A DNA stretch of 64,000 bases, taken from Sodiomyces alkalinus F11. Its lineage: Eukaryota > Ascomycota > Sordariomycetes > Glomerellales > Plectosphaerellaceae. Below, piece by piece: positions 1 to 64,000 of the stretch. A program made the translations under genes and the position numbers. The DNA lies in contig NW_021167079.1 of the NCBI RefSeq assembly GCF_003711515.1, forward strand, positions 981,471 through 1,045,470, given 5' to 3'. The notes beneath the pieces were generated by a model. That model had not been told where the DNA came from and ran no database searches. It saw nothing but the letters and a program-made list of their open reading frames with translations. Within the stretch, counting starts at the first letter, position 1, and every line of letters starts with the position of its first letter.

Positions 1-1262
1 AGCCTACAGGTGACAAGTGCCCGGTCTGACAGGGAACAGGGGGTGGATCGACAGCCTTTCCCGCCTGCAACTGCAACCTCGACTGCAAGCTCGGTCCAAT
101 GCAACCCTCGGCCTTGACCTTGACACGACGGCACCTGCTGGTGGAGGTGGTGGAAGTGGGAAAGGGAGGGGATGCGGGTTGATAGCTAGGTAAGACGCTC
201 CAGGTACTAGTGGGTATGATGTGGGCATACTTCGTGAATCCCTATGGGCATGGAGAAATCTAGTGAGACATGGACATGGGTTGTTCCCACGCAATCAAGG
301 ACAAGCAAAAAAAAAAGCAAAAGATGTGCGTAGGTATGTATGTCTCTGTGTGTCTGTGTCTGCTGGTGGGGAGGGGGGGTTCGCGGTGGCAGAGTTGCAA
401 GCGTGGGAAGCCCGGACGCTGGGAGCAAAGCTGAGAGTTGGGTCCGTCCTACACTTCCCCATGAGATGGATGGGCATATTTGCTCCCCTGTCCCAGCAAA
501 GACTTTTGCTTCCTGCTTGCTGCTTGATGTACCCCAGTTTCGACAGCCTCCCCATCAAGTTGTGTGTGTACATATGATGGACTGACTTGGTTCAAATACC
601 CAGGGCCCAGGGATGGATGGGCACTGGGCCTGGCAGGGGGTTCATTTCCATGTCGACATTTCTGGCTTAGACTGTCTCTCTTTCGGTCTCTCAACCCCCA
701 GTGCCGTCCCCTCTCGTTCTCCTTTGTCCACAGTGATCTCATCACCAAAACACCCTTGTCCTGCCCTCCATCTGGCGTGGAGTTAGATCTACGTACGTGG
801 AGTGGATGGAGGAGGACGAGGAACGCCGGCAGGCGTGCATGATATAAGTCCTCGTTCTCCTTCACGCCTTTACCACGCTCTTTTGCCTCGCCCTTCGTCG
901 TTGTGATTCCCTCCCCTCTCTCGTGGTAACAGACGGGCAAAGCCACGACAAGGCACGATCGAAAGTCAAGGCCAGACGAGACAAGACATCGACAGGCCGG
1001 GTGTGAAACTGAAACCGTGAAACCACATTCTTTTTCATCGACCTCTTCCCACGCCTCCTATACAACCCTTCTCATTCATTCGTCTTCTGGGTACTAGTAA
1101 GGATCGTTGCCAGTGTCAGGGTCCCTTTTCCCTCCTTTATTATTATTATTATTCTTCTTCTTCTTCCCTGTCCGCACAAAAGAAGCCCGACGCGTCTTCT
1201 ACCGCTCAACGATCCCCGTTCTCGACATCCGGTCGGACAGCGTTACTACCCCCGAAATAGCA
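1..1262. other. Intergenic / 5' leader of the 7TM-RGS gene
   Basis: I see no convincing gene here. Open frames are short, overlap on both strands and have no recognisable domain. The last part is pyrimidine-rich, with TTA and TTC triplet runs at about 1137-1166, and is probably the promoter and 5' untranslated leader of the gene starting at 1263. Confidence 0.5.
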
Positions 1263-3514
1263 ATGAGCGAAACAGCAATGAGCGAAACAGCCAACTGGGA
1301 TGGCCTCGGCGTCTTCTGGACGGCCTTCGCCTCAGGCTGGACGGCCCTCCTGATCGCTGGCATGGCCTTCCTGCACCGGCGACGTCACATGCCGATCCTG
1401 CGCATCCGCGGCCTCCCGCTCTCCTTCTGCGCCATCCTCTTCCTGCACGCCTACTGGCTCGCCGTCCAGCTGGGCTACGTCTACGGCCACCTGATGCCCA
1501 ACGGCGTCGAGTACTGGATCATGGGCATCTATTTTCCTTTCGGCGTCGCCCTCTTCCACGCTTCCAATAGCCAGTTCCTCCACGTGGCCAAGCGCCAGAA
1601 GAAGTATGCCCAGCTCGCCTTGCCTGCCGGTAGCGGGAAGAAGCCGGGCCAGCACCAACGCCAGCAGCACCAGCAGCAGCAGCTCGCGAAGAAGAAGACG
1701 TCGTCGTCCAAGTGGCCTCTCGTTGGCAAGTTTCGGCGGTACGATTATACCACCAAGATGCTGGCGGTTGTTTGTGCGGGCATGACGTTCCAGGTGAGTT
1801 CATGTTCGCTTTGTCCTAGTTTCTCGGACCAAAAGAAAAAAAAGCCGAAACGGAAGGATGAGAGGAACATATTCAGAAAGACTGAATATGACTGACTGAC
1901 CTGGTGGTTCTGGATTAGTTCGCCTTGACGCTTGTCATGTACCTCGTCTCTCGCAAGTTCCACCCTTCCTTCGGCATTCCCGGGACCGAAGTCACAGGGA
2001 CCCCTGACGAGGTTAAGAGGGAGCAGGGTCGAGGATGGGAATGGTAAGTCCGGTCATCTTCAGCTCTTCAGCTCTTCAACCTCTTCCACGTACAAGGAAC
2101 AAACTGCTAACCAACGGTCGAACGAACGATCAGGTGGCCGTCGGTCTTCTGGCAGATCTTCTGGGCCTGGATGGTCGCTCCCTACATTCTCTGGCAGTCT
2201 CGCGGCATCCACGACACGCAGGGATGGCGCGTGCAGACGGTGGCCTGCTGTTTGGTGTCTCTGCATGCGGCGCCCATGTGGCTGATCGCTCTTTACGTTG
2301 ATGGCATGGGCGTGATCAACCAATACTTTATCCCACCCCAGTGGTAAGTCTCGAGAGTCATTACCTTCCTCGTACCTACCCTCTACCCTCGACTTTCTTT
2401 CCCTTTGCTCGCCTGCCCCACATCGGAGCATAACACGAATACATGGGGCTAACACTCCGAGTCAAGGATCGCGGTGTCGATCATGTTCATGGAAATCTTC
2501 ACCATCTTCACCCCCTGCTGGCAGGTCCTCCGGCACCAGTCCCTCCGGCAGGAGACGCTCGAGCTCATCGCGCTCTGGGAGACGGGCAGGAAGAGCGGCA
2601 GCGGCAAGTCGTTCGCGTCCGACTCGACGCGGGTCGGCGGCAGCGGCAAGGAGACGTACCTCTCGTGGAAGCACATGGGCGAGGCGGAACGCGGCGGGTC
2701 CATCGACGCCATGACGGCGGCGGGAGGCGGCCTCCTGACCATGGACGCGCTCGAGTACGCGCTGAAGAAGAACCCGGGCCCCCTGCAGCACTTCTCCGCG
2801 CTCAAGGACTTTTCCGGCGAGAACATTGCGTTCCTGACGGCCGTGCTGCGGTGGAAGACGAATCTCCGGGCGCATCAGAACGCCGGCGCCCCTGCTTCCC
2901 TGGTCGGTTCTTCTTCGCCTGCCGTCCCTGCCCCCGCTGCACGAGGAAGCGCGGCCATCGTGGCCATCGGCGCGTCGGAGGAGGAGGAAGCCCAACGGAA
3001 AAGGCAGCGCGAGGAGCGCGACCGGGAGATGTTCAACGAGGCGCTGCGGATCTACACCGAGTTCATCTCGCCGCGGGATGCCGAGTTCAGCATCAACATT
3101 TCGTCGTCGGACCTGAAGCGCATCGAGGCCGTGTTCGAGTCCGCGGCCAGGACGCTGTACGGCGACGAGAGGCGCAGCAAGGACTCGGCCACGCCGTTCG
3201 ACGACTGGGGTGCGCCCAAGTCGTCGTCGGCCAGCGAGAAGGGGATCGTGCACGGCGACGGCGACGGCGACGTGGACATGTCGGACGCGGGCTCGACGAT
3301 TGCGGAGCGGGTGTACTACTGGGGCCGCATCCCCGAGGGGTTCGACGAGACGGTGTTCGACGAGGCGGAGACGAGCATCAAGTATCTTGTGCTCACTAAC
3401 ACTTGGCCCAGGTTTGTCAGGGATAGGCGGACGTCTTTCGACTCGACGGAGAGTGTTGAGTCGTATGATACGCTGCTTGATATGGTGGCGAAGAGGGGCC
3501 AGACTGGCAAGTGA
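1263..3514 (+). CDS. Seven-transmembrane receptor-like protein with C-terminal RGS domain
   Basis: Four exons (1263-1793, 1919-2043, 2134-2343, 2467-3514) join in phase to give 637 residues. The N-terminal ~310 residues contain seven hydrophobic segments: three in exon 1 from about residue 17, one across the exon 1/2 join, two in exon 3 and one at the start of exon 4. The C-terminal half, about 375-620, reads as an RGS domain, with the LEYALKKNPGPLQHF region, a DFSGENIAFL helix and a late DEAETSIKYLVLTNTWPRF helix. RGS domains accelerate GTP hydrolysis on G-alpha. The architecture matches fungal GprK/MoRgs7-like 7TM-RGS proteins, so a plasma-membrane role in G-protein signalling is inferred. 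A low-complexity insert lies between the two halves of the RGS domain. MSETA is repeated at the N-terminus, so translation may start at 1263 or 1278. Confidence 0.85.
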
Positions 3515-5057
3515 GGAGCCGGTTGGGATAGTTGGATTTGATGGGTCGCGGAGGCGTAGCGGACTTGGTGATATGGTACGGTAAGGGGGCGTCTCGGACT
3601 ATCGGTCGGTGGGATGGTCGGGACGACTAATGCTTTCCCTTTGGGAAGGGTCTTTTTTCTTTGGTTTATATAAGATACTTTTGGTATGATGTTATACCTT
3701 TATAATGTGACAATACCCACGGGATTTGGAGAGGGAGCCATGGTTTTTTTCTTTTTTTTTTCTTTATTGTGTACGGTTCCTCGCTTCGTTGTGTAAAGTG
3801 GTAGGATCATGGTTGTGATGGTGAGTGTTTCCGTGGTGATGCTTCTTTTTCTTTTTCTTTTTCTCTCCCCGCTTTCTCGGTGACACTCGGTAAGCATCTC
3901 GTTTCATTTCCACACCAGTCGCTCAAGGTGAAGCGGCAGGTGAGAGGCCTTGGGCGAGTCGTCCGACACTACCGTACGGTACCTACGAGATGTTCCCCCC
4001 TCCCCCGGTGGCACGTTACAGAGGAACCAGCCCCTGAGACGCTCCTAGGGCCAAGTTGAAAGTTTAGTCAGCGCAACGCGTTGCAGCAGGTTTACCCCTG
4101 GCGCCTACGCACATGCATCGACCAATCAAAAGCGTCCACCAAGAATCCCGTGTCGCATCGTCGCACGCATTGTCCGAGCCCTCGTCTCGTGTTCCTGCCC
4201 CTCGACTCTGCTTCAACGGCGCTTCATGTGATGTCCACTTGCAGGGTTTGGTTCTCGTCGAATGGGCGTTAATCTTTCTTTTTTCCTTCTTTTTTCCCCC
4301 TCTTTTTCTTCAACGATTTTCTGTAAGCTGGCTTGACAGAAACCGGGAACCTGTTTTGAGTGTTCTAGCTATCATTCTTGTCTTCATTCTCTCCGTTCAG
4401 CTTCACTGCGTCACTCCTAAAGATCGCAGACCACCAAACAGACCTCCGTCGAGTTCGCAAAGGTTGACTCCACAGTCCACAGTCCACATCCCGGCGCTTG
4501 ACCCGTTTCTCTCGCTCCGCCATCAGTCTCCGCTTTCTATGCGCCACGGTCCCTTGACACGGTTTTCCACCTTCTGATCTTCGTCTTCGTCTTGGTCTTC
4601 GTCTTCCCTTCCATTCTGTACCGTTTTCTTTCCCCTTGCTTTTGTGGCTGGACCTGTTGTACATCGTGTTTTAATCTCCGCCATCATCTCTTCGCTTCCC
4701 TCTTTGTACGAGGCTTGGCTGTCGCTGTCGCTGTCGTGCGGTCGGACACGCCATTCCAGCTTCACTGCGGGACTCGGAGGTCTGCCTTTCGCTTCAGTCG
4801 CTCTCTGCCGGGGCAGGTTCCCTCAACTTCTTCCTTTGACCGTTTTCTTTTCGTCTTTGCTTTCTTCGAATCGACTTTGCATCGCCGCCGGTCGGGACAC
4901 TCCCTAATACCTCTCCGCCTCCCCCCTCGCGTGCGAATCGAATAACCCCCACCGAATCGGCCGACCCCGACATTAACGTTCCTCATTTCTCGCCAACTTT
5001 TCACCTGTGCTTCCAACGAGCCTCGCACCGCCGAACCATCCCAACACTACATACACG
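3515..5057. other. Intergenic, pyrimidine-rich leader of the next gene
   Basis: No supported gene. It contains poly-T and poly-A runs near 3650-3860 that suit the 3' region of the RGS gene. A long C/T-rich tract from about 4260 to 5050 resembles a fungal promoter and 5' leader. Short ORFs here lack domains. Confidence 0.5.
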
Positions 5058-5545
5058 ATGTACTGGACCACGGCATTATCGACAGCGACGCTGCTCGCGC
5101 CCCACACCCTCGCCGAAATCATCCCGCTGCCCGCCGACCCCTCCATCCATGCCGGATCCTCCGGCCTCCTGCAGCACCACGCCCAGGACATGTCCAGCCA
5201 ATACATCTCGCGGCGGCAGTCCTCCCCCGAGGACGAGACCCAGGGCGCCGCGCCCCTGACCCCGGACGGCTCGATGGACTGGGACGCGTGGGACAGCAGG
5301 ACGGTAGCGGCCTGCATGCAGGCGCTGGGACGGCTGGACACGGCCTCCAACCCTTCGGGCACGTCCATCTGCTACAACCTGCCCATGCTGAACCGGACCA
5401 GCGGCATCTTCGGCGCCGACCTTCGCTTGTTCAAGGTGTCCGAGCCGTCGGGGTCTTGGGTCAACATCCCGCCCGAGAATATCGAGGTCACTGTCGGCTT
5501 CCGCGGTGCTGCCGTGTCGGCGGTGGACCCGAATCGCGGAGAGGC

Positions 5546-5576
<31 letters not shown>

Positions 5577-6173
5577 AACAGGGTGAAGCGGCAGGACAAT
5601 GCGGGACAAAGGAACAGGACCACGGAGCTGCTGCAGACCTATTTCTTCATCGGACAGATCGGCCGGGAACACATGGAGGCGAACATGACCAGGTATGTCT
5701 TGCTGTCCTTCTGTCCTCACGCTCCACGAACCCGTGCCGCCGAAACAAACACAACCCAAAGGGGAAAAGCTAACCACAACGTTGAGCCCAACAGCGCCGA
5801 AATAGAAGCCCTCGTCATGCCGATCCTGACCCTCAGCGCCACGAACCCCGACGGCGTCACCCTCACCACCAACGTCTCCTCCAACGAGGCAGCCTTCCTC
5901 ACCGGCGTCTTTTCCGACGAGGAGAACCTGTCGGATTTCACCCGCGCCGACCGCGCCGTGGCCAACATCACCAGGGCGCTGGAGAACGCCGAGGTGGCCT
6001 TTGTGCTGCCCGGCGTGCAGATCCTCATCTTCCCCATTGGGCTCGTTATCATCGCCGTGTGGACGCTCATTGGGGTCGCCGCTTACGGGTTTGGCACGTA
6101 CGAGCGCGTCCAGTACGCCGAGAGCTTTAAGCGGAGACAGGCTCTTGCGGGTAACGCCAGATCCCGGATATAA
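5058..6173 (+). CDS. Secreted-pathway single-pass membrane protein, function unknown
   Basis: Two exons (5058-5692 and 5795-6173) join in phase; the intron 5693-5794 has GTATGT, CTAAC and ACAG signals. It is 102 nt long and has no stop, so retention would also keep the frame. The protein has 337 residues. It starts with a hydrophobic leader (about 1-18, ending LAEI), followed by a probable lumenal or extracellular region with several N-x-S/T sequons, a run of ten glutamines encoded by CAG (5547-5575), and one hydrophobic helix about 35 residues from the C-terminus (QILIFPIGLVIIAVWTLIG). The short tail is basic. I recognise no named domain. The topology suggests a type I membrane protein of the secretory pathway. 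The glutamine tract is a candidate length polymorphism. Confidence 0.75.
5547..5575 (+). repeat. CAG trinucleotide run encoding polyglutamine
   Basis: About ten consecutive CAG codons lie inside the membrane-protein exon. The tract is in frame and pure, so its length could vary between strains without breaking the frame. Confidence 0.9.
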
Positions 6174-7137
6174 GGCCATTTATACCACAGACTTTTGGCC
6201 TTCCATCACGAGAGACGGTCGTGTCGTGGGGTGTGAGGTGTCCGTGTTGTGTATATAGGTATATGGGGTGAAGTAGGATCTGACGGACTCGCCTTGTTAC
6301 TTTTTTTGATGTCCGTGGTCCTGTTTTTATTCCTTTTTTTATACATGTCATTTTGCAACAATAAGTCTATGTGTTTTCAGGATTTTGCTTGTGATGGAAG
6401 ACTATGTCTCCATCCTCAACTCAGCCCTCGAACGCTCGTAAATACTGCGTGTACTTCTGCTATTGTTTGGCGACCCCCAATGGATACCAAAATATACCTT
6501 ACGGTATACAACGGCGACAGCCCCGTCAGTACCGGTCTTCCCCGCACCGGTCAGCGGGGTACGGGCGGCTTTGAATGGTCCCGACTGGTCAGGCCCCTGA
6601 AGTCTTTTGTCCACTGACGCGAGAGACCTGTAATTAGCGAGCTTGCTAGGGGCCTTAGTGGACCTTAGTGGACGTTGGTGTGAATAGGGAGCGCTGTAGC
6701 TCTCAGCGAGTTTGGCGGGCTAGCAGGACATTTACTGGCCAGACCCCTAACAACACCACACTTTGACCACACGCAACAACAAACATCCACATGTTACATC
6801 CCGCCGACCCAACGCCCAACCCAACTTTCCTCCCCTCCCTCCTTTACCAGAGTGACAGCCAACAGCATCAGCATCATAGGAATCTCCCGCACCACTGACG
6901 TCCATTCTATCCCGCACGTTGAGGAGAAGTGAAAACGAAAGGGACCATTCATAATCGGGCCTCGGACAACTCGTTCCCAGCACCCAGTGTCACGTCGGGC
7001 TGTAAGACGCAAGCAAAACATGTCGGATTCAACCTCTTGGGTCTTCCCCCTCTTCTTCACTCCTTCGTTGTTCCAACTGAACTAGCCATCATCTCTCCTC
7101 CGAACGGTTCATTGGCTTCGTGAGTACCGACGCCATC
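6174..7137. other. Intergenic region before the GH31 gene
   Basis: No gene supported. Near 6650-6675 there is a short direct repeat of a CCTTAGTGGA unit. The rest is probably the 3' end of the upstream gene and the promoter of the GH31 gene. Confidence 0.5.
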
Positions 7138-9147
7138 ATGCTCGAACAAGTCGACGACAAGCTCGTCTTCCGCTACGATGCCGAAACCCTCTGGATCCAG
7201 CCATGGGGCGCCAACGCCCTACGCATCCGCTCCACGCGAGCCCGCGAGATGCCCGACCAAGACTGGGCCCTCCTCACCCCCAAGTTCCAACCACACATGC
7301 AGGCTCCCAAGATCGAAATAGACCCCAAGTCAGGCGGCGCCATCTCGCTCGGCAAGATCAAAGCCACCATCTCCCAGGCCGGCAAAATCCTCATCCACAA
7401 CGCCAAGAGCGACCTCCTACTGGAAGAATACACCCGCAACCGCAACGACGTGCTCGACTCCAAGTGCAGCGCGCTGGAGGTCGAGGCCCGCGAGTTCAAG
7501 CCCATCGCCCACAGCGACGCCTACCGACTAACGGCGCGCTTCGAGAGCGTCGACCCGGACGAGAAGCTCTTCGGCATGGGCCAGTACCAGCAACCCTTCC
7601 TCGACCTCAAGGGCCACGACCTGGAGCTGGCGCACCGCAACTCGCAGGCCAGCGTCCCCTTCCTGCTCTCGTCCCTGGGCTACGGCCTGCTCTGGAACAA
7701 CCCGTCCATCGGCCGCGCGTTCCTCGGCCGGAACATCATGTCCTTCGAGGCCCTCTCCGCCGCCACGCTCGATTACTGGGTCGTGGCGGGTGACGTCCCC
7801 GCCGAGATCGTCGAGGCCTACGCCGACGCCACGGGGAAGGTCCCCATGATGCCCGAGTTCGGCTTGGGGTTCTGGCAGTGCAAGCTCCGGTACCAGACCC
7901 AGGAGGAGCTGCTCGGCGTGGCGCGCGAGTACAAGCGGCGCCGGCTCCCCATCGACCTGATCGTCATCGACTTCTTCCACTGGCCGCTCCAGGGCGACTG
8001 GGCGTTCGACCCGACCTTCTGGCCCGACCCGGACGCCATGATCGCGGAGCTGAGGGAGGCGGGCATCGAGCTGATGGTGTCCATCTGGCCCACCGTCGAC
8101 AAGCGGTGCGGGAACTACGCCGAGATGCTGGAGAAGGGGTACCTCATCCGCACCGACAGGGGCGTCCGCACGGCGATGGATTTCCAGGGCGACACGGTGC
8201 ATTTCGACGCCACCCACCCGGGGGCCCGGGACTACGTGTGGCGGAAGGCCAAGCAGAACTACCACGACCGCGGCATCCGCATCTTCTGGCTCGACGAGGC
8301 GGAGCCCGAATACAAGGTCTACGACTTTGATCACTACCGCTACCACGCCGGCCCGAACACCGCCGTCGGGAACCTCTACCCGCGGGACTACGCCCGCGCC
8401 TTCTCCGAGGGGATGGCGGCCGCGGGCCAGGAGAACATCGTCAACCTGGTCCGTTGTGCCTGGGCCGGGAGCCAAAAGTACGGGGCCCTGGTGTGGAGCG
8501 GCGACATTGCGAGTTCGTGGCCTTCGCTGCGCGACCAGGTCGCCGCGGGCTTGCACATGGGCCTTTCGGGTTTCCCCTGGTGGACGACGGATATCGGGGG
8601 GTTCCACGGCGGGGATCCCTCGGAGGAGCGGTTCCGGGAGCTTTTCGTTCGCTGGTTCCAGTGGGGGGCTTTCTGTCCCGTCATGCGGCTTCACGGGGAC
8701 CGAGAGCCGAAGCAACCCCGGCACGGCACTACCGGGGGGAGTGGTTGCTTAAGCGGCGCTCCGAATGAGGTGTGGTCCTACGGTCCTGCCGTGTACGAGA
8801 TTTGCAAGAACTACATGTTCCTCCGGGAGAAGATGCGGGAGTATAGCAGGGGGTTGATGAAGGAGGCGCATGAGAAGGGCACGCCCGTCATGCGGACTTT
8901 GTTCTATGAGTTCCCCGAAGACAACGAGTGCTGGACCATCGGCCAGCAGTATATGTTCGGGCACAAGTTTCTCGTCTGCCCCGTGCTGTACGAGGGGAGG
9001 CGAAAGTTGAAAGTGTATTTCCCTCGGTTGCCGGAGGGGGAGAAGTGGTCTTCTCTCCAGGAGGGCGTTGGGAAGACGTACGATGGCGGACGGTGGGTTG
9101 AGGTTGATGCTCCTCTGGAATGGATGCCTGTATTTGTCAGGGGTTGA
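7138..9147 (+). CDS. Glycoside hydrolase family 31 (alpha-xylosidase / alpha-glucosidase type)
   Basis: Single exon, 669 residues, starting at the first in-frame ATG. An N-terminal beta-sandwich (about 1-230) is followed by the (beta/alpha)8 barrel beginning around the WQCKLRYQTQEEL region. The likely nucleophile is Asp386 in FWLDEAEPE and the likely acid/base is Asp456 in VWSGDIASSW, both typical GH31 contexts. Family enzymes release alpha-linked xylose or glucose from non-reducing ends. No signal peptide is visible, so the enzyme is probably intracellular. This would suit final trimming of imported xyloglucan or other oligosaccharides, but substrate cannot be fixed from sequence alone. The size suits the shorter YicI-like members without extra C-terminal modules. 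Confidence 0.9.
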   Translation: MLEQVDDKLVFRYDAETLWIQPWGANALRIRSTRAREMPDQDWALLTPKFQPHMQAPKIEIDPKSGGAISLGKIKATISQAGKILIHNAKSDLLLEEYTRNRNDVLDSKCSALEVEAREFKPIAHSDAYRLTARFESVDPDEKLFGMGQYQQPFLDLKGHDLELAHRNSQASVPFLLSSLGYGLLWNNPSIGRAFLGRNIMSFEALSAATLDYWVVAGDVPAEIVEAYADATGKVPMMPEFGLGFWQCKLRYQTQEELLGVAREYKRRRLPIDLIVIDFFHWPLQGDWAFDPTFWPDPDAMIAELREAGIELMVSIWPTVDKRCGNYAEMLEKGYLIRTDRGVRTAMDFQGDTVHFDATHPGARDYVWRKAKQNYHDRGIRIFWLDEAEPEYKVYDFDHYRYHAGPNTAVGNLYPRDYARAFSEGMAAAGQENIVNLVRCAWAGSQKYGALVWSGDIASSWPSLRDQVAAGLHMGLSGFPWWTTDIGGFHGGDPSEERFRELFVRWFQWGAFCPVMRLHGDREPKQPRHGTTGGSGCLSGAPNEVWSYGPAVYEICKNYMFLREKMREYSRGLMKEAHEKGTPVMRTLFYEFPEDNECWTIGQQYMFGHKFLVCPVLYEGRRKLKVYFPRLPEGEKWSSLQEGVGKTYDGGRWVEVDAPLEWMPVFVRG

Positions 9148-9227
9148 GGTTCTCCTGTCTCCTATTCAGATGTCACTTTTGAATACCAACCATCTGTTGT
9201 TATAAGATACACAGCGACTCAGCATAT

Positions 9228-9680
9228 ACAGTCGTAGAGGAACGCCCATTTGAGTGTCTTGATGCGGTCGGATAGCCAAGCACCGCCTAGGGTGGCGACC
9301 ATTTGAACGGCGCCCGAAGGGCATGTTGAAGAGGATGGTGGTGAAGCGGTCAAAGCCGAAGGACTCGACGATTAGGGGGCCGAAGGTTGAGATGCCGCCA
9401 CTAGGGATGCTTTTGAATCTGGGTTAACTGCAGAGGGGAGACGTTGCTGGGGAGAGAAGACTCTCGGACATTCGAAATGACAGACATAAGCCAAAAAGCA
9501 GAGCCATGTCTTGGGGTCGAGGGCGCATTCCTTGACGTGGTCCCATTTCCACACGCCAGAACCGATGCCCATTTGGTTCATTCGGAGTCGTTCAATGGCG
9601 ATGAGCTTGTCGTCTCCTTTGAGAAACTTGGCTTTCATTGGAGAGTCGGGCATGAAGAAGCTGGGCGTTTTTAATATCAA
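9228..9680 (-). pseudogene. Truncated, frameshifted MFS transporter (Dal5/allantoate permease type)
   Basis: On the minus strand the stretch from 9680 reads PDSPMKAKFLKGDDKLIAIE, then a WDHVKECALDPKTW region. After an intron-like gap ending in CTAG, it reads GGISTFGPLIVESFGFDRFTTILFN. A one-base shift at the PFG/AVQMV position breaks the frame before GGAWLSDRIKTLKWAF. These blocks match in order the middle exons of the intact MFS gene at 18855-20905. The N-terminal half (first six helices) and the C-terminal end are missing. Upstream on this strand lies AT-rich sequence, so the copy looks truncated there. It is a decayed paralogue, not a close duplicate: wording differs at many positions. Confidence 0.85.
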
Positions 9681-10201
9681 GTGGTGTTAAGGGGGGGCTG
9701 AGGCTCATGAACCACTAGGGGACTGTTTCAACAACAGAAAATCCACTAAAATATAATACGTACACGCCTACACAGGCTAGTATATAAGGGCACACGATGA
9801 TACACGAAAATATAGTAGTAGAATAGGGCTAGTTAAACCAAGCAATCAGATCGCGGTGAAAAAAAATCTCGTCCCTTACTGTAACGCCACGCCCACCACC
9901 GAATCTTATTTTTCCCTCTCCAGACAACCAACGAGTCAGGTAAGTCACCCGACCTACACCCTTACACAGAGCTATTCCATCAAATCAAGTATTACGATTT
10001 GAATCAACAGGGCCAGATCTGCTGGAATCCTACTTTTCAGAGCTGTTTTTGTAGTTTTGGTGGTGCTATTGTCGTGGAGCTGGTTTAGCTGGTTTGGCAG
10101 TTAGCTAACATGGGACATAATAATAGTGACAGTCTTCAACAGTACTACCTTATACAACAAAATACACACACATACAGCCTATTACCGCTATTTACGATAC
10201 A
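9681..10201. other. AT-rich intergenic region
   Basis: No ORF with recognisable content. Base composition is clearly more AT-rich than neighbouring coding DNA. It separates the broken MFS copy from the DUF3716-like gene. Confidence 0.5.
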
Positions 10202-11031
10202 ATGGAGAAGATTGCTTGGCCTGACGAGATTGGTGGCGAGATTTTGCCTGATGCCCCTGATAAACAACCTCAGCAACTACGCGGCCCTGAGCTCAATGCA
10301 TATATTATGAAGCGTACGTGTGTGTACGTATCTGTATGGGATAGAGCTAACAATTGTGGATATAGTTTTCAAGGAGATGTGCCCCTCCACCGTCGCCCGC
10401 CATCTTGGCGAAAATAACCTTGAGGTACGTACTATCCTACACTATCGTACAGGCCTATACACTAATGTACAAAGCAGATCAAACGTGGCCTCGAGTTACG
10501 CCTCCGGTATATGAAAGGGGGTCAGGTCAAAATTCCTAATTTTGACATGACAAGGCAGCAGTCCCTCTCTGGATTTTATATCCAGATGTACGGAGAGGAA
10601 CAAAAAGGCGACGATATATGCGGGAGGTGTGCGAAGAACAAGGGCAATCTGGTGGGCTGCTACGTCTTGGAGGGTTTTGCCAAGGGAGCGTGCGGCAATT
10701 GCCTCAGTGGTTCGGGCGGCAGTGTATGCTCGCTGGCCGGTACGTGCATCTTTAGTGGTGTGTGTTTGTGTACGATCGTGTACTAACCTAACCTGTATTA
10801 GACTGTACGCCTGCGCCGCGTAAAAGAAAGGGTTCAGTACTAGGTGGCTCTCTTAGTAAGCGTCCTAGGGAAGATGACGACGAGGCTGCCCTGGACGGTA
10901 TCCCCTCTAAGCATTTAGAGACTTTCGCGAACTTCCTCTACAGCGTGGTTGAGCGCCGTAGCCGCAGTAAGCCACTATACCCCTCCGTATTATACTATAC
11001 TTGCTTTTTTTCTTTTCTCTTTACTTTTTGA
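10202..11031 (+). CDS. DUF3716-like cysteine-rich protein
   Basis: Four exons (10202-10313, 10366-10424, 10478-10739, 10802-11031) join in phase, with good GTACGT donors and TAG/CAG acceptors. The core (exon 3) has the spacing CGRCAKNKG...GCYV...GACGNC...VCSLA, which matches the cysteine pattern I know from the ascomycete DUF3716 family. No function is established for it. Exon 4 is basic then acidic (KRKGSVL..., REDDDEAALDG). A GTAAGC donor after the YSVVERRSR segment suggests a further intron, so the natural C-terminus may differ from the TGA at 11029-11031. The gene sits in AT-rich DNA beside a broken transporter. That is the sort of setting where this family is often lineage-specific. Confidence 0.65.
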
Positions 11032-11575
11032 CTTTTTTTATTCTTTTTTTTGGTTAATTTTCTTTTCCTTTTTTGAGTTTAATAATACCCGGTTACGTTA
11101 TTATAATTATAAATCCGAATATAATATAGTAGTATAAAAGTAAACAATATACTAAGTAATATTAATATATAGGAGTATATCTAAAGTAGTAGTATAATAG
11201 TATATACTAGTATAATAGTAGTAAGTAAGATATGAAAACATTTATATCATTTTATTTACCTGTCTAATATCCCAGTGAGACACTCTTCCTTCCGCCATCC
11301 GCCCAGAAGTGGGATCCGGACACACGAACAAAGACCAGATAGAGGCCGCACACGTGAACCATTTTCTTTACACTACAGTCTACAAGCCAGCAGGGGTTTT
11401 CGTCCATTAAAGGTTTTCAGATCAAATACTAAGGTAAGTAATAAACACGTTCCATCGGCTCCGGTATTAGCCTGCAGCAATCCAGGGTCAAATTCGCAGT
11501 AGCGGCCCACCACCCAGCAGGATATATGCTCGACTTCATATCAATACCACCGCTGTTGAGGAAGCACATTAGGAA
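11032..11575. other. AT-rich stretch with a degenerate copy of sequence from the arsM last intron
   Basis: From 11040 to 11270 the DNA is almost entirely A and T with no coding content. From about 11310 to 11345 a segment (GGACACACGAACAAAGACCAG and following) resembles 11648-11688, in and around the last arsM intron. No gene is supported. Confidence 0.5.
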
Positions 11576-12858
11576 CTACCCCTCCAATGGTTTGACGGCA
11601 AAGATCTTGTATGACCCTAATAGTATTACCAGAACGATTAGCCGGGTTCGACACACGACAAAGGTCAGATACAGCGAAGGGGGCACATACCAATCCACTC
11701 ATTCAAGTCAATATCACCAATCTCAGCCGCCATTTTGGCCAGATCAGCCTGGGCAGCAGTCGTACTTTCGGAAGCCGCCTCGGACTCTCCAGACGGGCCA
11801 ATGTCCTTTGAGCCGCAGCAACCTCCCTGGTTCGCCGAAGGTGTCGGAGCTCCGCAAGTCGAGTCATTCGAGGAGCTAGTACCCCCATTCTTGGCCTTTT
11901 TTGTGCCATCAGGAAGAGTATCCAAGTATACATTCAAATCGGCGTTGGCGTCTTTGATCAGGACGTCTGTACATGTTGGGGGTTGCGTTGCTTTCGTTAG
12001 CTTCTGTGGTGGCTCGCCGGTCCTAGTTACACTCCGTGCACCGGGCCCTGGGATATGAAAACCTACCGCTAAACCCAGCCTCTCGTAGGTACGTCTGGTA
12101 CTGCTCGACCAAGCTGGCGCCGGCAATGCACCCGACATAGGCCGCAGCGCACCGTCGCAACTTCTCCGACAGCGGCTTCTTGGCCAGGATGTCCGAGATG
12201 GCAAGGCGACCGCCAGGCTTGAGCACGCGGAAGACCTCGTTGAAGACGAGCTGCTTCTCGTCCTCCGGGACGAGGTTCACGACGCAGTTGGACAGAACCA
12301 CGTCGGCGGTCCCGGAGGTGAGGGGGATGTCGGTAATCATTCCTTCGACGAACTCGACGTTTGTGGCGCCGGCGCCGACCTTGTTCTTTTCTGCCAGCGC
12401 GAGCATGTCCTAGATCGAATATAAGCACGTTGGAAAGGAAAAGAGGGGAATACGAATCTGTGGCATGCCTTGTTCATGTCTATACCAATGGCCCGACCCG
12501 TCGGGCCGACTTTCTTGGCCGCAAGAAAGACGTCGAAGCCTCCCCCTGATCCTAGGTCGACAACCGTTTCTCCCTGTCGAAATTTCTCTGTTAGTCTTTC
12601 GCGGTCGTTGATTTTTAAACGATCAAGGTGAACGGGACAGGACAAGATGCCATATACCTCGCGTATGCTTGCCATAGCCAAGGGGTTTCCGCAGCTTAGT
12701 CCGAGGTTGGACTCCGCCGGGATGCTGGAGAGCTCCTCTTCGCTGTATCCGAAGGACTGCGCGACTGAAGTGCCGTAGCCACGGCTGAGCTGGGTCGCAT
12801 CAGTCGCCAGCGAGCCATAGTGCTGCGTGACAGCCGAGTAGATTTTCTTGGTGTCCAT
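11576..12858 (-). CDS. arsM: Arsenite S-adenosylmethionine methyltransferase
   Basis: Five exons on the minus strand (12858-12658, 12573-12469, 12409-12067, 11966-11691, 11616-11576) give 321 residues. The Rossmann SAM site is [11 protein letters not shown] at about 71-81, followed by GIDMNK. Three cysteines sit in family positions: Cys56 in LGLSCGNPL, Cys144 in LSNCVVNL and Cys196 in YVGCIAG. These match the As(III)-binding cysteines of ArsM/AS3MT. The enzyme methylates arsenite using SAM and thiols. The intron 12574-12657 is 84 nt, in frame and without a stop. Removing it restores the [13 protein letters not shown] join. The intron 12410-12468 has a GC rather than GT donor. The last exon is only 41 nt and restores the [10 protein letters not shown] ending; without it the frame stops after CPLRCI. 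The region before the tail is Gly/Ser/Cys-rich (GGCCGS). Confidence 0.9.
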
Positions 12859-13561
12859 AGTGTCAATGGGTTCAAGCTTGATGTTGTAACTTGTGTGGGA
12901 ATTTGTAATCTGCAGAATATAGGTGATGAATGGTGAGGAATCAGGATCGGTTGTGTAGCTCGTGTTGGGTAAGAAGACAGACGACGAGGTCAGTATATAT
13001 ATATATATGTTTTGACAACTGAACTGCCACGTAAAGAAAGCTCCACGTGCTTTATTATCATGCAGGATGTCACTGAATTATTTCCCACCTTGGTGGGAGT
13101 CGGACCAGTCGGTGAGACTGCATCAAGTGACGTCGTGGCGCTGCCAAAAAGGGAAACTATTTCGATATGTCACCGGCCCAGACGTCGGATCAATGCATAA
13201 GCGCGAGAATAAACGTGCGCTAACCCGTCCCATTAATAAACTGTGGCGTGCAGATGATAGGCGGAAATGTCTTGGACCGTTGGACGTCTGTGCATTTGGG
13301 AACCCATGAGCTTGCGACTGAGCACTATCGAGTATCGGGCACGAAACGGCGATCGAGCGATTGTCTGGCGCAATTCTTCATTAACAGCCACCACGGACCG
13401 GGACCACGGTAACCAGGACGTCCTTGACAGACTCGTTGCACTTAATCCAGAAGAAACTTCGCCGAATCCCTGATCATTGACGGAGAGCCGCCCGGGCTAT
13501 ACGAACATGCAATGCACACTATGTACGTAAATGACACATAGACTACACTTTGTATTTGTCC
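12859..13561. other. Promoter region of arsM
   Basis: No gene is supported. An AT dinucleotide run lies at 12994-13008. This is the upstream region of arsM on the minus strand and the 3' side of the bZIP gene. Confidence 0.5.
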
Positions 13562-14419
13562 TCACAATGGGTTGATAGTGTCCAGGACTGAGAAGACACT
13601 TGTGCTCACAATTCGACAGCCCTCCTCGGGGACGGTGGCGCCCCGAAACCCTGGGCCCAGCCGGTCGCTCAAGGCACGCAAGTCGAGCCGGTTGCAGCTT
13701 TGGTCGGAAATAATGGCGTCGGCGACGATGCATGGAATGGTCGATTCCCCCGGCGCCTGTTGTGGGAAGCGGAAGGCAGCCTCGAAGAAGATATCGGTCG
13801 AGGCATTCTCGTCCGCGAGTGGTAAAGACAGACGCTCACGCTCCCCCCCAGCGACGCGGTCGCGGTTGAATGGAAGATGGGATTCGTGAGAAGAAGAGGA
13901 GTTCTTGGGAGAAGGTCCTCCTCCCGGCGATTGTGAAGACCGTGTTGACTTTGGTGCTCGAGGTGATGGAGGTGGACCTGGTACAACTGGTGAAGATGCC
14001 GATTCAGATGGCGATGACTTTGAAACAGGCGTCGAAAAACGTTCTTCTGGCCCGGGTATGTCCTCTGAGCCACCAGTCGAGGACGTAGACCCAAGTTTGT
14101 ATTCTGCAGTATGAGGTTCCGAATCTTCCGATTCCTCCGAATCCATCTCCAAAGTACGTCCTAGTCCTTGGCAACCGGCGCAGAGAAACGGCCGACGAGT
14201 CGCGCAAAGTGTTCTCAGGTCCACCATCTCGGACTGAAGCTCGGCATTTGCGGCCAACGCATCGGAAAGCTGCGCTCGTGCTTCGTCCAGCTGGCGCTCC
14301 AAGTCTTCGATATACGCTTTTCTCCGGGCGCGATGGCGGCGTTGGTTCTCTCGGACCCGTATTGTGTTGTGGTCCTTGGGCTTTGAAGACCATTTGAGAA
14401 TCATTCCTGGAGATGTCAT
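13562..14419 (-). CDS. bZIP transcription factor, candidate regulator of the arsenic locus
   Basis: Single exon, 285 residues. The basic region is IRVRENQRRHRARRK at about 20-35, with Asn and Arg spaced as in bZIP signatures (N-x7-R), followed by a leucine zipper in LERQLDEARAQLSDALAANAEL. Downstream come a Cys pair (LCAGCQG) and a long Ser/Pro-rich disordered stretch. The C-terminal region (about 200-285) is conserved-looking and has further cysteines (STIPC, DQSCN, EEGC). bZIP proteins bind DNA as dimers in the nucleus. It lies between arsM and an arsenate reductase gene on the same strand, so control of arsenic genes (as yeast Yap8/Arr1 does) is inferred from position. The sequence does not prove Yap8 orthology. 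Confidence 0.85.
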   Translation of the reverse strand: MTSPGMILKWSSKPKDHNTIRVRENQRRHRARRKAYIEDLERQLDEARAQLSDALAANAELQSEMVDLRTLCATRRPFLCAGCQGLGRTLEMDSEESEDSEPHTAEYKLGSTSSTGGSEDIPGPEERFSTPVSKSSPSESASSPVVPGPPPSPRAPKSTRSSQSPGGGPSPKNSSSSHESHLPFNRDRVAGGERERLSLPLADENASTDIFFEAAFRFPQQAPGESTIPCIVADAIISDQSCNRLDLRALSDRLGPGFRGATVPEEGCRIVSTSVFSVLDTINPL

Positions 14420-14695
14420 GATGGAGCGAGAATACTTTGTTGTTTCCTCAAGATGTTGATGAATATCCAGGACTGAACGACTGATAGGCAGGCCGCAGAA
14501 TCGTAGGGCGAGGCAGTTGAGGTCTGCCGGAAGTCAAGACTCAAGAGGGCGGAAGTGATGTGATTAGGTAAGTTCAAATGAGGTGATATTCTGATGACCA
14601 ACTGGAAGTTTTCCATTTTGGGACGGGGCGATTAGTCATTAATCGAATCGGATTTAAGCCCCCCCTTGGTCCAAGTCATGATCACCATTCACCAT

Positions 14696-15330
14696 TCACG
14701 ACCATGCGGTTTCGTCATACTCGTCCATCCACTCTGTGAACTCGGGCCCTGCAGCCACCCAGCCTTTAATTCCTCCCTTCAGTAGCACGCTCTGCAAATC
14801 TTTATCCCCCCGCTCAGCCAGGTAGTCGGCTAGCCATCCAGCGGCCCGCGTCCCACGACCGGCAGACGAACCTGTCTCGGTCAGCCAACGTTATCCATCA
14901 TGGAACGAGACCGCAATCTTTCGGACATACCACAGTAGAAGATGACCTGTTTGACCCCTGCCGCTTTGAATAGGCCATAGAGGGTCGGGATAGATGGGTA
15001 GAGCGACTGGGCCGGTAGGTTTATCGATCCGCGGACCGTACCTCCCTGCAGACATTGGCGGTGTTCACGTCAACGGTCAACGGTCAACCTCAAATCAAAC
15101 GTCTCCGGCCTTCAATGTCGCTTGGGCATTCTGCTCACCTGGTGATCATTGCGGCGAACATCGACAAGAACAAAGTCGTTGCTGGCTGCATTCTCGCTTC
15201 GCCCCTTCAGCAAGGCCAGAACCTCCTCGCTAGACAACGACGCGGGTTCGGAGGTCTTTGGCTTCGGGTAAGCGGCATGCCACGGCGCCTCGGGGGCGGC
15301 AGCAGCTCCTGTTTCGGGGCCGGCAGACAT
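14696..15330 (-). CDS. Arsenate reductase, Acr2/Cdc25-rhodanese type
   Basis: Three exons on the minus strand (15330-15139, 15045-14931, 14871-14696) join in phase to give 160 residues. The fold is rhodanese/Cdc25-like: LVDVRRNDH, then GGTVRGSINLPAQSLYP, then the active-site loop IFYCGSSAGRG. Cys102 and Arg108 form the C-x5-R motif used by Acr2-type arsenate reductases and Cdc25 phosphatases. The C-terminal LLKGGIKGW segment is a usual rhodanese signature. The reaction is reduction of arsenate to arsenite with thiol cofactors, in the cytosol. The adjacent arsM would then methylate the arsenite. Without an assay, a phosphatase or sulfurtransferase role cannot be excluded. Location beside arsM supports the arsenic role. 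Confidence 0.85.
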
Positions 15331-16074
15331 TTTGCGGGAGTGTCAGGCACAGAGTTTGTGTTCAAGTTTGACTCTAGGGGCGCATAAATAAATCTTGAAT
15401 CTCCGTATATCAAGGACGAGCAGAAAAGAGGTCAAAGGAGAGGGGAGTCCGCTACCAGACTTATAGCAGGACGTTAGACCCCCGTCACTCCCCGCCGGTT
15501 GGGAACTTGGGAAATGTCGTGATCTGTCGTGATCGAGGCGGGGAACCATCGCCGAGGTACCTAGGTATTTCACTCATTGCAGTCGAAGAGGAGATGTCAC
15601 TCCCGCATTCTGATTGGTCACATGGCTAGGTATGTGATACCAGGTATCCACATTTCACCCAAAAGGGGTAAACATATGACTCTATTTTTCTTCGTTCTAT
15701 TAATATACGACTTTCTACCTTAAGGTACCTACCCGGGTAGGGGTGGGTATAGGTCAGAGCTCGAACAGAGAATTTTGCACTGACCAGAGCCAGGACAGAG
15801 ATATCGCTGTCAACATAATGTTCTAAGACTTCGGACATCTGACCAGTCCATCGAGCTCTGACCTATAACCAGCCAAACCCGGGTAGGTATTCAACGATCA
15901 CACGCTACCTCAAATCACGCAACCTACAGTACGACAAAACGGGATATCCACTCGCAGCTTGGCTCTGGCCCTCTAGTTGTAACGTCCTTGCACATCGATT
16001 TATCCGGTCTTGTCTACCTCGCCGTCAAGGAAAGCAAGGAGGGCGTTTAGTACCTGTAGGCTGTCCGGCATGAG
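15331..16074. other. Intergenic region upstream of the arsenate reductase
   Basis: No gene is supported. GGTACCTAGGTA-type motifs occur near 15555 and GGTACC again near 15724. CCCGGGTAGG-like repeats occur near 15730 and 15880. Confidence 0.5.
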
Positions 16075-16523
16075 TCAAATAGAGACCTTCGTGGCATCAA
16101 ACCCGTCAGCCGCAACCCGGAGCATTGGCGACCACCAGAATGGATGATCGACCGAGGAATGGATCGTGAGAATGCTGGCGGCGACGAAGACGAAGGGGTC
16201 GACGTCGAGGTGCTCGAGCAGACTGGTCAGGTCGGCTGTGAACGTGGCCCACGTTACGTGGTCCTTCGTCGTAGGCCCGTTGGTCCAGCCCAGTCGCTTT
16301 GGCCGAAACCGCGCCGGGTCGGTGGCCACGATGCGGTACCGGTGCTTGTCAACGAGGTCGCTGTAGAAGTGGTCGTACATGCGCGAGGACATTGGCCAGC
16401 CGTGGATGAAGACGAGGGTCAGGCGCTGGATAGGCGGCGCGGTTGTCGATGGGCCTGGAGTGTAGTAACGGTAGTAGAGGGAGGTACACCGTACCATCGA
16501 CGGGGCTAGAGAAGGCTGGCATG
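16075..16523 (-). pseudogene. Broken alpha/beta-hydrolase (epoxide hydrolase/lactonase-like)
   Basis: The minus strand encodes YYRYYTPG..., then FIHGWPMSSRMYDHF, ATDPARFRPK and LTSLLEHLDVDPFVFVAAS, the opening of an alpha/beta-hydrolase with its oxyanion HGWP motif. The apparent start, MPAFSSPVDG from 16523, is in another frame. A 7-bp extra segment (GGTGTAC, a near-duplicate of GGTAC next to it) at about 16484-16494 separates the two frames. Downstream the nucleophile elbow, acid and histidine regions are absent, and the frame runs into unrelated sequence ending at 16075. It is therefore a 5' fragment that is also frameshifted. An alternative, a splice-rescued short protein, would still lack the catalytic residues. 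Confidence 0.75.
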
Positions 16524-17209
16524 ATGGTGGACCGCGGTAGCTGGACTGATTCGCCTTTGGTTCTTTTTGTTTCTTTCTTTCTTTTTTCCCTTGCTTCTGT
16601 AAACAACAAACAACAAAGGAAGATCGTTCTGTTGACTCTCTTTTTCTTGGTGAGGGCTTTAAGGCTTGTCCATCAGACTCGTGCAGAATGCAACTGACGA
16701 TATCCCGTGTATATAGTCACGTCTACTCCCTCCATAACTGCTGCAGTTCTCATTATGTTTGACTCCATCTGCTGGGCTCAGCCTCTCCAATTTGTGTGTG
16801 AGAGCTTCCAGTCTAGGCTATTACGAAATGGTGTAGTTATGCATAACGAATAAGCATCTCGGTGTCCAGGTTGGCTCTTATAATGCACCGGGAGTTCTCA
16901 GTTCTGACATGGAGCATATTCTGACGCCGGTGATTGGTTCCGTTTTATTTATTCATTTATTCTTTAACTCTCCGTTAAAAAGGGATAGGAAAGAATTGAA
17001 CAAGAGCACCCAACATTATTCGCTAGCCATGGCCCATGAACCACCCGACTCCCTATCCGGCCCCTGTAGAATATTTGAGTAAGAGACTAGAGTTCTGGCA
17101 CTTCTGGCGGCCAGAGACTGCGTCGAACGTGACTCCAGGTAATTCATCTTCGTAGTCATCATGCTGTACTCACTGCTCAGGAGTCAGCACTCTTGGCATC
17201 ATTGAGTAC
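16524..17209. other. Intergenic region
   Basis: No gene supported. Composition is mixed with some AT-rich parts near 16930-16990. Confidence 0.45.
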
Positions 17210-17584
17210 TCAGTCCTTGCCATCATGTTGTTCTTTCGCTTCGGCTTGCCTTTCGACCCCGGAGTCTGCGGTCTCAGCAGGACGATGGCGAGCCTCGTTA
17301 TGCTCGCCCCCAATTGCTATGGCCCGTAAAAAGCTCGTCCAGTAGGTCCTTCGGTAGACAAATTCCTGGTTGGTAAGTTCCGCCTGTCGCTTCTGACGTT
17401 CCCACTCTTCCACTTCAATCTCGCGGGTAGTGTTGAAAATGGTGTGCCCCATCCAGTATCCCCCTTGGAGGACAGAAGACAGAAGGCCGACAAGAAGCCC
17501 GTAGATAAGAAACTGGCATAATCGGAAAACCGAGCCGCCAGGATCCATCTGGGGGCGACCACGACCGCCTCGGTCTGGGGACAT
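17210..17584 (-). CDS. Small membrane protein, hypothetical
   Basis: From the ATG at 17584 the frame gives 124 residues: a Gly/Arg/Pro-rich start, one strong hydrophobic segment (FLIYGLLVGLLSSVLQGG, about 24-41), then a charged helix with WERQKRQAELTNQEF and a polar C-terminus. The open frame extends upstream to 17998 without a stop, so a longer start or an upstream exon is possible. I recognise no family. A single-pass organellar membrane protein is a reasonable guess from the layout. Coding status is only moderately supported. Confidence 0.4.
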   Translation of the reverse strand: MSPDRGGRGRPQMDPGGSVFRLCQFLIYGLLVGLLSSVLQGGYWMGHTIFNTTREIEVEEWERQKRQAELTNQEFVYRRTYWTSFLRAIAIGGEHNEARHRPAETADSGVERQAEAKEQHDGKD

Positions 17585-18854
17585 GGGCGGTAGCAGGCAG
17601 GGAGGTAGTAACAACCCCGTCCGGCTTGTTGGTCGGTTCCGGTGTTCATTGTCGGTTTTGGTGATGGCGTAAGTGATGGGGCTTTTACAAGTTTGGGGGC
17701 TGTGCGGTAGGTTGTAGCCCGTAGCCTCTGACGGGGATCTTTTTCTAGTTCTCGTCCTCGATGTGAGTGGCATGCCGCATTGCCGCATCATGTATGGTCT
17801 CGGACTCTCGGCAAAAACACTTACGGTTACCGTTCGGTGACTGTGGTCTGAGTCTCTGATACGTCCGGAGAATTTCAGCTGACTTGGATGCGTCTTATGG
17901 CAGTGTAAACTCTGCTGGGTGATGCTTCGAATCCTGACTACCGATCTTGAATCTTGAACCTTGAAGTGTGGCCTTTCGACGGACAGGTCGTAGGTCACTG
18001 AGATGTCCTTCCTGTGGTGAAGGTTTGCAGTTAACCAGGGGAATGCTACAGAAGGCTTTACCGACCAGATCTCTTTCTTTACAAGTGCGGGTAGGTAGGT
18101 AGGTTTTCCTTTTTAATGGGAAAGCACAACCAGTCTATGAGACTATGACCTTCCATGTGCGCATCTGACGGTCTGACCTTCCGTTTCATAATGCCTTCGG
18201 TACGTGTGTACGGTGTACCTGTAGGCTGTGACGCGGTAGGGAGATAGTACGAAGGTAAGGAAAGGTACAGAGTGTAGATGTCTTGGAAGAAGGCCAATAT
18301 CCCCGGACCCTGGTCTACATGTCGGCATGTACTCTGTAAGCCACGGTGAAAGGGGTATTAAACGCGAATGGGAAGGAATTGAGGATGTTGGTGCCTCTCA
18401 AGTCAGACCCAAAAAATCTGTCCGGGGCAGGAAAGGGGGGAGGTCTGGATACGGTGACTGCCCTCACTGAGTCACTGTCGTATGATTCGTACCTTATCCA
18501 AGGTAGGAGAATGACCTGGGAATGCAGGTACGAAGTACCAGGGCGACAAATTGCGTACTAGTACTGACGGTCGCTAGCACGATGATTATGTAATCGCTAC
18601 GGAGTACCGCCTCAAAGTCCCCCGGACTTTCTTTCCCCTTGAGTCCTTGACTGATCAAGACTTCAAGATCAAGCCCCCAACGTCACCACATAAACAATGG
18701 GCGATTGATTGTCTGTCAAACTTTCTTCGAGGCGACACTAAAAGCACCCACCGAAGCCACCTGATATTATGTTACGGGTTCCCAAATCAGCCACGTATCA
18801 CCTGGGGTTGGACGCAATACATTTCCACATGTCCCGACGCGACGCAGTGCAACG
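17585..18854. other. Intergenic region upstream of the MFS gene
   Basis: No domain-bearing ORF. The part from 18050 to 18620 is rich in GGTAC/GTACC-type words, and sequence just before 18855 is the probable promoter and leader of the transporter. Confidence 0.45.
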
Positions 18855-20905
18855 ATGAGGTCCAACTCCAACTCATCATCCCCATCCACTCGCTTCGACA
18901 TGACCATGGGCTCCATCAAGAGAACCGACTCGTCCTCCCCGGGCGCCCGCATGTATCACGACGATCAAAGGGACCAGAAGCCCGACGCTCAGGAGCCCTT
19001 CCTGGGCTCCGAACCCTCCGATCGCCTCCTCGACGGCGACGGCGACGGCGACGATGACGCATCCATGCGTCCCGTGACTCCCGTCGCGGTCGCAGACGCC
19101 TATGCCAACCGTCGCGACGCCGCCGCCGACCTCCTCCGCAAGATGGGCAAGCCGGCGGACTACCGCGTCGCCGTCACCGCCGAGGACGACGAACGCGTGC
19201 TACGCCGCATCGACCTCGTCGTCCTGCCGCTGATGCTGGCCGTGTATTTCCTCCAGGGGATCGACAAGACCACCCTCGCGTACGCCTCCGTCTTTGGCCT
19301 CATCGAGGATACCGGCCTGCGCGACAACCAGTACTCGTGGCTCGGGTCCGTGGTGTACATCGCCCAGCTTATCATGCAGTTTCCCCTGGCCTGGCTCCTC
19401 GTGAAGTTGCCCATCGGCAAGTTCACGAGCTGGATGGTCGCGCTGTGGGGAGTTACTCTGGTGCTCATGTCTGGGGCGCGTGCTTTCCCGTCGTTACTCG
19501 TCGCGCGCTTCTTCCTCGGCGCGTTCGAGGCCAGCGTCGCGCCTAGTTTTGTGGCCATTACCCAGATGTTTTGGCGTCGGAGGGAACAGCCTTTGCGGAT
19601 GAGTTACTGGTATGCCATGAATGGCCTCACCAACATGGTACGGTCTTCTCTTCCGCGTCACCGACACTGTCCACCAGATGCTGACTCGACAGTCGCAGTT
19701 TGGGAGCGTGATCACCTACGGGCTTGCCAACATACCATCTTCTCTGCGGCCGTACCAGGTCATATTCCTCTTCTTCGGCTTTGTCACCGTCGCTTTCTCT
19801 TTCGTCCTGTTCGCTTATATGCCCGATTCGCCTATCGAGGCCAAGTTTCTCACCGACGAGGATAAGCTAATCGCTATTGAGCGGCTCAGGATGAACCAGA
19901 CGGGCGTGATGTCTCGGCAGTGGCGGCATGACCACCTGCGCGAATCACTGTGGGATCCCAAGACGTGGCTCTGGTTTGCCCTCATCTTCTTCATCTCGTA
20001 CGCCAGGCCTGTTGCGCCGTTCCGTTCCCCCCCTCCTTGTATACCCTCGGCGTCTCATTCCTGACCGTTTATCATCTGAATAGGGTCCCGTCAGGCGGCG
20101 TGTCTACGTTTGGCCCTCTCATTGTTCAGTCGTTCGGCTTTGACTCCTTTGCCACCATCCTATTTAACGCTCCTTTCGGTCTTGTCCAGCTAATTTCCAC
20201 CATCGGCGGTGCACTCGTCGCCATGAAGTACCACAGGAAGGGTCCCGTCATCGCCGTGTTATCCATCGCGCCTATCGTTGGGTGCGCCGTGCTGCTTGCG
20301 ACGCCGCGTGACCCTGCCTACCGGGCGAGCTTGCTTGGAGGGTACTATCTCATCTCGGTCTATCCGGGCATCAGTTTGTCATCCCCGATAAGTTATAGAC
20401 CCACCATGAATCAATCCATCTGTTAACGTTTCCACTAGTCCCTCTCATCTACTCGTGGTCCGCCGCCAACACGGCCGGCGACACCAAAAAGAAGTGCACA
20501 TCGGCCGTGCTCTTCGTCGGCCAGTCGCTCGGTAACATCATCGGGCCGCTGCTCTACACCCCGTCCGAAGCGCCCGAGTATTTCCGCGGCCTGCAGTCGA
20601 ACCTCTTCCTGTACTGTGGACTCATTGCGCTGGTTGCCATGACGACCGTGTACCTCAGGCATCTCAACCGTGAGCACAGCCGCCGGCGCGTTCGGCTGGG
20701 TAAATCTGCCTCTATGGTGGACTACAGCCTGTACTCGGCAGAAGACGCAGACCGGGCACGTCGGGCTGCGGAGTTAGACAGCGCGCAGGACCCCGAGCCG
20801 GGAGAGACGGGGAGGACAGACGGAGGTTCCCAAGGTCGTGTCGGCACCCGGGCCTTTGACGACATGACGGATTTTCAGAATGAGGAGTTCCTTTATGTCT
20901 ACTGA
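18855..20905 (+). CDS. MFS transporter, Dal5/allantoate permease-like (anion:cation symporter family)
   Basis: Four exons (18855-19637, 19693-19997, 20084-20373, 20439-20905) join in phase to give 614 residues. About 115 polar residues precede helix 1 (VLRRIDLVVLPLMLAVYFLQ), then DKTTLAYASVFGL and later MPDSPIEAKFLTDEDKLIAIERLR in the central loop. That combination is typical of the fungal Dal5/Tna1 branch, which takes up organic anions such as allantoate, nicotinate, pantothenate or related acids at the plasma membrane. The substrate cannot be named from sequence. The C-terminal tail is long and acidic. The broken copy at 9228-9680 belongs to the same branch and keeps one equivalent intron position. 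A later start, at the ATG at 18900, is also possible. Confidence 0.9.
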
Positions 20906-21663
20906 TGTATTACTACCAGAGGGGGGGGGGGAGAAGAAACGGCTTGGATTGCTTGATGATACGTTTCGGCAGGTCGCTGTTAGCCTGTTCGCTCCGTTTC
21001 TGGACATATCATTGCTACTGCCTACTTTGACTGGTAGGTTACGACCACGGGCCGCGAATCGAATGTCTTTTTTTCGAATGCGATACTGGAGTTTTGGGCA
21101 GCTTCTCAGTCAGGCATTTCGGTTCTTCTGCTCAGCCTTGACCTGAGGAGTTGGGAGTTGAGGGCTGAGTTCTGAAGCCTGCCTCAGGTGTGACAGCGGA
21201 CCTGGATGAACAAGGCCAGGATAGGGGGTAATTACCAGGACACGGAAGTTGGGTATGATTACAGGTTGTACTGATGTCGGATTAGGCAAGGCGCCGACGC
21301 CTCTTACTGCAGGTCAGAGTCGCTGCGCCATGCTGCCAAGGCGACGGGGGCTGAGCGTGTGCCAGGAACTTACCTGCCACTACCTATTTATCGAGCTCCC
21401 CATTTTGCTGCCTGCTGATCATGGGACTGTGATTGACATGTGCAATTGACAGGCATCTTAACACAGAAACAAGACGCGCCGGCTCCAGCAGCAGTGTCGC
21501 CTTAAGTACTGCGTATCTGCCGTTTTGTTGGTGGCAGTTGAGCGCACTCCTACGTACAATTAGAGGATCACAACTTCTCAAGTTCACAACCAAATCCATC
21601 AACCGTCAAGATTCACGACCCGCCACTAGGAGTTCCACATCACCCAGTGAACCAAGATTACCC
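20906..21663. other. Intergenic region
   Basis: No gene supported. A G-run lies at about 20922-20932. The last 150 bases are the probable leader of the ankyrin gene. Confidence 0.45.
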
Positions 21664-23196
21664 ATGGATCGAGACACAGACACCACGCCCGAGCCATCGC
21701 CTTCGGAGGGCAAGGTATTACGACCAGAACCTGCACATTTGCGGGCGGACAGAATGCCTCCCACGTGCATTCAAGCCATCAAGATCGACGGCATGGAGGT
21801 CGAAAGTGTCCCCGTCTACAGCGAGACCGACACCAACGACCTCTTCCGCCGCCTCGAATCACTCCAATCCTCCCCTTCCTCCTCTTCGCCTTCTCCCCTC
21901 GTCCTCCCCATCACCAAGATCGAGTCCTACCCCAGTCCCATGTCACATCAGGACGAATCAGGCGTGGAGTTCCCCCGTCGCGTCGAAGCCCACGAGCTAG
22001 CCTCCGCCATCGTAACGTCCTTCTTCCACGCCATCACGACGCGCCACGAGGACGTGGTCCGCGATTTCGTCTCCCGCGGCCTCGTCTCCCCGGACGTGAC
22101 GACCTTGGCGGGCGAAACCCCTCTCCTAGCCGCCGTGCGCGCCGGCGACGGCACCACGCTGCGCGCCCTCGTCGCCCTAGGCGCCACAGTCGACGGCTAC
22201 GGCACGGTGCCGTCGTCGTCGTCGTCGTCGTTGTTGTCGTCGCCGCTGCCGCCGCAGTACGGCCGGCGCAGGACGCCGCTGCAACTCGCCGCCGCCCTGG
22301 GGCGGCTCCCGCTCGTGAAGCAGCTGCGCGAGGAACACGGGGCGGACGACGCGCTCATCGCCGCCGACGGAGAGCTGGCGCTGCGTCTGGCGGCGAGGAA
22401 CGGCCACAGGGACGTCGTGGCGTATCTGCCGCTGAGGCGCGGCGGGGCGTGGAAGCGGTGGAAGACGGCGCACGAGGCGGAGATGCGGCGGATCCGGAGC
22501 GTGGCGAGGGGGATTGTGGCCGTGTTGCGGTTCGTTTTGTGGACTGTGCCCCGGGCGGTGGTGTGGTCTTTTCCCAAATATGTGTGGGAAGAGCGGCACT
22601 ACGTGACGAAGTGGTGTGCGCGACAGGCGAGGGCTTTCCCGGGCCGCGTGAAACGTGTCGCGAAAGCCCTTCCCGGGGCGTCGGCTAGGCTGGGGCGGGC
22701 GACCTGGCGTGCGGTGAAGCGTGTGGTGAAAGCCACTCCCAAGGTGGCAAAGGCTGTTCTCTCTTGGATCTGGGATGGGATCAAGGCCGTCGGCGGTGCT
22801 GTGGCCGAGGTGGTGAAGAGGATTGTTGCCGTGCTGCACACTGCCCTTGTCGCTGTGTTCGAGTTCTTCCGGACGATCACGTTGCAGGATGTGATTAACG
22901 GGTGCAAGGCGGTGGGGCAAGCCGTGTTTGCCTTGTTTTCTCGTGTGGTGGTGGGCTCTGTTGTGTGGACAGGGAAGGTGGTATACGAGGTTCTGAAGAC
23001 GCTGTTTGGATGTGCTGTGATGGCGGTTTGGCTTCCTGTGTACTTTGTGTGGTTGCTTCTGACATGGCCGCCGAGGCAGATTTGGAAGATCCTGGAGGCC
23101 GCTGGGAGGTCAGTGAGGAAAGGGGTTGAGGAGATTCTTGTTTGGATAGATCCGAAGAGGATGTCGCAAAGGGCGGAAGGAGAGTCGGGCAGTTGA
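21664..23196 (+). CDS. Ankyrin-repeat protein with long amphipathic-helical C-terminus
   Basis: Single exon, 510 residues from the ATG at 21664 (MDRDTDTTPEP). Residues about 100-265 contain degenerate ankyrin units: AGETPLLAAVRAGDGTTLRALVALGA, then RRTPLQLAAALGRLPLVKQL, then GELALRLAARNGHRDVVAYL. A serine run from TCG repeats separates the first two. From about 275 to 500 there are repeated basic/aromatic amphipathic helices with patterns such as RAVKRVVKATPKVAKAVLSW and GGAVAEVVKRIVAVLH, then more hydrophobic stretches (GCAVMAVWLPVYFVWLLLTW). The C-terminal half could lie on or in a membrane or lipid surface. I know no named family for the combination. Ankyrin repeats imply protein binding; the rest is inference. 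Confidence 0.8.
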   Translation: MDRDTDTTPEPSPSEGKVLRPEPAHLRADRMPPTCIQAIKIDGMEVESVPVYSETDTNDLFRRLESLQSSPSSSSPSPLVLPITKIESYPSPMSHQDESGVEFPRRVEAHELASAIVTSFFHAITTRHEDVVRDFVSRGLVSPDVTTLAGETPLLAAVRAGDGTTLRALVALGATVDGYGTVPSSSSSSLLSSPLPPQYGRRRTPLQLAAALGRLPLVKQLREEHGADDALIAADGELALRLAARNGHRDVVAYLPLRRGGAWKRWKTAHEAEMRRIRSVARGIVAVLRFVLWTVPRAVVWSFPKYVWEERHYVTKWCARQARAFPGRVKRVAKALPGASARLGRATWRAVKRVVKATPKVAKAVLSWIWDGIKAVGGAVAEVVKRIVAVLHTALVAVFEFFRTITLQDVINGCKAVGQAVFALFSRVVVGSVVWTGKVVYEVLKTLFGCAVMAVWLPVYFVWLLLTWPPRQIWKILEAAGRSVRKGVEEILVWIDPKRMSQRAEGESGS

Positions 23197-23938
23197 TGTG
23201 TGTTCTGCACATGCAGCGTGGAGTATTTCGTCTATTCGGCAGCTTGCCCTATTTTGAGCCTAGTAATTCCTGACCTGGAGTAATCCTGACAATCAACCTT
23301 TGCACTGACCGAAAACGACACTTGTCGGGGATATCAGGTATGGATTCACGATGCGTGATGCGAGACGGACAAAGCTCAGGTTACCAGCATGAAGCGAACA
23401 AGTACCAGTGACAACGGTCAGGGCGTGTGGGGGTGCCTTAGGAGTCCCTAAATTCTCCCTGTATCCCCCTGGTTTAGTCCTTTCGTAAGTAGCCAGTACC
23501 GCGACAAGACAGCTTCCAGCACAGTGGGCTCAGGAAGCAGGTACAGCGGGGGCCGTTGGCCTGACACTCCCCACAGGGTATCGGGAGACCCCCGGTCCGG
23601 TGGGAATGATTGGCGCCGAGGGACCGGCACGCGGGGCACTAGTGGCCGGGGTGGGGGGATCTGGCGACACTAAACCACGATAGGAAATAAGTAAACAATG
23701 GCGCGATAAGGGATCATGTCTCGGAGAGTCGCGACTCCACGAACAAACAACACCTTCAAGACCCCGTCTCCACGGTGTTTTGTTTTCATTTCGTATAAAT
23801 TGTATCTTTGACGATTCTATCTTGTCTTCCATTGTTTCCCCTTGTATTTTCACCAGAGATTGTCACCAGACGTCCGTTGATCCTGGAAGAAGCGGACGAC
23901 AATCACCCCTCTATACTGCATAGTGTATACACTTCACA
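23197..23938. other. Intergenic region between convergent-free plus-strand genes
   Basis: No gene supported. The final 150 bases are AT/TC-rich and probably form the promoter and leader of the coiled-coil gene. Confidence 0.45.
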
Positions 23939-26236
23939 ATGTCGTCCTCCACCGCGGCGGATATGGATCTTCCCATCGCGCTTCGGCGAACGCGTCGGAG
24001 CATCAACACTACTATTCAGCCGGGTGGTGACAGAAGTCGGACTGCGCGAGAAGCGCCGTCGACTTCGCGTACGCCCAGAAAGACGACATCCAAGAAACGA
24101 GTCCGATTTTCGGATCCAGGGCCAACCATAGTCGGACCATCGTCTACCGGTCTGACGCCAATGGTGCGGAGGACGTCGCTCATCCGCGGCACAACACCAC
24201 GAAGAAGACGCCAGTCCACTCCCGCGCAAACATGCTCTGGCAACGGCGTCGCCTCTTCTTCGTCCTCTACGAGCGCCTCCCCCCCAACCGCAACGTCGCT
24301 GAGCGGCGAGATACGCCTCCTCCCGCTGCGGCAGGTCCTCGACGGCCGCATCCAACGGCGCATCCGGCGCAACGGGCTCAGCGAGGAGATGAACGCCATC
24401 GCGCAGGAGAAGCGGCTCCGAGCGCGCGAAACGCAGGCCGAGCTGGACCGTCTCCGGGCGCAGCTGCGCGAGAAGGACGCCGAGATCTACCAACTCCAGA
24501 ACGCCACTGTCGTGATTGACACGGATCGCATCTGGGAGTTGGAGAAGCAGCTCGAGGCGTTGCGCGACCAGCTCGACACCCGGACGGTCGAGAATGAGAG
24601 TCGCGTTTATAACTGGACGATGGCGGCGCGGGATCCCTTTGCCGACGATTTCATGGATATCGATCTTCCGGAGGATGATGATGATGGTGATGGTGATAAT
24701 GATGATGATCAGCGGTTTGGGGATGATACTGTGGCCCAACTGGCCTGCAGTACGCCGTCGCGCCGAGCGAGGGCTTCGTTTCCCACCCCGCCACTTACTA
24801 GTCCTGCTGTTGAGACCCGGCATCGGCATCGCGACGTCCCGACGACTCCGGCATCGACTGTGGGGGGAAGACAGGTCTTGCCTCCGACCACCCCGACATG
24901 CCATGCCGCCGTCCAGACTTCTTTCATCATGGATCCGGAGAAACAAGATCTCGAGGAGCAGGTGGAGTCTCTGCGGTTGGAAATGTCCAAGCTTAGCAAC
25001 ACCCTCGACTCCTACACGTCCCTTGCAGGTCGCCTGTCGGAGCGCATGGCGACCATCGCCCCATGCACTCCACGGGACGTCGGCAACAGCCATTCCACTG
25101 CCACCTCTCCTCCACAAGCACAGGCACACGCGGAACTGGAGTCCCAGCTCGAATCCCTCCTCCGGAGCATCTCCGACCGCTCCGCAGCCCTCCACGCCCT
25201 CACAACCTCCGTCACCGCCCTGGGCTTCCCGGGACAAGACGCAGGCGAAGTGATCTCCTCCATCGCCACCGGGTTCCGCACCGCCCGCCTGGAGCTCGAG
25301 TACCTCACCCCCGGCGAGATCGCGCTCCCCCTGACCTCCAACGGCGCCGCGGTGCTCGACCTCCTCCTGACGCGGCTCCGCGCCCTCGCGGCGCAAGCGA
25401 GGGAAGACGAGGCCGACATTGACGAGTACCACGCCATCGAGCAGTCGCTCCGGCGGCAGCTCGGCGCGCGGGTCGAGGCCATGGATGCGCTGTCGGCTGA
25501 TCTCGCGCGGGCGCGGGACCTGCTCGCGCAAAAGGACGGTAGGATCCGCGAGCTGGAGGTGGCGGTGGATAGGTTGAAGGGTGCGACGGGGAGCTATGCG
25601 CACGACGTGGCCGAGTTGGAGGCCCTGGTGGGGAGGATGGAGGGGGAGCACGGTGAGGTGTTGGCGCGGAGGGATGAGGATGTGGCGGAGCGGGAAAGGA
25701 GGATCGAGGCGTTGAGTGGGAAGGTTGCTGCGTTGGTGGGGGAGACGGAGGGGTTGAGGGTGATGATTGCGGAGGTTGAGGCTGCGAGGGACGAGTCGGG
25801 ACGGCGGGCGGGAGACGCGTTGGCGGCGCGGGATGCGCGGGATGCGCGGGTTGCCGAGTTGAAGGGGCAGGTGGAGAGGTTGAACGAGGCGCTGAGGAGA
25901 GCAGATGAGATGGTGAAGGATTTGAGGGTTGAGAAGGGTGCTCTGCAGGGGCGTCTTGCGGAGGAGAGGGAGAGGGGGTGGAGGGCGGTTGAGGCCGTGC
26001 GGGAGGAGTTGGAGAGGGTTGTGAGTATGAGTCGTGAGGTGCTTGCTACGCCTACCAAGAAGTCGGCAACGAGGGGTGGCGAGGAACAGACCGCCATGGA
26101 AAAGGACCAAAGGGATGCAGTTGTTGCTTCAAGGCGAGGCAGCCTGTTGGCTGGGGACCTTGCAAGGAAGGGCCGGGGAAGCAAGAGGTATGATAGCGGG
26201 GTGGGTCTGGTAGAGGGTGATGCGACGGACATTTGA
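23939..26236 (+). CDS. Long coiled-coil protein, function unknown
   Basis: Single exon, 765 residues. The first ~110 residues are basic and Ser/Thr/Pro-rich (TPRKTTSKKRVRFSDPG, RGTTPRRRRQST), with possible phosphorylation sites. Residues about 155-215 form a first coiled coil (EEMNAIAQEKRLRARETQAE...). A polar stretch with an acidic run (EDDDDGDGDNDDDQ) follows. From about 330 to the end long heptad-rich segments dominate, with LTRLRALAAQ, VAELEALVGRMEG and RLNEALRRADEMVKDLR. The RVRFSDP motif resembles a PP1-docking RVxF sequence, but this is only a pattern match. The layout suits a cytoskeletal, septal or spindle-pole scaffold. I cannot name the family. Confidence 0.8.
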   Translation: MSSSTAADMDLPIALRRTRRSINTTIQPGGDRSRTAREAPSTSRTPRKTTSKKRVRFSDPGPTIVGPSSTGLTPMVRRTSLIRGTTPRRRRQSTPAQTCSGNGVASSSSSTSASPPTATSLSGEIRLLPLRQVLDGRIQRRIRRNGLSEEMNAIAQEKRLRARETQAELDRLRAQLREKDAEIYQLQNATVVIDTDRIWELEKQLEALRDQLDTRTVENESRVYNWTMAARDPFADDFMDIDLPEDDDDGDGDNDDDQRFGDDTVAQLACSTPSRRARASFPTPPLTSPAVETRHRHRDVPTTPASTVGGRQVLPPTTPTCHAAVQTSFIMDPEKQDLEEQVESLRLEMSKLSNTLDSYTSLAGRLSERMATIAPCTPRDVGNSHSTATSPPQAQAHAELESQLESLLRSISDRSAALHALTTSVTALGFPGQDAGEVISSIATGFRTARLELEYLTPGEIALPLTSNGAAVLDLLLTRLRALAAQAREDEADIDEYHAIEQSLRRQLGARVEAMDALSADLARARDLLAQKDGRIRELEVAVDRLKGATGSYAHDVAELEALVGRMEGEHGEVLARRDEDVAERERRIEALSGKVAALVGETEGLRVMIAEVEAARDESGRRAGDALAARDARDARVAELKGQVERLNEALRRADEMVKDLRVEKGALQGRLAEERERGWRAVEAVREELERVVSMSREVLATPTKKSATRGGEEQTAMEKDQRDAVVASRRGSLLAGDLARKGRGSKRYDSGVGLVEGDATDI

Positions 26237-26888
26237 GATGAGAGCACAGATGAGATGACGAGACTCTGGGAGTTCTGCTGGCATGGCCCATGGGTTGGCA
26301 TGGGTTCATGTTGTTTGTTGTTGTTATGTGACATTGCGCCTGGTGATAGAGGTAGACGGCGTCTAGGCTTGCCCTTCGTTTCTGTTTCCTTTGTAATCTA
26401 TATCATGGACATAAGTCCTAGTTGAACTCAAAGACATTTTCTTTGATTAAATGAGTCAATGGGAATCAATATCCATATACTGCCTCCAGTCTCCTCGGCA
26501 ACCGTCGGGGCTGCTAGCCCGGTGTCGGTCCGGGGCCGGGAGTCGGACCGTCCGGGTTCTCACCAACAAAAGCCGAATGGAAGCAAGTTGAGCCAATAAA
26601 ACGAAAGGATTAGAAATAAGAAAGCACCCCGTGCGCGATATTCGCGAAACCGTTGGGGGACAGGGGTGGATTGGGGCCGTCGGCGTGGGGGTTTGCGATG
26701 GGCCATGGCGGCTCAGGAGCCCGGTCTCGGCTTCTACCAGTCCAATGATCAATCTATAGGTAAGTATTTCTCCCTTTCGAAGCTGTTGGAAGGGAAGGCC
26801 GAGACCTCTCATCTTTTATTCCGTTCCTATTTTCTCCAAGAGCACTCAGCAAATATCCCAAAGCTTCGCCATCGGTCCACTTGCCAAG
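26237..26888. other. Intergenic / leader of biotin synthase
   Basis: No gene supported. It contains the 3' region of the coiled-coil gene and the promoter of the biotin synthase gene. I saw no riboswitch. Confidence 0.45.
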
Positions 26889-28291
26889 ATGAGTCGGACC
26901 GTCACGACAAAATGCCTCAGGGCAGCGCTGAGGACGAAGGCCGTTCACAGCGCCCCGGCGTCTCTGTCACCGAAAAGCTTCCCTCGCGTTCGAATGTCCA
27001 CCGTCGTCGAGAACTTGAACCCAAAGGTCCCAACCCTCAGCGGCGTCAGCGCATCTCTCTCACCGCCACCGCCACCGCCACCGCCACCTCCACAACCACA
27101 TACCCCGACGAGCCATGAGCGCATGGAGAGCGAACGACGAGAAAAGGCAACCAAGATCCTTCGCGACGCAGTGGCTGCCAACGCGCCCAGGCACGACTGG
27201 ACGAGGGAGGAAATCTCCGCCATTTACTATCAGCCCCTGATGGAGCTGGCCTACCAAGCTGTAAGCGATGGACCGTCTTTCCCATCACCAATGGCTATCT
27301 TCTAAGTTTTCCCTACGAATGACTACGGCAGACAGACTTGGAATCATGAATGCCTACTAATGTCGTCGTATCATGCCAGGCCAACGTGCACCGCCGATTC
27401 CACAACCCCGCCCACGTCCAACTCTGCACCCTCATGAACATCAAAACAGGAGGCTGCACCGAAGACTGCTCCTACTGCGCCCAGTCCACGCGATACCAGA
27501 AGGGCACGGGGCTGGAAGCCAAAAAAGCCGAGTCGGTCGAGACCGTCCTCGCCGCGGCCCGGGTGGCGCGCGAGAAAGGCAGCACGCGGTTCTGCATGGG
27601 CGCCGCGTGGCGCGACATGCGCGGCCGCAAGAACGCCCTCCGGAACATCAAGGCCATGGTGCAGGGCGTGCGCGCCCTGGGCATGGAGTCGTGCGTCACC
27701 CTGGGCATGATCGACGCCGCCCAGGCCCGGGAGCTCAAGGACGCCGGCCTGACCGCCTACAACCACAACGTCGACACGAGCCGCGAGTTCTACCCTTCCG
27801 TCATCTCGACCCGGACCTACGACGAGCGGCTGAAGACCCTGAGCCACGTGCGCGACGCCGGTATTAGCGTCTGCTCCGGCGGCATTCTCGGGCTGGGCGA
27901 GTCGTCCGAGGACCGCGTCGGGTTGCTGCATACCGTTTCTACCTTGCCGTCGCACCCGGAGAGTTTCCCCGTGAATGCGCTCGTGCCGATCAAGGGGACG
28001 CCGTTGGGGGAGCGCCCGCCCGTCGAGTTCACTACGGTGCTACGGACCATTGCGGCGGCGCGGATTCTCATGCCGGCTACGATTATCCGGATCGCGGCGG
28101 GGAGGAAGACCATGGCGGAGGAGAAACAGGCCTTGTGTTTCATGGCGGGCGCGAACGCCATCTTTACCGGCGAGAAGATGCTGACGACTGAGTGCAATGG
28201 TTGGGATGAGGATAGTGCCATGTTTGGCCGATGGGGTTTGGAGCCGATGAAGAGCTACGAGAAGTCGCCCGTTCCGGAGCAGGGGGCATAG
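26889..28291 (+). CDS. bio2: Biotin synthase (mitochondrial)
   Basis: Two exons (26889-27260, 27380-28291) join in phase 0 to give 427 residues. The radical-SAM cluster site is Cys150-x3-Cys154-x2-Cys157 in GGCTEDCSYCAQS. It is followed by biotin-synthase blocks: GAAWRDMRGRKNAL, GMESCVTLGM, YNHNVDTSREFY and GGILGLGESSEDRVGLL. The late TIIRIAAGR block carries the arginine expected to ligate the second FeS cluster. The enzyme inserts sulfur into dethiobiotin in the last step of biotin synthesis. The N-terminal ~60 residues are basic and Ser-rich, as for mitochondrial import, and include a run of ten or more prolines, an unusual insert. No other biotin genes lie nearby in the window. Confidence 0.95.
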
Positions 28292-28782
28292 CAAGATCCG
28301 TTGGTGTATTCTGCTATTCGTAGGAGTAGCGAGCATGAACAAGATGCCAAATGCGATGCATACATGTATCCGTTGAATACGTCAACCCGACTCCATATTC
28401 AACATGAACACCTGCAGCCACCGGACATGGGACTCGCTCTGTCTCTTTGTCTCTACCAATCTCCCAGCCAAATAGGCAGCCGTTTTGTTTCGACTCGGAT
28501 TGGATCGAAAAGCGGCAGCCTAATATCATGTCCCTGTGCGGCATCTTGGCCCTGCGGCCCTGCCTGGTCCTGAAGGATTCGGCAGATCCCAACCCTCGGA
28601 CTCCCCCAGCAGGCTCTGTCGTAGAGGCTATGATTAATTATAAGATAAAACCATGAGAACTGCCCGGTAATCCAGATGGAATTGCCGCTTGTTTCCCGTG
28701 GATTCCAGTCGGAGTGCCCCCTCTTCCTTTTCTTCAGCTCGTGTCGTCTTCCAAGTCCCCGCATCGTACGAAAGAAGCCGAG
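28292..28782. other. Intergenic region
   Basis: No gene is supported. It is the region between biotin synthase and the secreted phosphatase-fold gene and presumably holds the latter's promoter. Confidence 0.45.
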
Positions 28783-30360
28783 ATGCGAACGTTCAGTCTC
28801 CCCCGAGTCCTCCTAGCTCTGGCCTCTACCATCCTCTTCTCCGAACTGGTCCAGGCCTACGACGAGCCGTCGCCAAACTCGTGGAAGGGCAACTTGACCT
28901 TCCTGCATACCGAGGACTCGTTGACCTTCCACTACTCCACGCCTGATCCCGACGACACCAACTGGATAGGCTTATACCTCAACGCAGGCGTCGGCCTCAT
29001 TCCCGAAGCCGGCAAGAAGTACAGCAGACCCTCCACCGTCTGGCAACATGCCCCTGGGCGCGAGGGGACCGTTCACTTCCCAGCCCGAAACCTGCGACCC
29101 GGACGGTACGGCGTCTTCTTGAACGCCAGGGACGGCTACGAATGGCTGGCCCTCCCCATCATAGTATTCCTGTCCGACGACGGGAGAGACATCGAGGTGA
29201 TTTCACAAAAGGCGACCCTTCCCAACGCCCGTCGGGGTGACGACTACCTCGAATCGATACGCCACCTCGTTCTTGACGGGGACGGGGTAAAATTCGAATC
29301 GCTGCACCTTGGTTCGCCAACGTGGGTCGACGTGACTCGTGACGGCAACATGTTCGGCACCCCTCCCGACGACGCGGCGGAGGATACAACAACCATCCTG
29401 GTGTGGGCGACGCGGCGCAACTCGGCCGCCCTCCTCGAACTGACCATCCCCGTGCGGAAGAAGGGAGAGCCCCTCCTCGACACGCTCAAAGTCATGTCCC
29501 TGAACCTCTGGTTCGGCGGGAAGAAAGTCAACGACTACCACAAGAAGCAGGTCCGGTTCCTCGCCACTTCCGGAGTCGACATCGTCGGCCTGCAGGAAGA
29601 CCACGACGGCAGCCACGCCAGACGGCTGGCCGCGGCGCTGGGCTGGCACTACTGGTCGAGCAAGGAGAGCGTCGGCGTCATCAGCCGGCACCGCATCCAC
29701 CAGGAGCTCGATCTGGGACTCTCGGCGGGCGGTGTGACCATCAGCCTGGGGAAAGGGTGGACCGAGAAGGTGGTGGTGTGGGTTGCGCATTTCGCGTCTA
29801 GGCCCTATGGGCCCCACGGGCTGTGTTTTGACGGGCTGTCGGTCAACGATGTGACGGGGGGCGTGGGACGGGGGGTTGATCTGCGGCGGCAGCAGGCCGA
29901 GGCCACGATTTGGAGAATGCGGTCGTATTTCTCCACCGTTGACGAGGTTCCGGTTATTGTCTTGGGGGATTTCAACGAGCCGTCGCATCTCGACTACGTG
30001 GAGGAACTCCGGGACGGGCACTGCGGTCACTCGGATGTCCCCTGGCCTGTGTCCAAGAGGATGGCGGAGGAGGGGTTTATCGATTCGTACCGCGTTGCGC
30101 ATCCCGATCCGGCCGAGGAAGAGGGCATCACGTATTCGCCCATCACGCCGTTGCACGACAGCGGCAGGCCCGAGCCGCAGGATCGCATTGACTTTATCTA
30201 TCACAAAGGGGACCAGCTGAAGGTGTCAGATTCGTGGACCTACGTTGCTGGGGAGCCAAAGAATATTCCGGATCATAGGGACAATGAGTGGACGTCGGAC
30301 CATGCGGCTGTTATTACTGTGTATGATATATCAGAATGGGAATCTACATGGCATGCCTAG
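28783..30360 (+). CDS. Secreted endonuclease/exonuclease/phosphatase-fold protein
   Basis: Single exon, 525 residues from the ATG at 28783. A signal peptide is clear (LPRVLLALASTILFSELVQA, about 7-25). Residues 26-230 are a beta-rich domain of unknown type, with motifs such as NWIGLYLNAG and RYGVFLNARDGYEW that look like an extracellular accessory module. From about 235 the EEP catalytic domain begins: LKVMSLNLWFGG, VGLQED (metal-binding Glu), VIVLGDFNEPSH (Asp/Asn), DRIDFIY and TSDHAAV (Asp-His). All key residues are present. Family members hydrolyse phosphodiester or phosphomonoester bonds in nucleic acids, lipids or inositol phosphates. The substrate is unknown here. Extracellular action is implied by the signal peptide. 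Confidence 0.85.
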   Translation: MRTFSLPRVLLALASTILFSELVQAYDEPSPNSWKGNLTFLHTEDSLTFHYSTPDPDDTNWIGLYLNAGVGLIPEAGKKYSRPSTVWQHAPGREGTVHFPARNLRPGRYGVFLNARDGYEWLALPIIVFLSDDGRDIEVISQKATLPNARRGDDYLESIRHLVLDGDGVKFESLHLGSPTWVDVTRDGNMFGTPPDDAAEDTTTILVWATRRNSAALLELTIPVRKKGEPLLDTLKVMSLNLWFGGKKVNDYHKKQVRFLATSGVDIVGLQEDHDGSHARRLAAALGWHYWSSKESVGVISRHRIHQELDLGLSAGGVTISLGKGWTEKVVVWVAHFASRPYGPHGLCFDGLSVNDVTGGVGRGVDLRRQQAEATIWRMRSYFSTVDEVPVIVLGDFNEPSHLDYVEELRDGHCGHSDVPWPVSKRMAEEGFIDSYRVAHPDPAEEEGITYSPITPLHDSGRPEPQDRIDFIYHKGDQLKVSDSWTYVAGEPKNIPDHRDNEWTSDHAAVITVYDISEWESTWHA

Positions 30361-30428
30361 CTAAAATGGAGTATGTCGTATGGGAACATTGAATCAATCA
30401 TATATCATCGTATGGTGGCACCTCTAGG

Positions 30429-32127
30429 CTATGCAGAATTTCGAATCTCCTCCTCAATCTTGGCCCAAGAATCATGCAGCAAAAAGGCCGAAATCCAATA
30501 ATTCTCCTGCGGGTCTTTACCCAAGATGTTGAAAACATTTCTCGTCATCGCGCTCTCCACCATGCTTTGCGCGTGGTGATACACCATCCGCCCGGGCACA
30601 TGCGAGGGCCTCTCCTCCCATGCGCCAGTGCTCACAACTGCCGGACCAAAGTCAACCGATTCGTAAAACTTGGCTTTCGCCCAGCTGCTGAAGACGACAA
30701 GCAAAGCATTCGCCTCCCCAAATAACATGGGCGAGCCGGGCGGTTTCTGAGCCCTCATCAGCCTCATCAAAGCCAGGACCTGCGGCTCGCTGACCTGCTC
30801 CTGGATGCTCCGTCGAAACCTGTAGGCGAGTTGTCCAAGCGGCAGGTTGGGGATCTCGTGGGCCGTAAAGAAGGTGAATGTGCCCAAGGCGAGGTTCTGC
30901 ACGTAGGCCGCGCCGGAGTCGAAGGCGGACTTGACCCGGCCCCGGATGTCGACGGCGTTGATGGCGGTAATGGGGCGGGAGGGACCACGCGACACGGAGA
31001 CGAGGCGCGTGGCCCAGGCCGATATGATGTCGCCATCGCTGAGAAAGGGGACGTCGACATCCTCCTCCCCGTCCACGCCGCCGCCGCCGCCGCCGCCGCC
31101 GGCGGCTTTGAGCCCTTCGACGGCCTCCTGGCGCAGCCTCGCGACGAATTTTGGCGGCAGGCACATCATCCGCCCCTCGACACTATACCAGAGGAGCTCC
31201 CAAGCGAACCGCAGCCCGAACCAGAGCATGCCCAGCCCCGGGATCCGTTTCGGCTCGAGGACGTACGGCTCCTGGTCCTCGACGGCGGCGGTACTCGGCT
31301 TTTCCAGGGGATCCTCGCGGGCTCCGAGCATGGGCGGGACCTCGGCCTCTCGACCGGCCAGGACCAGGGACCAGGCTGCTACGAGGTCCCTCCGGCCGAG
31401 GCCGCTGGTCATGGTGTGCGGCCACGACAGCGCGACGAGGGTTGCGTCCCTGAAGGACGTCACGTGTAGTGAGAGCTGCGGCTCGTCGCTGTACAGGAAG
31501 TCGTCGATGGTGGTCGGTGCGTCGGAGCGGGCGCCGAAGGGGCGGAAGGTCACAGATGACGGGTGCAGGGAGAGATCGGGTGTCGGCTGCGGGAGTTGGC
31601 TGGCGAGGGGGTGCTCTTTGATGCTGACGTCGAAGGTAATGTGGGAGAAGCGAACGGGTGGACGAGCTGGTGTGAAGGGGGTCGGTACGTGGATCTCCAA
31701 CCGGCCATCTGACTGCGAAAAGGGGGGGAATACGGAGAGTCAGGAGGCGGTGCTGCGTTCAATTGCTTGGGCAGGGGGGAAGGAAGGGAAGAAGAAATAT
31801 ATATATATATATAGAAAAGTCGTGGTGGACTCTGGCGACGCAGATTGAACCCAGCAGCTGGGTCACAGTGAAGGCTCTCTCACTCACCCTTAAGCGAAGC
31901 CGGCCCCCGAGCTTCCTCCAATCGCCCATATTCAGCAGCCGGACGAGGGCATCATGCAGCTTATCGGCGTCGAGGACGTCGTTGAAGCGGAGAGTCCAGC
32001 ACAAGATGAGATCCCGGTACGTGGGTGTGTCGTCGAAGAAATGTACCGGGAAGATTTCGTCAGTTTCGATCTTCGGCGGCGGAACCCGCCGTGGTTTGAG
32101 GCCCAGAAGGGCCCGAATAGAGTCCAT
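30429..32127 (-). CDS. BAHD-type (PF02458-like) acyltransferase with altered HxxxD motif
   Basis: Two exons on the minus strand (32127-31888, 31712-30429) join in phase 0 to give 507 residues. N-terminal landmarks are VHFFDDTPTYRDLILCW and LGGRLRLR. The position of the usual catalytic HxxxD is SWPHTMTSGLG, so the aspartate is replaced by serine while the catalytic histidine remains. A DFGPAVVSTG block near the C-terminus stands where the DFGWG-type motif occurs in other members. A glycine run from GGC repeats lies at about residue 300. Such enzymes transfer acyl groups from acyl-CoA to alcohols or amines, often in secondary metabolism. No other secondary-metabolite genes are adjacent. The intron carries an AT repeat (31798-31814). 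Confidence 0.8.
31798..31814. repeat. AT dinucleotide microsatellite in an intron
   Basis: About eight TA units lie within the only intron of the acyltransferase gene. Confidence 0.85.
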
Positions 32128-32780
32128 GGTCTTCGTCGGTCTTGGCCAGTCGTCGTCTTGTGGCAGGTTGGCGATGAGACGAACGGGTAGCTGTGATGAT
32201 GACTTGGTTTTCGGCGTCGCAAAAAAGAGGGAGGAGGGGGAGAATGCGAGAATATATATAAACTGATAGGTGGGGACGGGTGAACAGAAATTATGACAGC
32301 CGACAGAGCTTCACCGCGGAGACGGCTGGGGTGACGGGTCCAGGATGAGACCTAGGGTAGCATTTTGGAAATGAGGGACTCTATAATAAATCAACATAAA
32401 CGACACTACAACGTACAGCCCGGTACAACGTAGGTAAGCACTAAAACCCCCTGCTCGCACAACGTAAGAAGCCTGCAAGCCGCCTACAGCCCTGAGAGTC
32501 TGAGCCAAGCCGGAGGGATTTGAAGGTCTAAATCATGGGCATCATTTCATGCAGGATAAGTGTCAGCGTGTTATTCCGTGTCCGCACTGCAGCATAAACT
32601 TGCTACGTAAAAAACTACCTGTGACCGAAGATCTAGTCACTATTGGGCACATCCATAGGGGAGACGTTAGAGACCGTTATGAAAAGGGGCTTTGTTGCAA
32701 GGTACAGTGAGTGGCTCGGCAAAAGGACCGAGGTGTTGTATAGCGTATTACATAATCATGGGCCCTACGCACTCCGGCCG
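32128..32780. other. Intergenic region upstream of the acyltransferase
   Basis: No gene supported. Several TACAACGTA-type words occur at about 32408-32470 and recur in the foldback element that follows. Confidence 0.45.
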
Positions 32781-33002
32781 GTACAGAATGTGTATAAAAT
32801 ACTACGTTGCCCGTACAACGTAAACCGGTGGGCCATGCCAAGTGACCCGAGCACCATAGCAATACCAAATTTGTATACCCCGATTCAGTAGGGATCTTCG
32901 TCTTCATATTCCGTCTTGTATCTGCGTAGGCGCTGCGTAACCGGGATTTACAAATTTGGTATGACACCGGTTTACTGATGCAATAGTACCGGGATTCTGT
33001 AC
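32781..33002. repeat. Imperfect inverted repeat (foldback element, MITE-like)
   Basis: Three pairs of arms occur in mirrored order: GTACAGAAT at 32781 with ATTCTGTAC at 32994-33002; GTAAACCGGTG at 32820-32830 with CACCGGTTTAC at 32965-32975; and TACCAAATTTGTA at 32863-32875 with TACAAATTTGGTA at 32949-32961. Arm spacing differs between sides, so small indels have accumulated. No coding capacity is present. It could be a non-autonomous DNA transposon remnant or two head-to-head repeat copies. Confidence 0.65.
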
Positions 33003-33090
33003 TGGCCCCGAGTACCATATGGACTACACTAGAACGCGTCTGTCCCTTGGCCATCAGATCGGTTGGCGGGGCCATCCCGCAACCGGGTCC

Positions 33091-33126
33091 CCACGAGTGC
33101 CACGAATGCCACGAGTGCCACGAGTC
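33091..33126. repeat. Tandem 9-bp minisatellite (CCACGAGTG unit)
   Basis: Four consecutive units, CCACGAGTG, CCACGAATG, CCACGAGTG, CCACGAGTC, differ by single bases. Confidence 0.85.
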
Positions 33127-33751
33127 CCACATGTCCTTCTCCGTACCGACCTTTCAGTGGATAAGGTCCAGTGCGTCGTCTTATCTTTGACCAACCGGAA
33201 TACTTCTATTGTGGGTTAGGGTTGACTCCCGTCCATCGCAGCTCCTGCTCCAACATCTGTCGCACGGGAGGACCAGAAAAGGGGTATCGCCAAGTTTGTG
33301 GAGTTGCTGCGAAAACCTACCGACGGCCCTATCTATGACCCCAGATTGGTGCTATGACGGGGGGAGGCCCCTTTGGTTCGATGGCAGAGGGTTAACATGG
33401 CTGTCTGGGTGGGATTTAGTTTGTATATGAAGAGTGGGTGAAGGGCGAAGGGCGCCGACGACACGACGACGACGACAACAACGACGACAAAAAAGCAGCG
33501 ACACCCAACTTGCTCAACTTGTTCCTGCCAAGTTATTTTGAAACGTAGCGAAATACCAAATCCAGAAATCTGTATTTATTGTTTGTCCCCTGCGACATCG
33601 TACGATGGCGGAGAGGAGCAGAGTAATTTCATATTTGAGTAGTCTGTCTCGCTATTGCGTAGCTCTGGGGGAGCAAACAACAACGTATGAAGAGCCAGAG
33701 GAAAAGCAGAGGGTAAAATAGAAAAGTAGAAAGAAAAAGAAGGAAAAGAGA

Positions 33752-33786
33752 AAGAAGAAGAAGAAGAAGAAGAAGAAGAAGAAGAG
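33752..33786. repeat. GAA trinucleotide run
   Basis: About eleven GAA/AGA units in a purine-rich stretch downstream of the unknown gene ending at 33878. Confidence 0.8.
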
Positions 33787-33877
33787 CGAAATAATAAAGC
33801 CGAGTTCATAAATATCAAACAACCAGCATCACATCTCCGTCAACGGCCCCCATGTCATAGCACACCAAAATGTCCGC

Positions 33878-34642
33878 TCAGCCATCCTTGGTAAGCCAAA
33901 GACAAACAACAGGCTTCTCGCCAGGGAGCCCCGTACGGGACGCATCCCAGCCAACATCCTTGATAGCCTTCTTCATCATATCCTTGTCATCGGCGCCGAA
34001 GCACAAGCCCTTGTACCAGCGACCGTTCCCGCCCTGGGTGATCTCGTAGCACTTGTTCTTCCGCGCCGACGGCCCCGTGGCGCCGAACCCCTTGAGGATG
34101 TCCTGGACCCTGGCCGACACGGGGACATGGCAGGCGTGGAACTCGATGGCCGTGTGTGCGGGGAGTTGCCAGGGCGGCGTGGCGGTCTTGAAGACGTGGA
34201 TCTTGGTGTGCTCGGGCGGGAAGAAGTAGTTGTACCCGGGCTCGCAACCGGCGCCCCCCGTCGAGTTGATCATCTGGGAGGCTGGCATGGTTCCGCCCGA
34301 GGCGGGTTGGTTGGTCGGCGTACGGGCGTAGGCATTATTGACGCCGTTGGGCTGAAGGGGTATGACGTTCTGGCCCGCGCCGGCGTAGATGGTTGGGACA
34401 CCCCAGGCCGACTGATAGGACAAGGGGTAGCCGAGTGGTGAGACTGTGGATGGGTGAGCACTCCACGGTTGTCCCTCAAGGTCACCTTGGTGAAAGAAAG
34501 AAAAAATTATATATATATATAAAAAAGAATGCTTACCATAATGGCTATAGCCATAGGGGATATAGGCTTGAGGAACAGAAGCCTGGCCCGGGGGTCCGAG
34601 CGGAGGGGGAGGTCCGGAGTCGCGTCCAAACCGAGGATTCAT
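33878..34642 (-). CDS. Conserved fungal protein of unknown function
   Basis: The minus-strand first exon (34642-34537) encodes a Gly/Pro/Tyr-rich start (MNPRFGRDSGPPPPLGPPGQ). An intron with a GTAAGC donor and a long AT tract follows. The acceptor is either near 34490 (CACCAAG) or near 34445 (CCACAG); both keep the frame, so the join is unresolved. The main exon runs to 33878. Its second half looks like a folded domain, with HTKIHVFKTATPPWQLPAHT, VQDILKGFGATG, GGNGRWYKGLCFG and KPVVCLWLTKDG. I cannot name the family, though the pattern of a disordered start and compact C-terminal domain is convincing for a real gene. The next gene upstream ends only about 60 bases away on the same strand. Confidence 0.7.
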   Translation of the reverse strand: MNPRFGRDSGPPPPLGPPGQASVPQAYIPYGYSHYGKHSFLYIYIIFSFFHQGDLEGQPWSAHPSTVSPLGYPLSYQSAWGVPTIYAGAGQNVIPLQPNGVNNAYARTPTNQPASGGTMPASQMINSTGGAGCEPGYNYFFPPEHTKIHVFKTATPPWQLPAHTAIEFHACHVPVSARVQDILKGFGATGPSARKNKCYEITQGGNGRWYKGLCFGADDKDMMKKAIKDVGWDASRTGLPGEKPVVCLWLTKDG

Positions 34643-34703
34643 GGTGAGCGGTTGTCTTTGAGACAGCGAGAGGTCCGACTCAAGGGAAGTGGTTGGTATC
34701 TAT

Positions 34704-35491
34704 TCAGCGATCTGCTGGATGATACGTGTTGACCCAGCTGCCACTGACGGGATCGTACCGTGTAGACCAGGTGCGGTCGACGAAGCCTGAAAGCAGAGCG
34801 CGCTGGGGCTGCCAGGAGGCGAACTGTGATGGGGGATAGATAGACTGTCCGGGAACCGTGCCAATCGTCGTTGTTGCTGTAGGATAGGTGTTCGTTTGAT
34901 GGTTGACAGGAAAGGTTTCTGTAGAGACTGGAAGTTAGTTTAGAAATCTACCAAAGACCAAAGGCCTGCTTATATACGTGGAATCTTGACACTCTGTCAC
35001 GGACGTCATGAAGTGAGTGAAATGACATGAGCGAAGAGAAGAGGAAGTGTCAAGAGCGAGTGACAAGAGAAAGTCCAGTCATTCGGCGGGGTAGTAAGGG
35101 GGAATCGTTACTCACGTGGGATCAGCAATGACTCTGGAGGGGGAGGACCGTGATCAAATTCACCCGTCTCCGGACTCCAGCCTCTTCGATCGTGATGGAC
35201 CAAGAAAATCTGGGTACTCCAGACTTTGTTGTCGTCACGGTCGTAAAACGTGCCCACGATGAGCCAGGCCCAGAAACGTGGACGTCTCGAGAGGTAGAGG
35301 TATTGGCCGATGATGAGCTTGGTCGCCGGATAGGGGAAATGAGTCGGTTGGCGAGTGGGTGCGGGTGCCCCGGGTCTCTGAGTCGACGCCAGCTTGGTGA
35401 TTAATGGCACGGTGCCTGCGTCAGAGGCACCAAGGAGGGGGTAAGGGGGTAATAGGTTATATATGGTTTGCTCAAGTTGAAACAGAACCAA
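34704..35491 (-). CDS. Unknown protein, 5' end unresolved
   Basis: The last exon (34918-34704) and the preceding exon (from 35116 upward) join in phase 1 across an intron with GTGAGT and CTACAG signals. The join reads ESLLIPQTFPVNH. The protein contains LIIGQYLYLSRRPRFWAWLIVGTFYDRDDNKVWST and ends FVDRTWSTRYDPVSGSWVNT. No ATG occurs in the open upstream frame up to 35491, so the start lies in an unidentified exon, perhaps with an acceptor near 35418 (CTGACGCAG). It is not impossible that this and the gene at 33878-34642 form one transcript; the stop at 34704-34706 argues against a single protein. I recognise no domain. Confidence 0.5.
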
Positions 35492-36452
35492 GGAAGCGAT
35501 AGCAAGAGAGAAGGGTTCGGCAAAGAGCTGGACAGAGCCTCGGACTCAAATAAATAGTTCAGCAGTTTGCCATGTTTGGGCGGCGCGTGACTCGGACAAT
35601 CTCCTGATTCACTGCAAGCATGTTATGGCAAACAGACAAAAGGGACCAGGGGGGAGTCAGCCAAAAGTCTGGAGATGGTACGCGAATAGCTGGAATTTTG
35701 CCAACTGCGCTGACGGACTGACAAGACGATGAGCACCGAGGGAAGGCATTGCTGTAAGATCGTTCCTTTATCATTCATGGCCTGAGCAGGAAATCCCAAT
35801 GTACTCCGATTAATCCCAAGTCTGTGGTGGCTTTGGTTCGATCATTTGGTTCGGTCATCGGGTTGGTGACTCGGTGTGATGTGAATAGAATCGAAGAGGA
35901 CGCGATCACCGTTGGTCTTCCAGGGTGGGCGACGCTACTGGGATACGACATCCCACGGAGGACACGAAATACGTGGCCACAGCAAAATGGGGGTGGGAAT
36001 GAACCAAAGCAGTGAAGACTCTAGGCTCGTGATTAGGATCCATGTTTGCCCTGCAAGGAAAAGCGCCAATCTCCAAAACTGCGTAGGAACAGAAGACTCA
36101 CGGAAATGATGAGAGGCCTGCGAAATCAATTCCAAGGACCCCGTGGCCCGACCAAGTACCAAATTGCGGTTTGGGGTGGTTTGGTTCGGGGAACGAGCGT
36201 ACAACACTGTCTCAGCATCAGAGAGAGGGAGAGCTCGGGATTCCCCGACATTTGCGAAGACGCGCAGCTGGCGAGATGAGGCCGAAGCCCGAACCGTGTG
36301 ATGATACCGTACGGTCCGTGCCTTCTCCGCATGTCGTACGCATAATGATCCTCCTAGAGCAGATGCCGATCAGGCGTCACAGGTCGATGGCGTATTGGTC
36401 ACGGTCACCAGGCATGACTAAACGTCAAATTGACCGCGCAGAGCTTGCGTCC
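35492..36452. other. Intergenic region
   Basis: No clear gene. It may hold the missing first exon of the minus-strand gene that ends at 34704. Short ORFs here look like random open frames. Confidence 0.4.
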
Positions 36453-37235
36453 TCAACCCTGCTCACTTTCCTCGACAAGACGGACACCCCCCGCCTTCTT
36501 TTTCTCCTCGATCTCCTGGCGTATCTGCTTCCTCCGCTCTACCTCGGCGACCAAGCCCTTGAGATAGACTTCGGCCTGGACCGTGGCGCTGTAGGAGAGG
36601 GCCGTCCAATTCCAGTTGTTCTTACGCTCGGCATCGGCGCCGGCGGCGAGGAGCGTCCGGAGAACGAGTAGGTTTCCGTTGCCGCTGGCGAAATGAAGCG
36701 CGGTATTGCCGTCCGTGTCGACGCGTTGGACCGCCTGTTCGGGTCCGCCGGGGACGTAGGTCAGGAGGATTTGGAGGACCGTGTCGTGGCCGTTGCGACT
36801 GGCCTCCATGATGGCGTCGCGGCCGCGGGCGTCCCGGCGAAGGACGATTTCGGGATTCAGCTCGCACAGGAAGTGCACCACCTCGGTGTGGCCGCCGGCG
36901 GCCGCGAGCATGAGCGCTGTCTGCAGGTTCTCGTTGAGGGCGGGGTCTGGGTCCTCGTGACCAAACTCGATGAGGACCTTGCAGACTGGAAGATGGCCTA
37001 ACGAGGCGGCCAGATGGAGGTTGGAGTTGGATAGACCCTCGGGGGATGCATCGGGGTTGTGGAGGACTTCGCGGTGGGATTTGAGGATGCGCTTGACCAG
37101 CAGGGCGTCGTTGGCGACGATGGCGCGGCGGATGCGAATACTTGGCTCTAGCCTGGAAGGGAGAGAAAGGGTGTCAGCGAGCCTTTCAATCGTGTGGAGA
37201 GGTGCTATTTGACATCGAATGGAAAGCACAAACAT
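36453..37235 (-). CDS. Ankyrin-repeat protein, Avo2-like (candidate TORC2 subunit)
   Basis: The minus-strand frame from the ATG at 37235 gives 260 residues. The start region LEPSIRIRRAIVANDALLVKRIL is followed by about five ankyrin units: NSNLHLAASLGHLPVCKVLI, LQTALMLAAAGGHTEVVHFL, GRDAIMEASRNGHDTVLQILL, GNTALHFASGNGNLLVLRTLL and NWTALSYSATVQAEVYLKGLV. A charged helix ends the protein (VERRKQIRQEIEEKKK). The PSIRIRRAI opening and repeat layout recall Avo2, a non-essential TORC2 subunit in yeast. This is a recollection of the family, not an alignment. The frame is open upstream to 37367, and a pyrimidine-rich CTTCCAG just before LEPSIR could be a splice acceptor, so the first ~20 residues are uncertain. 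Confidence 0.65.
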   Translation of the reverse strand: MFVLSIRCQIAPLHTIERLADTLSLPSRLEPSIRIRRAIVANDALLVKRILKSHREVLHNPDASPEGLSNSNLHLAASLGHLPVCKVLIEFGHEDPDPALNENLQTALMLAAAGGHTEVVHFLCELNPEIVLRRDARGRDAIMEASRNGHDTVLQILLTYVPGGPEQAVQRVDTDGNTALHFASGNGNLLVLRTLLAAGADAERKNNWNWTALSYSATVQAEVYLKGLVAEVERRKQIRQEIEEKKKAGGVRLVEESEQG

Positions 37236-38070
37236 CTCGACGTTGGGGTTGCAAGGCGACTTAAGGTGGTGGAGAGTGGCATTGCTGGCGGTGCAAAACA
37301 AAAGCTCGATAGAAGGAAGATTAAGATTAAGATGGCATAAACAGAACCAAAATAACCTTAGTAGCAAGCGAAAAGAAGGAACGCACGAATGGGAGCGGAG
37401 TTACCGTAAGAGGGGAATCAAGGGGCAGCTGAGGCAGGGATGTAACTTGTGCCCCTGAAATAGTGGCCCAAGCTCCTTCTGACTGGGAAGAGCTGTGCCA
37501 TTTTTGCGGGGGAATTCCTCTCACTTTTTAGTGGGGCCATGAAGACAACAGTCACGTCGATAAAGTATCCCATACAATACCATATATAGGTATATAACCC
37601 GAGTAGAGGTCTATACTCGTCGTATCATCACGTACCCAAGGCAATTAATCCACACTCAATTGAAAACACAACCCGTTCAATTGACGATATCGACGACTTG
37701 AAATATGAGGAGTAGGACAAAACTTATTATGTTAGGAAGTTAGTCCCTTTTTTTTGACCGCCGCAGGTTAAAAACCCAAGCGACAAACCATGCAACCATG
37801 CGGACCTCCCAGTCGGCCAGTCGGGGCTCAACGTGCATTACGTCGTTTCTGTGTAATTTCTCCGTGATGACGCCTGGATCTCCACATTTCCTCCAGACAT
37901 ACGGAGTACCTGCATGGCCAGCTTGGGGTATTAAAACGTCCTGTCCCTCGCCATCAACTACCCATACGGTATACCTCAATATTAGCGGGATCAATTATCT
38001 CACCACGCGAGCACATCAATTCGGGTTCTTATTCACGGGAAGACGATCGATCCATTTCAATAACACCACC
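37236..38070. other. Divergent promoter region
   Basis: No gene is supported. It separates the minus-strand ankyrin gene from the plus-strand small mitochondrial gene and so holds both promoters. Confidence 0.5.
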
Positions 38071-38509
38071 ATGTCTGCACCACGCTACATGCACTCGGCC
38101 CTACGGCCTGCCATACGGGCCAGCCGCAACAACAGGGTCGCCTTCAGCCCTGCAAACAAACGCAACGCCAGCACAGACAAGGAACCGTCCCGTACTCAGA
38201 TTCCGCCAGCCAGGCCTGGCAAAGCAAACAACTGGTACGCTAGACATCCATCTGCTTGTCCCATACTTCTTCTGCCCCGCTGCATCGTACCCCTCACTAA
38301 GCATTGTAGCTGACGACCGAGTGACAATGCACAGGACTCCCTACGCCGCAGCCGGCCTCGGTCTCGGCGCTGTATTCTTTTACCTCATGGGAAGGCCAGA
38401 CAAGGCGGCGAGCACCAACGTTGGCGCGCAACCGACAGGGACGCTCCCAGGGCGGGAAGGTCCTATCCGTCCGGAAGACCGGAGCAATAAGAGACAGCCG
38501 GGGCAGTGA
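38071..38509 (+). CDS. Small probable mitochondrial membrane protein
   Basis: Two exons (38071-38234, 38335-38509) join in phase 2 to give 112 residues. The N-terminus is basic and free of acidic residues for about 40 positions (MSAPRYMHSALRPAIRASRN...), as in mitochondrial presequences. After the join (NNWTPYAAAGLGLGAVFFYLMG) one hydrophobic helix follows at about 55-71. A polar tail rich in Pro/Gly/Arg ends the protein. The layout suits a single-pass inner-membrane protein. I recall similar small proteins across filamentous ascomycetes but no established function. Confidence 0.75.
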
Positions 38510-38848
38510 GAAGGGATTTGTGAGGAGGGGTTCGTTGCTGCGGAGATTGTTGTTGAAACTTGAATGACAAGGAGTTCGGCGTCGGAATGACCGTGGGGGC
38601 TAGCTAAGGCTAAGCTGAGAATGCCACATTGAAAGGACTCTTTCATCTGGTCCTTACGACCTATGCAATTGAACACGAACTATGTTTGATGAAGCTATAG
38701 ACTACTCACTTCCCTACGCAGTGCTGGATCGGCTGATTGGGAGCATTCGTCAATGCAGCTTATGATGTCATACAACTGAAGATGTCCGATAAGTGGTGAT
38801 AAAGGACCTTGATAAGGTATTCTGTGATAAGGAATGATAAATTAATAA

Positions 38849-38868
38849 TAAGGTACCTAGGTACCTTA
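38849..38868. repeat. 20-bp perfect palindrome built on GGTACC
   Basis: The sequence TAAGGTACCTAGGTACCTTA is its own reverse complement. Related GGTACCTA words appear near 15555, 44110, 44270 and 46803. Confidence 0.9.
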
Positions 38869-38879
38869 CTGATGAGGCC

Positions 38880-38915
38880 GACAAGCCTGATAAGCCTGAC
38901 AAGCCCGATAAGCCC
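38880..38915. repeat. Tandem 9-bp minisatellite (GAYAAGCCY unit)
   Basis: Four units alternate GACAAGCCT, GATAAGCCT, GACAAGCCC, GATAAGCCC, followed by a partial fifth. Confidence 0.85.
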
Positions 38916-39017
38916 GACAAAGGATGTTTTGTTCCGTTTCCCGCAATTTCGCAGGAATTGCAGACTATTACCACGTTGTCGAAAGTATCCTCCAAGGAGT
39001 TTAGAAAAATCGAAAAA

Positions 39018-39652
39018 TCAAACGTCTTGCGGGAACTTCCTGAACATATCCGCGATACGGTCCATCGGAGCGGTGAGCAGGCCCATAGCCGTCTCGAAAG
39101 GCGGGCTCTCGCCGGCACTCGGGTGGCTGCGGGTGGGCACGAACATCTTGGTCCTCTCAAAGCTCTGGGACATGGTCTCCGACGCGCCGGGCTCCAGGGC
39201 CGCCTCGAGGGCGGGCAAGTCATGGCTCTCCTCCTCCTCGATGTGCTTCGAAAGCGTGCCCCAGAGCTGCTTCAGCATGGGCACGTAATTCGCATCCTCG
39301 GGGCTCATGTTCTGGAACTTCTTGAGCTTCTCCTTGGCCTGCGTGTTGGGTTGGCTTGTCAGTTCCTTGCCTTTTGCCTTGTCTGAACGGCCAAGAACGA
39401 GGAATTGAGGTTACCCACCTCGTGATGCGCCTTTCGGTCTTCTTCGGCCATCTCGTGACCTTTGTTGCCCATGTACTTCTCAAAAGCAGGGTAGACGACG
39501 AGCTCCTCGGCAATGGAGTGGCGGGCGAGTTCCCAGGTGAACTGGTTACCGAAGCGTTCCTGGTGGTCGTGGTCCGACGACGAGGTTATCTCGTTGAAAC
39601 ACTTCTCCATCTCACGGTGGTCTTCGGCGACCTTATCCGAAAGTCTGACCAT
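39018..39652 (-). CDS. Hemerythrin-like (HHE) domain protein
   Basis: Two exons on the minus strand (39652-39419, 39338-39018) join in phase 0 to give 184 residues. The helical metal-binding pattern is visible: VAEDHREMEKCF (first His), then LARHSIAEELVVYPAFE (His and Glu), then EDRKAHHEAKEKLKKF across the intron (His-His), then LSKHIEEEESHDLPALE (His, Glu and His). Hemerythrin-like domains carry a di-iron or related metal site and are linked to oxygen, nitric oxide or iron sensing. No signal peptide is present, so the protein is probably cytosolic. The C-terminal ~50 residues (PTRSHPSAGESPPFETAMGL) are a common tail of fungal members. Confidence 0.85.
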
Positions 39653-40336
39653 TGTTGCGGTTTGGACTGTGCTTGTGCGAGGCTGTTGCAATTGGAATTT
39701 TGGGCGACAATGCGCAGTGCAATGTCAGTGGGAAGGATGTGAAGGAATGGTTGTCACAATGGTATTGCAGACTTCTGGATAGACGCGTCGAGGAGGCAGA
39801 TGAAGCGGTTAAATATATCTAGATATCTGCCCACTTCTCCTGCGCAAAAGTCTGTCTGGGAAACTATTCAAAATGGTGACGTTCTCCATGGCAGCTATTA
39901 GATTTTAGAGACTCTGTTTGCTAGGAAGATGCGTCGGATGTTCTTCTGTCGACCCAATCCTCGCTGGTCCCAACCCATCATGATCTTCCAAGGTGGACGA
40001 GTATGGACGAATCAATTTATCAAATTAAAGTTACTACTTTGGGTGTTGTCCACACCACCAAAAGTTGGTGCCAGAATGACTTGCTCCGTAGTGTGAAGTC
40101 AAAAAATGCTGGAAGCCAACAGGGCTTTGTCTTGATTCTTGATGACAGGCAGAAATCCAGGGTTGGTGGTCTGAGGTAGCCAGGTCTCCAGTCCTCTCTG
40201 TTGTCGAGGGCCGTCTTTTTGAAAGCAATGATAATTAATACAGCAGCTCGGGATCAAGACAAGGAAGGGGGGGAAAGGGAAAAAAAAGAAGAAGAAAAAA
40301 AAGAAGAAAAAAAGACAAGCTGAGCTTGTTGTGGTG
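39653..40336. other. Intergenic region
   Basis: No gene supported. A purine-rich A/G tract at about 40266-40313 is read as a T-rich stretch on the minus strand just past the tRNA gene and could end its transcription. Confidence 0.5.
40285..40315 (-). terminator. T-rich Pol III terminator region of tRNA-Tyr
   Basis: On the minus strand, runs of T (CTTTTTTTCTTC...) begin about 22 bases beyond the tRNA 3' end. Runs of four or more T end RNA polymerase III transcription. Confidence 0.6.
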
Positions 40337-40425
40337 TCTCCCCGACCGGAATCGAGCCGGTGACCTTTCGATTGAAAGAGATAACAATTACAGTCGAACG
40401 TGATAGCCAACTACACCACAGGGAG
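40337..40425 (-). tRNA. tRNA-Tyr (GTA anticodon) with a 15-nt intron
   Basis: On the minus strand the cloverleaf folds fully: acceptor CTCCCTG with CGGGGAG (one G-T pair), a three-pair D stem GTG/CAC, anticodon stem TTCGA/TCGAA and T stem ACCGG/CCGGT around CTCGATT, with A as discriminator base. The loop reads C-T-GTA-A, then an intron at the standard 37/38 place (plus coordinates 40373-40387). C1-G72, a tyrosine identity feature in eukaryotes, supports Tyr. The intron ends with CTTTCA, which with the next base imitates a Glu(TTC) loop. That alternative would need an intron before position 32, which is not standard. The plus strand shows the reverse complement. Confidence 0.8.
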
Positions 40426-40981
40426 TTTTTGTTGGAGGACGTAGCTTCGAGACTGTATATAAGCTGGAAAGTGGAGTCAACTCTCCCCGAGAGTGGGGAA
40501 GGCTTTCTTAGTAATCAAACCCCGGAGAATTCTTCCATTTTCCACTTCTCCACTGCTTTATCGAAAGAAGATTTTACTAATTTATTATGACTCTGCGGCT
40601 TCTTCCTCAAACTTCCTGAGCTTCGCCCGGAGATCTGCTCTTATGTCCGAGAAGAGAGGCAGCTCTTCGCGACGTCATAGGACAGAATAATACATAGTAT
40701 GCTTGGTAATGCTGCAATTACTGTGAATGTGATTTCTAAGTCCCGGTAGGCTGAGGTAGCACGACGACACGATGTGCGTGCTTCACCTGGTTTCTGTCAT
40801 CGTCTTACATTAACTGAGCCAGTACATTCGTATAAATACTAGACCATCTGTCGTGAAGTCCTGTCTGAGGAGGTGAACTGTAAACTTGCCATCCGATCCC
40901 TCTTCTTAGAGTGAACGTGCTCAATCCATTATCTATCGGTTAACTACCTACACCCATCGACACAATACAGGGTAAGACGCA
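40426..40981. other. Divergent region between tRNA-Tyr and the epimerase gene
   Basis: No protein gene supported. It should include the epimerase promoter; a TATAAATA word lies near 40831. Confidence 0.5.
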
Positions 40982-42310
40982 ATGGCCCAGACCAAGATTC
41001 TCGTCACAGGCGCTACGGGTTACGTGTAAGTGACCGTGGACTGTTACCCGCCATCCCTTCTGCGCTTCTCACTGACCACGGACGTCGCTTTCCAGTGGGG
41101 GCTCGGTTCTGGAACATTTGAGATCATCCTCCAACCCGAAGATCAAGGATGCGTCCATCACAACCCTTGTCCGACGGCAGGATCATGCAGACCTCCTTGG
41201 GAAACGTGGGGTGAAAGCCCAAGTCTTCAACGGACTCGATGACAGCGATCAGTTGAGGTCCATTGCATCTGATTTCGACATTGTCGTTCATTGCGCGACG
41301 GGATCTCATACAGCATCCGCTGAAGCCCTCATTCTCGGGCTCGGCGACGCAAAGGCGAGGACAGGCCAGCAGACATACTACATCCACGTTCGTAGCACTG
41401 CCCCTTAGCCCTCTGGCCCTAGGGGGTTGCTAATGCTGGAAGTAGACCACGGGAACATCCAACTTTGCACAGGGTCTCTCCAACCCTGACGCCACAGTCC
41501 AGAGCATCTCCGATAAAGACGACGTATACGGGGAAGAAGTCAAACTAGAAGCCAAGTCTCCCTATGCCCAGCGCACTACCGACCTCGTCGTGGTCCACAC
41601 GGCCGAGAAAACCGGCGTCAAGGCCTACCTGCTGATGCCCCCCACCATTTACGGCAAGGGTCTCGGCCGGTTCAAGACACTGTCTTACCAGGTTCCCATC
41701 GTCGTCCGGAACGCCATCGCCGCAGGGCATCCCACTTACATCGGCGACGGGTCGGGGTCCCTGGGCAAAGTGCACATTGACGACGTTGTCACCCAGTACG
41801 AGATCATCCTGTCCAAGGTCCTGGATGGGGAGGAGATCCCGTCCGGTCGGAAGGGCATCTACTTTTCCAGCACTGGCAGCTATACGTGGAAAGACGTGAA
41901 TGAGCTGGTCGGCCAGGTCGGTGCGCGCTTGAACGCGCTCGAGTCGTCCGCCCCAGTCTCGGTTAGCTTGGAGGAGGCCGTCGAGAAGTGGCCGCATGGG
42001 GCTAATGCTACGTTTGTTGAGAGGAACTTCGCCGCCAGACATCCGTACGTCTTCCCGAGCTCAGGATCTCGTGACCTCTTCATTGGCAGAAGTTGGAAAT
42101 CTCACATGCTTCCTTTCTTGCAGGGCGGTTACCAAGCCGGAATTGGCATTCGACCTTGGGTGGAAACCAACTAGAACGGAGGAGAAAGACTGGATCGCCG
42201 ATATAGAGCAGAATTGGGAAGCCATTCTTTCTGAACAGAAGGAGCAGTGGAGGATGATTTTTTTTTCTTTTTCTTCTTTTTGTCCAGGTTGCAATTTCGG
42301 TAAGTCATAG
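40982..42310 (+). CDS. NAD(P)-binding epimerase/dehydratase-like protein (extended SDR)
   Basis: Four exons (40982-41025, 41096-41387, 41446-42044, 42124-42310) join in phase to give 373 residues. The N-terminus is a Rossmann site, ILVTGATGYVGGSVLEHL, split by the first intron. Further landmarks are DFDIVVHCATG, KAYLLMPPTIYGKG and GDGSGSLGKVHIDDVV. The usual YxxxK catalytic pair is not intact: the tyrosine stands in SPYAQRTTD with no lysine four residues on. Many fungal relatives share this YAxR form, so activity may differ from classical epimerases. The last ~20 residues (FFSFSSFCPGC...) come from a T-rich tract and may not be conserved. The second intron has a weak GTTCGT donor. Substrate unknown. 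Confidence 0.8.
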
Positions 42311-42698
42311 CCCGTGGGATACTCTCTGCGAGGAAATGCCAAGCTTGACGACATTAGGAGCATTAGGACGACATGATCGAGCTGCACATGTGCAGAAGGG
42401 GGCACACCAACCATACTATACTGTTGGGTCGTCGTTGGAGCATGAAGCCTCCGAAGCCGGGATGCAATCGATATTGGCAGAGAGAGAAGGAAGCCGGACA
42501 GTTAATTGCGAATTACAAAATAGAATCGTCAATGCATTTTCTCCACGCTCAATTTTCTTCAAGTTCCCTCCAGGGCGGAATTGGTATCACGCGGAAAGGA
42601 GATACCCCCCTTTCATAACGAATATTGGTCGGGCATTAGGGAATCATGATTCGTTCCTCATGGAGCGGAATTAGAAATCATTTCGACACGCTCTCGTT
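42311..42698. other. Intergenic region between convergent genes
   Basis: No gene seen. It lies between the 3' ends of the epimerase-like gene (plus) and the GH12 gene (minus). Confidence 0.5.
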
Positions 42699-43776
42699 CT
42701 AACCGCAGGTATTGACTTCGGCAATGAATTTGGGGACCTCAAAGAAGGCCGGTCCTCCTGTGAAGACCTCGGTGCCAAACTGGTAGACTGTAGGAGCTTG
42801 TCAGTTCGTTTTCTCTCCACGGATAGTTAAGCAGGTCAAGGGAGTGGGTGAGCCACTGCCCCTGCACAACGCACTCAAGAGATGCTGGTCCCTGTCCGGG
42901 AAGCCCTGGTGGAAGACAAGGTAATCGAAGAATTCCTTCATGTCGGCCTCGAAGTGGTGGATATTAGGTCCCGCGGGGATGAAGCTGAATACCTTCATCT
43001 TGCCGCCGTGGTTGTAGCCGAAATGGAGATCCCAGTCGTACCCGGCAATGTTGACTCTGGCAATGGGTCGCTTGGCTTCACTGATGGGCCAGACTCCTCC
43101 ATAGCAGGCGAGCCTACCGTCGTGTCAGTTGGTAGTGCTATTTCGTTCTTCCCATGGGAAACCCAAAGAAAGAAGGACCGCAACCAAGGGGGGGGGGGCA
43201 GGGGACAACATACCAAATCATCACCTCGTACTCTCCACTGCTATTCGCATGCTTCTTATCCGGATCCGTGAAGAAGTCAAATGCGACATTCGCCCGGATA
43301 TGATCAGTGTCATACCGCCACGCAACATCAACGGGCATCGACGCGATATCCTGGAGGAGCGGACGGTCGAACTGCCGCGCGCCGTAGACGTAACTCTTCA
43401 CTTGATGCTCGCCGCCCTGCCACTCCCAGTCAGAACTCCAGGCGATGCCGCGACCCTCCGGGCCGGGCCCGTCGTAGTGTGTTCGTTGGCCGCCCGAGGT
43501 GGCGTGCTTGAGGCCCCAGGTGTTGTTGTTGAGCTCGTACCCCTTGACGGCGTGGTAGCCCCATTGCTTGGTGAGAGTGTGGAGGTGGGTGGGAGGCATG
43601 GCGGGAGGGCAGGCGGGAGGGCGGCTGTGAGGGTGGTCTGGAGGGTGGTCTGGAGGGTGGTTGTGAGGCCGATGATGGGGTTGATGGACTGGTTGGAGTG
43701 ATTGTTGGTTCTGGTACTGCTCCGAGCTGGAGGGCGAGAAGACGCGGTTGAAGAGGGAGGCGACTTTCCGACCCAT
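42699..43776 (-). CDS. Glycoside hydrolase family 12 (endoglucanase/xyloglucanase) without visible signal peptide
   Basis: Three exons on the minus strand (43776-43214, 43113-42875, 42787-42699) join in phase to give 296 residues. The GH12 core starts near residue 70 with KQWGYHAVKGYELNNNTWG. The likely nucleophile is Glu184 in SGEYEVMIWL and the likely acid/base is Glu274 in FGTEVFTGG; both contexts fit the family. GH12 enzymes cut beta-1,4-glucan or xyloglucan chains. The N-terminus (MGRKVASLFNRVFSPSSSEQ) is not a signal peptide. A Pro/His-rich segment made of PPDHPPDHPHSRPP-like repeats fills residues 29-67. Either a secretory exon upstream was missed, or this is an unusual leaderless form. 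The first intron contains a run of ten G on the plus strand. Confidence 0.85.
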
Positions 43777-44552
43777 GATGAATAGCTGGGTGATGGAGGA
43801 TCGGCGGGTGATTTTCCTTTTCTGTGTGCGGAGTCAAGGAATGAGCTATGGAATGACGAATGTCCGATGAGATTCCTAGGAAGTAAGGGCCTGAGCGGAT
43901 TGGTGAAGAAGGATCAGGGGGGTTGATTGGAATGTTGAGCGTTGCAGAAGGGGGAGCGGACGTGAGAAGAGAGTTGAAAAGGGGGATAAGGGGGATATAT
44001 GTACACCAAGGTACTTACATCAAGTTGGGATTTCCCTGTTGTTGTAGTGGTACATTTCTGGTCTGACAGTCACCTACCTACCTTACCTGTAAGCTGCCTA
44101 AGGTAAGGTACCTAGTCAGTACCTTGTGTTGAAAGTGACGTAAGGCCCAGGAGAATGCCAAAAGGTACGAGTCAGACTTGAATGAGACCGGTCGGGAGGT
44201 TTATTACCTTCAGGTACCTGATGAGGGTTGGGAGATGCAGCAAATCGCAATCCGCTGAACGTTCAGGTACCTACCTACTCATCGTCCGTGTAAGTCTCGG
44301 GTTACGGTACCTCAGGTATCGCTCTCTCAATTGCAGTGCGTCCATCTTGCTCCTCTCAAGTAGCTTATCCGTTAGCTGGACATTTATTAGGGTTAAGGCA
44401 CCGAGTAAAACCAATTCTTTTTGCTGTGTAGCTTTTTTGGCAACGAAAAAGGGTATCATCTCAATCTGCCTTGAGTGTCGGGGCCATATCCAAAATCCTC
44501 AGCCGGCGCCGGGACTTGTCCTCTGCGCCGAGGGGTTCAAAATGCGAAATCA
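43777..44552. other. Intergenic region rich in GGTACC-type words
   Basis: No gene. Words such as AAGGTAAGGTACCTAG and CAGGTACCTACC cluster from 44080 to 44320. Confidence 0.5.
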
Positions 44553-45538
44553 TCATACACTGACCACGCTATCCACCTCTCTCCGTTTCTTCTCCACGTT
44601 TACCTCGAATAATGCCCTCGCTACCAGTCCCCATTGTGTGATCCTGCCCAGAGTTAGCACAGTTTTGTTTCAAAATCAAACCAGAAGAGAGAAAAGAACG
44701 GAAAGAAAGGGGAAGAAGAGAAAAGGAAGGGAAACGCACATTAGTAACCCTAACAGACAAGCCAAGGGCACCTCGTAGCGATGATAAGGATACACATCAT
44801 GGGCGATGTCGTTCTCCTCCACCATGTTCATGACGAGCAGCACGAAACAAACGACGGAGGCCAGGGCAAAGAGGAGTTCGACGCCGAACTGCATCTGGTA
44901 GGGGATGCCGCCGCGGTAATGGGCACGTCGGAGGCAGAGCAGGTTTATGATAGCCCATAGAAAGACGAGACCGTTCTGCGACAGTAATCGATGGTGGTGA
45001 GTATGGGCGACAGCAAGAATTCAATCAAGTAGAGGGCGGAGAAAGGAAGAGAAGGGAAAAGGGGGCAGCATACCAATGGTACGGTCAACCACATGGGATA
45101 GTAGACGGGATCGGCCGAATCGGTGTCATCGTTCAGGTAGCGGCCGCGACGCGAGACGTAAATGTTGACGGTGAGGACGAGCGAGACGAATGGGAAGACC
45201 AGGGCGGCCTGGCGCAGAACGTAGTACATGTAAAGACATCTCCGGCGCTTCTTGCGGAAAGGGGTTTCGGGAGGAATGTAGAACTCTGGTGGGCGGTAGT
45301 GGAATGTCGGCGGCAAACCGGGCGGCAGTGGTGGTGGGGGAGGGTACAGCGCGGAAGGTGGGGGCGGGTAGGTCGGACGGTTCCCGTCCGGGACATGGTA
45401 TGGGATGGCGCCGCCGTCGTTTCGGGTGTATGGTGAGGGTGATGACGATGGTTGAGTGTATGCGGGTTGGGGCGAGGAAGGAGGATAAGTGGTATCGGGG
45501 CCGTGGGAGGCGTTGTCGGAGTGTTCTGGTGGTGACAT
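44553..45538 (-). CDS. Four-transmembrane protein with proline-rich N-terminus, function unknown
   Basis: Three exons on the minus strand (45538-45074, 44975-44740, 44643-44553) join in phase to give 263 residues. The first ~105 residues are Pro/Ser/Tyr-rich and disordered (YPPSSPQPAYTQPSSSPSPY, ALYPPPPPLPPGLPP), then RKKRRR. Four hydrophobic helices follow: around YVLRQAALVFPFVSLVLTVNIYV, MWLTVPLNGLVFLWAIINLL, QFGVELLFALASVVCFVLLV and VPLACLLGLLMITQWGLVARALF. The last helix is created only by joining across the second intron, which supports that join. The layout recalls MARVEL-like or tetraspan proteins with a cytosolic N-terminus, but no motif fixes the family. Confidence 0.75.
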
Positions 45539-47702
45539 GATCGGGAGCGCTTGTTTTGTAGGGGTGTTTCCCCCCTTTTTTCCCGTTGGTGACAACACTG
45601 CTCTGTTTCCCTCCCTTTTTGCGCGCTTTCCTCCGCGTGTATCCGTATCTGGTGACTCTTGCCTCTCTCTATCCTTTTCGCCCCTCTTTCCCCTCTCTCT
45701 TCCTCTTTGCTCCTTCAGGTCCTTTCTGTACCTGGGGTTATTATCGTTTTGGCGAACGTGGATGTATGTGTTGACCACTGTTGGTGTAGTTGCCAATGCT
45801 GGTGCTACATGTATCCCTAGGAAGGGAGACGGTTGCCGTATCCATCTAGGTCGGCCTGTGTGTGTCGGTCGATCTCAGCCGCGTTTCGTCGTTGGAGGTG
45901 AAAGTCGTAGTATGTCCTTCCATGCGTGGGAGAGTCGATCTAGAGGCAGGCGCGCGCGGGTGTGGTGATCGCCGAAAGGTGGGTTGATTTACGCAGGGAG
46001 CGATCGCGCCAGTGGGGGATCGTCTCGTAGGGCTCTCGGTTTGGCGATGGCTGGTGCGTGGGTGTGTAGGAACAGTACTGCGGTGAAGGGTTCGGTAATT
46101 GAGACAAGACGAAACAATGACCAGTTGGAAGGAAATGGCGAGGAAGAAATGGGCGGATTGAATGATCAAATAGGTAAAGAAAGAAAAGAAGAAAAAAAGA
46201 GAAAAAGAGAGAGAGAGAATTGGACAGGGGCGAGGAAGACAACGAAAGAAATGAAGCGGAAGACTAACTTATGAACAAAAGACCAAGAAAGCCCAAGAAG
46301 CATGGCTTCAAATTTGGAAGGAATTTGGAATTAGGAATTTCTGGGGTGGAGGCGGCCAAGACGACGAGATGACGTATCCACGTATGCGTTTCCGCCGAGA
46401 CGCACGGCCTTTGTCTTGGTACCTTGGGTACTCTACATCGTGGATTCCATTCTCGTTTTTCTTATTTTCTTATGAAATATGGAAATCAAAAAAAAAGAGA
46501 AATCAAATCTACCAATGTTTCCCAGTCTCCGTCTTTTTCTGCGAAGGAGTTAGACACTTCTCAATAGGAGAGGAACGAATGGAGAAGTGACGCCAAGACA
46601 ATGGTCCAAGAAGGCCAAGATGCCGAGACTAATCCCAAGCATCAAGGACCAACGAACCAAGAGCCTGCAGATCCCGAGTCGGTGTAAGGTACTGTGAAGT
46701 ACAAGTACATACTACTTCGCAAGGTGTGTTCAAGTGCAGTGGCTTCAGGTCTTTGCTCAGTGGTCGTCGGCCATTGAACTGCCTAAGGTGCAATGCCGCA
46801 AGGTACCTAACGCCGGGGGCCGGGCTAACGTCATTCCACCAGGAAGTCTCAAGACGCTAATTGAGGTGTCAGGCAAACCGCCAAGACGGTCCATCCCATT
46901 TATCCATTCTACAACTTTTTTTCTCCCTCTTTTTACTCTTGTTATCTCCTGTTATCTTTTCCTCTTCTTCTTCGTTTTCGAGATATCTTTGAAAGATACA
47001 GATGACTTCGTACGGTCTAATCACATCGTGTGGCTCTGATTCCCTTGTTCTCATTTTCTTATTCTCCGTCTCGTCGACCCATCTCTCGGCATCGACCACG
47101 TCGTCCGTCAACTCGCCCGTCAACTCGCCCGTTTTCGCTTTGCAGGCCATAACCTATTGTCTCGGCATGGCGCTCGGCATCGCTCTCGGCACGGCCTCTC
47201 AACCGCCGGCCAAGCAAATACTGATTGGATCAAACCCAAATCAGCGTCGTCGTCGTCACACGCTCGTGTTTTGAGCGGATTAATCACGCGCTGCAAACCC
47301 TCTCACCAAGTCTCTTGTACGACCGAGCCCCCGGGGCTTTTGTGTTGCCAAGTAGGATGTGCTGTCTCCTTTTCTTTCTGTCTTTTTTTTCTCCCCTTGA
47401 CCCAAGACCCAGACGCGTCATTCATATATATCTGCAGTGTCACCAGACATGACCAGGGTTTGACCGCACTACAAGGCCTTATCGGTCTTCGACACAGGCC
47501 CCGGAAAAGAAGAGCAAGAGGAAGAGGAAGCATGCCAAAGGGCAAAATGAGATGAGATCCCTCGACAAGGTCACTATAGGGATAGAATGGCATCCAGAGT
47601 ACCGGGAGTAAGTGTGATGTGTTGACTGCCTACTTCTCCTCCGACATTGAAACGACAGAAACCCCAATCCAACTCAACTCTAGCAACCTTCTTCCATCCT
47701 CG
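45539..47702. other. Intergenic region, 2.1 kb
   Basis: No gene supported. A C/T-rich tract from about 45560 to 45730 is the leader of the four-helix protein gene. A GA-rich run lies at about 46170-46220, and a GGTACC word near 46803. Open frames lack domains. Confidence 0.5.
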
Positions 47703-48656
47703 TCACACTGGCGTGGGCTCAGCCCTCACCTCCGTTCTCAGTGTCCTCGCCCTCGCCTTCGCCTTCTCCCTCGCATCGCTTTCCTCAGGCACAGCACTCG
47801 CCGAGCTCGTCACCGTCGACAACGTCTGCTCCACACTCGTCGCCGCACCGCTATGCAAAGTCGGCCCAGGCACCGTATACTCCGCCAACGGCGACGTCGA
47901 AATATCATAATCCAGCCCAGGGTCCGCCTCCACCTCCTCCCCTTCCTCTAGCCCTCCGTCCCAGTGATACAGCTCCGAAGCCCTGAGCCCCGCCGGCCGC
48001 ACGTCCCCGCCGCCGACGACCTCGATGTTGACGCACTGCGGGTAGTGCTGCGGCCCCACATCCGGCAGCGTGGCGTAATGCAGCGCGATGAGCTCCTGCC
48101 GCAGCACGTAGTGCCCGGCCGCGAGGTCCTCGGGGATCTGCACCACCCGGCTCGAGTTGTTCTCCCGGAACAGGTCGCTGGCCCAGTACCCCGGCGCCAG
48201 CGAGTGCGGGTCCGAGTAGACGTCCGGGTCGATCAGCCCTTCCGAGTCGATGAGGAAGAAGGCGAGCCCCGTCTTGTCGACCGTCGCGCACGCGCCCGGG
48301 GAGTCGCCGCAGCGCGCCAGGTACGTCAGCACGGGGCCCTTGTGCGACTCCGGGTACCCCTGCCACTGCACGTCGACGTTGCTGCCGGCTGCCACGGGGG
48401 CGTAGCCCTGCGCGTTCGCGGCGTCGCGGTGGCAGACGATGTTGGGGCTGCGGTAGTCCTCGAAGTTGACCCAGCCGTCGTCCGTCACCGTCGTGCTCCA
48501 CGCGACGAGCACTTCCGGGTTGGTGGGCACTTTGGGGTTGTAGCCGTCGTAGAGGACGCCGTCGACGACGATGTTGGTGATGCGGCTGTGGGCTGCGACC
48601 CCCGAGGCGCCGAGGAGCAGCGAGCTGAAGAGTGAGAGAGTTGTAGTGGGTGGCAT
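47703..48656 (-). CDS. AA9 lytic polysaccharide monooxygenase
   Basis: Single exon on the minus strand, 317 residues from the ATG at 48656. The signal peptide ends LLLGASGVAA and the mature protein begins with histidine (HSRITNIVVDG), the first ligand of the histidine-brace copper. The second brace histidine is probably in ESHKGPVLTYLARC. The axial tyrosine lies in QHYPQCVNIEV. Other family landmarks are NIVCHRDA, LRQELIALHYA and two probable disulfide cysteine pairs. AA9 enzymes cut cellulose or related glucans oxidatively with a copper centre and oxygen or peroxide, outside the cell. The C-terminal ~90 residues are low-complexity and end in a charged tail, with no cellulose-binding module. 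A CTT repeat lies upstream of the start (48682-48752). Confidence 0.92.
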   Translation of the reverse strand: MPPTTTLSLFSSLLLGASGVAAHSRITNIVVDGVLYDGYNPKVPTNPEVLVAWSTTVTDDGWVNFEDYRSPNIVCHRDAANAQGYAPVAAGSNVDVQWQGYPESHKGPVLTYLARCGDSPGACATVDKTGLAFFLIDSEGLIDPDVYSDPHSLAPGYWASDLFRENNSSRVVQIPEDLAAGHYVLRQELIALHYATLPDVGPQHYPQCVNIEVVGGGDVRPAGLRASELYHWDGGLEEGEEVEADPGLDYDISTSPLAEYTVPGPTLHSGAATSVEQTLSTVTSSASAVPEESDAREKAKARARTLRTEVRAEPTPV

Positions 48657-50152
48657 CTTGGGGGCTGGGACCCTGGGGGCTTTTTTCTTCTTCTTTTTTC
48701 TTCTTCTCTTTTTTCTTCTTCTTTTTTCTTCTTCTCTTTTTTCTTCTTTCCTTTTTGGTGATTCTTTCTGCCGTGATGGGTCGTCGATCGACTGTTTGGT
48801 ATTAAATGCCCCTGGTTCGTCGACCGAACAGATCAATGCCCGGACGAGGGCGATCGACGGCAAGATATATACCCCATCGCCAGGGGGTTTGAACATCCCC
48901 CTCATCCCCCTCTCTCTCTCTTTTGGCCGTGTTGATCTTCATCGCCCACTTACTTCTTATTTGAGACGACCAGCAATCCATCAATTAATGGCGGGACGCT
49001 CTCCCGCCCGGCTGGCGCGTGAGAACAAGGTCGCGAGGGCTTCCGCCGTCGATCATTGTCGTGAACGTGACAAAAAAAACCCATCACCGGGAACCAGACA
49101 TGAAACGAATTTTCATTTAACATGGATGGGGACTCACCAGTGGTTTCCAATCTGTGGTATGTCAAGTAAGATTTCGTGGCTCACCTCTGGTGAGGCCTGG
49201 GGGAAGGGGTGATCATCGCCCTAAATACTGGTTCCGGTCGCGGGGACGGCGTCTCAACTAACCCACCTCGTTCCTGTCCAGAGGTCATCCCGGATGGTCC
49301 CGTCGATCAATGTCGTTTCAGAAGTTTCGTTTTTTCGTTCCGTTGACCGAACAAGGCAGTCGTGATCCTTCCGCAATACCCCTTCTCGAAGATCGTCGTC
49401 CGCATTGGCTTTCACGGCTGGGTACGTCAGCTCCCGGGGGACTGTTAAAAGATCGAAACTGGATGCTACCCAGGGAATTGTTGAAAGCAAGGCAAGATAA
49501 ACATGGCTCCTATCCGTTCCCAATTCGGTTGTACACGTGTAAGGGGTCTCGAGCGAAGGGGACGCGCGGATTATGGATTATTGACGCGTCTGTTCCTTCG
49601 TGGTATGGGGGAAATTCAACTTACTTAAATTTAAACCTGTTTTCTGTAAACCAATATATGAGTGGCATGCCCATCATCTGTGTTTGCCCATCTCAGTTCA
49701 ATCTGCGACGATTAGTGAGGTTGGCTAGGGTAGTATTCGTTTGCAACAGCGACCATGCCTCCTTACCATTTTTCTGGTCGATCTCCTTGACACGAACGAA
49801 GGGACAAAAGAGCGTGCGTCAAATATAATACTATTATGTTCTTTCGTGCATGCCTACCTAGTCTGTAAAGCCAAAAGTGAAACTGATATCCGGACGACTA
49901 AGTGGAATTGCCAAAGGCCGAGTAAGTAGTTCTTCGTATCCAGAGAAGCAGAGGCTCACTTACAAGTTCTCAGATCTCTCTTCGTCAGCTCCGGAACAGC
50001 TATACCAAGGCATACCTAAGTAACCTAATCTCTATTCTAAGAATTATACGAGTTCCACGTAAAATCATCTGGTCTTGGACGTTGGCCAGTTCGACAACGG
50101 TAAGCTTGGCTCAAGGAGACGTATGTGTGATAACCTGTCCTTCAGTGTTCGC
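48657..50152. other. Gene-poor intergenic region
   Basis: A CTT/TTC simple repeat at about 48682-48752 belongs to the AA9 leader. The rest has lower GC and no supported gene. Confidence 0.5.
48682..48752. repeat. CTT/TTC-rich simple repeat in the AA9 leader
   Basis: Repeated TTCTTCTTTTTTCTTCTTC blocks precede the AA9 start on the minus strand. There they read as an AAG-rich leader. Confidence 0.8.
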
Positions 50153-50159
50153 TATATAA
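50153..50159 (+). promoter_or_regulatory. TATA element of 5S rRNA gene, copy 1
   Basis: TATATAA starts 31 bases upstream of the 5S rRNA start. The second 5S copy has the same word at the same distance. Neurospora 5S genes are known to need an upstream TATA-like element. Confidence 0.75.
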
Positions 50160-50183
50160 GAAGAATTACTCTATTGTCTTATC

Positions 50184-50302
50184 ACACACGACCATACCCA
50201 CTGGAAAACTCGGGATCCCGTCCGCTCTCCCCTAGATAAGCCAGTGAGGGCCGGATTAGTAGTTGGGTGGGTGACCACCAGCGAATACCCGGTGTTGTAT
50301 GT
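50184..50302 (+). rRNA. 5S ribosomal RNA, copy 1
   Basis: The 119-nt sequence reads ACACACGACCATACCCACTG, then CTCGGGATCCCGTCCGCTC, GGATTAGTAGTTGGG, GTGACCACCAGCGAATACCC and ends near GGTGTTGTATGT. It matches the fungal 5S pattern I know, including the internal control region. The 5' and 3' ends pair with one mismatch (position 4). A T-run follows within a few bases and would end Pol III transcription. It is a lone gene, as expected for dispersed 5S genes in Neurospora relatives. Confidence 0.92.
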
Positions 50303-50309
50303 GTTTTTG
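50303..50309 (+). terminator. T-run after 5S copy 1
   Basis: A run of five T directly after the gene is a Pol III stop signal. Confidence 0.7.
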
Positions 50310-50339
50310 GTTATTATTCTTTTTTTCTATCAGCTTTAC

Positions 50340-50359
50340 ATATATATATATATATATAT
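50340..50359. repeat. AT dinucleotide microsatellite
   Basis: About ten AT units lie between 5S copy 1 and the 5S fragment. Confidence 0.85.
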
Positions 50360-50410
50360 GTTTACGGGAACAACATGAATGGCTATGTAAATTTTCCTCT
50401 TCGACCACGG

Positions 50411-50460
50411 CATATGCGACTATGCCGACTGGTAAACTCGGGACCCCGTCCACTCTTAGA
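50411..50460 (+). pseudogene. 5S rRNA pseudogene fragment (5' half)
   Basis: The stretch CATATGCGACTATGCCGACT, GGTAAACTCGGGACCCCGTCCACTCTTA aligns with the first ~50 bases of the intact 5S genes with about ten differences. The 3' half is absent; unrelated sequence follows. It lies about 110 bases after copy 1 and has no TATA word at -31. Confidence 0.8.
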
Positions 50461-53078
50461 CTTTAGTTGTCAGAAGGAGTAGGCGGCGTACCGGGGCGGT
50501 ATTTTTGGTTCCCCGCGTCGGTTCTTAGGGTACATGTCACATAGCCCCTTTTATAGTACTATTTAAGGTAGATAGACATTCCCTTAGAGTACCTTTAGAA
50601 TCTCCAAGGAATACGATTCACGAGTTCGAGTACCGATATTCTTGTTCTGATATTTACGTAGTCATTGGGGACCGAAGGGACCATAATGAATTACTAAACA
50701 AAATTTGGAGAGCATGACTAAGCACCTTCGTGTCTTTTCGCGACGTAACCGTTTCCCTCCTCGTCTTCGGGCTTGGCCCTCACCAAGCAGACACAATACA
50801 ACCCCGTCCTTCATCTTCCCTTCTCTCGCCCACTAGTTTCTGTTTTCGAGTTTTAGGCAAAAGGAAACGAAAATGCCGTCTTCGAGAGCTGTTCATGGGA
50901 AAGTTGAGGGCGCCGCTCTTGAGTCGCCCCTTTCCCCGGCGACCTTCCCGTGGCCGCGCGGTCGCTTCCTCTTACCGCCTCCTCGTATCGCCCCTTTCGA
51001 GACGGCTTCCCTTGGCCTGTCCCTATCATGATCAGCTTACCCTTAGCCCTTGACTATACCCGATTCGAATAGACAATAGCGGCACAGTTGGTATTTCTAG
51101 TCAAAGACCCCCTGGAACATTGAACTTTGCGGACGGCGAGTCGCGACTGGTTCGACGACACGGAGATAAAGTGGGCGTCGCATCGGGGTAGTTCCTGCGG
51201 CGAAAAGGTCTCGCATGTCCAACGTGCTCTTTTGTTCCAGATCCGTATGTATCTAACTTCCCATTAAGACTCGGCCCAAAATAAGGGGAGTGGGATTCGA
51301 ACTCCACGGCCTTGCGCGGTCACCAGGTGTGTCTACCATCTGGTCCATCTCGCAGATTGATCTGGACCAGCAAGCAACCCACTCCTTCCGACCGAGAGGA
51401 ATGGACCCTGAATGCTCGACAGCGGCTTGCTGAATGATAAGTGAGTTGTCCGAAAACGGAAGTGCAGTGCTGAAATTCGGAGTTAATTGTATCGCGTGCG
51501 GCGTGCCCCGTGCCGGTTTCGGCTGGTCTCGATCGTTCGTTTTCAATATTTCGGAGACCAACCCCGATGCTTGAGCCGACTATTACCCCATGTCATCCTA
51601 ACGCAGGAGAAGTTCCAGCAATTCCACGTCGGTACTAGCATGGAGGCTGGCGCTGCCCATACCATACCTGTCAGGGGAGCAGGGCGAGATTTTCTTGGGG
51701 AACGCGTGTAAGCTCCGGGACCATAGGGCCGAAGTGGCGTACAGCGTACCTAGTAAGGGTTGTGCCTCTCCTGATAAAGTGGGCTCCATTGCCGTTCACT
51801 GGGCTCAACTTATTATGCAATCTAGCAGAAAATTGCGCCACCACAAAGATTTCAAGCAGGTTCATCGTAGAAACTATACCGTATTGAGCAGTACCCCCAT
51901 CTCCTAGATTAGACGTCGACATGTTGTACGCTGATCGACCATCATTTCTAAGCAAAGTTTGTTGACTACGTTCCGTACTGGAAATCCTTTATACAGGTAC
52001 TCATAGATACCGGGTACCAGATTAGGCATTGAGGCTATACAATGCATCTCTTTAGTGATGGTTGGGTTTAGATAAACATCGGGAGTCACCGACGCCAAGT
52101 CGTTAAATCTACACGTGACGATAGATACAGGTATAACGCAGAGTTGAGTTGCGCTTGACAGTTCAGGAAATCAATCGGCCGATCATTGCAGGCAAACCCC
52201 AAAACGGTATAGTGTAAGCGCCGAGCCTCGTTCGAGAAAACCGCTTGACTTCCATGTCGGAGGCTCGTCTCGTAATCCGATTGGCGGATTCCCCGTCGTG
52301 CCCGGTTAGGGTGCGGCCCGCACCGGCCATATACCATATATACCATGCGCTACTGGGTAACAGGGCTGACTCCGTTAAACCTATCATTACATCACATGGC
52401 GATTGGAGAATGACCGAGGATTCTGGGTTCAGCAAGTCACAGGACAAGGGAGCCAGTTCAGCTCGCCACCGTATATTCTGTTGTACGGAAAAGTCCTTGT
52501 GGTTAACCTGGAGGCGCTACGGTGAACTGTCCTTGTATCTGGAGCTGGGTCTAATAGGAACAGCGTGGTCGTTGTACGCGAAATATTGGCGGCTGATCAT
52601 CCCGGGAGGGCTGGTGAAATCGCAAAATATACTCGGAATTCTATCTTATTCGTGAGCGGTGAATGGGCCAAACACTCTGACAAACATCTTTCAGCAACGA
52701 CGAGATGCGTTCAGCTGTTTCAGGACATCAGGACTTGACCGGCTAGGGAATATTGGATCAATAGTTGGATGCGCCACGTTGAAAACCTTCCCTTGGTCAG
52801 TAACGACACTCTGTTGCTGGTTGAGCGAGACTGCAAGAGAGAAGCCAAGTGTCAAACGCTGAGATCGAGTCTTTGTGCTAGTCTTGAGTAGACTCAGTAG
52901 AGTACACTAGACCTCCAGGCCAGAGATCACAGATATATAAACCCTTGCCCACATCCTCTTCAAAACGAAACTTGAAAGCATCATCAGCAGCAGCATCATC
53001 AACTCAGACACTCACACATCCAAACCCCTCAGCAACAACCTTCTTCATCTCCATCTTTCTCGATCTTCACCAGTCACA
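50461..53078. other. Gene-poor region, 2.6 kb
   Basis: No gene is supported. Several frames of 60-136 codons occur, but base composition and codon use look random and no domain appears. A tRNA-like 3' half at about 51285-51360 fails to fold. TATATAA at 52934-52940 serves the next gene. Confidence 0.5.
52934..52940 (+). promoter_or_regulatory. TATA box of the small three-exon gene
   Basis: TATATAA lies 139 bases before the ATG at 53079, followed by a C/A-rich leader typical of highly expressed fungal genes. Confidence 0.5.
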
Positions 53079-53793
53079 ATGGCTTCTTCTCTCGCCTTCG
53101 CTCAGCCGGCCCCGGCCCAGTCTGCCCCTTCCGTTGCCGACGGTGCCAGTGGCGACCTCGTCAACGCCCTCGCTAAATATGTCACTACCGGTGTCGGTGC
53201 CGTGAACACCACGCAGGGAGAGCTCCAGGAATTGGTCTCCACGGCTGTCGCCAAGCCCGGCGGCATGGCTAACATGGAGGCCCTCATCCAGCTTGACCAG
53301 CACTGCCCCCCCGAGCGCACTGTTTGGCACGACAAGGCGGCTGTGACCGCCACGATCTCGCTCACCAAGACTGGCCTCACCCTGGGCTTCCAGATTCCCA
53401 GTCTTTCTATTACCTTCGAAGGCAAGGGTACTGGCTTTTTCAGGCCCTTCTCGGGCCCCATGAACAAGTACGCCAGACTCACTGCCTTGTTAAACCCTAC
53501 CTTTTTCAAACGGGATCATATGTTGACAAGTTTCTCTCTTTCCAGCGGCACCATCTGGTACAACAACATGGACAATCTTCAACCCGGTCCCGCCGATTTC
53601 CGGCTGCATGTCGATAACGTGAGGGAACTCCTTTTCTCCTTATCATTTACCAAATAGTATTGCTAACTCGTTCCAGCTGACCCTGCACGTCGACATCTTC
53701 CGCAACCAGCTCCAAGTTGCCAGCCTCGCCTTTTGGCCCATTGCTTTTGTCCTCGCTCCTGGCATCCAGGAGGGCACCGGCGACTTTGCTTAG
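53079..53793 (+). CDS. Small beta-rich protein of unknown function
   Basis: Three exons (53079-53467, 53546-53618, 53677-53793) join in phase to give 192 residues. No signal peptide is visible (MASSLAFAQPAPAQSAPSV is Ala/Pro-rich). A helix-prone first third is followed by alternating beta-like strands: AAVTATISLTKTGLTLGF, SITFEGKGTGFFRPFSGP, NNGTIWYNNMDNL, ADFRLHVDNLTLHVDIFRN and LQVASLAFWPIAFVL. The glycine pattern around GKGTGFF and GTIWYNN recalls small beta-barrel proteins of the bacterial Vap type, but I cannot confirm this by sequence alone. The gene has a TATA box, a tidy leader and strong splice signals, and it stands alone in a gene-poor region. A role cannot be assigned. Confidence 0.75.
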
Positions 53794-54496
53794 ACAGTGG
53801 CCTGCTTATGGAATCCGTTGCAGACGTCTCTGATCAGAGTCGGAGAAGGACGCGTCGATGTCGATGGGTGATTGGTAGTAAATTGCACAGTGCAGGGCAC
53901 TGAGTTTTTGCTAGCTAGCTATTTCATTTTTTAAAATATACTACGTCTTTCCCGGGACTATTACAATCTGACCCTTGATAATGAGTGCCTAAGAGACTGC
54001 AAGCAACCCGAAAAACGGGCGGCTTAGCAAGCTGAACTAGTAGCCATGAGACACGCAATCCAGCTGATAGTCCGATGACTCTGATCCCCGCAATGCCAAA
54101 ATAGAGACCTGACGATGATGTAAAACTTTACGATATACTTTGACAGTCAAAGCGCACTGGAGGAGCTTGACGCAGCAAGAACGAGCAAGTAGAGGACGAT
54201 ATAGAGAAACAGCTGAACTGAGCAGGACTATATCTGGTCCTTGGGCCGGCTTAGATCTATCGTGACATCATCTATGTATGAACTCTGCAGCGCAAGGCTT
54301 CCTTCCATCTGCTATTCTTACACAGCGTTGTGTAGCTTGTCTAAATGCCGTGTCAGTTGCGCAGGGAGAAGGTTAACACAGGACGTAGCATCTTGGGAGC
54401 ACCAAGACGGATCAGCAGTATCGGAACTTCGGAAGGTAAATAGGTCTACCTATTGCGTACAGCAAAGCAAGCTACTAGTGGACCAACGGTAGTGGT
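53794..54496. other. Intergenic region
   Basis: No gene is supported. Sequence is AT-richer than coding regions and leads to 5S copy 2. Confidence 0.5.
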
Positions 54497-54503
54497 TATA
54501 TAA
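54497..54503 (+). promoter_or_regulatory. TATA element of 5S rRNA gene, copy 2
   Basis: TATATAA begins exactly 31 bases before the 5S start, as in copy 1, although surrounding upstream sequence is unrelated. Confidence 0.75.
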
Positions 54504-54527
54504 TAGTTTCATTTCCTACACGTCAGT

Positions 54528-54646
54528 ATATACGACCATACCCACTGGAAAACTCGGGATCCCGTCCGCTCTCCCCTAGATAAGCCAGTGAGGGCCGGAT
54601 TAGTAGTTGGGTCGGTGACGACCAGCGAATACCCGGTGTTGTATAT
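54528..54646 (+). rRNA. 5S ribosomal RNA, copy 2
   Basis: This 119-nt gene is nearly identical to copy 1. The termini ATATAC and GTATAT pair perfectly. It differs inside by a paired change: C at 54613 and G at 54620 replace G and C, keeping the stem. A run of eleven or more T follows within a few bases. Confidence 0.93.
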
Positions 54647-54649
54647 ATT

Positions 54650-54664
54650 CTTTTTTTTTTTTTG
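54650..54664 (+). terminator. T-run after 5S copy 2
   Basis: A long T run directly after the gene is a strong Pol III stop. Confidence 0.75.
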
Positions 54665-55720
54665 GCTCTTACACTGCTTTCCCCTTTTATATTTTGGTTC
54701 ATGTTTGTTTTTCCTACCCGTTTTATTTCTCCGAGTTCTAGTTATCAGGTATTCGGCCTATCAAAACATCAATCTTCCGAGCCCCGAGCCTCCGTGTCTT
54801 GAAATGTTCTTTAGTTTCGCTTGCAGTGTTTTCCACCCTATTCCTTTACATTTCAAGGCATCTCAACGGCAGCCTTTTCGTCTTCATGTCTGAGCCGGCC
54901 GCCCTGCGCAACTCCGCCATCACGAGGGGGCTCTGCTCCGATTTCCAATGTGGTTGTAGGCTCTCGGATCTTTGGCTACTTGATGGGTCAGGTCGATGGG
55001 GTAATAGGGTCGGCCGCCCTAGCCAACAAGCCAGTCGTACGCCTCTCTCTCTCTCTCTTTTTGTCAATATCAGATACCAGCTCGGGTGATGTGGCCGGTC
55101 TAACTGCAACCTTGAGATGTGGCCATTGAACCTTTTTTCTGCATAAATCCACCTCCTTTCATCTGCCAGGAGGGCTCATACAGAGTAATTGTATAACTTT
55201 GTGTGGAGTAGGGTGGTTTACTGTTCAGGGGGTTGCCTTCTTAACTAGGAACTCACTAATAAAGGGTTAGCGCCTCACAACTCAGACTGCGGTAGTTCTT
55301 TAGAGCCACAGAGTCGTAGACTCTCTCTGATCGAATCCCAGCCTCCAGATCCAACAATCTCGAAGCCACATAACTCCCATTGATGCCCTGAAGCCGGGAG
55401 TATGGAGTACAATGACTGCACGGAAGCACGGAAATACAAGCTAGTCAACAATTAACCGTGGATTTGTTTTAGCATGTGTCTTGAATAATATGTAGGTGCT
55501 AGTATGATTGATGGTTATTATACTATTGCGAATATGAATATTTCTATGGACTATACCCGCGTGGCGTTGACTACCCGTGTCCCGAAACATCATAACGATG
55601 CTCGCAACACGCACGCGGGAACTGGGCTACCCCTGGAACATAACACTCTGTACGGAGTAGATTCCATGAAGCACAGGACCAAGACTATATTTACGAAGTA
55701 CTCATCAGCATCAACCCATC

Positions 55721-55766
55721 CCCTGTCTTGCTGCCCTGTCTTGCTGCCCTGTCTTGCTCCCTGTCT
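55721..55766. repeat. Tandem 13-bp repeat (CCCTGTCTTGCTG)
   Basis: Three units and a partial fourth, nearly identical. Confidence 0.85.
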
Positions 55767-58177
55767 CTTTTCTCTCTATACCAGGGTCGATCCCATCTGA
55801 CTTCCTCTGCCAGGGCAGCCCCAGCCTCCATGTCCCATCAAGAACAGGCGAGTTAGAACTTAGGTACAACGTATTCCAGTCGGCCAGTCGGTTGAATCAA
55901 GCACATGAAATAGACCCTCTCCTTGCATCAAATTACGTTGTACGGAGTATAATAAAGTGTATCCAAGATGAGGGGTAAACATGAAGGTGAGATTGTGAAT
56001 TTATCCAGAGAATGTAAGAGATGATGATAGCTTCAACTCCTGGCCCGACTAGGCAAAATACTTCGAGTCTTGAGTCTTGACCATCGGGCTCCATTCCTGT
56101 GTACTAACCCCGCGTGCCCCGCGTGCCGCCTTGCCGCCTTTCCTTGATTCTACCGTGTTCTTTGAAGCTCTGTCAAACCGGCTAATTAGAAGCAGACAGA
56201 ACTGGGCTCCTACACGGCAGAATAGGGAGGATGCCGGGCCTAGCAGGGAGGAGGAGCGCCCGAATGGGGCGTGACAGGTCGCGATTCAAGATTATACTGG
56301 CATTGGGAACTGAGATCTACTGTTCTCTGTTTTCATATTATGGTACGGCTTGTCCCTCCCGCCAAAAGCAACCAGACATGAACAAGCATGCAAGACACCA
56401 TTTCCTCAGTCGTAGTTTCGCGACACCGACGTCTCAACACCAACGATCAGCCCCCCGTAGGCCCTACTCAACCCGAAAAGGAGAGGCCAGGGCCATATAT
56501 ATGTCATTGTGTCACGGGAGGTCACAATGGGAGCATATGCTATGGCCTCCATGTCACCTCAAGAGCCACAATTGCAGTTTCTAACAACTTTGGTTGGCTT
56601 TCGTTGACGGCCAACTGTGTGACTGACTGCCTCCCAGAACCACGGTATGACGAACTACGGAAGCCTATACCAGGCCCCTGGTATACATCAAATAGCAAAG
56701 ATGACAGGTCTCTATGAGGAAGGAGTGGTCGATCACTACTGAAAGCATCGTAGCTCTGCCGTCACTTTTGATTGCTGTCAAACTGTCAGGTCAGGCCTCG
56801 TGTAGGTCGCAGTGTTGTCTCGACAGATTCCATGGACGTGCTTGAGCTCTCCAGCCTTCGTCCGTTCAACTGCGCAGACGGCGACCTTGTTTTCTTCCAA
56901 CGAGCCGTCTCTCACTCTCGGTGCTGTCACGTTTGACTTGAACTCTCGGTGACTCCGCTGCTTCATGGAATACGATCCATAAAAGTCATCCCTATTGGAG
57001 CGCCTGTTGTCCAACCCGCTTGTTTGCTGTCGTTGACCGGCAAAATACTACCCTCTGCGGCTCCTCAAAGAGACACGCATAGTCATACATATGCAGCATT
57101 CCTCACGTTTGCCGCTCGCCTCTTAAATTCCCCCCTTTTTTCTTTTTCTTTTTTTCCCCCTCAATTTCCCCCACGCGGAGCCACCTCCGGCCTGTGACTG
57201 AGGGCCCAAAGCCACGTTTATAGTGCCCAGAGCAAACCAATATATCCGGGTTAACGGTTATTTCTGCAAGAGTGCTACTAATCAGCTCGGCGAGCGGCGA
57301 GATCGCGTGGACAGTCTCGCCAGAGGGGTACGGTTACATCCACGCATACGGAAGTAAGTAACATGACCTATGATGAACTATGGCGTCAAGGGGGGCGGCG
57401 GCCTCGCCGAGCCGCACCCTCGGAGGCCTTCAGTTTATCTTTCCTCTCGACGGGTACGAATCAAGGTGTAGACAGGACCGTGCCGACGGTGCATTGATCT
57501 GGACTTCAGCCGAGAAACAAAGTCCAAGATCTCGTCTCGACGAGTCGACGCTTTTCCCCAGCGCTCTCACTTTAGCCTATATACGCAAGTGCCGTAAGTC
57601 GGGAGAGCCATTCTCCGTAAACAGCACTATCCCCCGGCTTCCAGGGCGGCCCCGGATTCCCTAATGCGATCTAGGTGATTCAGATTAAGGACCCCGGCCT
57701 CGCTACCCATACCGCATTCGGTCCTCCTGACCATGCTGATCATTCCGGATGAAAGTCTGAGCTTGGGGGTCGATGTTCAGAGTCCAGACTCTCATTCTTT
57801 TCAAATAAACTCAATCGGACACAAGCTTTGATCATCTGTCCATCAATTTCTAATAAGAGTCAGGATCATCATAGCCTACTACCCTATTGCTGATCGAGCC
57901 CGCCGAGTTGGGCGAAGGGGACGACAAAGTCTGGTACTGGAAACCAAGCCGGCAGGACGCATTACGGCTTGCTGATCAAGACGGGGCCCACGGGGGGTTG
58001 CGCAGGACGAGTGCGCACTAGTGTAGAGTCCGGCGAAGAGCGTGCCAAGAGGTCGCATCCCTGTCCCCCAGTCGTCTACTTTTGGTTTTCCGGGGTATGG
58101 TCTTCCGTCGGTTCAGGGAATCAGTGTGATTGCCGACTCGTAAGGCGCCAAACCTCCACTGCGCCCCGGACCACCCC

Positions 58178-58209
58178 CAGACCTCCCCCAGACCTCCCCC
58201 AGACCTACC
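58178..58209. repeat. Tandem 11-bp repeat (CAGACCTCCCC)
   Basis: Two full units and a diverged third. Confidence 0.85.
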
Positions 58210-58942
58210 AGGTTCTCATCCCGGTCTGGGCTCGCTTGCTAAGCATGGTCGAGTTTTGATGATGTTGCTGATCAAGGTCAATATTGCTCAATACTGCTCG
58301 ATGATTGTATTTTTATTTTTATTTCTTAGCTCTGTATTTTGTGGTTCAAAAGTTCTTCGAGTTCGACCGACGACAACCATGCCAAGACCTCCCATCCCTA
58401 CTGCTGAGTAGTCGAAATACCTCTCATCTGGGGCTCAAAGCGTCAATCGACTTCAAAAGTCCTCCTGGGCGGATGATTCACCTTGGTCCATGTCAAACTG
58501 CTACTCTTAAGGTAATTAACCCCGGATGGTTGTAGGGAGCCCCTTTACAGGTCATGACCCCTGAATCACATTCACAGACATGGCCCGGGGTTAATAGACT
58601 CGTGACCCATGTCATGCCGGGACTTTAACCGTCAAATAATAGCCGTCGTGGCGTTCCCACCATGCGTCAAGTGGCCCCCGGCAAAAGATCAGCACGATGG
58701 CTTCCTTCTTCATGTTCACTGCCGCGATGTGGATAGACCAGGTCACTGCTTTTCGTAGTTCCTACGCCATGTCTCTCCCTCCATGATGTGATATGGCGGG
58801 ACAATCTTAGTCTGTGGAGCACGGGGAGTTAGGAAATAGCCTAGAAGCCTTCTCCGCACGCCGAGATATTTCTCTGAGACGTCGTCAAGGCGGGCAGCGC
58901 CGCAGCGGGCGTTGTACGCTGGATTCTAGCATCTGAGCGCTG

Positions 58943-58987
58943 AGGTTCTAGGTCCTAGGTCCTAGGTTCTAGGTTCTTGGTTCTGGG
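58943..58987. repeat. Tandem 7-bp repeat (TAGGTYC) upstream of the xylanase gene
   Basis: About six units of CTAGGTC/CTAGGTT-like sequence lie some 230-270 bases before the xylanase ATG. Confidence 0.8.
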
Positions 58988-59079
58988 CTCCGGTGCGGGC
59001 TCCTTTGGGCTCCCTGGAATCCCGGATCAGAAGCAGAAGACGAGGCACGGTGGGCAAATAACGCTGACCCAGAATCGAA

Positions 59080-59087
59080 TATATAAA
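59080..59087 (+). promoter_or_regulatory. TATA box of the GH11 xylanase gene
   Basis: TATATAAA stands 130 bases before the ATG, the usual distance for strongly induced fungal genes, and is followed by a C-rich leader. Confidence 0.65.
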
Positions 59088-59176
59088 GGCAGGGTCAGTT
59101 CCGGCAAAGATCATCCTCCTCTTCCACCACCCTCACCTCACCCCAACATCCTCATCTACATCAGACCACTACTTGA

Positions 59177-59977
<801 letters not shown>

Positions 59978-60816
59978 TACGTTCGATTCATGTTCTTAAT
60001 GCTGTTGCTCTCTGCTCTCTCAGCTTCATTCACGCTGCACTCAAATGGCTGCTGACCCTTCTTGCGCAACAGAATCCCTTACCTCAGGGCCAGTGAAGAG
60101 GCGTCTTCCGAGGCGCATCTGGGGCCATCGCCTTGCTTTTGCGACACTGTCACCGGGCCTCATGGCAAGCTAGATGGCCATTCCCATGTTCAAAAGTAGC
60201 GGGAATTGGTGAAAAGGTCATCAGAAGGGGATGTAGTTTACGACGAGACGAGGGATGATGGACGAGGGGGGGGGTGTCGGTGGTCACACGCGTGGGTTAT
60301 TTGTTTGCAGCCTGTATCTGCCCTTCTGCAGCCTCCTGGATCCTTAGAATGCTGGGAGGTTGGCCCTCTCAATGAGAGCATTCGAATACATCCTTGGACA
60401 ACTCCAACCGTTTGCCCATGTGAAGACTTCTGAGCGACCATGGTGTTCTCGAATCTCGACTACAGCGCAGGTTACTGTGTATATGCCACGATAATTTCAA
60501 TACATGTACTTTTCAACATCACAGGTCACATCTTTACCACGTTGATCCGCATTATAAAGATGACCAAAGAGCAAAAGTCCTGGCCCTGGATATTCACTAA
60601 TGTGAGAGGGGAATCTAGGATCGGGATAAGAGTAGTCCTGGAACGAGTTGGGGTCTTACTGTCCAAGAGACTGGGAATAGCTTCAAACGCCCAACTAATC
60701 AGGAAGGAGAACTAAAAAACTAAAATCAGAAGACTTGCTATAGGATGCACAACTCGTGCGTGGAAAGTTCCCATGATACGTCAATGCCAAGCGGACGATA
60801 AAGTCAACGAATTCCA
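59978..60816. other. Intergenic region between convergent genes
   Basis: No gene is supported. It lies between the 3' ends of the xylanase (plus) and permease (minus) genes. Confidence 0.5.
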
Positions 60817-62532
60817 TCAGCACGTCCCGTAACCAGCCCGCTTCACCGACGACCCCTTATCCCTTTCCCCCCCATCACCCCCTTGACCCCCCCGGGCCGC
60901 GTCAACCTCCTCCGCCATCTGCTCCGGCGTCGCGCCAAACGTGCCGAAATAATCCAACTCGTCCACCTCGCGAGGACTCTGAATCGGGGAAACCACATAG
61001 TGGCAAAACAAGTACGTCAAGACAGCCAGCCCGCACCCCGCGGGCCAAGCCATGTAATAGAGATGCGACCACCCGGGGAACACGGCGTCGGGGTCGCGCA
61101 CGCGCATCACGAACCCGGGGAGCAGCGGCCACGTGCCGGCGACCCACGCCACCACGGCCCGCCAGTTGACGCCGTTCGCGTACCAGTAGATGCTGCAACT
61201 CGACATGTCGTACAGGTGCGTGAGCCGCAGCCGGCGCGCGCGGACGACGTAGTAGTCGGCGAACATGACGCCCATCAGCGACCCGAGGAAGACGCCGTAG
61301 CCGCCCATGACGGCGAGGAACTTGCTCGCCCCGTTCAGCAGCTGCCACGGCTGCATGGCGAAGGCGCAGGCGGCCGTGAGGTAGCCGCCCCGGCGGAGGT
61401 TGAAGAGGCGCGGCGCGAGGGCGGATAGGTCGATGCCGTTGGAGAGGGCGTTCTGCGCGACGGCGATGCCGAACTGCGCCATGATGAAGGCCAGCGACGC
61501 GAACGCCACCGCCACGCGGGCGCCGGCGCCGTCGTTGTAATGCGCCTGCAGGGCGTCGAGGAACCGGTAGGGTTCCCAGACCAGGGAGCCCCTCGTGGCG
61601 GGGAACAGCTCGGCGGCACACGACGTGCACACCATGCCGATGAAGGACACCACAATGGTGTTGGTGGGGACGAAGATGAGCTGAGCCATCAGCTGGTCGC
61701 GCGGGCGGCGGGCGAACCGCGTGTAATCGGACTGGCTGCACAGGTGGGTGGCGATGCCGGAAATGTTGGTGCAGATGCCCAGGACGATCATCCAGGCGAG
61801 CCGGCTTCCCCTGGCCGGCTTCACCCCCGCCGTGCCCTCGATGTCGCCGACCATGGGGCCCAGCCCGCCCGTCTGAACGACGCACCAGACGAGCAGGACA
61901 AAAACCGCGGGGATGACGGTGACGGCGGCGGCGGCGAAGGGGACGTGGTAGCGCTCGGGCCGGATCCAGATGAGCGGGAGGCAAAGGAGGGAGAAGACGA
62001 TGAAACCGATAAAGTCGGCCACGGTCATGGTGCCGTCGGCGAGAGGGGCGTCGAGGGAGTTGAAGGCGGGCCAGAGCGCGGCGATGAAGGTTCGCACGCA
62101 CTGGCCGCCCCAGTAGACCTGGGTCGAGTACCAGATGAAGGAGAGCATGATGCGCTGCACCATGGGCACGAGGGCGCCCCACATGCCCCAGCTGCTCTTC
62201 TGCAGGATGGAGAAGCCGATGTGCCACTTGGCTCCCGGCGCGCCGGTCATGACGCAGATGATGCCGACGATGCAGTGGCCGACGATGACGGTGGCCATGG
62301 CTTGCCAGACGGTGAGGCCCAGGGCGATGAGGGCCGACCCGGTGCACCAGCCGCCAATGTTGAAGGAGCCCGTGACGATCCAGAGGCCGACAAACTGCCA
62401 GGGCCCGTACGTCCGGCGGGACAGGGGCAAAGGTCGCGTGTCGCGGTTCATGTACGCCGTTGTTTCCACGTCGGATTCCCGTGGCACTTGAAGGCGACGG
62501 AGCGCCCTCCCCAACGGGAAGGGCCACAGCAT
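60817..62532 (-). CDS. NCS1 nucleobase/vitamin permease (Fur-type)
   Basis: Single exon on the minus strand, 571 residues. About twelve hydrophobic helices can be traced, starting with WQFVGLWIVTGSFNIGGWCTGS. Family landmarks include the first-helix region before it (RPLPLSRRTYGPW), GAKWHIGFSILQKSSWG, SQSDYTRFARRPRDQL and the ADYYVVRARRLRL block. These match fungal NCS1 transporters of the Fur branch, which import uracil, allantoin, uridine, thiamine precursors or similar molecules with protons at the plasma membrane. The substrate is not clear from sequence. The C-terminal tail is cytosolic and includes a glycine/acidic stretch (GGQGGDGGERDKG). Confidence 0.93.
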   Translation of the reverse strand: MLWPFPLGRALRRLQVPRESDVETTAYMNRDTRPLPLSRRTYGPWQFVGLWIVTGSFNIGGWCTGSALIALGLTVWQAMATVIVGHCIVGIICVMTGAPGAKWHIGFSILQKSSWGMWGALVPMVQRIMLSFIWYSTQVYWGGQCVRTFIAALWPAFNSLDAPLADGTMTVADFIGFIVFSLLCLPLIWIRPERYHVPFAAAAVTVIPAVFVLLVWCVVQTGGLGPMVGDIEGTAGVKPARGSRLAWMIVLGICTNISGIATHLCSQSDYTRFARRPRDQLMAQLIFVPTNTIVVSFIGMVCTSCAAELFPATRGSLVWEPYRFLDALQAHYNDGAGARVAVAFASLAFIMAQFGIAVAQNALSNGIDLSALAPRLFNLRRGGYLTAACAFAMQPWQLLNGASKFLAVMGGYGVFLGSLMGVMFADYYVVRARRLRLTHLYDMSSCSIYWYANGVNWRAVVAWVAGTWPLLPGFVMRVRDPDAVFPGWSHLYYMAWPAGCGLAVLTYLFCHYVVSPIQSPREVDELDYFGTFGATPEQMAEEVDAARGGQGGDGGERDKGSSVKRAGYGTC

Positions 62533-64000
62533 GTTGGCGCGGATTCGTAGTGTAGCGACACTGACGATTTGAGAGTGTCGTGTCGTCCGTGTATGACCAG
62601 GGGTCCAGCGGCAGCCCGATCCGGTGGTTATATAGCGCCAAGTTCAAGATGTCAATATAACTTATTCTCCGCGTCCCAAACCCCGGGGACCCGATGCGTC
62701 CATGGCTTGCCCAAGTATGTAAGGACGTGGAAGGGTCCTCATCAACGACCCCTTGTCCCCCTTTCCCCGCGTGATGCAACACCCCGGCCTGAGTCCTCCC
62801 TCGGTCTACCGCAATGGCGTTCGTGTTTTCCCGTCTGTGGGGGGGGGGGGGGGGGGCGGGGAGAAAAGCGGGCATTTGGCGGGCTAAAGCAAGCCAAGAG
62901 AAACCGGATGGGAACTCCGTTGCTGACGTGGGGTTGGTGGGTTTGTTCGACCATCTCTTCTCGAAGAAAGGGACCAAGATCCAAGGAGAGTCTGCGGGGG
63001 CACATCTTGTTATCGACCCGTGCCACCCGACCAGATAGGTGGACATTTTCGGCTGGTTGGTGATCATATGCTGTTCTTGGCGCTGTCGATGTCGAATTAC
63101 GAATAGTTTATTGAGGTTTGCCTGGTCAAGCCAAGGCCAGATTAGGTATGCGGAACTTTGCGTTTTGTCAACCCGAGGTCTAAGAGTCCCGGTCCTATCA
63201 ATGGGTCAGTTAACCTGTTTCTGGCCAAGACGTGGGGAGGGGGGCGTGGGGGTTAATAATGCAGAACCAAGTCAGAGCAAGGAGCGTCTTACTGTCAGAT
63301 GAGGTTGGTGGGCATGAACGTGATCTTACAGACTATCCCGAAACTGGCGGTGATCTTCAAAGAACAAATCCCGAGATGCGGGACGGGCGACGGACACTCT
63401 CGACTGCGCCGACACTTAAGATTCGTTTTTGTGAGTTTGCTGCACTGAGCGTTCCGCTGATGTGGTCCCGGGACGACATCTGATTTCCGAAAAGAGAAAA
63501 AAAGAAAAAAAAAAAAAAGAAAGGGGGCCGTTACTCCATTCAGCCCGAATCCTATTTAGACACGAGACCCTGGACCTGACATTCCTTCGTCTCCGTGGTT
63601 TTTTCGAGCCGTTTCGTTGGCCAGTTCTCCGACGGAGACCATTCTCCTCATCTCTTGCAGTCGAGGGTGAAGGGTGAATTCTAACCTCTGCGGGGATAGT
63701 AAATCCTTCCGCAGAAATGATCATCTGAGAATTCGGCGGCTCGGCCGGGAATCCCCGTGGCAGGGCTGGGGCTGGTTAGACTTCACCCACACAGCTCCCT
63801 CTCAGTCATTGCCTCAATCGTTCATGTTTCAGCCTCTATACGGCCGTTTGATGTCGTCGTCGTCGTCGTTGACGGGAGCGTGCGCCAAAATAAACAGGCC
63901 GCAACACAAGCCTTTCAGCCGGCTCCCGCGTTATAAGCCTGAAACTGGCCAGCCCAGTCCACATCGGCAGTCAGGCCACTAAACGAGCCCGGCCACGGAA
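62533..64000. other. Intergenic region to the end of the window
   Basis: No gene is supported. A run of 18 G lies at 62839-62856 and an A-rich tract at about 63497-63521. The latter part may hold the promoter of a gene beyond the window. Confidence 0.5.
62839..62856. repeat. Poly-G run (18 G)
   Basis: An uninterrupted run of 18 G upstream of the permease gene; on the opposite strand it reads as poly-C. Confidence 0.85.

Follow-up and report, generated by a model that had tools for sequence, protein, structure and literature searches.

Three adjacent genes on the minus strand of the Sodiomyces alkalinus F11 genome, coding for an Acr2-like protein, a divergent bZIP protein and the arsenite methyltransferase ArsM, lie within 3.76 kb. 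We read them as a compact, locally regulated arsenic cluster with a linked, arsenic-responsive bZIP factor, and give this reading a probability of roughly 0.6; the factor would resemble yeast Yap8 in its working, with no kinship between the two shown. The reading is carried by the linkage of bZIP and arsM genes in several orders of fungi and by a sister bZIP gene beside arsH. Soda lakes, the habitat of S. alkalinus, are often rich in arsenic. A small bZIP family beside arsM and arsH offers a directly testable candidate for the switch of arsenic genes in fungi outside the handful of yeasts with Yap8.

Gene models and their products

The window, that is, the whole stretch of DNA analysed, comprises 64,000 nucleotides (C1:981471-1045470) of a genome of 22 contigs and 43.4 Mb; S. 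alkalinus belongs to the order Glomerellales. Read from 15330 to 11576, the gene order is acr2-like, bZIP, arsM, all on the minus strand. The acr2-like gene (14696..15330) has three exons, complement(15139..15330, 14931..15045, 14696..14871), and its 160-aa product is 100% identical to a public S. alkalinus F11 protein (P0084). The arsM gene (11576..12858) has five, complement(12658..12858, 12469..12573, 12067..12409, 11691..11966, 11576..11616), and encodes 321 aa identical to a public S. alkalinus protein (P0204); its intron at 12410-12468 has a GC donor in place of GT. Between the two, a single exon (13562..14419, minus strand) encodes a bZIP-family protein of 285 aa. The initial annotation, which had placed three minus-strand genes in less than 4 kb with a bZIP gene between arsM and an Acr2-like gene, is thus borne out by the gene models and by identity to public proteins. 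Unlike both of its neighbours, the bZIP ORF is without a public source among the matches listed, and so it may be missing from public annotation.

Adjoining arsM is an AT-rich flank (9700-11450) that holds a 91-aa DUF3716 ORF (10511-10786); a stretch of this flank at about 9877-10049 has seven further dispersed copies with 72-79% identity. Upstream of the acr2-like gene, an ORF of 140 aa (16075-16497) resembles alpha/beta-hydrolases at scores slightly below the Pfam cut-offs and may be a fragment.

ArsM passed the NCBIfam arsenite methyltransferase model NF008823 with 268.9 bits (cut-off 263) and matched solved ArsM chains in a structure-sequence search. Searches of the genome, of solved chains and for relatives were made with a 349-aa arsM model that kept an in-frame intron (246.9 bits on NCBIfam), and their scores and identities are therefore somewhat low. 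The alignment was made from the 120 relatives listed out of 8000 scored, less two tandem-domain proteins, leaving 118. Cys56, Cys144 and Cys196, which had been singled out for arsenite methylation, proved to be correctly numbered and are invariant in 118/118. In the Cys-rich tail, Cys254, Cys266 and Cys267 are kept in 100, 103 and 101 of the 118 relatives, respectively. Read by eye, two ArsM relatives (P0208 and P0316) carry two ArsM-like halves in a single chain. No second arsM match was found in the S. alkalinus genome at E 0.001. Family membership is strong support for the expectation that this ArsM would methylate arsenite.

The bZIP protein consists of a bZIP helix and a C-terminal domain, and belongs to a divergent family. 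The predicted helix of 60 residues (residues 15-74; 14198..14377) has pLDDT block means of 95-97 over residues 21-70, and Pfam bZIP_1 matches the protein weakly (12.9 bits against a cut-off of 27.6, E 0.13). The same model matches 15 of 32 relatives at E up to 1, the best at 3.7e-4, and several relatives bear UniRef names containing 'BZIP domain-containing'. In the C-terminal domain (residues 211-285; 13565..13789), Cys230 (13730-13732) and Cys268 (13616-13618) are invariant in 83/83 relatives, with no further cysteine conserved.

Linkage of the bZIP gene to arsM and arsH

Linkage in other fungi was judged from the contigs and locus tags given with the listed matches. The bZIP comparison covered 22 named rows, and five species other than S. 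alkalinus also had a listed ArsM; in 5/5 of these the bZIP gene and arsM are on one contig. The contigs measure 153,784 bases in Xylariaceae FL0662B, 155,305 in Zalerion maritima (consecutive tags, 007358/007359), 269,800 in Pleurostoma richardsiae (acr2-like g10617, bZIP g10619), 938,562 in Coniochaeta 2T2.1 and 6,286,465 in Gaeumannomyces hyphopodioides (consecutive tags, 002173/002174). If genomes of 40 Mb are assumed, the chances of a shared contig multiply to about 4e-10. The remaining bZIP species have no ArsM among the 120 listed and so stand outside the 5/5 count. Twelve of the named rows are from Dothideomycetes or Metarhizium, and the bZIP family is wider than its link to arsM. The acr2-like gene is a looser partner: it shares a contig with arsM in 7/20 species and with the bZIP gene in 2/4, one of these contigs being of 3.6 Mb, and is on a different contig from the bZIP gene in the other two. 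On these pairwise counts, the grouping described in the initial annotation goes beyond chance.

In S. alkalinus itself, the window bZIP used as a query matched itself and, by the basic region only, one partial paralogue on contig C5. With the relatives P0047 and P0043 as queries, just two genomic places showed both parts of the family, the window locus and C5:1469163-1469875; five more matches were weak (E 0.04 to 0.76) and of partial cover. The basic region and C-terminal domain of the C5 paralogue are in different reading frames, which introns or decay could explain. An independent search located one ArsH, which passed the equivalog cut-off, at C5:1470144-1470764, 269 bases from the end of the paralogue match, on the opposite strand and tail to tail. 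For a place picked at random, the chance of lying no more than 1 kb from any of four arsenic genes is about 2.8e-4, with 1 kb taken per gene. None of the 11 places matched by Pfam bZIP_1 (10 of them above the cut-off) is near an arsenic gene, the nearest on a shared contig (C5:730488) being about 740 kb away. Fisher's test of 2/2 family copies against 0/11 ordinary bZIP places gives 0.013, the first copy having been the seed of the search.

The initial annotation had pointed to bZIP copies at unlinked sites without arsM as evidence against its reading, and on this count the picture is mixed: the C5 copy is away from arsM yet beside arsH, and a second copy in Pleurostoma is on a contig of 39,693 bases with no ArsM listed there. 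With a sister gene beside arsH and a bZIP-arsM pairing that recurs in other fungi, the bZIP protein makes a good candidate arsenic switch.

Two ArsM trees were built, one of 118 rows and a more careful one of 37 rows chosen from these. A single ten-member clade contains all six ArsMs that have a linked bZIP (SH-aLRT 93 in the 118-row tree, 99/95 in the 37-row tree); its other four members have no listed bZIP. The linkage label requires four changes in the 118-row tree, a count reached by 2/500 shuffles. In the 37-row tree it requires five, and 137/500 shuffles are as low; the label is not clustered beyond chance there, so a single origin of the linkage is not established. A grouping that joins the ArsMs of S. 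alkalinus, Colletotrichum (same order) and Microdochium, named after the larger tree had been seen, was rejected (p-AU 0.001).

We consider it unlikely that the two enzymes are an arsenic pair to which the bZIP is a bystander, its linkage being a legacy of a Sordariomycete ancestor and not maintained through co-regulation. Such a history would fit the bZIP tree, in which linked rows are interspersed with others whose linkage is unknown (five changes, 58/500 shuffles as low). It would also fit the promoters, as no 8-mer is common to all three promoters of the cluster. Against it, the linked species are spread over Glomerellales, Calosphaeriales, Magnaporthales, Lulworthiales and Coniochaetales, together with a member of the Xylariaceae, which belong to Xylariales, and chance neighbour genes usually part across orders. 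The second family member, moreover, independently adjoins arsH. The idea of a local regulator is accordingly strengthened by linkage (5/5 comparable species) and by the second copy, but not by a common promoter motif.

When the promoters of acr3, arsH and the C5 bZIP were added to those of the cluster, no 8-mer was found in four of the six. Three 8-mers are shared by three out of four promoters, one of which is always that of acr3, and certain 10-mers are shared by pairs of promoters; these may be chance matches. The palindrome GTTACGTAAC is present in the upstream regions of both acr3 (contig C2) and arsH (C5), possibly by chance. Upstream of arsM, four GACGTC palindromes (13129, 13181, 13283 and 13417; 13129..13422) are candidate bZIP sites. 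Four such sites within 700 bases occur nowhere else in 124 kb of genome (53 sites altogether), and among the cluster promoters only at arsM; as the group was first spotted by eye, its rarity is not a fair test and we take it as a lead.

From the gene models, motifs, copy numbers and linkage we infer a local regulatory circuit. The bZIP protein would be dedicated to regulating arsM, and probably the acr2-like gene too, in response to arsenic, and its sister beside arsH would act in methylarsenite oxidation. Cys230 and Cys268 would be the likeliest place for the sensing of trivalent arsenic or thiol stress. Only tentatively do we extend this to the proposal that the bZIP subfamily is a general arsenic sensor of filamentous ascomycetes, in which the invariant cysteine pair binds trivalent arsenicals and the two S. 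alkalinus copies divide inorganic arsenic (arsM/acr2) and methylated arsenic (arsH) between them. A bZIP family confirmed as an arsenic switch would also supply parts for eukaryotic arsenic biosensors.

The Acr2-like protein and the arsenite pump

The Acr2-like protein matches the rhodanese family PF00581 (34.0 bits, cut-off 22.2), and has a rhodanese/Cdc25 fold with a C102-x5-R108 motif. Among the best 120 of 788 relatives, C102 and R108 are invariant (120/120). An Acr2-type reductase had been proposed for this gene, an identity that holds by name, fold and motif only. Cdc25B chains are its best solved relatives (E 8e-6), the yeast YGR203W chain matches weakly (E 0.26), and NCBIfam has no match for the 160-aa protein; the term arsenate reductase therefore rests on the names of some relatives and on linkage.

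That the protein is a Cdc25/Ych1-like phosphatase or a sulfurtransferase, in a cluster that only methylates, seems to us quite improbable, notwithstanding the rank of the Cdc25B chains. The active site of yeast Acr2 is HC-x5-R, with His before Cys, and in the 120 listed relatives the residue before C102 is Tyr (114) or Phe (6), never His, which agrees with a phosphatase. So does copy number: a search of the genome at E 0.001 gave no second acr2-like match, and a gene found once only could have a housekeeping role. The sources of some close relatives, on the other hand, call them arsenical-resistance protein 2 or arsenate reductase (Arc2), and the gene's company with arsM in 7/20 species also argues against a phosphatase. 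As part of an arsenic cluster, the Acr2-like enzyme would reduce arsenate to arsenite, the substrate that ArsM would methylate.

No Acr3 or ArsB match was found inside the window, as the initial annotation had noted in describing a locus built around methylation instead of efflux. This description suits the locus but not the genome, for which a lack of any efflux system was rejected: an Acr3 gene starts at about C2:1951957, apart from the window locus, and its main exon matches the TIGR00832 equivalog over positions 120-326 with 247.7 bits (whole-protein cut-off 282.8). Three ORFs were scanned around acr3, one Asp f 4-like and two without a Pfam match. ArsB (PF02040) was not found in the genome. 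With Acr3 on C2, ArsH on C5 and no ArsB, the arsenic genes of the fungus lie in separate places: the reduction-methylation locus, that of ArsH, and that of the pump, the unlinked Acr3, which would export arsenite.

Comparison with known arsenic systems

It is very improbable that the bZIP protein is a true, far-diverged Yap/AP-1 factor with a Yap1-type cysteine-rich redox domain, and hence a Yap8 homologue. The PAP1/Yap domain PF08601 occurs in the genome only on contig C9 and is not among the C-terminal-domain matches, and comparison of the C-terminal Cys domain with Yap1 revealed no kinship in sequence (736/1655 reported shuffles score as high). Bacterial ars operons are controlled by ArsR, with regulator and enzymes grouped. 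The S. alkalinus locus likewise groups a candidate regulator with enzymes; unlike an operon, it consists of separate, eukaryotic, intron-bearing genes, and it has a bZIP instead of ArsR.

In yeast, the bZIP gene YAP8 (ARR1) lies beside ACR2 and ACR3, in only a handful of species and each time beside ACR3, and Yap8 needs Cys132, Cys137 and Cys274, cysteines that have been proposed as its arsenic sensor (PMC6545440). The arrangement in S. alkalinus is alike in that a bZIP gene is directly beside a candidate arsenate reductase gene. It differs in that arsM takes the place of Acr3, which is on C2 and not next to the bZIP; no kinship of the bZIP proteins was found, and the Yap8 site is absent from the window.

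We found no description of a fungal bZIP gene linked to arsM or arsH in the open-licence arsenic literature, and within that literature, as far as our searches show, both the bZIP family and its recurrent pairing with the two genes appear to be new. In six fungi, As(III) raised arsM 4.13-fold (PMC11370035). In Cladosporium under arsenate, two bZIP genes rose together with ArsH and ARR genes (PMC12112881); the relevant text spells out ArsH and ARR with the names of other families.

Aspergillus fumigatus has two clusters, arsC-arsB(Acr3)-arsM-arsH, in both of which reductase and arsM are side by side, as in S. alkalinus (PMC3289889). They differ in holding the pump and arsH, which in S. alkalinus sit on C2 and C5; the table of that paper, which covers duplicated genes only, has no bZIP. 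Fungal arsM has been described as a transfer from bacteria, group IV (PMC5552862). The S. alkalinus ArsM is of the same family and has its catalytic cysteines, but it stands in a subclade that holds all of the bZIP-linked ArsMs found.
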